Positions 1 to 64,000 of a DNA stretch of 64,000 bases are shown piece by piece. The position numbers and the translations under genes were made by a program. Origin of the DNA: Argopecten irradians (Eukaryota; Mollusca; Bivalvia; Pectinida; Pectinidae); assembly GCF_041381155.1 (NCBI RefSeq), contig NC_091136.1, forward strand, positions 52,318,284-52,382,283. Direction: 5' to 3'. The notes beneath the pieces were generated by a model, which did no database searches, was not told the origin of the DNA, and saw nothing but the letters and a program-made list of their open reading frames with translations. The stretch's first letter is position 1. The number at the start of each line of letters is the position of its first letter.

Positions 1-165
1 ATCATTTCAGGCAAGTTTCAGCCAAATCAGACTGGCAGAACTGGAGAAGAAGTTCAAAATGTGAAAAGTTTACGCACAGGGCATAGTGGAGGACAGTGGA
101 CGAAACATGATGACGGACGAAACATGATGACTACAGGTCATCCTGACCCTTTGGGTCAGATTACC
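1..165 (-). repeat. End fragment of an interspersed repeat with minisatellite core
   Basis: Read on the minus strand, this begins with a TGACCCAAAGGGTCA palindrome, then TCATCATGTTTCGTCCGTC, then a diverged copy of the unit (GAACTTCTTCTC...TTTGGCTGAAACTTGC) that forms the array at 18600-20734. It is therefore the 5' end of another copy of that family, cut by the window edge and lying in an intron of the DnaJ gene. Confidence 0.8.
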
Positions 166-427
166 TAAAAATATAAGTTAATAACATACAAACAAAGACT
201 TAAATAAAACATTGGTGGCTAATTCTAGCTTAATTCTAGCTTAACTTACATACAATTTCCATCTACTGTGCTTTATCACTCAACATATTAACCTTTCTTT
301 GTATTAAAATCTTAATGAATATGTAAACCATTATTTGAAAGTCAGAAGAAAAAGTCTGCAACATGAATATGCTGATTCATTGTCTAGACAACCAGTATAA
401 ACTGTCACTGTTGGTTGATTGTATCAC

Positions 428-774
428 CTTTTTAGATAAAGCGAAATAGGCTGATTTGATTTCTACATCAGTAGCATCCTCTTTGACACCCAGTACCTCA
501 TACAGAGAGGCCTCCCGGAGTGGCACATGATGTAAACGAGACAAGGACCTGTCAAAAAAAGTAAAAACATGTCTGTAATTAAATAGGAAGCTACACAAGG
601 ATATTCATTGTTTATTGTGTGATGGTCAGTAATTTAATCAAGACATAAAAATTTTAACAAGTCCAATAATTTCATCTATACACAGTTTCAGTTTCTACAA
701 GTGATACATGCATAATATCAGTTAAAAAACTCAAACCCATAATTTACTTACCGTAGCTTATGTAGACGAAACAT
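428..774 (-). CDS. DnaJ (J-domain) protein, DNAJC4/DNAJC30-like, first two coding exons
   Basis: Two exons join cleanly. Exon 1 (774-752) starts at an ATG and encodes MFRLHKLR, split at the last codon, with donor GTAAGT. Exon 2 (548-428) follows a TTTTTTGACAG acceptor and ends at donor GTGATA. The joined peptide starts with a basic, Ser/Arg-rich stretch that could be a mitochondrial targeting sequence. It then enters helix I and II of a J-domain (SLYEVLGVKEDATDVEIKSA, then YFALSKK). The HPD motif that stimulates Hsp70 ATPase should be at the start of the next exon; it is not seen in the remaining 427 bases, so the gene continues beyond the left edge. J-proteins hand clients to Hsp70. A short N-terminus directly followed by the J-domain, with FxxLSKK in helix II, fits DNAJC4 or DNAJC30 better than the DNAJA/B classes. 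The subfamily is inference from about 48 residues. Confidence 0.7.
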
Positions 775-1000
775 TGATTGTTTATTGAAGAATTGGTTTC
801 CTTTCCGGTGAAGCATATTCTGTGGTCACATCACCATAATGACACTTTAAACTCCAACCAGCAGGACGTAAAAACATACAAGTCTAAAACAGATATGCAT
901 ATATTATATTTATCATATAACTGGCCCATCCAGCCATGTCATATGCCCATGTCATAAATATCATAAGGCACATGTGTAGTAACACTATTATGACGTCACA
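775..1000 (-). promoter_or_regulatory. Likely promoter region of the DnaJ gene with a CRE palindrome
   Basis: This lies immediately upstream of the DnaJ ATG. A full palindromic cAMP-response element, TGACGTCA, is at 991-998, about 217 bases before the start codon. No TATA box is obvious. Promoter function is inferred from position and this single motif. Confidence 0.35.
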
Positions 1001-1080
1001 TATAGATTTGATATGTCACATGATTGTTTCAGTAGACAGAAACGTCACGTCCCAGCCAGATTTCTACTGTTTTATACACT

Positions 1081-1302
1081 GTCCTATAGTATGATTGCAT
1101 TACTATATAATGTATAGAGGATCCTACACTCGTGACTATGTGATATGCAATTTATCAAACTCATTGAATAATTTGATATGTAACTCCTTTAAAGGCTCAT
1201 GGCATATCAAATCATTGAACTCTTTTGATAAATTTCATATCACATAGTCACTCATATAAGATCCTCTATACATTATATAGTAATGCAATCATACTATAGG
1301 AC
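1081..1302. mobile_element. Fold-back MITE, about 222 bp
   Basis: Long inverted repeats start with GTCCTATAGTATGATTGCAT at 1081 and end with the reverse complement at 1302. The arms run about 90 bases each (ACTATATAATGTATAGAGGATC is mirrored as GATCCTCTATACATTATATA). The middle also contains mirrored ATTTGATA/TATCAAAT tracts, so almost the whole element is a hairpin. There is no coding capacity. Confidence 0.8.
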
Positions 1303-1376
1303 AAAATCTAAAACAAAAGTCCTTAATGTCTAAAATAATTTCATGACAGGACTAATCTACAAGTTAAAACAATTTA

Positions 1377-1927
1377 ACCCATTTGAGTAACAGTTACCTG
1401 TTTGCAGTAATCAATAAGTTACCCAATTGAGTAATTATGTGAAAAGAAAACGCATAATGTTGTTTTAAAAATTATTATCAAAAAAGGGCGTCATAGTTTT
1501 TAGAATGCCTTACAACTTATCGAAAAGACAGTATGTTTCTGTGGATGAAATTGAAATATCAAATTCTGTTGTCTAACTTTGTTGTAAGATGACAATTTAG
1601 GTGCTCTCCATTGACTTTCATGTATAGCTATCAGGGAAATTCAGTGCAAATGTCATGGTTGAATGAGTTTTACCTGTGTTCTATTTTAGCACCATAGTAA
1701 GCAATGGAGGTGGTTTATTTAGTGACTTTTACCAAAGTTGAAACAACGAAGTTTGTCCCATTTTGATTGATAATGTACTATGTTATGTTATTAATGGTGC
1801 CATGTCAAAATTATTACGCCCTTTTTTGATAAAAAAGTTAAAAGCAACTTCATGCATTTTTCTTACATTTGGGTAACTTATTGATTACTCAAACAGGTAA
1901 CTGTTACTCAAATAGGTAACTGTTACC
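1377..1927. mobile_element. TIR element, about 550 bp, non-autonomous
   Basis: The left terminus (TTGAGTAACAGTTACCTG... to AATAAGTTACCC at 1424) is mirrored at 1871-1927. The right copy carries an extra ATAGGTAACTGTTAC unit. A second mirrored block lies inside: ATCAAAAAAGGGCGT near 1478 and ACGCCCTTTTTTGAT near 1816. There is no open reading frame. Confidence 0.75.
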
Positions 1928-2764
1928 CATATACAGGGTTGTGCCCAACCTGTTTTAGATGTGTACACTTTTGTGACTAGGTATGTCACTTTTATTTACA
2001 ATTGTCTACTTATACGTGTTGTCAGATTTGGCTGTATAGGTAGTCAAATCTAGCTATATAGCCAGAGATTTACTCTTAGCGGTGCTACCCGACCTGACAC
2101 ATCAGACCGTTACAATTATTCAATGTCTTCTATTATAAAACGTTCTATTATAAACCATGTTTGTACAGTACTTATCGTGAATGGAAAGTAAAACATGTCA
2201 ATATATGATACCATTACCTATAGCCAGTACGCTACATGTATCCAGTTAGTCTGTTTACCTTTCGTGAAAGAAACCTTCAGAGGGGGTTACATAAGTTCCG
2301 GAAGTGGCATAGGCCTACTAATATTTTAAGTAGGATATAATGTAAAGTCCGTTAAAAAAATATTTGGAAGAAAATATCACTATAGGCCAATGTAAAACAG
2401 TAATTCCATATTAAAATAACTGTCCGATTTACTCTTTATGATTTGTTAAGGTGTCCTATATCACTTAATTTCTAATAATTTCGATAGTTTCGTTGTAATA
2501 ATTATTTCCGGATTGTAAGTCCTTTTACAGTTTTAGACACAACTACACTAAAATGATGACGTAGAACACAATCCATATTTAGAAAAAGAAAGTAGGGAAC
2601 ACACTATCCGTTAAATTTGTAGTTATGCTGACTATAGCCATTTTAACGAAATGATATGCCTACCCTAATGCCGCAAATTGATGAGACGAAAAATATAGCT
2701 TCATGGATAACTTTATGTTCCCACAGATTCCAAATTATGAAGCAGTGGTAAGTTGTCAAGAGTT

Positions 2765-2865
2765 GCAAATGTTAGTTAGCTTACTGTCTTATTGTTACAA
2801 CCACAGGGCCATGTATAGTCTCTATACGAAAAAAATAGCCAGAAATACATATAAATATTTACAGT
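2765..2865 (+). repeat. Dispersed repeat, inverted partner of 6930-7005
   Basis: ACAGGGCCATGTATAGTCTC and AAATAGCCAGAAATAC match the reverse complement of the segment at 6930-7005. The two copies point in opposite directions 4 kb apart. The family is not identified. Confidence 0.65.
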
Positions 2866-2995
2866 CAGTGGTGAATTGATAGTATAAACCCCGTTGATTT
2901 CAACCAAAGGCTACTCGATCAACTTTATGTAATAGCGCGTCCCCACTCCCCGGACTAGCGTCAAGGGGACGTTAGTTCCCAAAAGGTGTGATCGT

Positions 2996-4191
2996 TAGGA
3001 GTGTCACGGTTAACCGAAAATACCGTTAACCGAAAAATTCAACCGTACGGTTCGGTTCGGTACGATAATTCTAAGTTTCGGTTCGGTTCATTAAAAAAAT
3101 AACTGTCCTATAATACCTGTAATTTACGTGTATAAACTGTATTGCAGATTATTTCATTGAAAATACGGCGAAGTTGTTTGTCAGAATCCCGAGAAATACA
3201 CCTGTTGACCGACATATATGTGTAACACATGTGCAAGTTCAGTCATTCAGAAGATCGTTTTTTGCTGTCTGCAGACATGATTTTTCACATACATAATATC
3301 TAAATGATATATTTCACTAAATGTTTGATATTTTATAATTGATCATTTTTTATTATGTATTTTTCCGATAACATTAATCCCGCAGAATATCGGCAGCTAA
3401 ATCAAGCCGCCATTGTGTTGCCGATTGTAAACAATCGCGTTTCCGTCGGCCAATATTCCGTGAATTAAACCATTTTACGATTGAACATGCACCTGGTACG
3501 TAATAATGTTTATCTCTATTATAATTCAAATGCATAATACTTTTTAAAAACAATTTTTCTGGGATAATACCGATGTATTGATTTGCGGTAAAACTTACGA
3601 TTTTCACATGTCAATCATCACATAATAATGCGTCATGAAGGATACGAGAAAAGTTTTAGTGACGAAATAATGTATCATAAAGGATACGAGGACATATATC
3701 TCTCTGTGACTGTTTAATGTGTCAATAGTACTGAAAGAGTTAAAAAGATAAGAAAACGTTCAATTATGTTTTTTTAAGATGTTCCACTGCTGAGAGATCA
3801 TAAATGATACTCAATATTTGAACAAAAATTGGTATTTAATCATGTTATATGTCTAATTAAGACACAAAATGATATAGAATAATTAATGAATTTCTTTGCT
3901 GCATGCACTTTTAGAACTTCAATGTATATAGGATATAGTGCTGTGGATAATTTTTCAGGGCGCAATAAATTATATGTTTTTAATTAGAAGTGAAATCTTG
4001 ATAAAGAAAAAAAAAACCATTTGTTTAAGTGATATACCATCTTTAAATCTAAAGCAGAACTTGCTTTTGATAGAAAATAGACTTAAAAAGTGTAATTGAG
4101 ATTTGCCTGAACCGAACCGAAAAAACCGAAAACCGATCAAAAAAAGTTGAAACCGAACCGAGCTGAAAAAACATGAACCGTGACATCCCTA
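2996..4191. mobile_element. Non-autonomous hAT-like DNA transposon, 1196 bp, with 8-bp target duplication
   Basis: The left end TAGGAGTGTCACGGTT and right end AACCGTGACATCCCTA are imperfect terminal inverted repeats. Direct copies of GTGATCGT flank them at 2988-2995 and 4192-4199. An 8-bp duplication and a TAGGGRTGTCACGGTT-type end are characteristic of hAT elements. Subterminal GGTTCGGTTCGG / CCGAACCGAA motifs repeat at both ends. No transposase frame is present. A second element is inserted inside (3774-4046). Confidence 0.85.
3774..4046. mobile_element. TTAA-flanked MITE nested in the hAT element
   Basis: It starts TTAAGATGTTCCACTGCTGA and ends near CCATCTTTAA. The interior (ATAAATGATACTCA, TAGGATATAGTGCTGTGGAT) matches the copy at 55241-55575. 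Its right terminus is eroded. It is the most decayed of five copies of this family in the window. Confidence 0.7.
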
Positions 4192-4199
4192 GTGATCGT

Positions 4200-6365
4200 A
4201 TAGTTTTGATTTACAATCCCCACGACACCGGTCAGCAGACGAATCCCGAGAGTAGAGACACGCACACATGTTGAGCTGATTACAGACAGCTCAATTCCAA
4301 GTTCAGAAGGATGTGGCCGAGCAATTTAATTACATGTCAACAAACACATTGTATAAGGTTAAATGGAGATTCATTATACTAAGTAATAGATAATATACAG
4401 GTAAACAATAACAAAGTAATAATAGAGAAAAGAAGTATTTACAGAGAGTACCTAACGATAACACTAGCCCCACAAGTTCCTACCGAGAGCCTAGCTGATG
4501 ACAACACCCCTTCCTATTCCCTCCCTCCTCCCAGCTAACTCCACAACAGCCCCACTCCCAAATCTACGTTTAACACCCTAAGTGTCCTAACGCAAGTACG
4601 TACATAGGTACATGTGCTGTTATCAGCACTGTGTGGCAACTGTTGTCAACGCCTGGTAGGGGAGGTGTCTCCCCCTGGGTGTTGGCCGATTATCCGGCCA
4701 TGCAAGTCGTCCATTTTAGCTGTGCAGCCCCTTTTATAACCCCCTTCCCATGGTCTTATTTGCGATGTCGCACACCCATTCTGATTGGTCTAATCTATAG
4801 CATATGCGCAGAGAGCGCGGAACCTCATCCGGCAACTCACCGATATCCTGTAGTCTCGAGGGTAAACACCAAGATAACCTAGACTGCTCAAGGATACAAA
4901 CGAAAGCCTATCACAATACACAATCGGAAACGCACGTGGAATGTTTATATACATAGCCCTACCCTACCGGTGTCATATCAAACAGATAGAAACAAGGAAA
5001 GGGACCACAGCAATTATGGCACACACACTAAAATAATTAACATCATATATAAAGCGAGTGACCTATATTCCCACATTTATTTCTCGATAAATTGAGTATA
5101 TCACGCGCAATTTGGAGCCGCGCGGATGAATTTATGATGGTACAAATCAGAAACTTTTGGTGTTTTCAGTACCGAACGTACGTTCGCTGAACATGTACAT
5201 GTATCAAGTAGGTTTGAACACATATATACATGTGCATGTGTAAATACAAAATGTAGAAAAGCTACATTGTTTATGTTACTACCGTACCTCTTTGAGCAAT
5301 GTTTCCGTGCGTATGATAAATAACAATGTTGTACAATGTACAGTTTTGCACATTCCAATGACGTCGTAATGTTTACATATTGTGTGTCGGTGAGTCTGTG
5401 TTGTTCGCTACAACATGTAGATCTACATCCTATTTGTATTTTTATCATCTTTGGTTGTACGCAAATGGAGAAGATATGTCAGGACAACATCAGTCTTTGA
5501 GTTGCATAAGTTTAAGCAAAACGACCTAGCACGACAATGCATTTTTGTTCACCTCGGGGGACAGACAAGTCCTGTACGTTATCTACTGTGAATCGGCGAG
5601 AGTAGGCCTTACATACACAATGTACGTTTGGGTGTTTCAAAATATCAATGAAACGGAATCCTACAATTGTAGCTTTACAATACTTGTAATAGATATCTCT
5701 AATATTTATTGAAGTGTTTGAAACAACAATATAAATATAAGCTAACAATTTGAGAGCGGTAAACGTTTACAATACAGTACTTAGTGGGCCTACCTGTGTT
5801 TGTACATGTTCCTCGAAACGACGTCCGATACATTTGAAAATCTCCAAAGTCCGGAAATAATGACATGGAACTATGTAAACACTTGTGTATTTAAGTAATT
5901 TCAAACGTGAACTGATTAAGTAGAACTCAAGTGATCACAAAATTGAAGAAACTCTCTGTTTGTCACACCTCCTTGACACAGGGGGTTTGAATCTGACGCC
6001 GCGTCACAACTACGTTAAATATCCTGCCACGTTATGAATTGTGTAAGCGTGTGTAATCATACGAAGTAAAAGATTAAACCTAAGTGCTTTGAACCATGGT
6101 GTTTTTAACAACAGATAAATAAAACGATTTATAGTTTCATACCGGGAAAACCCCAGATATATGTTTCATGAGACGGAACTCATTTTATTTGTATGTTCAT
6201 TGATAAATTGGCGGGAATTTCCGTCACTTCGAGTGGCTGTTCCAAATGCCTGTCGGAACCAAACGATATAATTCAATTTTAGTCATATAAATGCCATAAA
6301 CACTATTAAGGGTAAATTTTGAGCTATGAAAATAATAGTTAAGACTGTAAATATAAGGAATTATA
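4200..6365. other. No gene recognised
   Basis: I see no exon with homology to a known family. The part at 4490-4870 is richer in C and CpG than its surroundings, with pyrimidine-rich tracts, and could be regulatory or an old repeat. The longest open frame (5101-5448, minus, 115 codons) has no recognisable composition or splice context. Confidence 0.5.
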
Positions 6366-6730
6366 AGGATTAAAGTCTCTTTCTGGTGGTTCTATCGAAG
6401 GATAAAGTTGAGTAGGGTATCGATATTTGGAATAGACCGCGAAAGGATAAAGTTGAGTAGGGTATCGATATTTGTTTCATGGACCGCTTTGCGGTCCATT
6501 CCAAATATCGATACCCTACTCAACTTTATCCTTCGATAGAACCACCAGAAAGAGACTTTAATCCTTTTAAGGATTAACTTGAATAGATTTTTTATGTTAT
6601 GGAGATATAACACAAAAATCTGAGTGTACTCTAAATAAACCGTGAAGCGGTTTATGACGAGAGTACACTCAGATTTTTGTGTTATATCTCCATAACATAA
6701 AAAATATATTCAAATTACTCCTTATAATTC
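6366..6730. repeat. Two adjacent near-perfect hairpins in a dispersed element
   Basis: Hairpin 1 has arms 6366-6440 and 6491-6566 (AAAGTCTCTTTCTGGTGGTT mirrored). Its loop holds a second copy of GGATAAAGTTGAGTAGGGTA. Hairpin 2 has arms of about 73 bases, 6568-6640 and 6649-6730, around an AAACCGTGAAGCGGTTTA centre. The flanking sequence to about 6930 (CTTTATGGGCTGATAAAGTA) recurs at 48406-48675, where only one arm of hairpin 2 remains. It is a non-coding mobile family of unknown class. Confidence 0.8.
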
Positions 6731-6929
6731 AATTTACTAAAGATAATCTCTTCAATATTCAAAAATCATTTTGGACTCTTTTGTCTATGAAATCATTACG
6801 CCGTCATCTTAGCCAATCAGAAGCAACGTTATAAACGGCGACGCCATTTTTTCCTTTATGGGCTGATAAAGTATATTTTTAAGCCAATGAAAATGCTCGT
6901 AACAAGCAAAATTGAATTATATATATATA

Positions 6930-7005
6930 AACACTGTATTTCTGGCTATTTTTTCAAATAGAGACTTTACATGGCCCTGTTGTTGTAACAGTATGTTAGT
7001 AAGTT
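6930..7005 (-). repeat. Dispersed repeat, inverted partner of 2765-2865
   Basis: TATTTCTGGCTATTTTTTCA and GACTTTACATGGCCCTGTTG are the reverse complement of the 2.8-kb copy. It directly abuts the double-hairpin element. Confidence 0.65.
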
Positions 7006-7139
7006 AGTGATGTACAATATTCCATCCTTTAAATTTGTGCTTTTTTTGTGCCAGAGTTTAAGAATAAGTTGAATACAGACCAGATAGAAATGATTCATAG
7101 AAAAAAATCCTGATTTGTTTACAATTAACAACCACCTTA

Positions 7140-7566
7140 GAAGGACGTATATGAGAAGGATAAGTCACACTGGCTTTTGGGCAAGTACGGCACAGGAGCT
7201 TTTGTGTTTGTGCATTGACTGTGACGTTGGGCGACGACTGATTTTCCTTTGATATCCGCCGGTGCAGCCTTGGATGTAGCTTGCGAGTGCGAGGGTTACC
7301 GTCTTACTATCTGAGGAGTGCGGTCATTTCATGAACTGTCATATTTTTTTAACGAAAATGTTAGACATTTTTTCTAAATCTTCCATCGTTAAAGCAAGTA
7401 CTAAACGTTGTGAAATTTAATTAACTTCATATTGGTGTTTCGTTTGACTCGATAAGACAAGTATTTGTTGAGAAAAATGGTTTTTGTTCACGGTTCATAG
7501 GCGGCTCGCGCGGTGTTCAGTAATGTAAAGAGACAGTGACAAATCCTTCTCACATATAAATCCATG
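7140..7566. mobile_element. MITE family 'AAGGACGTATATGAGAAGGA', copy 1
   Basis: It shares about 420 bases with 31937-32347, including GATATCCGCCGG, TTCGTTTGACTCGATAAGAC and GTAATGTAAAGAGACAG. The ends are imperfect inverted repeats (AGGACGTATATGAGAAGGAT against ATCCTTCTCACATATAAATC). There is no coding sequence. Its right end abuts the next element with no spacer. Confidence 0.8.
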
Positions 7567-8137
7567 TAATACGCCGATTCCGGGATACAAGGAACTCTTC
7601 TGGTTAGGAGGTAGAAAACGTTGATTTGGTCATGTGACCGCGAAAAATTTAGGGCACATTTTTCCGCCATGACGATGACACTTATAGGCAGAGAATATCA
7701 ATGTCCGGGTAAAGGTCATAGTCGGTAATACTTGCTCGATAACGGAACTAAGATAAACTGTTATGTTTTGTGTTTCTTATTTGTTATTGAGTTTTGGAAA
7801 AATGCACCCAGGTAAGTTATACAATAAATGTGAGTGAGACGTCAGCTACCGTTGATTTTCAACTGCTAGGCGACAGCTCCATTTGATGCGGTAATTTACA
7901 TGTCATTTCCTTATTAAGTGTCCAAATTTAATTTTCGTGCATATTTGGATTAAATTTAATACAATTTGTTCTGATAATTAATATTAAATGTTCTGTCACA
8001 ATATGTAATTTTCCACCCGTGTACAATCATTACATATGCCGCCATTTTGTTTCAAATGTGCCCTATATTAAGTCACGTGGTGATGAAAGTCACATGACTA
8101 AACTGACTGAATGTTGTATCCCGGAATCGGCGTATTA
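7567..8137. mobile_element. TIR element with 24-bp perfect termini
   Basis: TAATACGCCGATTCCGGGAT (24 bp in all, 7567-7590) is mirrored exactly at 8114-8137. Inside, GGGCACATTT and AAATGTGCCC are also mirrored. It is 571 bp and non-coding. An ATG followed by a GTAAGT donor near 7801-7811 lies inside it but does not fit the reading frame of the STYX exons. Confidence 0.8.
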
Positions 8138-8406
8138 TATAAGAACTTCATGTAAGTTGGTGAACTAGACCTACAGTTATTTGAAAAAATATTGGCCATA
8201 ATAAAAAATTCAAGGAAATTATTTTACTGTACATTCTTGATTGTTTTATTTTGCAATTTCTTTTCAGAAATCAATAAAATCAAGAAAAGTAGAATTTTAA
8301 ATTATATAGAAAATTATGAGACTGTTTCATCTCAGTTGCTTTTTAGCTTACCATCACCAGATGCTATCTAATATTGCGATATCTAAGATGTAGAATTGAT
8401 TTACAG

Positions 8407-11400
8407 GACTGGAGATATGTTATGAGAAGGCAGATGCAAGTAAGTCTTTCTACAATTAAAAGCTTAACATTCAGTTCTATAAAACTCATGACACCACATG
8501 TAAAATGTTGTAATATTTCCCCAAAGGATATTATATAAACTCATTATATCTTGGTGAATATGAATTACAATGCATCTTAAATACTAAAAATTAACGAAGA
8601 TGCATCATTGGTTAAAAAGAACAGATTAATCAAGGCTTCTTATTTATTTTTCCTTATTAAACATGAATTTACATATAACAGAGTACAGTATGTCAGTAAA
8701 ACCTGCTTTAGCGACCACATCTGTATAAAGACTACCTTCTTATATAAGACCCTGTTACTTAGGGCTCTATATGACCAATTTCAACCAAATTTAATCTGTG
8801 TTTAAAGACCACCTGGCTATAAAGATCACTTTTGAGTTTTTAATCAATAGTTGTCTTGAATATATTAATGTATTCAGACCTTTTTTTGATGAACAGGAGA
8901 TTGTTCCAAACCTATACCTGGGGCCATACGCAGCTGCCATGAAATCACAGGTTAGTCAAGGTTTGTCTGTACTGTCTGGGGAAGCTCATCAGGATCAAAA
9001 GTGTTCATAGACCTCCCTGAGAACTAGGATCTGTTTGATATAAAGTACCAGTAATTTAGATAATTAACAATGCCTTTCCCTACCATGTTTTCATATTGAC
9101 ACACAGATGATAATGTTACAGGTTAATACATGTAGGTCCGTCCTTTTTTTCATGGAACTCTGGGATTCCTACAACACTAGATTCTGACAATTGTTCTGAT
9201 CCATACAGGTGTTTAGTTTGTGTTATTATTAACCCAAAGCCAAATTGATTAAAATCATAAAAGATCTTTACCAGGACATCAATTAAATGAGGACTACCTA
9301 AGCATTTTCTCTTGTGCTTTCTTTAAGTTTTACTTCGGTATATTCTTTTTTGTTTGTGACTTATAACAAGTCACAGAATTATATATGTTACTTACCTTTT
9401 TACCTAGTTTTGTGTCCTTTTCAGTTACCGTGTTTACAACAACATGGCATTACACACATAGTGTGCATCAGGCAGAATATCGAAGCTAACTTTGTGAAAC
9501 CAAACTTCCCAGAATATTTTAAGTAAGTTCTATGACGGCTGTATGTTGTCATATGTTTGCTTTGCAGCATATAAAGTAATCACATAAGTGACTTGTTCAA
9601 ATCTACACTTGTAAGGACACTTGTAAACACATTGATGTCATCCAACACTAATCTTGATTTGTCTCATAATGATATTGATGAGTATTATAATGTTATTATT
9701 TTACTTGTATAAGATAAGATTAAATGTACACATCTGTTACTTTCTTTAATAAGTAAAATTTATTTTCTCTCATTGATGATAAATAAAAACACATACAGGA
9801 ATGTCTTACAGGTACCTTGTGTTAGACATAGCTGACTGTATGACTGAGAATATCATCAGGTTTTTTTCTCAGGTAAGTAACTTTGGGTACAGATAAACAC
9901 AAACCTCTAGAAATTAACTGTGTTTTTGTCATGAATTTAATGTTCAATTAATGCTGTGTGTATCATAATGTAACTTACTGAATGAATACCAATAGTTGGT
10001 AGTTTTACAACTGCTTCTGGACAAACATTTAAATATGTCTAAAGTTTTCAGTATAAATTTACACTCTGATTTGCAATTTCTCCCAAGGTTCATTGCGACC
10101 TCTGACAACAACCCATGGACTGGCTATTTGTTGATCTGAGATGAAAGAATATCAAGACAGTTGTTTTGTACATTGTAGTAAAATTGCAGATTATGTCACA
10201 ACAATTGTTTTTGAAACGATGGACATTGTATGCAAATCGTGACTTATAGTTATTTATATATTATATCCACAATATAATCCATAGTGTTTGGCTTAAAACT
10301 ATAATCTGCCATATCTAGCAGTTAATTGTTACCAAGCAAATGATACAAAAGGAAAGTTAAAATATCTGTATATGAAAGAATTCATTATGCTTCCGAATCT
10401 GAATTTTTGAATGTTTTTCAAGAATCTTGAACATTTTCGTGGGATGTTTACAGAGCTGAAATCAAGGAACCACAATAAACTCTAGGAGAAATTGTCTGAT
10501 TTGTGGTAAATATGATCTTTTTCAGGTTAGAGATTTTTTGAATGAATGTTTCCGAAGTGGCGGGAAGGCTTTGGTACATGGAAACGGTGGAATCTCCAGA
10601 AGGTAGGCTGACAGTGTTCATAAGATATTTATGATAGTAGATAAAAGACCTACACTCCAAACTAAAGTGCAGCGGCCACCAATTCTATGTTTTGAGAAAA
10701 GTCTCATCAATATAGGGATAGGAATTGTTCTTCTGTCAGATTGATTCCAGAGCACAGATATCACTATGACCTTGCAAAGTACCTGCTGTGGAAAAGTCTA
10801 TACCTATAAGTATTAAAGATATCTTTGTTTAATTTTTGAAATCTAAAACCTAGACTTTATTAAAAGATTGCTATAGTAACACCGTTTTATTTTATCTTAA
10901 TAACTTATATGTACATGACAATAGAAGTATTTTATGTTTTATTGCAGTGCTGCTTTAGTGATAGCTTACATAATGGAAACATATGGGTTATCATTTCGGT
11001 AAGTACCTAGGAGCAGCTTACATAATGGAAACATATGGGTTATCATTTCGGTAAGTACCTAGGAGCAGCTTACATAATGGAAACATATGGGTTATCATTT
11101 CGGTAAGTACCTAGGAGCAGCTTACATAATGGAAACATATGGGTTATCATTTCGGTAAGTACCTAGGAGCAGCTTACATAATGGAAACATATGGGTTATC
11201 ATTTCGGTAAGTACCTAGGAGCAGCTTACATAATGGAAACATATGGGTTATCATTTCGGTAAGTACCTAGGAGCAGCTTACATAATGGAAACATATGGGT
11301 TATCATTTCGGTAAGTACCTAGGAGCAGCTTACATAATGGAAACATATGGGTTATCATTTCGGTAAGTACCTAGGAGCAGCTTACATAATGGAAACATAT

Positions 11401-14400
11401 GGGTTATCATTTCGGTAAGTACCTAGGAGCAGCTTACATAATGGAAACATATGGGTTATCATTTCGGTAAGTACCTAGGAGCAGCTTACATAATGGAAAC
11501 ATATGGGTTATCATTTCGGTAAGTACCTAGGAGCAGCTTACATAATGGAAACATATGGGTTATCATTTCGGTAAGTACCTAGGAGCAGCTTACATAATGG
11601 AAACATATGGGTTATCATTTCGGTAAGTACCTAGGAGCAGCTTACATAATGGAAACATATGGGTATCATTTTCGGTAAGTACCTAGGAGCAGCTTACATA
11701 ATGGAAACATATGGGTTATCATTTCGGTAAGTACCTAGGAGCAGCTTACATAATGGAAACATATGGGTTATCATTTCGGTAAGTACCTAGGAGCAGCTTA
11801 CATAATGGAAACATATGGGTTATCATTTCGGTAAGTACCTAGGAGCAGCTTACATAATGGAAACATATGGGTTATCATTTCGGTAAGTACCTAGGAGCAG
11901 CTTACATAATGGAAACATATGGGTAATCATTTCGGTAAGTACCTAGGAGCAGCTTACATAATGGAAACATATGGGTTATCATTTCGGTAAGTACCTAGGA
12001 GCAGCTTACATAATGGAAACATATGGGTTATCATTTCGGTAAGTACCTAGGAGCAGCTTACATAATGGAAACATATGGGTTATCATTTCGGTAAGTACCT
12101 AGGAGCAGCTTACATAATGGAAACATATGGGTTATCATTTCGGTAAGTACCTAGGAGCAGCTTACATAATGGAAACATATGGGTTATCATTTCGGTAAGT
12201 ACCTAGGAGCAGCTTACATAATGGAAACATATGGGTTATCATTTCGGTAAATGCCTAGGAGCAGCTTAAAGCTTACATACTGGAAACATAATGGTTATTA
12301 TTTCGGTAAGTACCTCGGAGCAGCTTAGTTCATAATGAATATGGGATGTATGGATGATAATTAAGTTCCCCCAATAGAGTGGGGAACTTAATGTGTTTGC
12401 TCCATTTCTTATTCTTCTTCTTTTTCTTCTTCTTCTTCTGGTTCTTTCTTCTTTTTCCGTCGCGACTTTGTCCGACAGTTTTCTCGAAAACTATAAATCG
12501 GATCGCCATGAAATTTTGTGAGGTCAATTCTGGTGACCTGCATGTCGACCGGTTTCATTTTTTCCGACCAGCATCAAAGATGGAAGCCACAGCCTTTCGT
12601 TGTTAAAAATTGAACTGCTTATAGATATTAACAACTGGTCCGATTTGCCTGGAATCGGTTTCAATATGTAAATTAAATCAAATTATAAATTGTTAAAGTG
12701 GAAAATACCATAATAATGAGTAAAAAACAAAATTTTGGACTGTTTCAAATTTTTCAAAACCAGTAAGAGTTATCACCCTTTATTTACTAGTCAGCAGTGT
12801 TCTGTTTTAGGTCCAAGTTAATTTTTGTTGCATTTAAGTCAAAGATAATACTGTTACTAGTGACATCAAACTATTTCGAGGTCATTTATTGGGGGGGGGG
12901 GGTAATTTTTGCAGACCATCAGTCTGGGGAGGTCACTCTTGTCAAATTAGGCTCTGTGGAGATTGGGGGAACTTTATGTGACGGTACCCATCACAATTAG
13001 ATCTTGTTCTTCCTGTAAGCTTGATGTTGACCATTTTGACTTGTCCCACCTTTAAGATCATCCCATGAGTTACACCTTTAAGATCATCCCATGAGAAGTT
13101 TGTGTATATATTATCACATGACCTTGACTACAGGCTTTGATTGACTCATACACAAGTAATTACCTGTATGGCAATGCAAAAATAAGCATTTTGACCTTTG
13201 ACCTTCATGGATGTATTTGATATTCCTAAGGTTCAACATTACCTTCACTAGACCTTTATACTTTGGTCAAAAAGTCACTCTTGTAATTGATATTGCTTGC
13301 TGCTGAAACTTCTTCATTTGGTAATAAAGGAGAGGCAGTATCATGTACCTGAAGTAGATCACTGTGACTATGTATAACCTACATCAAATAGGTCAATGTT
13401 TCAGTTTCCTGTACAATTAATGATCAAGCAATGACTGTATTTTCTTAATTTGCTTTATTTTCTTGATATATATTTCAGTAACGCATTTGTATTTGTACAA
13501 CAAAGACGTTTCTGCATCAACCCAAATGAAGGCTTTGTTCAGCAGTTAACTGTAAGTGTTTATGTAGTCAGATATTCTATTTTTTTTTTTTTAGGTCACC
13601 TGAGACGAAGTCTCAAGTGACCTATTCTAATCGCTTTTTGTCCGTCGTCGTGCGTCGACCGTCGTGTGTTCGTAAACAATTTACATTTTCGACTTCTTCT
13701 CAAAAACCGCCGAAGCAATTTCAATGAAATTTGGCACAAACCCTTTGAAGGCATAAGGCCAATCAAAATTGTGAATTATATGACCCCCACCCCCCAGGGG
13801 GCTGTGGGAGGGGCCAAAAGGGGCAAAATTGACTAACATTTCAAAAATCTTCTCCTCCACTCACAGATGTGGTAGAATCAAATACTCTTCATAGATAGAA
13901 AGGTCTCAAGGCCCTCTACAAAAATTGTGAATTATATGACCCTGGGGTCTCAGGTTTCCCCCTGGGGAGGGGGTTAAGTTTACTATAGTTTATATAGTGA
14001 AAACACATTTTGGAGCATTACTTGGTCATTTATAATAGAAAATTAGTCAAATGTTGTCAGAATTATCCCTATGAAATGGCCATTGAATTCTATTAACAAA
14101 TTTTCCATGACTGACTCCCAGGGGCCTTAGGGGCGGGGCCAAAAGGGGTCAAATAGGCTAAAAATAGGGGTCTCGTGTTTCCCCCTGGGGAGGGGGTCAA
14201 GTTAACTATAGTTTATATAGGAAAAACACATATATGAATGTTTTTTGCTTATTTGTCATAGGAAATTAGTCAAACAGGGTTAGAATGTTTAGCCTGAGAT
14301 AGCATTTTATCGCCATAACCATATTGGTCCTGGCTGACCTCCAGGGGCCTTAGGGGCGGGGTCAAATAGGCTAAAACTTGACAAAAATCTTCTTCTGAAT

Positions 14401-16468
14401 TTACAGATTTGATGGAACCTGATACTCTTCATAGATTGGAAGGTCTTAAGGCCCTTTACAAAAATTGTGAATTTCATCGCCCTGGGATCTCAGATTTTCC
14501 CCTGGGTAGGGCGTCAAATTTACTATAGTTTATATAGGAAAAACACATTTATGAACATTATTTGCTTTGTTTTCATAGGAAATTAGTCAAACTGGGTTAG
14601 AATTATTAGCCTGAAATAGAATTTAACACCATATCCATATTTGTCCAGGCCTGGCTGACCCCCAGGGGCCAGAGGGGCGGGGCCAAAAGGGGTCAAATAG
14701 GCTAAAACTTCAAAAAACTTATTCTGAATTCACAGATTTGATGGAACCAAATAATCTTCATAGATTAAAAAGTGAAATTTATGAAATCACTGACATTGAC
14801 TGACTTCTTGTTTGGTTTTGTTGTTTAACGTTGGCAAAGCAAATTGTAATTTTAAGCATAAGGTTTGGTAACATAATACACTATCAAAATGAAAAACAAA
14901 AAATAAAAATTCTAAAAGGTTCAACTTTAAAGTTTATTCTAATTCGTCAATACTTTTTATAGATTTGAACCAACTTTGCAATGCTTTTCTGTAGCAGCAC
15001 ACAGGTGACCGTCAAGGCCTCTTTGGCCTCTTGTTTAAGTTTACAGTCTGCTTTATATACTTCAGTCAATGCATCAGATCTTGTATCTTGGCCTAAAAGT
15101 TTGAAGACATGACATAACTTGATACATTATAAACACAAGCCAATGAGCATTGGTCTGTGATAACCTTGCTTTGTTTTCAAGGTCAATTAAAGGGCAAATT
15201 TATAAAAAAAAAACTTATATTTAAAAGTAATTCAAATTACTGTCTTGTAGATTCATTTTGTATATATAGTGTGGTCAAATTGCTTCATATTCTTGTATAT
15301 ATTTTCTTCTTTGATTTACAGGAATACGAACCCATCTATAGGGCAAAGTTAAACTTTCAATATGGTGACAGATCAAGAGATAATTGTGAGTTGTGTTTTT
15401 AGGTCACATGACCATAGGTCATGGTGACCTAATGCAATAGCCTTTTGTCCGTGGTCATCCGCCGCGCGACGTCCGTTAATATTTCCTTGTGAACGGATCA
15501 CTTAAATATAAACTGAGTTTTATGAAACATAGTATGTATACTAACATTGTAAAGATCTTGGATGAGTTCGAAAATCAGCATTATTCAACCGTCATTTACG
15601 GAGCTATTGCCCTTTTCATTAATAATTATTATTGGACCTTGTGAACCCGATAACTTGAGTAAATATGTACTTAGCTGCATGAAATTTTTTATTTAGACTC
15701 AAATTGGAAAGATGTCGGACTAGTTCAAAAATCGACCTGATTAGATCATAACTTACAGAGTTATTGCCCTTTGCAATTATAATGATAGAATCTTGTGAAC
15801 ATGATAACTTGAGTAAATGTGCACCGAGCTTTATAACACTTTGTATGTTCACTAACATTGGAAAGATCTCAGAGGAGTTTGAAAATCAGCTTTATTCAAT
15901 TTTAACTTATGGAGTTATTGCCCTTTGCAATTATAATTATTGAATCTTGTGAGCATGATAACTTGAGTAAATATGATTCGAGCTTAATGAAACTTTGCAT
16001 ATACACTAACATTGGAAATATTTTGAACAAGTTTTGAAATAAGCTTGATTTGACTCTAACTTATTTATGGAGTTATTGCCCATTGCAATAATAATTATTG
16101 AACCATGTGAACACGGTAATGCGAGTAATTATGCACCAAGCTTAATGACACTTTGTATGTAGACCTATTAGATGAATGTTCCTATTTCGTGAACAAAAGA
16201 CATCAGTTGGCTAGAAAATTACATAACTAATTTGTATCAAATATCAAGTGACCGTTAAGGCCCATGGGCCTCTTGTTGTTTATTCTAAGTCTGATTTGAT
16301 ATGATTACTAACATGTGAAAACTTTTTAATTAATCAGAGCAAAATGAGAATGCACAAGCTGTAATGTTCATATGCATTGTCTTTTGCTTAGCCTTCCTCA
16401 AGAGAAAGCATCCAGATGATGATTCCTCTGATGAGGATTTCAAAGAAATGAGAGTTGATGACGGATGA
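8407..16468 (+). CDS. STYX: STYX, catalytically inactive dual-specificity phosphatase (pseudophosphatase)
   Basis: Nine exons join in frame: 8407-8439, 8897-8950, 9425-9522, 9812-9872, 10526-10602, 10948-10998, 13479-13551, 15322-15385, 16392-16468 (TGA). All have AG/GT borders. They give about 195 residues; animal STYX is about 220, so only a short N-terminus is missing. The first exon encodes DWRYVMRRQMQ, matching the vertebrate WTYPMRREMQ, so coding starts in an upstream exon I could not find. The core reads EIVPNLYLGPY, then HGITHIVCIRQNIEANF, then VHGNGGISRS. That last motif is the phosphatase P-loop with Gly (residue 101 here) in place of the catalytic Cys, as in all STYX proteins. The tail KRKHPDDDSSDEDF is acidic, like the mammalian one. 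Known roles of STYX: it binds phosphorylated ERK in the nucleus and the F-box protein FBXW7. Introns 6, 7 and 8 are enlarged by a minisatellite and two interspersed repeats. Confidence 0.95.
10963..12328 (+). repeat. 52-bp minisatellite made of a STYX exon end plus its 5' splice site
   Basis: The unit is the last 36 bases of the exon ending at 10998 (AGCTTACATAATGG...TTTCG) plus the first 16 intron bases (GTAAGTACCTAGGAGC). Counting the true exon end there are about 26 units. Units 1 to 25 start exactly every 52 bases from 10963 to 12211, and the last is degenerate. Only a handful of variants are seen (for example near 11665 and 11926), so expansion or homogenisation is recent. Every unit retains the coding bases and a consensus GTAAGT donor. 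Confidence 0.97.
12361..12604 (+). repeat. Hairpin-headed interspersed element with CTT tract in a STYX intron
   Basis: An 11-bp-arm hairpin (TTAAGTTCCCC ... GGGGAACTTAA, 12361-12391) is followed by a CTT-rich tract (about 12407-12460) and then TCCGACAGTTTTCTCGAAAA and TGAAATTTTGTGAGGTCAAT. The sequence has no clear coding sense; open frames across the CTT tract are low complexity. Confidence 0.55.
12891..12902 (+). repeat. Poly(G) run
   Basis: Twelve consecutive G residues lie in STYX intron 6. Such a run could form G-quadruplex-like structure or be a sequencing or assembly weak point. Confidence 0.9.
13591..15034 (+). mobile_element. Interspersed element with AGGTCACCTGAG start and GGCCTCTTGTT end, copy in STYX intron 7
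   Basis: It starts AGGTCACCTGAGACGAAGTC after a T-run and ends with GTGACCGTCAAGGCC, then TCTTTGGCCTCTTGTT. The interior holds about three diverged tandem units of roughly 330 bases (CCCAGGGGCCTTAGGGGCGG, GATTTGATGGAACC, CATAGATTGGAAGGTC). Its termini match the elements at 15401-16276 and 18600-20734. It is non-coding. A Helitron-like or other rolling-circle origin is possible because one end has a GGCC...GGCC hairpin, but the class is not established. Confidence 0.75.
15401..16276 (+). mobile_element. Second element of the same terminal family, STYX intron 8
   Basis: It starts AGGTCACATGACCATAGGTC 15 bases after the splice donor of the exon ending at 15385, and ends GTGACCGTTAAGGCCCATGG, then GCCTCTTGTT. 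The interior is about four diverged units of about 160 bases containing GGAGTTATTGCCCTTTGCAA and GATAACTTGAGTAAATATG. Confidence 0.75.
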
Positions 16469-18599
16469 ATAGAAGAGAAGAAAATGATGGCAGTACAATG
16501 ACAGCTGGTCCGAGATGACAGTCAATCTAGGCCAATGTAAGCCATAAGGCTTTTATGATCAGTGCAGGGTGTTCATGTGTACGATGCGACCTGCTGAAAT
16601 ATGAGAAGTCAAGAGGAGAAACAGAGCATATTAAAAGACATATATCTAAAGTTACATGTAATTGTAATGACCCCATTCAACCACATTCATCAGTAGGTCT
16701 GTTCTGTAAGTTGGTCTTTGAATAAGTATTGTTAATGTGAAATCATTTCAATATTTCCATTGGGCTCATTTTTGTGGATTATAATTTTTTTCAGTTTCAT
16801 TGGCACTTCAATTTGTGGGGAAGACCTTACAAATTACAGTCGAAAATACCATTGACCTTTTTCACCTGTACTGTGTGATCACCTAGGCGGAAATAAGCTC
16901 TACCACACAACACAGCTACAATTATTGTGTCAGCATTGCTAATTTCATGATAGACTCAAATAATTATTCATTGGTGGATGTAGTCTACAATATTGTGGAA
17001 ACTATAAGTATCTTTGTATAAGCAATACTTTGACTGGTGCTTTGAACTTGTTATCCTACTCCTTATTGTAATCATCCTAAGAACACCTGAACTTACCGGA
17101 CATTTGTGTACATTATTAAAATGATAAATTTTCGTGGGAAAGTAAATTAGTTGATTTGGGTTTAAAAAAAAAAAGAAATCCGATAAAAATGTATTCCTCT
17201 CAAAAAATAATGATTTCACAGTATTCTTAATTTTCTATAAACTTATACTTAAACATGGTTAAACAATGTTTTCTATAACGAACATCTGGGAACAAAATAC
17301 TTCGTTATAAGCATAATTTGTAAGGAAGTGATTTTGTTACAAACTATGCTTATAATGAAGTGATTATAAATGATTGACTTTGATCAGACATCGTATAGAA
17401 AAACCTTGATGAGGAATGGAAGTTACTAGGTTATAAACATGAATTTGTTATTAAAGCATGTTTGTTTTAAACACCTTTTGTTATAGTATGACTTTCCTTT
17501 TTTGTGGTGATTTTACTATTGCAATACCTTTATCAGACAATCGATGAGCAATATCAATGTTGTATGAAACAGAACAACTGGAAGGCAGTGTCATACTTGC
17601 TTTATTAGCTACTGTAGTATATTTAAAAAATGAGGGGGTAGAGGTATGCTGTGATAGCTTGTATGTGATGGCAGCGTGGCAAAGCCTACTACAGCCTACC
17701 TGTATGATAATGTAGTATAACATAATGTAGGATGAAACCAGTGATGCTATGTTTAATATCTGTTTGTTATGATTTGTTAATTATTACATAAAGCTACACA
17801 AAGGTACATTTTTCTATATTACTTTATGTTACGCTCCTATATCAAACCTTGACTAGTGCACCATAATTTTGTACATGTTCCAAGTTTAAAATCCCACTAC
17901 GCTAAATCGTGGATTAATTTAGGGGTAGATGTATGCTTGTCTATGCAATCAGATACATTACAGTAGATTAGGTCAAGCTATGATACACTAACTGGTATCC
18001 TTGTACCTTATGCTACACTATTAGTGCAAGTATGACCAAGCCTTTATGAAATTATTTGAAATCTAGAATTGGTGATTTGATATACTTATGTATAGCATAC
18101 TATATATAGTGATGCTTCTTGTAGTCAGTTTTTTTTTAGTAAAATTTAATATTGAAAATCCTCAGACTAAGTGCAAAATTTCATCCAAAATTTGAATACA
18201 ATTTTTTCTCCATCTATGGTTTTGGAATGTAGCATATGTGGTGTTTAGATTTTGTAACCTATTAGTTAACTTATAGGTATCTAGATCATTCTCTACATAT
18301 TGTAACTATAAGCCAGGTCTTTCTTTCTTTGCCTTAATAGACTCTAGTAAGCCAAAAGATAACCAAATTAAGTGCCTTCAACATATAAATGTAATTTCCT
18401 GCGTATTACCCGCATCAGAGTATAGCCATGGGAAACAAATCAGCAATTTTTTATGATATAAAAAAACATTTTACAGATAACCTGCAGTGGCAGATTGCCT
18501 ACAGGTTATACATGGATATATAAAACCATGATAAAATTAACATTGAAAATATGGAAATTAGTGTACATCAGAAACTTACAACTCATCACGATAGCCTGC
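16469..18599 (+). other. STYX 3' flank; no other gene seen
   Basis: The first part is presumably STYX 3'UTR. I could not place a confident poly(A) site. The remainder is AT-rich, with no supported exon on either strand. Confidence 0.5.
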
Positions 18600-20865
18600 A
18601 TGTACTGACCCAAGGGTCAGTGAACTATAGTCATCATGTTTCGTCCGTCGTCGTCGATAGCCGTGCGCCGTCCGCCGTTTTTTAGGTTCTTTTCACATTT
18701 GAACTTCTTCTCAAGTTCTACTAGTGCAATTTGGCTGAAACTTGCATGAAATGATCCTGACATGGTCCCGACAGTGTTGTTATTTTTCGGGTCGATCCCA
18801 TATCGTCCGCCACCGTGCGCATCGTCCATTTTGAACTTCTTCTCAGTTCTACCGGTGCGATTTGACGAAACTTGCGAAATGATCCCATGGTCCCGACAAA
18901 GTGTTGTTATTTTCGGGTCGATCCGAAATCCAAGATGGCCGCCAACATCTTGAAAACACATTTTGAACTTCTTCTCAAGTTCTACTAGTGCGATTTGGCT
19001 GAAACTTGCATGAAATGATCCTGACTGGTCCTGACAAAGTGTTGTTATTTTCGGGTCGATCCGAAATCCAAGATGGCCGCCATAGTCGCCATCTTGAAAA
19101 CACATTTTGAACTTCTTCTCAAGTTCTACGGTGAGATTTGGCTGAAAATTGCATGAAATGATCCTGACATGGTCCTGACAAAGTGTTGTTATTTTTCGGG
19201 TCGATCCCAAATCCAAGATGGCCGCCATAGCCGCCATCTTGAAAACACATTTTGAACTTCTTCTCAAGTTACTGGTGCGATTAACTGAAACTTGCATGAA
19301 ATGATCCTGCATGGTCCCGACAAAGTGTTGTTATTTTCGGCGTTTCCGAAATCCAAGATGGCCACCACAGCCGCCATCTTGAAAACACATTTTGAACTTC
19401 TCTCAAGTTCTACTGGTGCAATTTGCTGAAACTTGCATGAAATGATCCTGACATGGTCCCGACAAAGTGTTGTTATTTTTCGGGTCGATCCCAAATCAAA
19501 GATGGCCGCCACAGCCGCCATCTTGAAAACACATTTTGAACTTCTTCTCAAGTTCTACTGGTGCAATTTGGCTGAAACTTGCATGAAATGATCCTGACAT
19601 GGTCCTGACAAAGTGTTGTTATTTTTCGGGTCGATCCGAAAATCCAAGATGGCCGCCACAGTCGCCATCTTGAAAACACATTTTGAACTTCTTCTCAAGT
19701 TCTACCGGTGAGATTTGGCTGAAAATTGCATGAAATGATCCTGACATGGTCCTGACAAAGTGTTGTTATTTTTCGGGTCGATCCCAAATCCAAGATGGCC
19801 GCCATAGCCGCCATCTTGAAAACACATTTTGAACTTCTTCTCAAGTTCTACTGGTGCGATTTGGCTGAAACTTGCATGAAATGATCCTGGCATGGTCCCG
19901 ACAAAGTGTTGTTATTTTTCGGGTCGATCCGAAATCCAAGATGGCCACCACAGCCGCCATCTTGAAAACACATTTTGAACTTCTTCTCAAGTTCTACTGG
20001 TGCAATTTTGGCTGAAACTTGCATGAAATGATCCTGACATGGTCCCGACAAAGTGTTGTTATTTTTCGGGTCGATCCGAAATCCAAGATGGCCACCACAG
20101 CCGCCATCTTGAAAACACATTTTGAACTTCTTCTCAAGTTCTACTGGTGCAATTTGACTGAAACTTGCATGAAATGATCCTGACATGGTCCTGACAAAGT
20201 GTTGTTATTTTTCGGCTCGATCCGAAATCCAAGATGGCCGCCACAGCCGCCATCTTTAAAACACATTTTGAACTTCTTCTCAAGTTCTACCGGTGAGATT
20301 TGGCTGAAACTTGCATGAAATGATCCTGACATGGTCCCGACAAAGTGTTGTTATTTTTCGGGTCGATCCGAAATCCAAGATGGCCGCCACAGCCGCCATC
20401 TTGAAAACACATTTTGAACTTCTTCTCAAGTTCTACCGGTGCGGTTTGACTGAAACTTGCATGAAATGATCCTGACATGGTCCTGACAAAGTGTTGTTAT
20501 TTTTTAGGTTGATACAAAACCCAAGATGGCAGCCACAGCCGCCATCTTGAAAACATATTTCGAACTTCTTCTCAAGTTCTACCGGTGCGATTTGGCTGAA
20601 ACTTGCATGAAATGATCCTGACATGGGCCCGACAAAGTATTGTTACATCTCTGGTTGATCACAAATCGAAGATGGCTACCATGACACTATATCTAATTAA
20701 TTTCCTATATGTTAAGGCCCTTGTGCCTCTTGTTTGAAATAAAATTTGTTGAAAGAAATTGAAAATGATCCTGACATGGTCCTGACAAAGTGACACCATA
20801 TATAATTAATTTTACTATTGCCAAGGTAGTCAGATGACCGTTAAGGCCCTTTGGGCCTCTTGTTC
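18600..20865 (+). repeat. Interspersed element with about 13-14 copies of a 146-bp minisatellite
   Basis: After a TGACCCAAGGGTCA palindrome and CATCATGTTTCGTCCGTCGT, a unit of about 146 bases repeats from about 18690 to 20660. Each unit has AACTTCTTCTCAAGTTCTAC, TGAAACTTGCATGAAATGAT, CAAAGTGTTGTTATTTTTCG and CAAGATGGCCGCC. The element then ends twice. One terminus is at about 20734 (TTAAGGCCCTTGTGCCTCTT) and a second, after a short repeat of the tail, is at about 20865 (GTTAAGGCCCTTTGGGCC, TCTTGTT). The left units carry more small deletions than the right ones. Confidence 0.9.
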
Positions 20866-22744
20866 AGTTTGAAATCCTGCATAAGACTGTCTTAAAATTC
20901 TAATGTAGAAAAATTGAATAGACCACAGGTAATATGAAGGAAAATTATGGTACATACATGTCCTAGTATAATAATAAAAAGCATACAATGCTTAACAAAA
21001 CATATTAATTCGGGAATAATGAATTGTGAACATCAAGGAGTGGTAATATATCCAGGGCCTGACACCATAAATCTATTCTCAAACAGATTCAAAATTCAAG
21101 TACAGTCGAAACTCGTTATCTTGAAAGTCAATAACGGTCATATTATTGTGATTTTCTAAATCATAAGATTTGTATTCAATCATTTTGGTTACATGTTTTC
21201 AGATGTTTTTGGATTTTTTTTTAAATACATAAAAAAAAACTTGAATTACGATAATATGATCGTCATGATAATAGGCATGCACCCTGATCTCCGGTAGGTG
21301 GAATACTGACTTCAGTGGTTCATACAACAAACTTATACGGAATGGAGTAGCTAAACAAATAACAACAAGCATCTTTCTTATTTCAGAATTTTACATAAAC
21401 TTGAGTAAAAAATCTGTCCGAGACAGTTTTATGCTGCTAGGCCCAGTTGTTATTGTGTCATATTTCCTATTTAAGTTGTCTACTCCATCCAAAGTTTGTG
21501 ACAAATTTTATCAGTGTGTGCATACTGCAACTGCATGTTTTATTTTACCTGAACAGGGAAAAAGAATAATCCAACAGAAACACGCATTGTAATTGCTGTT
21601 AAACTTTAGATATGTATGTATGCAAGCTTATCATGATTGACGATTATGAGGTTAGTGGCGAGTCATGTGATATAATGATGTTATAATACTGTTTGTTGTT
21701 ATATTTTGTTGTATCAAATGCACTAGATGCATTGTGAACTATCCACTCGTACTAATATGATACATTTAGCAATAAAGTTGAAGTTGACATATGCAATCAT
21801 AAGTATTTTTTGTTTTTGGGCTGGTGTCCATCAATGTAATAAAATGTGAATAAGATTGGAATTTTCTCTTCACTACTGAGGTCATAAATCACTAACCTGG
21901 ACAAATACCCTCAAACGATTTCACCATTTGCAAATTTTGTTATTCATCCATGTGATGAATATGATGTGCAAAATAATCAATGTGCATCAAACATCTTGTG
22001 GAATTTCTGCTGCACAAAGCACTAAAATCAGACATTGACAAAATAATGTGCACTTACAGTACATGTTTTCTATATTTATCTAGGTTTGTATCTTGTACAT
22101 TTAATAATCTAATATTTCATTTGTGATTATTTACAGGTTGCTAGGTAAGGGGAGTTCAATCTGAGGCAAATTCAAGCTACTTTGCAAGACTGATTTAGCA
22201 GTTTGATAAACTTTGATTTTTAGTGCGAGGGTACTTGCATCATTATTTTGCATGTCGGGTGTAGAGTCCGTGTACATTAGCTATGCGCAGATTCCAACTG
22301 CACATGCGATACCGGAAGTCAGTGTCTTATACCGTTTAATAGATTTCGTCATGATTTAGTGACACCAAACTTTCAAAAACATATATTAAGATATACTTGT
22401 CAGCAATAATCTACTATAAATTAACAATAGTGACATTATACAGTGCTAAATGCATTGGTTTTGTGTAAACTTCAAGCGGCGTATCATACAAACTCTTGCA
22501 TCAGTCATGATATTCTAAGCATCTGATCGACTTTGGAAACTTCCGGAACAATACAATGCGATTCAGGTTTATATATAGTCAATAAAAGAAAGTGACGAAA
22601 TGGATAACTTTTAGTACCGGCTACATATTTAATTTATTTCACATCATCCTAGGTTCTAGGTGTACGTTGCACTATCGCTTACTAAAGCCTGTGACCAAAG
22701 ACCTTATTTGCGGCAGTTCTAATTAATATTTATTTAACTACACA
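20866..22744. other. No gene recognised
   Basis: AT-rich intergenic sequence between the convergent STYX and CRY-DASH genes. No exon with homology or convincing splice context was found. Confidence 0.5.
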
Positions 22745-23106
22745 CCTTTATGTAAGAGAAACAGAATAAAAAAAAACACATTATAAAATATCAGTCTGAG
22801 CTCTAGATCTGATGTACCCAAGAAAGGCATTCAAGCATGACACAGGTAAATCACCACATGCACAGAGACTGGACAGTGCTCTAGCAGACGACTATTTTGA
22901 GCAGCAAAACAAGTGTATCGTATCAATATCAATATGATAATAAACACACTTTTATGTAACAAAAGTAATTTCACATTTAAAGTTCTGATGAAGTAAAGGA
23001 AAGTATTTATTACAATGCACCAAGGGCGTAAACCATCTCCTTGCCATAGTCCCAAGGATAATGAGCGAAAGTGCTAGGTACACCTGCTGCAGAGGATGAT
23101 TTCATA
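22745..23106 (-). CDS. Putative 3'-terminal exon of an unrecognised gene (coding 23106-23010 plus 3'UTR)
   Basis: On the minus strand a TTAATTTCCAG acceptor precedes 23106. The exon encodes MKSSSAAGVPSTFAHYPWDY, then GKEMVYALGAL and TAA at 23010-23012. The following 260 bases would be 3'UTR. I do not recognise the peptide. The whole segment, from ten bases before the acceptor to about 22770, recurs reversed at 33172-33545. There the acceptor AG reads GG and one Gly is Cys. Either this is the source exon and 33 kb is a captured copy, or both are copies of a mobile sequence. No upstream exon could be assigned, and the CRY-DASH exon at 24143 does not join to it in frame. Confidence 0.4.
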
Positions 23107-24044
23107 CTGGAAATTAAGGTTAGGAAGTATTTAGCGAGCACTTAATGTCTAACAGACATATTTCTAGTTATTCACTCTAATTATCTAAATATAACAAACA
23201 CCAGCTGTGAAATAGTTTGTGTACTTTTATTAACACATTTTATTATAACAAAACTGATGTATATGTGTAAAACAAAAAAAATACCTGTTCAAATCTGCTG
23301 TTTCCAATTGAAGCTGTTTAACTAATTAACTACTGAATGCCTCTAATAATAATAGTTTTTGGAAGATCATGAATAAAGAAACCTGTAAATTATAAATAAT
23401 CTGGTAGTAGTACATGTGTCTACAGAAATGAGTATGTAATAAAAACAAAATATATCAATGAAAAACTCTTCCACAGGCAAATCTGTGCTGAAGCTGTTCT
23501 ATGTTTTAATTCAGCATTAGAATATAGACAACATTTGTTTGTTCTATTGTAGATATTTATCAACCTCAGTATATCCAATTGTTCTGTGGGGTATATTGTT
23601 AATATAATGTGTTCAGCCTAGAGGGGCACCCCAGGGCCATCTGATCCAAAGAATAACATCCATGTTTGTGGCATGTAAAAGAAATTTAATTTTTCATTTA
23701 TTTATTTTTTTTATTTTTTTTTGTGCCATTTCAACTTTGACCACCACTTCCTTCAGTTGTTTTGAGTGAAACTCTCCCAATAGGAATATCCTTGTTTAAG
23801 GGTTTTTTCTATCTATACCATATGCCTTGCTTCACATTTGATTCCCTTTCTTGGATGTTAATTAAAGATTCCAATTGAAATCCTACAGGGGACAAACATC
23901 AAGTCTTTTGTTGTGGCTGCTACTAGAATGTCTAGAAGGCCACCATTTGGTGGTTGCTACCACTGTCCATACCTCCTTGCTGTAATAGTGTGACTTACAT
24001 CACCATCACTTGTGTCATGAAATCCTTGGAATTGGAAGTCATCT
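23107..24044. other. CRY-DASH 3' flank; no other gene recognised
   Basis: It probably includes the CRY-DASH 3'UTR (minus strand). A low-complexity T-rich tract lies near 23690-23725. No supported coding exon. Confidence 0.4.
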
Positions 24045-24184
24045 TTATTTGTGATGAGAGCCGCCTTTGAAGTAGAAGTCAATACCCCTGTTTTGTTTCT
24101 GTGTTGTGGGCTCACTGCTGCCTTTTCTACCAGCTCCTCCACCCTGTACACAAGAAAAGGATTTAGTATCAGCTGGGAGATGAT

Positions 24185-24292
24185 GTTTTGGGGGTAAAAA
24201 GAGCTTAATTATAGCTGAAATTTGGGTTAAAAAAGAGCTTAATTATAGCTGAAATTTGGGGGTAAAAAAAGAGCTTAATTATAGCTCAAACA
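24185..24292 (+). repeat. Short tandem repeat, about 42 bp x 2.5
   Basis: AGAGCTTAATTATAGCTGAA followed by ATTTGGGNGTAAAAA occurs at about 24200, 24233 and 24270. It lies between the C-terminal CRY-DASH exon and the inserted repeat. Confidence 0.85.
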
Positions 24293-24655
24293 AGAGGCCC
24301 ATGGGCCTTAACGGTCATCTGACTCATTGCACAAAACAACAAAGTCACAGTATAAAGTATTGGTTAACGATTAATATAAACAATACAAGGAACTCCTTAG
24401 TTGAATATGTAAGTTTCTGAAATAGGTAAATGTCATTCGTTGAACAAACTTGGTAGCCCCTGGCCAAATTTGGTAAGGGGCCAGCGGCCATCTTGGAAAA
24501 CCAAAGTCTTAATGAAAATGTTTTGCATGTTGTTCGGCATTAATTTAAACCCCTATAGACCAATTTTCATTGAGATTGGAGTGGGCCAGCTAACATTAAG
24601 AAAATTTGCCCTTTTGGGGGCCCCACACCTCAGCCCCTAGGGGTCGGACCAGGTC
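24293..24655 (-). mobile_element. Interspersed repeat (GGCCTCTTGTT-terminated family) inside the CRY-DASH locus
   Basis: The reverse strand ends GATGACCGTTAAGGCCCATG, GGCCTCTTGTT, the same terminus as the elements in STYX. Its other end (GACCCCTAGGGGCTGAGG, GGGGCCCCCAAAAGGG) merges with CRY-DASH exon four at about 24650, so it is truncated or inserted within that exon. It occupies the place where the FAD-domain exons are expected. Confidence 0.7.
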
Positions 24656-25190
24656 TGGTAGTGTAAACGACTTCCTCACACGGGACTGACTTTCAACACT
24701 CTTCCTAAACTGTGTGTAGACATCTGGTAAACTGAAAGCCATCATCAAACAATTATATAAAATATGCTACTTATTTTGGATATGTATAGTTCCTATCAAA
24801 TCTGTACCGTATAGCTGGTCATTTTCACAGTGATGATATTTTTTTGGCAATTCTGTGAACTAATGTTATGATTGTAAAAATTTAAACTCAAATTTTATAA
24901 ATGTTTGAATAATATATACAAGTATGTTTATTATAGCCATAACACGAAAATTTAAAACGGCTTAAATTTGGTTTTCCTGTTTTTATATAGATCAAAGCAC
25001 AAAGCCCCACAGTTAACAGAGTATTCCTAATAAATTAACCCAAATAAAGCTCTAAATACAGCAGGCTCCGATTTCTTGACACAAAAGTTCCGACTCAAGT
25101 CAAACCTTAAGTTTTTTATCTTATATAACTTATATGAATATTTTTTACTGAAGTCAGTTTTTGACTTAAGTTTGTTTCGAGAAATCGGGG

Positions 25191-27260
25191 CCTTTAACTT
25201 CTTATATTGTTGACTTGGTTGCCTGATAATTGAAGAACAAACCTTTAACTTGTTATATTATTGACTTGGTTGCCTGATAATTGAAGAACAAACTTTTAAC
25301 TTGTTATATTGTTGACTTGGTTGCCTGATAATTGAAGAACAAACCTTTAACTTGTTATATTGTTGACTTGGTTGCCTGATAATTGAAGAACAAACCTTTA
25401 ACTTGTTATATTGTTGACTTGGTTGCCTGATAATTGAAGAACAAACCTTTAACTTGTTATATTATTGACTTGGTTGCCTGATAATTGAAGAACAAACTTT
25501 TAACTTGTTATATTATTGACTTGGTTGCCTGATAATTGAAGAACAAACCTTTTAACTTGTTATATTGTTGACTTGGTTGCCTGATAATTGAAGAACTAAC
25601 CTTTAACTTGTTATATTATTGACTTGGTTGCCTGATAATTGAAGAACTAACCTTTAACTTGTTATATTACTGACTTGGTTGCCTGATAATTGAAGAACAA
25701 ACCTTTAACTTGTTATATTGTTGACTTGGTTGCCTGATAATTGAAGAACAAACCTTTAACTTGTTATATTGTTGACTTGGTTGCCTGATAATTGAAGAAC
25801 AAACCTTTAACTTGTTATATTATTGACTTGGTTGCCTGATAATTGAAGAACAAACCTTTAACTTGTTATATTATTGACTTGGTTGCCTGATAATTGAAGA
25901 ACAAACCTTTAACTTGTTATATTGTTGACTTGGTTGCCTGATAATTGAAGAACTAACCTTTAACTTGTTATATTGTTGACTTGGTTGCCTGATAATTGAA
26001 GAACAAACCTTTAACTTGTTATATTGTTGACTTGGTTGCCTGATAATTGAAGAACAAACCTTTAACTTGTTATATTATTGACTTGGTTGCCTGATAATTG
26101 AAGAACAAACCTTTAACTTGTTATATTATTGACTTGGTTGCCTGATAATTGAAGAACAAACTTTTAACTTGTTATATTATTGACTTGGTTGCCTGATAAT
26201 TGAAGAACAAACTTTTAACTTGTTATATTGTTGACTTGGTTGCCTGATAATTGAAGAACTAACCTTTAACTTGTTATATTATTGACTTGGTTGCCTGATA
26301 ATTGAAGAACTAACCTTTAACTTGTTATATTATTGACTTGGTTGCCTGATAATTGAAGAACAAACCTTTAACTTGTTATATTGTTGACTTGGTTGCCTGA
26401 TAATTGAAGAACAAACCTTTAACTTGTTATATTGTTGACTTGGTTGCCTGATAATTGAAGAACAAACCTTTAACTTGTTATATTATTGACTTGGTTGCCT
26501 GATAATTGAAGAACAAACCTTTAACTTGTTATATTGTTGACTTGGTTGCCTGATAATTGAAGAACAAACCTTTAACTTGTTATATTGTTGACTTGGTTGC
26601 CTGATAATTGAAGAACAAACCTTTAACTTGTTATATTATTGACTTGTTTGACTGATAATTGAAGAACAAACCTTTTACTTGTTATATTGTTGACTTGGTT
26701 GCCTGATAATTGAAGAACAAACCTTTAACTTGTTATATTGTTGACTTGGTTGCCTGATAATTAAAGAACTAACCTTTAACTTGTTATATTATTGACTTGG
26801 TTGCCTGATAATTGAAGAACAAACCTTTTACTTGTTATATTATTGACTTGGTTGCCTGATAATTGAAGAACAAACCTTTAACTTGTTATATTGTTGACTT
26901 GGTTGCCTGATAATTGAAGAACAAACCTTTAACTTGTTATATTATTGACTTGTTTGACTGATAATTGAAGAACAAACCTTTTACTTGTTATATTGTTGAC
27001 TTGGTTGCCTGATAATTAAAGAACTAACCTTTAACTTGTTATATTATTGACTTGTTTGACTGATAATTGAAGAACAAACCTTTTACTTGTTATATTGTTG
27101 ACTTGGTTGCCTGATAATTGAAGAACAAACCTTTTACTTGTTATATTGTTGACTTGGTTGCCTGATAATTGAAGAACTAACCTTTAACTTGTTATATTAT
27201 TGACTTGGTTGCCTGTATATTGTTGACTTGGTTGCCTGTATATTGTTGACTTGATTGCCT
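25191..27260 (-). repeat. 51-bp minisatellite, about 40 copies, in a CRY-DASH intron
   Basis: The unit contains TTGACTTGGTTGCCTGATAA, TTGAAGAACAAACCTTTAAC and TTGTTATATTG. Period is 51 (for example 25210 to 25261). Variants alternate at three sites (ATTATTG/ATTGTTG, AACAAAC/AACTAAC, CCTTTAA/CTTTTAA), and sub-blocks recur, suggesting expansion by blocks. On the minus strand the array starts about 35 bases after the donor of the exon ending at 27294. Its right end degenerates into 27-base partial units (27213-27260). Confidence 0.97.
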
Positions 27261-27630
27261 GATAAGAAGTCACTAAGATGGTGTCTTACTTACTGTTCAA
27301 CCTTGTATGGAAGGTCATCCCTATGGTACAATGTGTGACCCCAAAATGTTTGAACTTTCACCCCACAACTCTTCTGCAGTCCTGACTCTACGTCAAGCTC
27401 TTCATTGGTGGCCTATTCATGAAAAACAATGTAACACAAATTATAAAGTCATATACTAAATATATCACATGTATAAATCATTTATAAAAACAATACCATG
27501 GGTAGTTGTTAATTTACAAAAAGTTTTTTTGTTTTTGATGAAGACCAAAAACCATGAATTGCATTATTATTTTTTCCATAGTTTACAAGAAATGTATGGA
27601 TTCAAGGTTTTGTGCATGATTAGGAGATTG

Positions 27631-27675
27631 ATTCGGACAAAGTGTTCTGTATATGTTACCAACAGAAGGTAAGTA
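27631..27675 (+). repeat. Inverted copy of the CRY-DASH exon-3 end and splice donor
   Basis: The plus strand reads GGACAAAGTGTTCTGTATAT, GTTACCAACAGAAG, then GTAAGTACTA. The minus-strand exon 28599-28500 ends with nearly the same bases and donor. The copy faces the opposite way from the gene and from the adjacent array, about 90 bases from the array edge. Confidence 0.8.
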
Positions 27676-27734
27676 CTATGCTTCTTATAATCATGTATGT
27701 TTGTGTTAATTAAGTCTGCCTAAGTTTTCCATAA

Positions 27735-28499
27735 AACTACCTCCTGTAAGTAACATACACAGGACACTTCGTACCCACCAACAGTCTGTATGATCTGTGG
27801 TACTTTCCTCCTGTAAGTATCATACACAGGACACTTGGTCCCCACCAACAGTCTGTATGATCTGTTGTACTAACCTCCTGTTGGTAACATACACAGGACA
27901 CTTTGTCCCCCACCAACAGTCTGTATGATCTGTGGTACTAACCTCCTGTTGGTAACATACACAGGACACTTTGTCCCCACCAACAGTCTGTATGATCTGT
28001 GGTACTAACCTCCTGTTGGTAACATACACAGGACATTTTGTCCCACACCAACAGTCAGTATAATCTGTGGTACTAACCTCCTGTTGGTACGTAACATACA
28101 CAGGACACTTTGTTCCCCACCAACAGTCTGTATGATCTGTGGTACTAACCTCCTGTTGGTAACATACACAGGACACTTTGTCCCCACCAACAGTCTGTAT
28201 GATCTGTGGTACTAACCTCCTGTTGGTTACATACACAGGAAGGACACTTTGTCCCCCACCAAAATTCTGTATGATCTGTGGTACTTACCTCCTGTTGGTA
28301 ACATACACAGGACACTTTGTCCCCACCAACAGTCAGTATAATCTGTGGTACTAACCTCCTGTTGGTACGTAACATACACAGGACACTTTGTTCCCCACCA
28401 ACAGTCTGTATGATCTGTGGTACTAACCTCCTGTTGGTTACATACACAGGAAGGACACTTTGTCCCCCACCAAAATTCTGTATGATCTGTGGTACTTAC
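27735..28499 (-). repeat. About 67-bp minisatellite made of CRY-DASH exon end plus 5' splice site
   Basis: Eleven units of 66-72 bases follow the true exon end (28500). On the minus strand each has CAGACTGTTGGTGGGGACAA, AGTGTCCTGTGTATGTTACC, AACAGGAG and then a donor-like GTTAGT, GTAAGT or GAAAGT and TACCACAGATCATA. The exon donor itself is GTAAGT. A block including TACGTAACATACACAGG recurs at about 28090 and 28368 and AGGAAGGACAC at 28227 and 28448, so multi-unit blocks were copied. Units differ more than those in STYX. Confidence 0.95.
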
Positions 28500-28700
28500 C
28501 TCCTGTTGGTAACATACACAGGACACTTTGTCTCCACCAACAGTCTGAATTATTTGTGGTACTATTTCCTCTGGTTTTCCCATTCTGATCACCAATCCAC
28601 TGTCAACAAAATACATGAAGAGCATATAATTAATCATATCTTATATAAACACTTCTGACAGTCAACAACATTCAATCCCAACAATACCAAGCACTAACTA

Positions 28701-29437
28701 CAGTGGAACCTCCCGAAACCGATCATGGTCGGTGTATATAATTTCGGCCGGTTTAGAGAGGGTTCGGTTTGGAGAAGTGGACCGAATACCGATCATTACG
28801 ATCCGGATTTAATCGATCTGAAGTCGTTTTTTTACACTAGTGTACCGCATGTATGGCTAGTGTTCGTCAAAACAGACCGATATTGATTGTTAATGTGAAT
28901 GTTATCACAAAAGAGAGAATCATACGTTTAAAAGAAATGGATTACAACAATCTTGACTTTGTTACCGCTTCTTCATGCAGATAATTTAGCTCTGCTTGTT
29001 TTCATAGACAGTAAACAAATCGCGTGCACGTGGTAGACCTCGGTTAAAAAATCTAAACAATAGACATGATTATATCATTACACCACCATCTCGGATATAA
29101 TTATCGTGTACCTATAGCATTTACATATGTATATATGCCCCAGGGCATGACATGCGACAACTATGGTACAGGTACGTGTGTATTTCACGGTTGGTTGATC
29201 AGACCTCAATGCAATCTATCGGTGTCGCTCAGGTAAGGCCGGTTTTCAAAAGTGTATTTTAGTTACATTTGACTATTCCGGTCTCAAAATCGGTCCGATA
29301 TTCGGAATTGGGAGGGATCGGTTTTGGGATGTTTTATATACTATTAATAAAGATAAATTCATTCCGTACATAACATCCATATTTGGTTTCTAGAGGTGAT
29401 CGGTTTTGAGAAGGTTCGGTTTTGGGAAGTTACACTG
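28701..29437. mobile_element. Tc1/mariner-like MITE in CRY-DASH intron, 737 bp
   Basis: The left end CAGTGGAACCTCCCGAAACC and right end GGTTTTGGGAAGTTACACTG are imperfect inverted repeats flanked by TA on both sides (28699-28700, 29438-29439). A CAGTG...ACTCCC-type end with a TA target fits pogo/Tigger-like mariner elements. CGGTTT motifs repeat subterminally. No transposase is visible. Confidence 0.75.
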
Positions 29438-29926
29438 TATAAAGATATAACTATCATCAAGCGTAAATTTCAGTTTTTATGTTATGGTATTAGTAATTAA
29501 TATTTATAACATTCTTTTTCATTTTGAATGATAAAGACCTATTAGTCCTTAAAGGTGGAGGTGCAATATATTTTGGTAGCAATTGAGATCAAGACATTTG
29601 TAATTCCTGGTACAGTGGTAAGAAGTCATGCAACTGTAGAATCTGTATTGCTAAAGCATCATCCACGACTTGTGTATCTCCGTATCAAGTTAAGTCCATA
29701 TATTAGTCTAATACAACATTCCTTACATTATGTAAAATTTGTTAAAGTTTCAAAAAAAAGGTAAAATACATGTATAAAATATCCATGTGTTTTGGGTTTT
29801 TATCAAATTTTGATAATTATTTAAAATAAAACACACAATAGTGACAATATGTCCCTGATCAGTTAATGTTTCCAATGTGTCTCTTCAAAATTACACATCG
29901 AAAATGATTTACTTATATTGCATATA

Positions 29927-30109
29927 GATTTGATTGCTAAACAGGATGATTAGATTAATTTATCTGTTGTTAATTAAATCTAGTTGAAAATTATTTATCA
30001 TGGAAATCAGGAATGTGAGATTTGATTGCTTAACAGGATGATTAGATTAATTTATCTGTTGTTAATTAAATCTAGTTGAAGATTAGTTATCATGGAAATC
30101 AGGAATGTG
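29927..30109 (+). repeat. 92-bp tandem duplication in CRY-DASH intron
   Basis: GATTTGATTGCTAAACAGGA to CATGGAAATCAGGAATGTG is present twice, 92 bases apart, with about five differences. Confidence 0.9.
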
Positions 30110-31159
30110 GTGGTGAAATCATAGCCGAAGCTGGAAAATAGAGAGAGATTCACGGTAGATTATATACATGTATTTAAAGTGTACAGTTGAGTTAATAGAG
30201 GATCATCAAGAATCATTGATGGCAGCTAGACTGTTTCAATTGCTGATGATTCATGGGAAAATTGATTGCTTTGAGTATTAACGTTAGCCATGAAATTGTT
30301 TGAAAAGAGCTTAAACATTAAGGTGTTGTTAAATTGTGCAGTAGTCCAAGAAATATTCTAAGTTTGTCCATATGGTACATACCTTCCTTTTTTCTTCAGT
30401 GTATTTTGAAGGTCTGCGACGCTCTCCAAGAGGAATTTGGCACGGTGTGCACCAGTTTTAGGAAAATTGAAATGATAAGTTCCTTGGAAATGCCGTGGAT
30501 CAAAGCAATATAGAGGCAATACATATTCAGCTGTCTTGTATGCCCAGTGTAACACCTGTAAGCACAACACTAAATTTACCATTCTCTCATGAGATCTACA
30601 TTTGTGTTCTTGTATAGTACCATGAAATCTGTAATCAGTAAGCAGGGGCATAGGAAGGGGCAAATTTACATAATTTTTAATTGTTATTTTACATTCAATC
30701 GTAACAAGATTCTATATACTGGCTAACAACAATTTTCACATCCTATATAAATTATCTAAAATATTTTATGTGCCATATTTATTGATAAATCTATCTAAGT
30801 GTACATCTGTCACTTTTATGACGCCATTTTACTATAGACAAAGAAGGAAATGGCAGCGCCATCAAACCTTGTTTGGATTTAATCATTCACAACTTATACA
30901 TATTGCAACTGCTCTCTTTGTAGTCTTCAAAAATAATTTTTGCAGGCCTGTGATTCGTTCAGGTTTGTTACCCTTCCTTCAGCTTTACAATGAGATAGTC
31001 TAGGGGTGTAGGGATCGGAAGTGATCGGAACCCCTGGAATATTGAGGATGATATATCTCTAACAATCAATTATCTGACTATAAAACCACACCTACGATTA
31101 CTCTCAGATACTTGACGTTCCAGTAGTAGTGAGTACTGGAACATTTGTACAGATATCAG

Positions 31160-31750
31160 CTGAAGCCGGATTGGACTTGGTCGATCATCCGTGACCATGT
31201 AGCTCAGTCGGTCACTAGAGCACTCCGCTAGTGTTTGGAGGGTCCCGGGTTTCGAATCATGGTCTGGTCGCTACATTTCCTCCTCTGCTGTTACAGAATT
31301 GGCGCCCAACTAAATAACCCATGGTGGTGGATTTGGAAGGGTCTCGCATGTCTTCGAGGGTGAAGAAGAATTCGAGAAAGGAGGGAGGAGTGAAGCGGGA
31401 TTGGATTGGGTCAATCATCGGCGACCAGGTAGCTCAGTCAGTAGAGCACTTGGCTAGTGTTTGGAGGGTCCCGGGTTCGAATCCCAGTCAGGCCGCTACA
31501 TTTTCTCCACTCCTGTTACAGAATTGGCGCCCAACTAAACAACCCATGGTACGTGGTGGTGTTTGGAGGGGTCTCGTATGTCTTCGAGGGTGAAAACTTC
31601 GAGAAAGGAGGGAGGAGCGTAGTGTGATTGGACTGGGTCGACCATCGATGACCAGGTAGCTTAGTCAGTAGAGCACTCGGCTAGTGTTCTGAGGGTTCCG
31701 GATTCGAATCCCGGTCTGGACGCAACATTTTCTTCTCTCCTGTTCCCATT
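31160..31750 (+). repeat. Three tandem units (about 230 bp) each with a tRNA-like sequence
   Basis: tRNA-like cores lie at 31193-31269, 31423-31494 and 31650-31721. Each has an A-box (TAGCTCAGTCGGT / TAGCTCAGTCAGTAGAGC), a T-loop/B-box (GGTTCGAATCC; copies 1 and 3 vary) and an acceptor-like GACCAGG/TCTGGTC pairing. The anticodon arm is irregular, so these are tRNA-derived rather than working tRNA genes. Between cores: TTACAGAATTGGCGCCCAAC, TCGCATGTCTTCGAGGGTG, GAGAAAGGAGGGAGGAG. TGGCGCCCAAC resembles a retroelement primer-binding site, but no such element is visible here. Confidence 0.75.
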
Positions 31751-31861
31751 TTATTTAACATTTCCTATGGTCATACCCCTCCCTAGCTACTGTTGTAGCG
31801 GAAAAGATATCACCTTCTGACTGACTCCCCACACCGAGTTATTTAATACACAAACTTTTGC

Positions 31862-32406
31862 CACAGGTGTCTGCTTCTGGTTTGATAAAAATATAATAAC
31901 CTACCCCTACTATATGACCTACCCCTTCTACCCTACATCAAGGACGTATATGAGAAGGATAAGTCACACTGGGTTTTGGGGAAGTCCAAGGCAGGCGCTT
32001 TTGTGTTTGTGCACTGACGACTGATTTTCCTTTGATATCCGCCGGCGCAGCCTTTGATGTAGCTTGCGGGTGCGAGGGTAACCGTCTTACTTTCTGAAGC
32101 GGTGCTGTCATTTCATGAGCTGTCGATTTTTTTAACAAAAATTTAAGACATATCCCCTAAATATTCCGTCTTTAAAGCAAGTTATAAACGTCGTGAAATT
32201 TAATAAACTTTACAATGGTGTTTCGTTTGACTCGATAAGACAAGTATTTGTTGAGAAAAACGGTTTTTATTCCCGGTTCATAGGCGTCTCGCGTGGTGTT
32301 TAGTAATGTAAAGAGACAGACACGAATCCTTCTCACTTATAAATCCTTGCCTACATAAAGTAGGGTAGGATATTTTATTTTTCCAAAACCAGATGCAGAC
32401 GCCTGT
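31862..32406. mobile_element. Fold-back element carrying a nested MITE
   Basis: CACAGGTGTCTGCTTCTGGT, then TAATAACCTACCC, at the left is mirrored at the right by GTAGGGTAGGATATTTTAT and CCAGATGCAGACGCCTGTG. The centre of the fold-back is occupied by a copy of another MITE (31937-32347). Confidence 0.75.
31937..32347. mobile_element. MITE family 'AAGGACGTATATGAGAAGGA', copy 2
   Basis: About 410 bases align with 7140-7566. Ends CAAGGACGTATATGAGAAGG and CTTCTCACTTATAAATCCTTG are imperfect inverted repeats. It sits inside the fold-back 31862-32406. Confidence 0.85.
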
Positions 32407-32847
32407 GCTTTTACTGACGAGTGCTACGTTTATTTTACCTCATTATCGTGGAGTCTCAAATCATTTCGAAGTAGGCAAACAATAACTTTGACTTTCGTCG
32501 ACATTTTTCCGATCTTCTGTTCTTTTTACGAAGTTCTGTAGACGTTATGCTTCTTTCACGTGTCGGTGTGCACAGCTCCGTGGTGTTATGAAAGACAACA
32601 TGTGCGTCTGTGATTCTTGTTTGGTACTCATCGGAGTTTTATATCGCCTAATGACCATAAACCTAGCAGCAAGATGTTCCGAAGAAATGTTTATGAAACA
32701 GTCAGGGGAGGCTACTCTAGTTTCTGCTACCTGTAAAAATCTTCTCACAGAAGCCTGGTTAGCTTTTTTTTAACAATTCTCAATATATTAAGACGATTGA
32801 GATCACAAAGAACGCAAAACTAAGCTGTCAAGTAATTGTAAATGTTT

Positions 32848-32877
32848 ATCAAGGATTTATAAATATACGTCCTTGAT
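32848..32877. repeat. Fused ends of the same MITE family without interior
   Basis: ATCAAGGATTTATAAATATA followed by CGTCCTTGAT is the two MITE termini joined back to back, with nothing between. It could be an internal deletion or a footprint-like remnant. Confidence 0.6.
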
Positions 32878-33008
32878 GTTTATGAATCAAATGCAATCAG
32901 AATTTTGATATTTGTCTGATACAAATTCAATTTGATAAAAGTTGTTTTTATAAACAAACGAATACCGTAATCATAACGCATAGTGTACGGTACATACATA
33001 CAAATGTA

Positions 33009-33853
33009 GGTACCTGGCTCGTTTTATCCTTCAATGACATGTTGTATTTTTATTTTATTATGTCCAAGATTTTTAGATCTAAAGGCAAAATATTCAAAAC
33101 CATACCTTTATCGTCGACCATCTTTTTTCAAGATGATTGAATTGTTTTGTAGTAACGGTTACCCATGCAAAAACTTAATTTCCGGTATGAAATCATCCTC
33201 TGCAGCAGGTGTACCTAGCACTTTCGCTCATTATCCTTGGGACTATTGCAAGGAGATGGTTTACGCCCTTGGTGCATTGTAATAAATACTTTCCTTAACT
33301 TCATCAGAACTTTAAATGTGAAATTACTTTGAAGTTCTTTGTTACATAAAAGTGTGTTTATTATCATATTGATATTGATACGATACACTTGTTTCGCTGC
33401 TCAAAATAGTCGTCTACTAGAGCACTGTCCAGTCTCTGTGCTCGTGGTGATTTACCTGAGTCATGCTTGAATGCCTTTCTTGGGTACATTAGATCTAGAG
33501 CTCAGACCTATATTTTATAATGTGTGGGGTTTTTTTATTCTGTTTCTCTTACATAAGATGTGCTTTTTGTAATGTATATCATATTTTTGTGTTGTATTAC
33601 ATTGGCTGTGTTCTCCGCCTTCTTGCACATATTTAATATGTTGTCATATGTATGTTTATGGTAATCCTATATGATCGTTTGCATTCGGAATAAAATGGAT
33701 TGAAATTGAAATTGAAATTGAAGTCAACAAGAGTTCCACATGCCTTGAAAATAATAAACGATCATCTGTAATACATAATGTATTACAGCTTGTCATGTGA
33801 ATCAAAATCATGTATTAAAACATGTCGTTTAAAAATAAAACGAGCCAGGTAAC
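33009..33853. mobile_element. TIR element, about 845 bp, containing an exon and 3'UTR-like segment
   Basis: GTACCTGGCTCGTTTTAT at the left and AAAACGAGCCAGGTAAC at the right form imperfect inverted repeats, with TGACATGTT / AACATGTCG mirrored just inside. Inside, 33172-33545 (plus strand) matches 22745-23116 reversed, including the end of a reading frame that terminates at 33280-33282. It continues into ATTTAATATGTTGTCATATG and a tail of four ATTGAA repeats after GAATAAAATGG, which looks like a retroposon or mRNA 3' end. Confidence 0.55.
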
Positions 33854-34119
33854 TATATATGATGTATAGACATGGCATATACCGATTTTGAAGCGATCAA
33901 GAAACAAATAAATTCTAAAGTTAATGTTATTACATGACAACAAAAAGATTAAAGATAATGGTTGGAATCTGCAATGGCCATGGGTTAGCCAAAAGAAGAG
34001 CAGTAATTATAAATTTATCTTTATTAAGGCCACTTATCAAAGAATTTTTAGAATTACTATTCAAAACAGAAGGAAAGTTATAGCTATGTATTTATCAATT
34101 GTTGTCAAATCCAAGGCAG

Positions 34120-34655
34120 CCTTTCTCTTTGTGCGCCCTGCAGATAGGGCATTAGAATTGTACCTGCTGCCCCTATTGCATGATCGTAAAAGGCGACTAA
34201 ATTTAGGATCTTTTCTCTTCTTCCTAACTGACTTTATCTTTCCTAATACCTCCCTTGGCATCGCCTCACTTTTGGCCTTGAGTTGAGTGTTCGCCCCTGT
34301 GAGGAAGGCTATGGGTTCTGTCCCCTGGCCGAGACACACCAAAGTCTATAAAAGTGGTAGTTTCTGCTCCTGCTTTGCGCTTTGCAAACAGGGAGTGGGA
34401 CGACTGGTTCGCCCGTTGTCGGTATAATGTGACCGGATGGGGTGTGTTGTTTGGTGTCTTCGGCGGCATGCTTCAGTGGTATATCACTATAAAAAGGGCA
34501 ACAGTTCCACTATACAAGAAGACACAACATGAATATACCGCAGCTCCCAAAACATGCACCTCGCACAACATACACGCAACATGCTGCACACATGGGAGGC
34601 CGTCCTTACATGACCATAGCTGTTAATAGGACGTTAATTAATCAAACAAACAAAC
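34120..34655 (+). mobile_element. SINE-like repeat, long copy
   Basis: TTGTACCTGCTGCCCCTATT, CGTAAAAGGCGACTAAATTT, GAGTGGGACGACTGGTTCGC, GGTATAATGTGACCGG and CACATGGGAGGCCGTCCTTA lead to a CAAA-repeat tail (AATCAAACAAACAAACAAAA). Shared with 51945-52285. The 3' tail suggests retroposition. Several open frames cross it but their products are not protein-like. Confidence 0.65.
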
Positions 34656-35590
34656 AAAAAACTCTTTGTCAACAGTGTATTTTTAATTCAAGACACACAA
34701 AAACCAGTGCATAGTGCAAAGTGCCGAGTGTTCTCCCTTGGGGATTTTTGCCAGCTGATCCTAAGGACCGGTTGACCCTAAAAGTTACTGGTCCTGACTG
34801 CAAGTTTCTGGTCCTTACAAAGTTAAAATTCATCCTTGTAGTTTAAAAATTCACGCTCTCAACAAAGATGGTTAAAACCAGAGTATCATAATTACAAATT
34901 TACAATTTGATCTTCAACTGTCTACAATGCTATTGCTATTTATATCTAGTACTCTATCTGGACCAAAAAAGTTGCCGGTCAAAAGACCAGCTACATGGCA
35001 GAATCTGCCCTTCTTTATAATTGTCGGTCACGGACAGACGGGCAGGCGTTTATTTTTTCGCAAATAATCATTTTTTTATCTTGAAGTAAAATTAGAAGCT
35101 CAAACTTTTCAATGGTGGTAATGGTGTAAATTAAATTAATTTTGTAACTTAGAAAAATACTAATCCTTCTGCTCATGTTTTTCATAGAGAAAAAATACCA
35201 TTATTATTTATTAACGGTGGAGCATCCTTAAACAATAAAGGCCTTATATAATCAAGATGCAAGATTATTTACTTAATTAACGTAGACTAAGTATTCAATA
35301 ACGTACAGGTCTACAACATCAAGGAAAAGAGTCTCTCTCTTATAAATGAATATACATAGTCCATGGCTATAATGTTATATATTTGTTTTTATTATTTTTT
35401 TAATAGTTTGAGAATTGTATGATTCCGATGTTCTTTCCACAGAAATAACTTTGATATCGTCACTGGCTTCTATCACAGTTTTCTATGGTGTCTGTGTATA
35501 ATTATAATTGTAATTACCCAGTCGGGCCTTTGATGGGCGTAAACGAGTGTTAATTAGCGTGTTAATTGGCGTCGCCTTCATATATGAACT
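34656..35590. other. No gene; MITE remnant at 35050-35233
   Basis: TTGAAGTAAAATTAGAAGCT, CTCAAACTTTTCAATGGTGG and the end TTAACGGTGGAGCATCCTTAA match the right half of the TTAA family (55241-55575); the left end is not recognisable. Nothing else is supported. Confidence 0.6.
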
Positions 35591-35934
35591 GACCGTTATT
35601 ACGTCACGATCGGTCAGCTGAAGATACAACGGCCTATCACTTTCATCAAAAGACAACCAGATCTAAACACACATCCTAAATCACAACTGAAATAACATGG
35701 TGAAGCGAAGAAGCCAGACCCCGGTCCGCCCCATGGCGAGTCTTTGCCACTGGGAAGGGTCACAGGACCCACCCCTGGGGAATCTTGGCCAATGGGAAGG
35801 GTGCGCAGGACGCTTTATGTACCCACTGTTAGGATAATTACATTTAGTATCACTCTGATAAACAACTTTACCTGACGAGTTAGATATTATCATATTTAAA
35901 CTAAAATATATAATTAAAACCGTAAGCAATTAAA
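35591..35934 (+). promoter_or_regulatory. Likely promoter of the 35.9-kb gene
   Basis: TTACGTCA (CRE-like) is at 35599-35606. A 42-44-bp direct duplication spans 35736-35768 and 35778-35812 (TTTGCCACTGGGAAGGGTCA / TTGGCCAATGGGAAGGGTGC); the second copy has a CCAAT box. Promoter role is inferred from position. Confidence 0.4.
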
Positions 35935-38900
35935 ATGTCGCTATCTCAGATGGATGCTAGCACCGTCCTTCCCCTCTCTGTGGACTGTGATCTAGAATAC
36001 GATATAGACATGTCTATGTTCCCGGGCTGGGACGACCCTGACACCCGAGCACAGCCAGCACTGAGGATACACCTCGCCGAATCGTGTGTCTGTCAGACGA
36101 CACCAAAGATGGTTTCTGACGAAGATGACTTTGATGTCGAAATTTCCACAATAAAAAATGGTAAATATCTATTTATATTGACTAACCTGTCACACATCCT
36201 CACTTGTATTGAAAACTTACGTAGAGAACTGTTATATACAGTAGATCATAATGATAAAAATATATCTATATATATAACAATTGAACCAGACGTGATATGG
36301 AATGATGGAGATTGCATATTGCAGAACGGTTCTTCGATTTAATAACAACAATATCTTAATTTCGTTATTAGTATAATCTTATAGAAACATGTTTATGATG
36401 TTTCATGTTTTATATTATTTACATTATGTTTATGGAACTTCTTATGGAACGGTAAATGAAGGCTTAAGACTTGCGTTTTAATGATAGTCAATAAAAGGTA
36501 AAACTGGTAAATAATAGTTTCTTAAAATGAAACGAAAGGGGCGATTTATTTGATCAAATTGCACATATATAAATCACTTTCTTATTAATTCTGATTGACA
36601 AAGATTGATATTGCAAGTCAATTTAATCCTGGTATTTTTCAAATATTACTATAGGACTGATCATACCTGGTACTATCTGTCTATCTATTGTGATCTACAT
36701 CCACAAGCATTAATTAATTTAATTATATAATTTTAGTAGTATATTATCAACTATATTGAAGCTTACATGGGTGTTCTATGAACAAATTTTTTATATATAA
36801 GCACAGATTTAGATAGATAAGTACTATATGTAAATCTCTGATGTAAGTGAGTGTAATTATATGCTATGTTATATGGCTATTTGGCTAAAATATCTTTGTC
36901 AATGCTAAAATATCTTTGTCAATGTAGAATTTCGATAATGAATTATAGATGAATATTTTTTGTTACCAAAATAAAACACAGAAAAACAAACATGTTTTAT
37001 TGTGATGCTTTAAATGCAATGGGATTGGACACAAGTTTTTTCTTACATATGTATATCTGATATTAGGCCTGTGATAAGCTAGGATGAAGGGCTACCATGT
37101 TTGTTCAAATGAAAATAACTTGTCATAGAGTTATTCGAGGTCGCATGAGTCAGATAGTCTAAAATATTTCAAGAAATTCTTGTTAATTAATAAGAGGTAT
37201 ATATACAGACCGGTCTTTGGGCTTGTAACATGTTGGTATGAATGACTACAAAAAGTGAATAAACTTAACTAAAAGATCACAGGGATCAAATAGGCAAACA
37301 CGTTTAATTGACTTCTTGTCATTAGCTAAGATGCCAATAGACTTTATAAATTATAGGAACTGTAGAACATTTAATATTAACATAAGTACATGGCTTCTTA
37401 TTATATCAAAATAATTTATTCGATTATGTTGACCATCATTCAAATAAAGTCACAGGAATCAAATAAGTGATTTTGAACAGCTTCATGTCAATATTATAGC
37501 TAACGTCTGTAGCTAAAGACCCTATATTTAACCTGTTCAGTATTATATTTGTTTTTATTAAGTAAATCAAAATTCGTCCTTATGAATGATAAACTTGTCT
37601 TACATGCAATTTTAGAAATGTCTAGTATTGTCAATTCCTTTAAAGGGACAATTAAGTCTAAGAGTACATTGAAATTTGCACATATATTGGAAACAAACCA
37701 GTTTTAATAGAAATTAGATTAGTTGGTTTTATTTACCGCGGTCTGAGAGTTAGTTACAGATTATATAATCATGGACCCACCAGAGTGCCGTAAGACCATT
37801 TTTAGACGTTTTAGATGTCTAGATTAAAAACGATAAAAATCGTACTCTACATAGTACTATATACTCTATATAGGACACTCTGGTGGGTCCATGATTATAT
37901 AATCTGTAACTAATTCTCAGATCCCTGTTGTTTTACTATGATATGCCAGAAAAACCCACTGCATTGAAATGTTTGTGAAATGTTCCAAATTGCTTACTGT
38001 CCGCCTATGCCGAACCCTGTCCCTTGCAGGTGTAATACAGATTTTTTTTGTCTAGAACTACTCAAATCGCTCTAACAGTAATGTGTTTACCTTCTAAGAT
38101 GCATGAACAGTAATGTGTTTACCTTCTAAGATGCATGTTCTTCACTAAAAATAATTTCACCAACTCCTCAGTGGTTATGTATTGCATTTGTTGAACATGC
38201 GTGACTTTTGCTCCGGTAGGTGTACATCGTACATGCTCCGCCCCTACAAACTACTTTTTCTCTATCAAAAACAGGAGCAGACGAATTAGTATTTTCCTTC
38301 AGTTACAAAAGTTACTTTAGAATTAACACAATTACCATAATTGAAAAGTTTGAGCTCCTAATTTTAGTTCAAGATAAAAATATCAGTACTGTCCTCTTGC
38401 TTATAAGTTTTATATATATATGGAGACGGATTAACATAAGTACATCGTACTTGTTTCTGAAATCTCTGTATTTCCAACCTTTTTGACATGTATATTGAAC
38501 TGAATCATTATTGAATTGAATAAAATATTGTTTAAACCTAGATAAAAATATTAAAAATAATTAATCGCATCCCGATAAAATTCCATGACACAATGTTCTA
38601 TATGAAATAAAGTACTGACTGCGCTTGCACCAAAAGGTTAATGAATTATTTTATATTTCTTTTTTTGTGTTAATTAGACATATATATATACACACACACG
38701 GTTAAACATCAAATATTGTCAAATAACTAGTATCGTTTATGCTCTGTTGGCGGTGGATCATCTAAAACAAACGACTAAAAGGGTTAAAGTTTGTTGGAGT
38801 ATTACCGGGATAACTTAGTTCATTATCAGTACCTGATGAATATATTGTCATAACATTTATTTCAAGGATAGAGTCTAGAAAATATACAGCATGGCAGTAA

Positions 38901-40516
38901 AATTAAGAAACACCTGATGTAGTTATTACTATACTTGGTATGCATTAAAACTAGGACAATATAATTGAAGAATATGTGAATGAACTTAGAGGAAGATGTT
39001 ATTTGTTTTATCTTAATTAACAACATACATGTATCATACAATTTTGAAATTGAGAACATTTCATGTCTTTTCCATGAATTTGAACAACGCCTCCTTCAGT
39101 ACTTACAGTATTTTGATTGCTAATGTTTTAGTAAATTCCAATGAAAAGAATAGATCCGGCCTTCGGCTACCACTTGCGAGGGGTTCATTGCGCACTATTG
39201 TTCTGCTTAATATTTGTCTACTTTCATTGTCCCGTATTACTGTTCGTATCATATTATGTAATCGTGTTCGTTTTGTGTGTCTTGATAAAGGGGCAGATAG
39301 CCTTGAAAATTTGACAATTTATTTTTGTCCACACGGTTGGAATTACTTCTTTGTCCAAATAAAAAAGAAAAGTAATATATATCACAATAGACACACCATT
39401 TAAAGATTCCTACGGCTGACAAATAGTTTTTTTTCTCTGTCAAAAATAGGAGAAGAAGATTTAGTATTTTTCTTCAGTTACAAAAGTTACTTATTCAACG
39501 CTATGACCACCATTGAAAGGTTTGAGATTCTAATTTAACTTCAAGATGAAAATATTAAAAATAAATTTAAAATTGCCTCCCGAAAAAATTCCGTGGCACT
39601 ATGTCTTATATGGAATTAAGTATTGATTACACATGGACCAAAAGCAAATAAATTAATTCATATTATGTTTTATATTGATTAGACATATCATACAGAATTA
39701 CACGTATACACTAATTATTGTTAAAATGATGAATATCGTTTATGGTCTGTCGGCGGTGGAGCACCTTTAACGAGTATTGTTCATAGACATATCATATAGC
39801 ATGTGTTACAACATTTTAAATAAATTTCAATGATGTTTTTTTACGTCTGAAAAAAATCTTAAATTAAAGATAGCATTTAATTCAGAAATACAGAATATAC
39901 ATTTATATGTTTCTGGTAAAGTCTTAAGAAGTAGTTGTACCGAGTTAATTAGATGATATTCTATACATGCATCTACATAGTGCAGGTGTTAAAGAGCTTC
40001 CGAGGACATCTAACCATGGTTCATTTCTTTATTTTTTCAGCAGATCTGTTTTGCGGAATTTTCGAAGACGCACCAAGTGAGATGAATTCTGCCTATCATA
40101 CACCTACAGTTGGGCACAGAGCCAACTCCTTACAAGAGGACTATTTGTCTAATGGCCGCACTAGTCTGACGGATTTGTTAAATGACCCTTTCATCATCGG
40201 CGATATGACACCTAGCCCTCTGACCCCTATTTACAACTCATCGTCGCCCTCATCAACCATTGCTCTCCGCGACATCGACTTTCTCCTACTCAGTCCGACC
40301 GGTATACTTCAGCGTCCAAAAACACACCATAAGTTGAAGCATGGGAAGCACGAAGATGACTCCGAGTCTCCGTCTACAACCACACGATATCATTACCATG
40401 GTGATGACCTATTTAGTGAATTATATGTTACCTTCAACAGGGGTGAGGCCAAGGTCAACAAGACTGATGATCCAGAGGAGATGGGATTTGACTTTATCGC
40501 AGCTGTCCGCGACTAG
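35935..40516 (+). CDS. Two-exon gene for an acidic, Ser/Pro-rich protein of unknown function
   Basis: Exon 1 (35935-36160) encodes MSLSQMDASTVLPLSVDCDL through DEDDFDVEISTIKN and ends at donor GTAAAT. Exon 2 (40041-40516, TAG) starts after TTTTTTCAG and encodes DLFCGIFEDAPSEMN, SLTDLLNDPFIIGDMTPSPL, RPKTHHKLKHGKHEDD and a C-terminus GFDFIAAVRD. Total about 233 residues. There are no membrane segments or signal peptide. The protein is acidic at both ends with a His/Lys-rich central patch that could be a nuclear localisation signal; DLLNDPF with SPLTP clusters resembles regulatory or activation regions, but I do not recognise the family. The acceptor is a NAGNAG (CAGCAG), so one Ala may be optionally included. 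The 3.9-kb intron contains MITEs. The frame continues 182 bases into the intron past the donor, so an unspliced short form is also possible. Confidence 0.65.
36885..36924 (+). repeat. 20-bp tandem duplication
   Basis: GCTAAAATATCTTTGTCAAT occurs twice in tandem in the intron of the orphan gene. Confidence 0.85.
37742..37921. mobile_element. Fold-back MITE, about 180 bp
   Basis: TCTGAGAGTTAGTTACAGAT, TATATAATCATGGACCCACC, AGAGTG at the left is mirrored almost perfectly at the right, ending AACTAATTCTCAGA. Arms are about 45 bases. Confidence 0.85.
38075..38136 (+). repeat. 31-bp tandem duplication
   Basis: CAGTAATGTGTTTACCTTCT, AAGATGCATGAA is repeated twice. Confidence 0.85.
38235..38776. 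mobile_element. TTAA-family MITE, diverged copy
   Basis: The interior matches 39400-39770 (TTCAGTTACAAAAGTTACTT, GTTTGAGCTCCTAATTTTAG, CCCGATAAAATTCCATGACA). The right end is TGTTGGCGGTGGATCATCTA; the left end (ATGCTCCGCCCCTACA) is partly eroded. Confidence 0.7.
39400..39770. mobile_element. TTAA-family MITE, complete copy, 371 bp
   Basis: TTAA at 39400-39403 is followed by AGATTCCTACGGCTGACAAA. The right end is TGTCGGCGGTGGAGCACCT before TTAA at 39767-39770. A TTAA target duplication fits piggyBac-type or similar integration, but the terminal bases are not typical piggyBac, so the superfamily is left open. Confidence 0.75.
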
Positions 40517-42423
40517 TGTTTACGATGTGTGATATTATAAATCCTTGAACATACGTAGTGCTCAGATATAGCCGTGTGATAAACATGCTGTGGATCAGCA
40601 TTGTGAAATAAAAATAATAACTTTAGAACAATAAGCATATGAACTTGGACATTCGTGATACATCTCTGAATTCTTTGTTGTTATTTATGTCAGAAACATG
40701 TGTTAGACAGCGAGATCTCTGTTTATGTATGCAAAATACTTTTGTTTAATACAGGTTATGTAAAACTATTTTTCTTTGCATTGTCGTTTTTAACTCATTA
40801 TAAGATGTTGTATTATACGTATGCAAAAATAACAACCGAATGACTAAACATGGAAACGGTTTGAAGTTTCTTCTGACTTTCAGGACAGAATTTTATATTA
40901 ATAAACTACAAAATTTATGGTTATTTCGAAGCACAGTATCAATATATTTAATCCTAGAATGGCATTGATATTAAGTGAGATAAAGAGAAAAAAAACAACA
41001 ATATAACGAGTTTTACCGGTTGGGGAGAGGGGGCATTCTGATCTATCAGAGAACTAAATTACATTTCCCCTCGTTAAGAATTACAAAACAGAAATCATGC
41101 AATACATATTACATGTATAATGTATTAATGTACTGCCAAATTCATTTTCAGCTCTTATTTGTTCTTGTAAAATTCAACCTTATGTATTGAAAGTAATGTA
41201 GTTCTCAAAATCAGAATTACTTTTGGTGATAAATAACATATTAAAAGCTTTTCTTGGTTAGTGAGTATGTAAAATACGACGCATATATTCTATAACTTGA
41301 TGTAAGTAGTTTAACATTTAATATTGATATCGAAACCCCAGATATTAAACAAGAAAACTAACCAAGGTATGGATGGTTAAAATGTACTCAAACAATTGTT
41401 TTTATTCATTGAACCATTAACTTCATACCACACTCCCTGAACGAACATCTCGTTCGATCAAATTGAATGTTGAATAATTGTCTGCAATAAACGAAGAAAA
41501 CCGAAAAGGCTTCACGAAGTTTTAATTATATATATGATTTATCGGTGTATCCCCATTGTTTCACTCAATTAGTCCCAGAGTTACTTCCCTTAGAGCAGAA
41601 GGGCAGTAACTCTGAGAGATAAGTAAAGATACGCCATGTAATAACACTATTTATATTTATTATTAATCTATTTACATTGGAATCGACATCATGGGATTAA
41701 AGTGATATGGTAAAGTGGCTATATCATAGTGCTATACCATAAAAATCATGAACATAGCTGATCAGTTAAGAGAATTAAGATAAAGTTAAAACAGCTTATT
41801 TGACATAATATTTCATAATACATATATATTTTTTTTGCATTAATGTTGTAATCTAGTCAAATTCTAATGATGTTGGTTGATGCCAATTACTTACTACTCG
41901 GTTTTAATAATACGACAGTTTAACATTAAAAAAATATTGTTCAATCATCGTTCACGGAAAAAGCCATTTTGATATATTTTTATTTCCTATTTTTTAGAAA
42001 CTTGTTATATCTTTGCAATCAAACCGAAACCAAAACTTTAAATGACACCAGACCAATGTACTAACCAATTTTGATTCTATCCGCACTGACGGATTGAAAT
42101 ATAGGACCGTAACTCTAGATATAAAAACCAGAACAAGACTATTACCATGGATAAGATGTACTATACTGTGATTTATATTGGTATTCAGAGACATCACTGA
42201 GTTAGAAATGTTAAAAAACCCATAAAACAAAGTCGAGTTAGGCTTTCAGGAACGATGAGAAATGCCCGGTCTGTACTAGTGTGGTATTACATGTAGTCTT
42301 TCGATTTAAACTTGTTTCTCTTTGGATGGATTGGACCGCCAGGTTACTGTTCAGTGAGGTAGCAATGATGTTTGTCAAGAAGCAGTTAATTGTGTCTGAT
42401 AAACTCAATATAATATTAAGAGC
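40517..42423. other. 3' flank of the orphan gene and intergenic sequence
   Basis: AT-rich, no supported gene. A short hairpin (CAGAGTTACTTCCCTT / AAGGGCAGTAACTCTG) lies at 41577-41613. Confidence 0.5.
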
Positions 42424-42790
42424 GAAACACGACCACAAAAGAGAAGCGGGCTATTTTTGCAATTCATTTTAAAGCAGTTTAATGATGTTGACAAATATCA
42501 CAATAACATAGTTTATAATCTTACTGTCCTATTAACAGCCCGGGTCATATAAGGACGTGGTAGGTTTGTTGGTGGAGGAAAACTGGAGTACCAGGAGAAA
42601 AACCACAGTCCGCGGTCAGTACCTGGCAACTGTCCCCCCATGGGATTCGAACTCGCGACCCAGATGTGGAGGGCTTGTGATAATTAGTCGAAATATAATA
42701 ACACGACCAGAAAAGAGAAGGAGGCTCTTTTTTCAATTTTATTGTAAAAAGTTATTTGTGATGATGTTGACAAATATCAAAATAACACGC
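42424..42790 (-). repeat. tRNA-derived SINE-like fragment between about 90-bp direct repeats
   Basis: 42540-42690 carries, on the minus strand, a B-box-like GAGTTCGAATCCC and, on the plus strand, GGTGGAGGAAAACTGGAGTA, a common SINE-like sequence. On either side are copies of ACACGACCANAAAAGAGAAG to GATGTTGACAAATATCANAA (42427-42512 and 42699-42784), far longer than a normal target duplication. Confidence 0.65.
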
Positions 42791-43080
42791 GTGATTATGT
42801 AAAAAGGAGTTATTCAAGGTATATCTTCTTGGTGCTACTTTGTTGGGAAACGCTTCTTGTTTTGTTTGACATCACGGACTGCCAGTAATTATATATTGGT
42901 CCATAGGTTAACTGGACATAAGATTTGTACACGGACAACTGTAGAGTACTTTATAAGATATAACACTGAATCATTGTGTGTAAGGAGAGGAAGGAATTTA
43001 AGTGATGACAGACTCGGAAATTCTAATTTCCGCACCACATGACCGATCTATTCCAGAGACCCTTGACTAACTCTCGATAC

Positions 43081-43186
43081 GACCTATCACGGGAGACTCA
43101 GTTTGACTGTATATTGTCATTGGCCTTGACATGCAGATGCTGTTCCATTGTGACACGAGATAATGGACGTGTTTATTTTATAAAAG
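43081..43186 (+). promoter_or_regulatory. Core promoter of 7TM receptor gene A
   Basis: TATAAAAG is at 43179-43186, 85 bases before the ATG. Upstream, GACCTATCACG (43081) and GTCATTGGCC (43116; inverted CCAAT box) also occur in the same order before gene B (49366 and 49386), where spacing is shorter. Conservation between paralogues supports regulatory use. Confidence 0.5.
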
Positions 43187-43270
43187 GAACAGAAATAACA
43201 ATATTCATGTATGTAATGAAACCCAACCGAGAAGCTTTACCTAGGACCCGATCGCACATAGAAGTCTAAC

Positions 43271-44914
43271 ATGCAAACGACCGACGGGAACGTGACAAAA
43301 CCTCCGAGGAGCGGTTATGATCTGGATGTGTATGACCATGGACATTTTTACGGCATCCATTTAGCAGCTTTATTGTGTATTTTCATCAGTTTTCTTTGTG
43401 CTGTGACCGTTATAACTGCTTCCTTCACTAAACGAAAAACTAATTTCTTTACGTGGTCGAAGAGCGACCGATTCGTTGTATACATTGCTATTTGTGATGG
43501 CCTCTTCAATATCGCTCACAGTTTGGACCATACGCATGTGCTCGTCACTCGATCTCACGTGAAACCAAAAGGACTTTGTGCATTCTATGGATTTATCTTA
43601 TCCGAATTTTTGTCTGCGCAAATTTTCATGATAAATCTCGTTGCCATCAACGCATTTTGTTTAATGTTTTTCAACAAGGACATTCCGTTTGGAAAATATG
43701 ACCATCGACTTTTGATTGGGATTTTCGGTGCACCTCTGATAGCATCCATTGTTGCCGTGTCTTTGAACCAGTTCGGACCAAACACAGTCTTGTAAGTTTT
43801 GTAACTTAATTAAATATTGATTGATGCTGATTTCAACCATCTAGTGTTACCGCTTCGGCGCTAGAACGTGATGGTTTCTTGTCGTCGTTGGTGAGTTTTC
43901 AAATATATATAGTGTTAGACCCTAGATGGATTTAGCCGATTCTCATATGTCAGAATTACTTCCCTTCGCTTCATCCCGATGTGAAACGAAGGGAAGTAAC
44001 TCTGATAGAGCAGTATAACATGTTGGCGTTTATTATGTAGAACTTAGCATTATTGGCATTTTTAGTGTTGACAGATTGGATTGTTGACATTTTGGCTAAA
44101 TTTAGCGTGTTCAAAATGTCATATTTGCATGTTGGCGATTTTGAATGTTAACGCTTTGACATGCGCTAAAGCAATATGATGCCAATTATACGAGATGACC
44201 GTTATTAGAAATAATATATAACACCAAAGTACATTATAAGCAAATTAACATATCTTTCATTAAATGACCAAAGTATGAGTATGATATTTAGTAAGCATAT
44301 TTATTACTCTAGTATATTGTAATACATGAAGTACTTTTAATTATGATCTCACATGTTGCAGTTGCTTTATGGATGCCATCAGAGGGAGACTAATGAATAC
44401 AGTATATCTGACGATCCCTTTACTGGTCGTGTTCATGGTCAACCTGGTATTGTATGGACTAACATACTGGCGCCTCAAAGTGGGGTCCTCTAAGTTTCAA
44501 GGATCCCGGATGTCGTCACGCACGAGGCGCGTGGCGCGAAACATGATCCTCTTTCTGCTTGCGTTCTTTGTCCAGTATTGGGCCGCTGCCCTGTTTGGTG
44601 CATTGCAGTTGTTTACTTATAACATCCCCATCGTCATTTACTATTTCTTGACAACTTTCACGAATATTGGAGGTTTCTTGAACGGGTTGGTATACATCGT
44701 CATACGCCGCAGGTTCCTACAAAGAGACAAAAGCGGAGAGAAAAATTCGGTAGACAGGATCAACAGATCAGGAGATGCCAGTCCATCAGCACTGAGACAT
44801 GTTAGGGTAAATAATCAGAAGGGAGAATTGGCCAAATCAAAAGACAACATACTTGCGTCAGACTATACTTCAGCATGTAAAGGACAATTGGACGTACGCA
44901 ATGGTGTTATATAA
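43271..44914 (+). CDS. Seven-transmembrane receptor-like protein A (tandem family)
   Basis: Exons 43271-43791 and 44362-44914 join within a Phe codon (phase 2) to give about 357 residues. The N-terminus has an NVT glycosylation sequon (residues 7-9) and no signal peptide. Hydrophobic segments fall at about 30-50, 67-90, 103-133 and 146-166 in exon 1 and three more in exon 2 (TIPLLVVFMVNLVLYGLTYW; MILFLLAFFVQYWAAALFGA; IPIVIYYFLTTFTNIGGFLN), ending IVIRRR and a 60-residue Ser/Asn-rich cytoplasmic tail. Cys103 at the start of TM3 and a Cys just after the splice junction match the TM3-loop disulfide of GPCRs. TM2 carries CDGLFNIAHSLDH, and FGKYD follows TM3 in place of DRY. The layout resembles family-2/cAMP-receptor-like 7TM proteins rather than rhodopsin-type. 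Ligand is unknown. An intron hairpin lies at 43949-44005. Confidence 0.85.
43949..44005. repeat. Short CAGARTTACTTCCCTT hairpin
   Basis: CAGAATTACTTCCCTTCGCT mirrors CGAAGGGAAGTAACTCTG within the intron of receptor gene A. Confidence 0.75.
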
Positions 44915-47900
44915 ATACAGACGTCAACGTTACTGTGACACAGAGGAACAGTTCACGTTGGAATATATATATATCTATTCAATCTCATTTGTGATTTTGC
45001 CAGATTAAAGAATACCTACGTATGTTTTCAGTCAGCCCACCATCAACAAATGATAAAATTACTAGTATTCAAATCGCCTTTCTTTCGTGGTCTGCCCCCC
45101 TCCCGTTATCGCTATTTGTCAGACAGTATCGAAGGATCTCTATCTAAAATTTCATATGTTCATATGTAGGTTCCTCATGGTGCCTTGTTATGCATATTGA
45201 ATTTTAGGACCTATCCCAAAACAAGATGGCTGAGAGACAGCTATGATGGATTTTGACAACTATAAAGTGTGTTTAACCGCTATTTCGCAGAACTAATGGG
45301 ATCTGTACCATTTCATATGTAGGTTTCCTCTGGTGCCTAGTTATGCATACCGGTATTGCATTTTAGAACCGATAATGAATTTTGATAATTGAAGCACTGG
45401 TATTTTGCTGCCATGTTGACGTGGCATGTACGTGTTGTTTCTCTTTGTGTATCAAATGCTTCAAAGGATAAGGGAAAACATAAAATTTATCTATTTCCTT
45501 TTACTATCATACATGTAAAGCATTCGATGGTGGGCGCTGAGTTCCTTCTGGAATCTCTTGTTACATGAATTTCAACCACAGGCTTGATCAAACTGTGTTC
45601 CGTGTAAGACATCCAGTAGCTTACTGTTATACGGGTTTTAGGAACGCACCGAATTGTAGACGGGATGGAGATTTTGTATAAAATTTATGTTTTGTATATG
45701 AATTCGTTAAATAAAGTTCATTGGATCTCGTGAACATAAAGTTCTGTGTTTTGGAGCTTTCAATAAATCGTAGGTTTCAAATTATATACGGGGATTCTGC
45801 TTTAGAAACGTCTTTATTAAACGAGTGTAACAACATATCGCAAAAACTATAATCTTGCGCAATAATTGATATTTTGAGATATTGTTTTGATCATATATTG
45901 TCAATAGCAGCCTCAGACAATAGGATATGTATCTCACTGGCCTATATAGATAACCACTACCGGTTACTACCTTAGCTTTGTCAACATGACATGCCATGTT
46001 TTACTTGCAGTATCTATATCCTTTACCCAGTACTTACTCTCCCTTTTTGGGTTCGAAATTAAATTTTTTTCTTAATTCAAAGGATGTTTCATAACATACG
46101 TGTCCTTACACATGATGACCTTATTCAACACACAGCCTTATAAAATTTCCACATTTCAAAATTTGAACATTAGCGTTTGAGAAGCGGACATTTATTCTTT
46201 GTTCATATATAAGATACCTCTCCTTTAGTTGGAATCCTTCTGTGATTCTATAGTGTTTTATTTTAAGGAGTACGGGGTTGATCAGCTGAAACCCAAAGAT
46301 AAGAAATGAAGAGTCGGACTACACAGGGACTTATCAATATAGACCCAAATTTTGTATGTATTACCGAGGGTTTGGTATTATACAAATAGGTTTTTGGACA
46401 CAATGCACAATGTATCTCGAGATTATGTTATATCAAATCAATTATGTTTTGTCTGATATACCTTCCTTATGTTAGACTATATACGCATGTACTCTTTAAT
46501 ACACACATTCAGATATTTGATACCCAAAAAGTTCACGTACACTCGAAATCACAATAGATTTACATTTTCATTCCAAACATTTTATAATAAACTGTATAGC
46601 TAAATATTTTACATGGACAAAACAATATACAAAATCCGCAAAATCAAGTAAAGTAAAACATGCTATTTTTGTGACTGTTTAATCACCTGAATAAAACAAC
46701 ACAACGATGAATTGAACAATAGAAACAATTGACTGTTTAATATCGTTTTAATTTTTCAAAGAGTGTATACATCAGAATTATCTGTACCACATCGAGCACT
46801 GTACTTATAAAATCCCTAATCTCATACCAAAACATATATAACGAGTACTTGAAATAATCAACATGTGGCGCCACGTCTCAGAAAATGAATATTAATTCAG
46901 TGTCGCTATCATAGCCGAAGCGTACGGATTATCATTTTCTCACATATAAAGTATGATGAATAAAATAAGGGAATTTTGAAAAATAAATGCTATTTTTCTA
47001 AATAAGTTTTTTATTTCTAGTGATGATGATTTGTAATAACACAATAGATGAGTGTTCTACAATGCCATCAATTGTTTAAATCAAACATTTCTAATACAAT
47101 AACCCACAGCCCTACTGGACGATCAACCTATAATACAGAAATAGTTGATGGATCCCGATACACTAAAAAATCCATGATTACAATCAGGTATGGATTGCAA
47201 AAGTACCTTTTAAAGAAGTGCGATGAGGATAATAGTTCGTGTCTCTGGGAACCATAAAAGTGCTATTTCCCTCATACCCATTCAGTAAGTGTCTACTATG
47301 CTCTTGATATATAGAGGATATTCCTTGTTTCTTAATGGATACCAGTTATATTTCATCGATTTGGTCGAAAGTTTGATATTTTTGACGAGTGCGAAGTAAA
47401 ATCATGACGCATTTTTGTTCACGAACTAATGACATAACGATCGAAATGATATTTTCACTTTCAATGCCGCATTCCGATTTGTCAAAAGCGACTGAAAATA
47501 TCAAAATTGGTACTTTGACTGGAGTGAAATATATCCCTTTTATGTATTTATTCTACAATAACAGATATAGAGAAAACATGGTTAATATCTTACAATACAA
47601 GGTTTATTTTAGTGCAAGGCTTAAGTTTCGTTCGAAGTGAGACGTTTCTTTGATTCATTCACTAAACCTAATGAGAGTGTACTTCCATGTGAAATAACGT
47701 TATATATGCGCATTCGCAAACAGTACCAGTAATTCTAGTCAGTGTTTAATACCACTGAAACAATACGGAATACTAAAAAAAAAACAATTACTCGTCCAAG
47801 AATTACATTAGAATACGTACTTTAGCCATGAGCCAAGAAAAGGACGCTGTCGCCGTACGGGATTTGCGTAAATGTTATTGCTGTAATTACAACTCCTCCA

Positions 47901-49365
47901 CCATAGGTCTAGACTTCAATCTACCAGGATGGAACTAGACATCGAGAACAATGAAGCCATCGACTCCACACAACAACATTTAAGTTAAGAAACATCCTGG
48001 TTGACCAAGATCTATCACAGATGTCAGAAGGACCTAGAGCATCATAAGCTTATGATGCAATGATGCAAGAGCATCATAAGCCTAGATTATACTCACCAAT
48101 ATTCCATCCAGTGATACCATGATTCTTGGATCATGACACTGTATACTGTGGCCTAAATACCGCAACATCCAAAATCCAGACAGATAGAAAGAAAGCCCAC
48201 TTTACCAGCTCGGTAACCATGGCGGCAGATATCGACAAATGACGAACCCACCAACATTCAAAACATAGTAGCTTCACGTACACCAGTGGAAGACTTGTGG
48301 AGCTTCTTCACCTCGAACATAACACAAACACCCACATCCCACAGAAATAAGCAGGTCACAGCCCATACAATATGACAAAACACCTCTACATAAATGGATT
48401 AGTTAAAGATTAACTTTAATAAAAAAAATATGTTATGGAGATATAACACAAAAAATCGAGTGTACTCCAAATAAACTGTATAGCGGTTTGTGATATAAAT
48501 AGTAAAATATATATTCAAATTAATCCTTATAATTCAATTTACGATTTATCTTTTTTTTTCCAATGGAATAATTACGCCAGTGTCTCGGCTACTGTCGACA
48601 CTTTTTTTCCTTCATGGGCTGATAAAGTAAATTTGTAAGCCAATAAAAATGTTCGTTATCAAGCAATATTGAATTATATTGAATTATTTGAAATATGTTG
48701 AGGAAGACATCACTCACGAGAATACAGAAAATCATACAGTGGCATGGCCAGATTTTGGACAGACATAAATCACAAGAAAACAGACTGCTGAAGGATTAAC
48801 TTGAATAAATATTTTATGTTACGGAGATAAAAAAAACTTCGATGGTACTCTAAGTAAATCGCATTTAAATTGAATTCGTTATTTGTTTAGGTAATCCCAT
48901 AGCTGTTCACAGTGGTGTTTTCTATGGTACTGATACCAGACATTAATGTTCCAGAATAATTACCATACGCGGAAGCAAGTTAGATAATAAGTACGTAATA
49001 TTTACTCATCCAATCCTTGTAGGACATAGAATCGGAGGTGTTTCATATCATGTTACACAACGCCTTCCTTTCGGATGTACTTACTTCAACAGGGACATAT
49101 GAATCAGCTACTTTTCTATACATACCTGGACCTTTATTAATTTTAGTGCAAATTTAGACGTTTGAGGGAACTAAATGGAAATTCGAAAAAAATGTTGCCA
49201 TCTTGTGTACAGGAAATTACTTTTTCATGGAATGCTTAATATGTTCTTTATCTGATTCTGTAGCTGTAACTATTTCCGACGTATTTCCTTTGACCTAGAG
49301 CTTATTTCCCTACCACACACCCATGACGAATCTTTGGGAAATTCAAGGCGATTAGGTCTAAAATT
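44915..49365. other. Intergenic; repeats only
   Basis: Direct repeats at 45163-45212 and 45311-45370 (CATATGTAGGTTCCTCATGG, TGCCTTGTTATGCATA). At 48180-48365 frames such as VEDLWSFFTSNI and NTHIP resemble the region before reverse transcriptase in LINEs, but are very decayed. 48406-48675 is a copy of the hairpin element at 6568-6930, and 48790-48850 a short fragment of it. No working gene is supported. Confidence 0.5.
48406..48675 (+). repeat. Copy of the 6.5-kb dispersed element, single hairpin arm
   Basis: TATGTTATGGAGATATAACA, GAGTGTACTCCAAATAAACT, CTTCATGGGCTGATAAAGTA and CAATATTGAATTATAT align with 6590-6930. The second hairpin arm is missing here, so the palindrome in the 6.5-kb copy was either lost here or gained there. 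Confidence 0.75.
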
Positions 49366-49479
49366 GACCTATCACGATTTTGATAGTCATTGGCCCTGTA
49401 ACGCAGTCGATACACATGTGTATTTAAAACACATCTACATAAAAATCTTATTTCAGCTTACAATTTGATATGTTTTAAC

Positions 49480-50645
49480 ATGGAAAAAAGTACAACCACA
49501 AACATGGACCAACCAAACGGAAACATGTCGGTTACATTTGTACCCAGTAGTGGGTATGATCTTGACGTGTTTGACCAAGGCCATTTCTATGGGATCCATA
49601 TCGCAGCTTTGCTATGCATTTTCATTAGTTTTAGCTGTGCAATGACTGTGATAACCGCGTCCTTTACACAACGAAAAACGAATTTCTTTACGTGGTCGAA
49701 GAGCGACCGATTTGTTGTATACATTGCTATTTGCGATGGCCTCTTCAATATCGCTCACAGTTTGGACCATACTCAAATACTGATTACCAGGTCTCACGTG
49801 AAACCAGAAGGACTTTGTGTATTTTATGGATTTATGCTCTCCGAATTTTTGACTGCGCAGATTTTGATGATTAACCTTGTAGCCATCAACGCATTTTGTT
49901 TAATTGTTTTCAACAAGGACGTTCCGTTTGGGAAATATGACCATCGCCTGTTGATTTGGACTTTTGGAACACCGCTGGTAGTATCTATTGTTGCCGTGTC
50001 TTTGAATCAGTTCGGATCAAACACAGTTTTGTAAGTTTTGATTGTTATATAAACCTTTACACTGTATTTTGAAGCAAATTAGTTACAATTGCATGTGATA
50101 AACTGAACGTATCAAATACATTAATTTTCTTTTATTTTGACTATATTTATGAACATGAACTTATGATATCTGCCATTTTTTATCGCAGCTGCTTTATGGA
50201 TTCCATCAGAGGAAGGTTGATGAATGTGGTGTATGTGACAATCCCCTTACTGATCGTCTTCACGGTCAACCTGGTGTTGTATGGGGTGATATACTGCCGT
50301 CTCCGATTTCGATCTACCAAGTTTGAAAGCTCCCGAATATCGTCACGTTCGAGGCGCGCCGCGCGAAACATGATCCTCTTTCTGCTGGCGTTCTTTGTCC
50401 AGTATTGGTCTGCGGTTCTGGTTGGCGTATGGGAGTTGCGAACGCCTTATATCCCTGTCATTGTTTACTACTTGTCTATAACCTTCCCGAATATTGGTGG
50501 GTTCCTGAATGGGTTGGTGTTCATCGTCATACGCCGTAGGTTCCTACAAAGAGACAAAAATGGAGAGACGAAGTCTATCGAAAACTTAAACAAGAGAGTT
50601 GATACTAGCAGTACCACAGCAATACTGCACATGGGGGTTGATTGA
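49480..50645 (+). CDS. Seven-transmembrane receptor-like protein B, close paralogue of A
   Basis: Exons 49480-50030 and 50189-50645 join in the same codon and phase as gene A, giving about 335 residues. I chose the ATG at 49480; the open frame extends 15 bases upstream only to a TTG. An acceptor-like TTATTTCAG at 49448-49456 suggests a 5'UTR intron. The N-terminus carries an NMS sequon. Conserved features are GYDLDVFDQGHFYGIH, TM2 CDGLFNIAHSLDHTQ, LCVFYGF before TM3, FGKYDHRLLIW and, in exon 2, RNMILFLLAFFVQYW and FIVIRRRFLQRDKNG. The intron is only 158 bases, against 570 in gene A. The cytoplasmic tail is shorter than in A. The TM2-coding stretch differs from gene A by two bases in 92, far less than the rest, which suggests gene conversion. 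Confidence 0.87.
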
Positions 50646-51944
50646 TTTGAAAGGAGAAACGATCAAATCAGCATATAAAGTACATCTGGAAGCTTAGACT
50701 GGCGTTACACAGATAGATAGAGTACCATAGCAAAATTTGTTAACGTTTACGAACGTCCAACATTGTTTATAGGGCAACCATTTTGCTTTCCGTGCCATTT
50801 CGGTTGGTCCTTCTAATGCAAATTACGTTAACCATACACGTACCTATCGACCCCAAATAGGCTTATTTGAATTTTTTGTGTTCCGTTTTAAATTGAATTT
50901 AAATACATTTAAATACATTGGAACAATATTAACTTCAAGTCTATATTTTGTACATAGATTGACATATAGATCATACTAGAGTTAGTCAAACTTCATAAAG
51001 AGCCAATGCTGGCATGATGTTAGGCAAACATCATTGATAACACTAATATAGATAGTCAAACACGAATGGATACTTTTCACCGTTTACACCGAAAGCATGT
51101 TGATTTCATATGGAGAAGAAAAATGCTTTACAAATTGTTGGCAAGTTAATAGTAAAGGTTTAGACTGAATATGGTATCTTTCAATAAAAAAAGAATCAGT
51201 TTTGAAATAATTTGAAGCAGGTACTGAGATTAAAAGTTACACATTCCTCAGCTGGTTAACAACTTCTTCAAATAGTTCGAATTACTACAATGTGAAAATT
51301 TTTAGATACAATTGCAAGCGAACCTTTTAACTATAGGGAGATGTATCAGGTAGACTATGCACGCATTTACTTCGGATTAATGGGTCTGCCATTTGGACAG
51401 GGTATCTCATGGAAGATCTTGGATGGTCAACACAAGGCTTGCTGAGTGGAGAATGCTAAAATCTTACACGAAGGTTGATACATCCCTGTCCACTTGGCAG
51501 TCACATGTTTGATTACTTTTCTCCCACAATTTAACGAAAAGAATGATGAAATTTCAGTTGTTCATAAGCCTTTCGAGTGTGCCATGATCATAGGAACATC
51601 GTAATGCGTCAGGATTGATGATGTCAATTAATTATTGTAAGTAAAACTTTTAGAAACATACAATGTAAATATTAATCACAGTAACGTAAATTATAGTTTT
51701 CAATAAAAATGTTTTAATTTTCATTTATTAAGGGTAATTACAAGACTTCATGTAATTGACTCAATGTACAGATTGACATGACATTTGTGGTAATGATATA
51801 TGCTTTATATAAAAAAATTATGGTAAAGATTTTACATTAAATACTACTTATAAATATATATTGTAGAATCTGTGTGTTCTATGTGACTTTTCATAGGTGT
51901 TTTGGCAATCACTGAACCTATGTATAAGGACATCTGCGTTACTG
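50646..51944. other. No gene recognised between receptors B and C
   Basis: 3' flank of gene B and AT-rich sequence. No recognisable exon or mobile element. Confidence 0.5.
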
Positions 51945-52395
51945 CAGGTAGGGCGTTAGAATTGTACTTGCTGCCCCTATTGCACGATCATAAAAGGCGA
52001 CTTAATTTAGCATGTTAGCTTTTCTCTTCTTCTGTAAAATTGGTAGATAGCGCTAAGCATTAAGGGAGTGTGACGACTGGTTTGCCTGTTGTCAGTATAA
52101 TGTGACCGGGTGAGGTGTACCTGTTCTATTAAAAGAAAACACAACACGAATATACCGCAGTCTCCTAAAATACAAAGCACACGCACTTCACACACGCAAC
52201 ACTTTGCATACATGGGGGTCGTCTTTACAAGACCTGACTGTTAATAGGACATTTATGTACATTTATGTATTTAAGCAAACAAACGTTAGGGTTAAGAAAG
52301 TATGTTAGAAAGAAAGAGAAAAAATCCTAAATTTAGTCGCCTTTTACGATCATGCAATAGGGGTAGCAGGTACAATTCTAACGCCATACATGCAG
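51945..52395 (+). mobile_element. SINE-like repeat, short copy, with an inverted 5' fragment
   Basis: 51945-52285 shares GTAGGGCGTTAGAATTGTAC, AAAGGCGACTTAATTTAG and GTATAATGTGACCGGGTG with 34120-34655 but lacks about 190 internal bases. 52320-52400 is the reversed 5' part (AAATTTAGTCGCCTTTTACG), so the 5' ends point toward each other's tail. Confidence 0.7.
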
Positions 52396-53052
52396 GGCTA
52401 ACATTATACCCTAAAATAATATATACTCATCAAGGCCCAGATCTCTTTCAAAAGGTGATTAGGGTATTTACATTTAATCATAATTATTTATGAGTATTTG
52501 ATTCTCTACATACCTGTCAATATTAGAGAAAAATGTAATAAAAAGTTTGCAGGAAATAAGAAAAGAACATTTTACCAATCATGTGATTACCCATTTAATC
52601 GCGTTTGAACAGCTGGGCCCAGATGATTGTATACGACGTTACCAGGATATCTACTTTAGACTTCCAAAACATAACAAAGCTTGACCTTGATGAAAATGCA
52701 GTATACACTGTACCTATTGCAGGTTCCTGTGGTAGTTTGTAAGCGTTTGACAGATGTGAGTGTGTATTTTCTCACTAAGAACAAGAAAACAGTGATCAAT
52801 ATCCAGCTAATTTGTACATTCAACTTAGCTATTATCACGTGGATATATATGAGGTGATACGCTATTATATATGCTGATAATATACTGTAGTAACTAATAT
52901 CGATACATAACAAATATGGGTTATTAAATGGCTTTCAAGTAACAACGGACTTATTGCCATCGGTTGAAGTGTGGTCATACTAAGTTCTAAATCGAGAAGG
53001 TGCAAAAACAGTAGCGGGATATCGGGTATTGAAGAACACATCTAGTACCAAA

Positions 53053-56000
53053 ATGAAGAATGGTTACGATGAACCCCCAAAAGGACTGGACAGTGGGATG
53101 TTTTACGTCATTCATATCATCTCGCTGGTCGCTATGACCGCAAGTTTCACATGTGCTTCTACCATAATGGTGATGTCGGCTAAGCAGCAAAAAGTAAAGA
53201 AATTCTACGACCGAAATAAAAGTGAGCGACTGGTCGTGTACGCGGCGGCGTGCGACGCTTCTTTCAATCTGGTTCATTCTACGGAACACATTCAAATGTT
53301 GGTAACTAGAAATTACATTACTCCCAAAGATTTGTGTAAATTCCACGCTTTCATGACACTTGAGCTAGGACTCTCACAAGTTGTTCTCGTCATCTTTGTG
53401 GCTGTGAACGTTTTCTGCATGATGTTTTTACACAAGGATTTATCCTTTGGGAAGTATGACTGGAAACTCACCAGTACAGTTATCCTCGCTCCCTTCTTCC
53501 TTGGCGTCGGTATTCTGGCGGCTGACAAATTTGGTCCAAATGGGGCCTTGTAAGTTATGTTTGATTAATTTCTTCATTAGTATTACTTATGTTAACTTGG
53601 TCAGTGCCATGTTTATGGCAATGTCTATAAATAAAACTTTCTATTAGTTTTAATGTTAGGAGAATAGTGGATCTTACAGGAATTCAATGGATTCAACTCA
53701 TTTTCGTCTGTAATTAGGCCGACATAAGTTTAGATCAATCGAAATAAATTCAAAATTGTATACTTATGAGCTTTGAAAATTATAAATTTTACACACAATT
53801 ATATAGGCATCACTTTTACAACAACAAACAAAAACACATAAAATAACTATAAAAAAACTCAACACTAAATTAGCCTCTATTACGTATTTCCTGTTTGAAT
53901 ACATACTTGAACTTTAACACGAATGTTAAACTACCAAATCTTAAAGACAATACTAAATCTGTTTAATATTGAAAATGGAAAACATTTCAACCGTTTTCTT
54001 ATTAAGTGAAAAGTGAAAATAGAATCGCATTCGTTTGCTTTGTGGTCCAATCCACAAGATCAGCTCACCCTATTCTAATTCAACGACGGACATGGTTATA
54101 CGGGAAATCAACACTTGACTGCTGATCATACACACAATAGGTTATGAAATCTAGTCAGGACTATACACATCACTATCGCATTTCTCAAAACATTAGACAA
54201 ATTCCTTTCTAATTTTAACATGATATGATGATTTTGATCACTTAGATTTCAAATTTCAAAACCCCTGTCGCACATGTCGTATATTGGTACTGGTATATAT
54301 ATATGAATATCAAGATACGAATGGATTGTAAAATAGTTGCAAAAATACCACAATATACCAAAATATGCAATGGAAACACATGTTATGATTAATGTTTCTA
54401 ATAAAATTAATGCAAAAATCCAACGAAGACGACGCGACGACAGTAGTTTCGTAAATCCGACTTCGTTGGCGAAACAAATGGGATACTTTTCTACCTCACC
54501 AGTCCGCCATTTTGTGTCGCTCCGCCGGTACTTGTGTCATATTAATCATCATTAGCGCTACAAGAAGTGTGAACAGACATGCCAAAGCTACGCATTATCT
54601 GCTTCCCTCCACACAATACATATTTGTTAGATTAGCTTGTCCGGAGCGCATAGGTGATCACGGCTGATACGGACGGGGTAATTATCTAACAATTCAGATA
54701 TTGGTGTGAAATATATGTCAGGGTTCCATGAAATCAGTCTTCATTTTACAAAAGAAGATGATATGATAAAGATGATATTATACAAAATGGCGGACTTTCC
54801 ACCTAAAATATTCCATCTTTGCATATTGCAGAATTAGCTCCCTTGCGGATAGGTATTGATTGCTACGTTATTATTTTGTGAACGCAATAAAGTATTACGT
54901 CACGCGCGCAAACTCATGAAGTCACAATCAATATCCACCCGCAAGGGCAGATAACTCTGATAAAGTCTTATAAGGTCTTATCATGGTCATTGATCCGTTG
55001 GATAATAATATCATTACAATCATATCAGAAACAAACGCAGATATCGATTGCATGCTTCGTTAAAACGATATCATGTCATGGAATTTATGTTTAATGAAGC
55101 TATCAAACATTGAGAACATGTTCGCACTTATTGTCCGATACCTCTTGACAGATTCTAACATTGATTCGACAGCTTCGATCAATATCCCTTTTCCGTTTTG
55201 ACATACATGTCGCCGATATTTGATACTCTACAATGTCGATTTAAAGATGCTCCACCGCTGACATAGCATAAATGATATTCATCGTTTGAACAAAATTTGG
55301 TGTTTAATCGTGTACATATATGTCTATTTAACACAAAAAATAATATAAAATCAGACTTCATTCCATATAGGATATAGTGCCACGGATTTTTTTCGGGATG
55401 CAATTAATTATTTTTTATATTTTTAACTTCAAGTAAAATTAGAGACTCAAACTTTTCAATGATAAAAATGGTGTAAAGAAAGTAATTTTTTGAACTGAAG
55501 AAAAATACTAAATCGTCTGCTTTCTATTTATGATAGAGAAAAAAACATCATTTATCAGCGGTGGAACACCTTTAATGCTTGATATAGGCCTATAATAAAT
55601 GTGATACACAATTGGGTGGGCGTATCGAGCGGTACGAAAGTGATTACCTGTCAAATTCTTATTGTTAACTATCCTACAAACGTTAACGAGGGTCACTTGC
55701 TGCCAGTACAGTTGTTTCACGTCAAAAGTCGAAACTATTATCCCAAAGTGTTGAAACCAACCCGAAAACTAACTTATTCACGAGGACAAGGCCATGGAAA
55801 GGTTGGCCCCAACACCATATAGACAGATGTATGACTGTTAAACGAAATTCCTCGGTCAAAAGTGGCTGTGGATTTGTATATTTGTAACGATTTTCAAGCA
55901 ATATCACGGGTGTAAACGGTCAAATATACTTTACTTACATTTTAATGGTGAGTCGGTTTACAATTTCAGTTTTTATCCTCGCTGTTACTAAGCCTTAAAT

Positions 56001-56726
56001 GGAAGAGAACATTAAATGTAAGAAAATGTGAGACAGGTTCTGGAAAAAATGAGAAACGACACAATTAATTTGTTGATATATACCTATTTGTCATAAAACA
56101 TACAAATCAATTTAATGCATTTATGTAGTAATGAGGTACGATCAATAGTAAGACCTATACAGAAAAGTATTCTAGTATCAACAAACTATGCTTTTATATT
56201 AGGACCAACGAAGATACAGATATATATAGTTCTATTTAGGTTTTTCTCCGAACCAGAGGAAATACATTATTCAAATTTCATTTCCAGCTGTTTCTTCGAC
56301 AGCGTGACGGCAAGACAGCTGAACTTCTATCTGACGACGTTACCGCTATGCCTAGTACTGGTAAACAACGCCATTTTGTATGGTCTTTCGTGGTACAGGA
56401 TCAGGGTGGAAACAAAACGGCTGGCTGACACCTTAGGGACTGCAGTTCAATCCAAGAAAAGAACGCACATTGCCGCTAAGAACATGTTTCTGTTCCTGAT
56501 ATCGTACTTTGTACAGTGGTGGGCCCTGTCTGTCTACGGTATATGGATAGCGTTCGGCGAGGGCCCTATCGCTCTCTATGTTGTCAATATCTTCTTCTCT
56601 AATGCGGGCGGCGTTTGGAACGGAATTGTATTTATCATCATTCGTAGACGTCGCAGAATGGTGGATATCAAGCTGACGAAAACTGTCAACGACATTCAAA
56701 GAAAGAGCAAAAGGAATGATAGATGA
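53053..56726 (+). CDS. Seven-transmembrane receptor-like protein C
   Basis: Exons 53053-53549 and 56288-56726 join in phase 2 at a Phe codon, the same site as genes A and B, giving about 311 residues. It starts MKNGYDEPPKGLDSGMFYVI with no glycosylation sequon. TM2 has CDASFNLVHSTEH, TM3 is preceded by LCKFHAF, and FGKYDWKL follows. Exon 2 begins CFFDSVTARQLNFYLTTLPL and ends with KNMFLFLISYFVQWWALSVY, NAGGVWNGIVFIIIRRRRR and a short basic tail. The Cys pair of GPCRs is kept. The intron is long (2.7 kb) and holds two MITEs. An upstream in-frame TTG at 53029 is unlikely as start. Close to gene D; more distant from A and B. Confidence 0.85.
54829..54960. mobile_element. Small TIR element of the CAGAGTTAYCTSCCTTGCGG type
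   Basis: CAGAATTAGCTCCCTTGCGG and CCGCAAGGGCAGATAACTCTG are inverted, with ATTGATTG/CAATCAAT mirrored inside. Related to the short hairpins at 41577 and 43949. Located in the intron of receptor gene C. Confidence 0.75.
55241..55575. mobile_element. TTAA-family MITE, complete copy, 335 bp
   Basis: TTAA then AGATGCTCCACCGCTGACAT at the left; TATCAGCGGTGGAACACCT then TTAA at the right (55572-55575). A reference copy for the family; lies in the intron of receptor gene C. Confidence 0.85.
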
Positions 56727-58320
56727 ATGTATTTTGTTTTATTACTAACTTACTAGATGTGGTGCATGGGTTTGCTTATTTCGATAAATGTTTCATGAAA
56801 CCTAGTTTGATATGATATCTTACATGGTTTAAGAACATGTATTTAGCGTTAGAATGAAATACAATACGCTAAAGAGTGATATATCTATTACGAAGTGTAT
56901 ATTTCTTTTAATGTTCGAGTTCTACTTATTTTAATGTGAATACAAGTCATATTGGTATGTTTTTAGATAATGAAAAAGTTGTTTATTGTATTTTATCAAT
57001 TTGTGTTAATTCTGTTCTTTGTCAAATATCACATAATAAAACTTTAAAACTGTATTTGTATTTGTTCCAATAACATTCTGTTGATAATGTGCATATCCAC
57101 GTCATTTTAATCCTGTAGTACACACAATAACGTACTAACCATTTATCATTAAATTATCTGGAGTCTACGTTTACGTAGCATTAGCAATAATAACGTTAAA
57201 CATATAATGACGCACTGTTCGGCGACTCTTTTCGATATAAATATATATTAATAAATTCAGTGGTGTTAAACCATTGGTAATTAAAACATTTAGAACTCAT
57301 AAATGTATTTCATAAGGATGTATTTACATATGCCCCTATATAGTCAATGGGAGGGGAGTTGCGTTCAAATTAGCGTAAACGCAACGACGTATGAATACAA
57401 ACCCAGAGTAGGATCGGACTACTTCTAGTTCACGCTTCGGTAAGATTTTGCGTCATATGATAATCTAAATAATCTTTAATTACTTAATTTACATTTTACC
57501 TTTTCAGATGACAGATTTGCTTTGAATTAATAATAAACTAAAAAAATATTTCGGTCTTCTATTTGTCTCAAGACTGATCCTTAGGCGTCACAGACAATAA
57601 GTATATCATGCTCGTCATTAGCCTACTCGGTTGGCCTACTGTGTGAAGTGTCAACAAAGTTTTCTCGTTGTCGGATTCAAAATAATATTAAAGAGTTGTT
57701 ATTAGATCCAATTAAAATGTATTTGACATTAAAACAGAACATGTGTTCAAGCATTGTAACGGTAATAAACAACAAAAAGAATCGCTGGTCGAGGCTACAA
57801 CCGGGGGCTTTCCTCAGGAATGTTCGAGGAGTTACGTCAGTTACACACCATGCAAACACTTGTCTATCATCCGTACAATAAAATAAAAGTCGTGACTATG
57901 AAGGATTTAGTCTATATCGCGTACGTAGACCGATACATACATTACAAACATTCAGCAGCTCGACAGTCATACCATTTAATCAAAAGGCTAGGCTACTTTC
58001 CTCGGTTGAAAATCAAAAATGGCGCCTCGCTTCACTTCAGACCGCATCACTACCCTGACAACGATACCGTTAGTCATACGGCTCGCTTATCTCAATTTTT
58101 ATTCGAAATAAAACATTATTGATACATTATCAAATCGGGGGAAAAACATAATCTAAAAATAATTAAAGGTGTCATTATTATATTTCAAATCAAACTGCAG
58201 CTATAACATTCAACAATCGGAACTATATCTTCGGTCATCCTGACTACCGTAGTTACCCAACTTAGCAACAATCACCGTTTTAAATTTGACGTAAAACTAG
58301 ACTTATTTTTGTAAATATAA
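56727..58320. other. 3' flank of receptor C; no gene
   Basis: AT-rich. The poly(A) signal-like AATAAA occurs near 57035 (CACATAATAAAACTTT), a plausible end for transcript C. The 100-codon frame at 57820-58122 has no recognisable features. Confidence 0.5.
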
Positions 58321-58472
58321 AGATTGAACAGTGTTTTGATTGCGTTAAAGGTGGTATGAACGCAATGGGTACAGACATATTCTACATGTAGCGCTAACGC
58401 GCTACATTGAATATGTCTGTATCCCATTGCGTTCATACAACCTTTAACGCAATCAAAACACTGTACAATCTA
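58321..58472. mobile_element. Near-perfect 152-bp palindrome (fold-back MITE)
   Basis: AGATTGAACAGTGTTTTGAT, TGCGTTAAAGGTGGTATGAA at the left is mirrored by TTCATACAACCTTTAACGCA, ATCAAAACACTGTACAATCT at the right. The centre is GTAGCGCTAACGCGCTAC. Only a few mismatches over arms of about 70 bases, so the copy is young or maintained. Confidence 0.85.
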
Positions 58473-60213
58473 TATATATACTGCATTGATTTATAAAAAA
58501 AATACAACAAAATTGGGACCATATTTCTAATACATCGTCCATGCAATGCCGGGAAAACGTAAACCTACCTATATATTGGGATATTATGTATTCCACTGCC
58601 CCCATGTTACATCCCATTTATTAAATTAAACAACGCTATACAAAGTAATACCTCTGAGACCCTTCTATTTCACACATTTGTAATGCCGCCGACTACACAT
58701 TTACTTGAGTAAACCGGCAGCCAATCACATTCGCTTCTGTTTTTTAACACATGTTTGGCAGTATCATTTGGTCATTATTCCATAAAAAACATATAATAAG
58801 AATTAATTCACATTGAACTAAGAACAAAAATAGCGGTTGAATATGTGAGCGATGGTCCTAATCACGCCATAGAATGCACAGCAGGATTTGAAAATGATTT
58901 TCCCAAAATCAACAAACTATACGGCTATTAACGGGTCATTACAAATTCTTAAGGCCTAGCCATGCTTCATGCACAACTACCAACTACTGTTCAGTTGACC
59001 TAAGAAGTGATAAATAAGCATAGGAAATACCACGAGTTTAATCAGAGGATAATCTGGTCAGTGACAAATGTTAATATTGTCGTTTATGGGGAAAATGGTT
59101 CTGCAGTCTATTTACATTATAACATTAAGTACTTACCAGGTACCTTGAGTACACTATTTATTTAGTAGTGTGATAACATCAATAAATGTTTTTACATACA
59201 GAAATACGATTGAAAAACATCGGATAGATAGGATGCAAAAATGTAAATGAAAAAAGAGCAAAGTATGCACAAACAAAGATCCTGAAACTACGAACTAAAA
59301 TATACCATGGGAATGGATCCAGAAAGCTCGGAAGTGAAAGCGTTGTCTGCTTCATAAAAACATATACCTGCATGTCAAATATGGACCATGTCAATATATC
59401 TCTATTGAAAGTCGGACGATGAAGCTAGCCACATTACATATAGACAAGCAATGAGCTAGTCTATCTCATCAAAATATAATAACATGGAAATATAGTGTCA
59501 CTGTTATGATCTATATTCTACATAATTTTCCATTGACGAAAGGTTGAACAAGGTTACAAGTTAATGACTAAACTACGCCTCTCTCAGATATCTTAGTAAG
59601 AACTCTCTACAATAAGTATCTTAATGCCCCCACACAAACTTTAAAACCCAGACTATTAACTTATGTTCTTATAGCGAACAATGTGGGTTAAGTAAGTAAT
59701 GCACTTCCGTATATCTTCCTGTTTGGTATGTTCAGTGTGTTGGGCACGGATCGATTTTATAAGTCATACTTAAAATATATATACAGCACTAGCTTCTCAA
59801 TAGAGTTATTCATTGTGGACAAAATCCGAGATAATAATTGTAAATCATCGCACGAATTTAATAGCGTTTTACGAATCGAGTTTTAAAATAAATTTCTTAT
59901 ATTAAGGAAAAAAGAAACTCCCAGAAAACATGCTGCTTCCTTAGTAATATCTATACATAATTTCAATATCACTAAAACTTATATATACAAGTAGACTATT
60001 TGCGGGTACCTTGTTTGTATGCACATTGTGTGTATGTATGAAAGTGTATGTACTTATATAATCTTTGTATGATGATGCTGTAGGTGTGTATATGAAGCGA
60101 AAATTATTTTATTTATCATCTTGACAAAAACACAACATGAACATATTTAATTATTCATTATTATCATTTTACTAGTGTAACTAATTTATTTGACAGAATG
60201 TTTAAAAAGTATG

Positions 60214-60216
<3 letters not shown>
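58473..60216. other. No gene recognised
   Basis: AT-rich intergenic sequence between receptors C and D. No exon or repeat that I can support. Confidence 0.5.

Positions 60217-60262
<46 letters not shown>
60217..60262 (+). repeat. (GT)n microsatellite
   Basis: About 23 uninterrupted GT units. Confidence 0.98.
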
Positions 60263-60264
<2 letters not shown>

Positions 60265-61557
60265 TTTTTGTTTTTAGGAGTGAGGTGAGTGAGAGCGCCA
60301 CTGTGTGGGGACATGATTTATATTAGGACTGACCCCAAGGTCCCAACCTTGGCAGCCCTCAAATGTTACCATGTCTGGGGAATAAAATGTTTGTGTGAAA
60401 AAAAAATATCTTATAACTTTCATGTTAAAACGAACAGAATAATTAATACATTATTTATTAAAACAGAACAATCCTATCTAGAAAACATGTGTTGAAACTT
60501 CTAAAATGTAACAGAATTCCAGAACCATGTACTTCGGAGGAGAAAGTTGCCCGCCCCATTGACGACACCAGCCATGCTTTCAAGGTCAAGTCAGCGTCAA
60601 GTCACATGAGAATACGTTAACAATTACGGAAAGTGGATGAAGGTATTTCTCACAAAGATGCTGATGTCTAATAAAGAAAACGTTTTTCACTCTGATCCAT
60701 CAAAGTTACTTCCCTCAATATGACTTCATCAAATCTCTCCAATAACTAAGAAATACGATCCTAAATCGACATTTATTTACTGTATGCTAGGAATAATTAA
60801 ATTCATAATGAAATAAACACGATGATGGGCGTTTTGTGATCTTAACGCTTCCATGTCCGATGCATGCAATTAAAGTTACTAGATATTAATAATGTAAATA
60901 CAAATGCTTGTGCAATAACGTGATCTGGATGTCCCTTTTGTTAACATTGATATTTAGTAAAAACGATTTAATTAAAGTAAAAGGATTGGGAGACGATCAT
61001 ATGATTGAGGATTGTCAGCTTGTCGGACATGTTGTTGCAGGCGTTACCCTATTTAACGTACGAATTTATCTTTATAGATAATATAAATAGAAATATACGT
61101 GTAGGTTTAAGACATATACGAACATTATTTATAGGTTATATTTCAAAGTCCAATCAAGCTAAATGTTGTAGTCGCATACTAAATCTCTTGTGAGAAAAGG
61201 CGCGTTTGTAATGTAGTTGTAATTATTGAAGGGTTGCTACACATCAAGGACAATCAATAACTTACGAAGACCGACTCTCTATCTATAATGTCAAGCCAGC
61301 AATTTACTGGTCACATAATACCTAGGCTCGTTATAATGTAGTCTACGTGATTTTCATTTCGTGAAAGTATGTTTTGTACACATTTGCCGACGAATTCAGT
61401 TTCATTCTAACATCGAAGTTAAGTTTATCATTTATACATCGCTTCCTTGACTGGACTTTTGTGGTTGACATCCCTCACACACTCATTCTGTAGGCACCAG
61501 GGAATACCAGCAATCCTTCATGCTTTTGTTGTGAATACTGGCCTTGCTACTTTGAGG
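60263..61557. other. Upstream region of receptor gene D
   Basis: No coding exon is supported. The open frame into gene D reaches back to about 61447 without an ATG; an acceptor-like TTCTGTAG near 61494 could end a 5'UTR intron. Confidence 0.4.
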
Positions 61558-62054
61558 ATGAGAAATGGTTATGATGAACCCCCTCTTGGTTTGGACACTG
61601 GTCAGTTTTACACCATACACGTGGCTGCTCTTTTGTCCATGACAATGAGCTTCGTGTGCGCATCAATTGTCATAGGATATTCCCTAAGAGATCGGAAATC
61701 GAAAAGCTTCTTCGAGAGGACCAAAAGTGAGCGATTTGTTGTTTACATGGGAATTTGTGATGCCACGTTTAATGTGATACACGCCGCTGAACACATCCAG
61801 ATGGTGGTGACAAGGAACCATGTCCACCCTATACAGATATGTCGACTTCATGCTCTGATGTCCATGGAGCTAGGATTCGCACAAGTTTTCCTCGTCTTGT
61901 TCATTGCTGTTAATATATTCACTCTGATGTTTCTACATAAGAATATTTCGTTTGGGAAATATGACTGGAAATTGCTTCTCACTGTTGTTCTGTGTCCTTT
62001 CCTCATTGGCGTCAGTTCTTTACTCGCTAATATTATCGGCCCCAACGGTGCTTA
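61558..62054 (+). CDS. Seven-transmembrane receptor-like protein D, first exon only
   Basis: The exon starts MRNGYDEPPLGLDTGQFYTI and has exactly the length (497 bases) and phase-2 donor (TA|GTAAGT) of gene C's first exon. It encodes TM1 (HVAALLSMTMSFVCASIVIG), TM2 with CDATFNVIHAAEH, QICRLHAL before TM3, TM3, FGKYDWKL and TM4. The second exon with TM5-TM7 should follow beyond 64000; I found no match in 62055-64000. Gene C also has a long intron. The split codon would be Tyr rather than Phe here. If exon 2 proves absent, D would be a partial duplicate. Confidence 0.8.
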
Positions 62055-62101
62055 GTAAGTAAGAAAAGACGTTATTGAATATCATGTTACTGTAAACATC
62101 T

Positions 62102-62224
62102 AAACATTGTAGAGTAAAATACCGTTGTAACGATCCTGTGGAAAAGGCGACTTTCCGAAAGTGTCGTGTTATGTATAAAAAATTAAACATTGCACAGTAA
62201 AACACCATTGTAACGATCATGTGG
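62102..62224 (+). repeat. 82-bp spaced direct repeat
   Basis: TAAACATTGTAGAGTAAAAT, ACCGTTGTAACGATC recurs as TAAACATTGCACAGTAAAAC, ACCATTGTAACGATC 82 bases later. Confidence 0.75.
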
Positions 62225-62295
62225 GGACCGATGAAAGAAATCACTTCACATAGTTTACTATACACGTGTTACATATATCCTATTAGAACCCTAAG

Positions 62296-62798
62296 GATCT
62301 GCTCTGGTGAGGTTTCAGTCTCGTTGAAGTCTCGTTCAGCATTGATCAAAACGTTCTTCTGATTTTCAAAAACGAATTGTCTCAGTTTGCAGCAAGTTGC
62401 CACATTGAAAATATGTAAAAAAAATTGTTTTTAGATTTTTTTCTATACAAATTTGAAATGACTAATTTGGCGGCCATTTTGAAAAGGTATATTTCTTACA
62501 ATTCGTTGAGAGGTGAAATTTTATAATGGTTTTAGAAACTTAACAAACTTGTTTTCTTTTGAACTGCAAATTGTTAGAAAGAAATCAAATATGGTAAAAA
62601 TAAACGAGGTATTTTCATCATTTACAAAAAAAATAGTGGATAGGGCTAACATATACAGCTATTCCGGGCAAATATGATGAGTTAACTGTGTCATGTTATC
62701 AAAACTTTTTATCCTTGGTATGAATTCCTATTTTTAAAAATCTATATTAGAAAAAAAGTTAGTCATCAGAAAATGTTGACTTTTCACCAGAGCAGATC
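62296..62798. mobile_element. TIR element, about 503 bp
   Basis: GATCTGCTCTGGTGA at the left and TCACCAGAGCAGATC at the right are perfect inverted repeats. The interior is non-coding and AT-rich. It lies in the putative intron of receptor gene D. Confidence 0.65.
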
Positions 62799-64000
62799 AT
62801 CAATGGGGAATGAAAATGACTACTTTAAAACCATGGATTCGCTGTTTTACTGTACTGTAATTCCTAATGTGTGTGTTGTGTTCCATAACAACCAAACACT
62901 GGTAACGCCTTTGCGTTAAGGAGGCCAGATACATGCATTACGTATGCTTCACATTGTTTTGCTTTCTTTTATGTTCATTAATGTACATAAAAGTTGGACT
63001 ATCTGGGTCAAGTGAATATAAAAATCACAAAATATTCCGCTCGAGAGAGGCGTTCAGGTAAAAGGCCTGTTAATCACGGAGATTGGCCCTTAACAATGAA
63101 GAACATGGTTCCTTCCGCGTCAAATCCTGAGCCGGATTTTCTCTAACCCATGCTAGGGGTATATCTCTTCCCTCCAGGGGATTAGTGACTATGGTTTTCT
63201 TATCATTCTTAATCACCATTTACATAGTAATAATCATGCTTTCTCTGTGTCAATGTTGGGCTTTCAAAGGGTGTTCATACAGAATTGAACGTTATATGTA
63301 AATGTAAACAGAGGATTAAAGATGATAAGCTATCTTTATGACCAATATCACAAAATCAACACGTAACATAATGTTCTAATATGTTTTTATTATTTTATTT
63401 ATTTTTGTTATTGCTCTTTTTCACACCCATTTCCAATTCATCATATATTTGCGAATTCTCATAGTCATTTGAACGCCTATAGTACGATGCGATGTAATGT
63501 AATCAAACTGTGTATATAATACACTTCCGCTTTCTACAATCCTCGATGCTGCAGAGATTACTGTCACACACGCTCTCTTATCCGGGATTATCGAGTGTAA
63601 ATCTGCATAATTCTTTCAAACTCATTGAATGGGGAAAATTCATGAAAAGCTTCTGTTTTCATAACAAATGATATTTTAAATTATCATAGTTGCAAGAAAA
63701 CAGACGTTGACGGAACTGATCTTCATTAATGAAATCCAGTTTATTAAAAATCAAAAATAAAATACAATGTTATATAATAACAAACTACGTCTGATTTTCT
63801 GTAGAACTAGGCCGTCATAATGTTACGGTTTTTCACGTTGAATCCGTTGAGCCCCTTTTCCATCTATATAGCAAACAAGGCGCAGGGCTTTCACTTGGAT
63901 AATATAATATATGAACAAAAATAAGTGATTTTATCTTATCCAACAATTTTGTACTTTTTTTGTAATGTAATCAATAAAAAGTGTACGATAGATTGCAATT
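62799..64000. other. No gene recognised
   Basis: Probably intron or 3' flank of receptor gene D. No TM5-TM7 exon was found on the plus strand. Confidence 0.45.

Follow-up and report, generated by a model that had tools for sequence, protein, structure and literature searches.

Amplification of an exon end and its 5' splice site in the STYX gene of Argopecten irradians, with similar arrays at other exon ends of the genome

How can a gene be spliced correctly when one of its introns opens with a long series of near-identical donor sites, each behind the same stretch of coding sequence? The question is raised by a gene in a 64,000 nt stretch of the Argopecten irradians genome (contig NC_091136.1, positions 52,318,284 to 52,382,283; hereafter the window). 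The joined exons of this gene match PDB entry 2r0b, serine/threonine/tyrosine-interacting protein (STYX), with an E value of 3.9e-72 (the next match, DUSP22, has 2.7e-22) and the Pfam family DSPc with 7.9e-32, and their active-site loop, HGNGGISRS, aligns to HGNAGISRS of 2r0b. Replacement of the catalytic cysteine by glycine in an HGNxGISRS loop, which we take to be the mark of STYX, is seen in the joined exons. Across all seven of the exons examined the reading frame is intact. Neither a further STYX copy nor a paralogue able to relieve the gene was seen in the assembly. The array-bearing exon lies between introns of 345 nt (before) and 2480 nt (after), and past the array the latter intron runs on for more than 1 kb outside the repeat before reaching an ordinary acceptor. 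Feature coordinates are collected in Table 1.

Table 1. Features of the STYX and photolyase-type genes in the window
Feature	Position	Strand	Basis or remark
Five STYX exons upstream of the array	8407-8439, 8897-8950, 9425-9522, 9812-9872, 10526-10602	+	Splice signals, open joined frame, 2r0b and DSPc matches
51-nt STYX coding exon, its final 36 nt being the exon part of unit 1	10948-10998	+	Flanked by tgcag and gtaagt
Donor 1 (GTAAGT)	10999-11004	+	Keeps STYX frame
In-frame TAA (CGG TAA) inside donor 1	11000-11002	+	Read by any transcript using donor 2 or later
Consecutive 52-bp units, 25 copies	10963-12262	+	22 of 25 identical; variants are units 14, 19 and 25
7-nt fragment, then diverged 52-bp unit with the 26th donor	12263-12269, 12270-12321	+	Unit-by-unit reading
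Next STYX exon	13479-13551	+	Expected partner of donor 1
DNA-photolyase-type exon, ending CAGGAG, then GTAAGTACC	28500-28599	-	PF00875, 1.3e-7 with the next exon joined
Array of photolyase-type exon end and donor	27739-28564	-	67-72 bp, 12 copies

An earlier note on this DNA had described the repeat unit as 36 exon bases plus 16 intron bases, and the intron as starting with about 26 near-identical donors. Both statements are borne out by unit-by-unit reading: each 52-bp unit consists of 36 nt of the STYX exon end and 16 nt of the intron start including GTAAGT, and there are 26 CGGTAA donors, one per unit and in phase with the exon end, of which 25 read GTAAGT and one, in unit 25, GTAAAT. Tandem Repeats Finder, run on the window, reports the array at 10963-12327 with a period of 52, 26.1 copies, 97% matches and a score of 2595. 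The 7-nt fragment shifts donor 26 out of register, and a decayed unit may start at 12322; 22 of 1000 shuffles equal its score, or 94 of 1000 once the shared AGCTTA is left out. The window contains TTTCGGTAAGTACC 25 times (0.02 expected), and all 24 matches in the assembly to a junction-spanning pattern, with up to three mismatches allowed, fall in this array. The STYX exon end and its donor are thus confirmed to be amplified about 26-fold, and the near-identity of the units, 22 of 25 being the same, supports the recent expansion or homogenization that had been suggested. That the assembler multiplied a unit present once or a few times is very improbable, for all that 22 units are identical, given the variant and diverged units within the array and the similar arrays, of differing divergence, at many loci.

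What choosing a later donor would mean for STYX follows from the position of one stop codon. The earlier note saw the harm in the unit length, 52 not being a multiple of 3; this is superseded, because a TAA lies inside donor 1 and every later donor is therefore non-productive, all of them stopping at once at that same codon. Its view that splicing must favour the first donor is supported in turn, since all later donors take in the TAA. A folding model sets donor 1 apart: its predicted openness exceeds that of the internal donors in all three folding windows, with a small difference in the shortest, and the openness ratio of 18 was reached by none of 12 control arrays of shuffled units.

We regard it as moderately probable that the STYX array is a minisatellite born across a 5' splice site, tolerated through choice of the first donor, and one of a recurrent class. 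A tandem duplication across the exon/intron boundary, followed by minisatellite growth, would have produced it. By exon definition the exon's acceptor, which ends at 10947, would pair with the nearest donor, donor 1, while the other 25 donors would sit within the intron and be spliced out with it, leaving the protein unchanged; any leakage to a later donor would meet the same TAA and presumably lead to nonsense-mediated decay. We infer both that donor 1 is used and that such arrays persist through being tolerated, exon definition most likely selecting the first donor. The exon-definition rule applied here comes from human cells. There, according to the available part of one source (PMC9225289), exons whose two flanking introns both exceed 250 nt, as both do around the array-bearing STYX exon, favour the upstream donor where two are nearly equal, and minigenes carrying two identical donors at a distance of 52 nt were spliced at the upstream one exclusively; counting against the rule, about 60% of human alternative 5' events, with no strength filter, prefer the downstream donor. 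Those minigenes resemble the STYX array in having identical competing donors at a 52-nt spacing with introns of more than 250 nt, and differ in being designed, with two donors and human-type splicing, whereas STYX bears a natural array of 26.

Human IFI6 (6-16, G1P3) is the nearest known case. Turri et al. are said to have described its splice-donor minisatellite in 1995, and it is, to our knowledge, the one such minisatellite known beforehand; its repeat unit is 12 bp and in-frame, against 52 bp in STYX. Both genes would have a minisatellite at the end of an exon; its units serve as donors in IFI6 and carry apparent donors in STYX. The two differ in that later donors are reported to be used in IFI6 and would stop the frame at once in STYX, and in that IFI6 is a single gene whereas 11 loci were read here in one genome. 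In IFI6, as far as the accessible part of the source reports, two downstream repeat units serve as donors, giving three mRNAs (PMC4526556), so splicing need not keep strictly to the first donor. The minisatellite of an abalone TSSK1-like gene, which has differing repeat numbers, is likewise found in a mollusc gene; it is a 27-bp array inside intron 3, and the portion of the source consulted mentions no donor in its unit (PMC6905558).

Donor-spanning arrays form a recurrent class in this genome, across unrelated conserved genes. The window itself holds a second, at the photolyase-type exon on the opposite strand; a Pfam search of all six frames of 25000-29902 missed the photolyase-type exons, giving just two matches, both under their curated cut-offs. 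Nine more exon ends with donor arrays were read elsewhere, in enolase, two ABCB exons, mitofusin, guanylate cyclase, SNF2, LRR, cadherin and armadillo-like loci, making 11 with STYX and the photolyase-type gene. For nine of the ten further loci the exon, alone or joined to its neighbour, shows homology in Pfam or PDB; the armadillo-like locus was recognised from its reading frame, its splice signals and a weak PDB match. These counts come from reading and homology: an exon-end script missed STYX, the photolyase-type gene, the first ABCB exon and LRR, and candidates that are unconfirmed and found by script only (L056, L068, L070, L076 and L100) stand outside the counts. The exon part of the unit spans 7-36 nt at the eight loci measured, and unit length is divisible by 3 at three of 11 loci (48, 42 and 42; photolyase-type taken as 67), which would suit units that usually escape translation. 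The consequence of using a later donor differs by locus, from an immediate stop in some to an open frame in others; at the guanylate cyclase and SNF2 loci later donors would leave the frame open over the stretch read, which counts against the reading given above.

The frequency of donor words among arrays was expressed as distinct arrays per Mb, grouped by eye among the matches listed; match-level enrichment was rejected as the main statistic, being dominated by large arrays (3278 matches for CAGGTAAGT and 1895 for CAGGTGAGT, with a wide scatter of 91, 306, 779 and 1594 among four control words). Among the matches listed, the density of distinct arrays was approximately 4-33 times higher for nine-base donor words than for two control words; the difference shrinks after correction for site number, with P values of 0.001 and 0.017 after that correction. 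One control word, GTAGGAT, is imperfect, as the array at C1:572428 (L056) may use GTAGGA as a donor and was left uncounted. The 12 CAGGTGAGT arrays include two mutual copies (C1:30128459 and C1:30361808) and four that rest on one match; many CAGGATAGT arrays come from one family; and one list of donor-word arrays is incomplete for both strands, C1:337803 having been found separately, outside that list. Flanks were read for 11 arrays with a donor word; in L053 the stretch read stops short of the 5' edge. Of a further 31 arrays, chosen with no donor word, three were donor-spanning (P 0.002-0.065, varying with the intron number assumed). At least seven of the 31 have an edge outside the stretch read (L057, L063, L068, L076, L085, L091 and L095), and the 16 TGAATGGAC arrays among them were screened with a script, the main row covering part of some (e.g. 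L087 and L098). In the mirror test with the acceptor word TTTCCAG, none of seven arrays spanned a splice site, a weak test as the word is rarely a true acceptor; TTTCCAG had fewer matches (3345) than the reversed word (10413). It is possible, and to us rather doubtful, that minisatellites in this genome arise or are retained preferentially at 5' splice sites, with hundreds or more exon ends bearing donor arrays (extrapolated from few), either because transcribed donors are prone to tandem duplication or because surplus U1 sites are useful, arrays at 3' splice sites placing repeats in the mRNA and being lost.

Another explanation, which we consider unlikely, is that the arrays are selected, extra donors binding extra U1 snRNP and so aiding exon recognition or blocking early polyadenylation. 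The apparent excess of donor-word over control-word arrays would fit this, as would the strength of the donors (computed pairing of STYX donor 1 with U1 is -10.7 kcal/mol, second of the seven STYX donors) and the intact state of 25 of the 26 STYX donors. Recent expansion alone, however, explains the near-identity of the units, and the donor has changed at the LRR locus, where later units lack it, and in many later photolyase-type units, which read GTTAGT and not GTAAGT. Less likely still is a regulatory device specific to STYX, in which the level of productive mRNA would be set by how many transcripts are spliced at later donors and so stopped. It draws on the non-productive nature of all later STYX donors and on the alternative donors of IFI6 (PMC4526556, as available in part), but the minigenes mentioned above gave the upstream product only (PMC9225289, in the part available), and the same arrangement in the photolyase-type gene and at nine other exon ends, in unrelated genes and with consequences that differ between stop and open frame, makes such a device less likely. 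We give no greater weight to the idea that a duplicated boundary or AGGT segment makes or lengthens an intron, of which the repeats are the remnant. Two sources, as far as available, accept that introns can arise by tandem duplication (PMC4974935; PMC2891723), the first citing a fission yeast intron that spans a 24-bp exonic repeat present in four copies; against this stands the non-array sequence of the STYX intron, over 1 kb long and reaching an ordinary acceptor. In those accounts, as far as available, the Drosophila near intron pairs and fission yeast repeats likewise involve tandem duplication at or near a splice boundary that splicing absorbs, with the difference that one or few duplications create an intron there, whereas here dozens of copies open a longer intron and carry its donor.

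A minisatellite tolerated through first-donor choice remains our preferred reading of the STYX array. With arrays at STYX, enolase, mitofusin, ABC transporter and other loci, nature repeatedly tests the choice among identical donors, providing natural experiments on exon definition, on the origin of minisatellites and on the tolerance of 5' versus 3' splice sites to duplication. Gene prediction and short-read mapping may be misled at array-bearing exons. The donor arrays point to a recurring type of repeat that splicing can tolerate.

There is good evidence that arrays crossing a 5′ splice site, and repeating the exon end together with its donor, form a class that recurs in this genome (an assembly of 846 Mb in 1508 contigs, probably of a bivalve mollusc to judge by its dispersed repeats, with the window at C3:52318284-52382283), and moderate evidence that such arrays exceed chance placement. 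The earlier note had described about 26 equivalent donors at STYX, and this description holds: the array comprises 25 full units (22 share one sequence), then a 7-nt fragment and one diverged unit, and it carries 26 donors (25 GTAAGT and one GTAAAT). The sequence from 12322 on may be a decayed unit. The seven exons in the table, which do not include the gene's first, gave, when joined to the start of the next exon, a Pfam match to DSPc (7.9e-32) and a top match to STYX (2r0b, E 3.9e-72; next protein 2.7e-22). A protein-level search of the genome with STYX gave 21 matches, six of which come from the STYX locus itself; the remaining 15, found elsewhere at 28-45% identity, are at the level expected for related phosphatases, and no second STYX was seen among the 21.

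Features at or near 5′ splice sites (plain coordinates are window positions)
Feature	Position	Strand	Exon/intron nt per unit	Basis
STYX exons	8407-8439, 8897-8950, 9425-9522, 9812-9872, 10526-10602, 10948-10998, 13479-13551	+		open joined frame
STYX array, 52-bp unit	10963-12327	+	36/16	tandem-repeat detection
Photolyase-type exon	28599-28500	-		ends GTTACCAACAGGAG/GTAAGTACC, runs directly into array
Photolyase-type array, 12 copies, 67-72-bp units	27739-28564	-		exon end + donor
51-bp array, 40 copies, next intron of photolyase-type gene	25191-27215	-		
Enolase	C1:205871		31/10	Pfam 5.3e-10, PDB 1.1e-10
Armadillo-like exon	C1:1198069		7/33	frame and splice signals
ABCB-type transporter exon (L050)	C1:2757186		36/13	Pfam ABC_tran 4.8e-12
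ABCB-type transporter exon (L051)	C1:2762393		19/18	PDB ABCB1 5.8e-13
Guanylate cyclase (L054)	C1:5148387-5149221		35/13	6.5e-7
Mitofusin	C1:6463090		36/6	4.7e-9
SNF2-type helicase (L061)	C1:2580371-2583001, right edge		16/26	exon 5.1e-5, under curated cut-off; adjoining exon 6.4e-9
LRR gene	C1:28898435			LRR_4 9.8e-6, just under cut-off
Cadherin	C5:717955			8.4e-7 with preceding exon joined; exon alone gives no detection

The earlier argument on reading frame, that most donor choices would shift it since 52 is not a multiple of 3, is superseded. With CG as the last two bases of the STYX exon and GTAAGT opening the intron, read-through produces CGG TAA, whose stop codon occupies 11000-11002, so that any donor after the first yields the same truncated protein whatever the value of (n-1) x 52. 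In STYX, enolase, armadillo-like and mitofusin alike, read-through past the first donor runs into a stop within 5 nt. The distance to the stop is 27 to 270 nt at the LRR, ABCB, cadherin and photolyase-type loci, and in guanylate cyclase and SNF2 the frame is still open over the whole stretch read. Unit length is divisible by 3 in three of the 11 loci (48, 42 and 42), which is close to chance. The unit split in the table covers eight loci, with photolyase-type, LRR and cadherin outside the set.

The photolyase-type exon, joined with the next exon, matches DNA photolyase (PF00875, 1.3e-7), and we take the gene to be a cryptochrome-DASH; many later units of its array have GTTAGT. The 40-copy array starts about 80 nt past a donor (near 27293) that itself lies outside it, and is thus adjacent to, not across, a 5′ splice site. 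Separately, a 227-bp unit in 2.6 copies (31162-31744) includes tRNA-like sequence and is perhaps a tRNA-derived short interspersed element.

Among the matches listed, the first 2.76 Mb of C1 contained seven separable GGTAAGT arrays and the first 6.47 Mb four CAGGTAAGT arrays, and the 5′ flanks of all 11 were read. Six of them (enolase, armadillo-like, the two ABCB-type exons, guanylate cyclase and mitofusin) begin within coding sequence and carry copies of that exon's donor. This shows that the class exists; it is no evidence of excess on its own, because the search word was chosen as a donor. The name armadillo-like is our reading of an exon that lacks a Pfam match and weakly matches a designed protein (6.5e-4). 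No exon was seen in the 5′ flanks at the edge of four further arrays (L040, L043, L049 and L052), and the edge of the remaining one, L053, lies beyond the stretch read. The two ABCB-type exons are about 5 kb apart, with differing units of 49 and 37 bp. In L049 (C1:2348488-2352091) the units of about 54 bp each have a pyrimidine-rich stretch ending TGTAG, and each resembles a very small intron.

Flanks were also checked for 31 arrays picked without a donor word (eight GTAGGAT and seven TTTCCAG by reading and script, 16 TGAATGGAC by script), and three of them, in the SNF2-type, LRR and cadherin genes, span a 5′ splice site. The LRR exon end aligns to the array unit with a score reached in 1 of 2000 shuffles, and later units have lost the donor. 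If there are about 150,000-280,000 introns in the genome, some 1% of arrays would be expected to span a 5′ splice site; the binomial P for at least 3 of 31 is 0.002, 0.007, 0.024 or 0.065 at an expected 0.8, 1.25, 2 or 3%. For these 31 arrays the script flagged no 3′ splice site that homology backs, a weak negative since it also missed known donor cases.

Counted genome-wide as a word occurring three times at 27-57 bp spacing, GGTAAGT gave 26318 matches, against 7483 for TGAATGG, 10511 for GTAGGAT, 9758 for TAGGATG, 3345 for TTTCCAG and 10413 for GACCTTT. Other controls scatter widely at this level (91, 306, 779 and 1594, versus 3278 and 1895 for donor words). Distinct arrays were grouped by eye within the stretches covered by the matches listed; so counted, the donor words CAGGTAAGT and CAGGTGAGT gave 4 in 6.47 Mb (0.62 per Mb) and 12 in 71.1 Mb (0.17), and the control words TGAATGGAC and CAGGATAGT 16 in 846 Mb (0.019) and 9 in 216 Mb (0.042). 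Among seven-base words, likewise within the matches listed, the figures were 7 in 2.76 Mb (2.5) for GGTAAGT, 8 in 29.2 Mb (0.27) for GTAGGAT and 7 in 16.9 Mb (0.41) for TTTCCAG. Single CAGGTAAGT sites, array copies included, are 3.6 times commoner than those of the reversed word (19404 versus 5409); after correction for site number, using counts for these two words and none for CAGGTGAGT or CAGGATAGT, the CAGGTAAGT excess has P 0.001 versus TGAATGGAC and 0.017 versus CAGGATAGT. One tandem-repeat family (CAGGATAGTGACAACCAT and variants), met via a control word, occurs at C1:4976218, C1:34474053, C2:6476037, C3:5253895 and C3:12799908.

By the exon coordinates, the introns flanking STYX exon 10948-10998 are 345 and 2480 nt, both above 250 nt. 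In one study, the upstream of two near-equal donors is preferred in exons between long introns, minigenes carrying a pair of identical donors at 52-nt spacing exclusively use the upstream one, and without a strength filter the downstream donor is preferred in about 60% of human events (PMC9225289). Local folding predicts that the first STYX donor is more open than the internal donors, at 0.011 versus about 0.004 in a 150-nt window, 0.099 versus about 0.0055 in 300 nt and 0.11 versus about 0.002 in 600 nt; in this model the real ratio of 18 was reached in none of 12 shuffled-unit control arrays, a small number, around the same donor. Against strict first-donor exclusivity, two downstream repeat units serve as donors in human IFI6 (PMC4526556).

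The IFI6 case is already in print, as is intron gain via tandem duplication (PMC4974935, PMC2891723). A literature search lacking most subscription journals found no report of a genome-wide class of splice-donor minisatellites, which is weak evidence of absence. On the simplest account, a segment spanning an exon/intron boundary would have been duplicated in tandem and then have grown into a minisatellite. Because splicing usually takes the first AG past the branch point, a comparable array at a 3′ splice site would be expected to leave repeats in the mRNA, and so to be lost. The first-donor account covers tolerance and by itself leaves the excess over arrays elsewhere without explanation; a mutational hotspot at transcribed donors, or a benefit from extra U1 sites, may contribute. 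Exon definition would pick the first donor, and the array would thus be hidden from the protein; at guanylate cyclase (48-bp unit) and SNF2 (42-bp unit), to judge from the open frames, splicing at later donors could lengthen the protein by 16 and 14 residues per unit, respectively.
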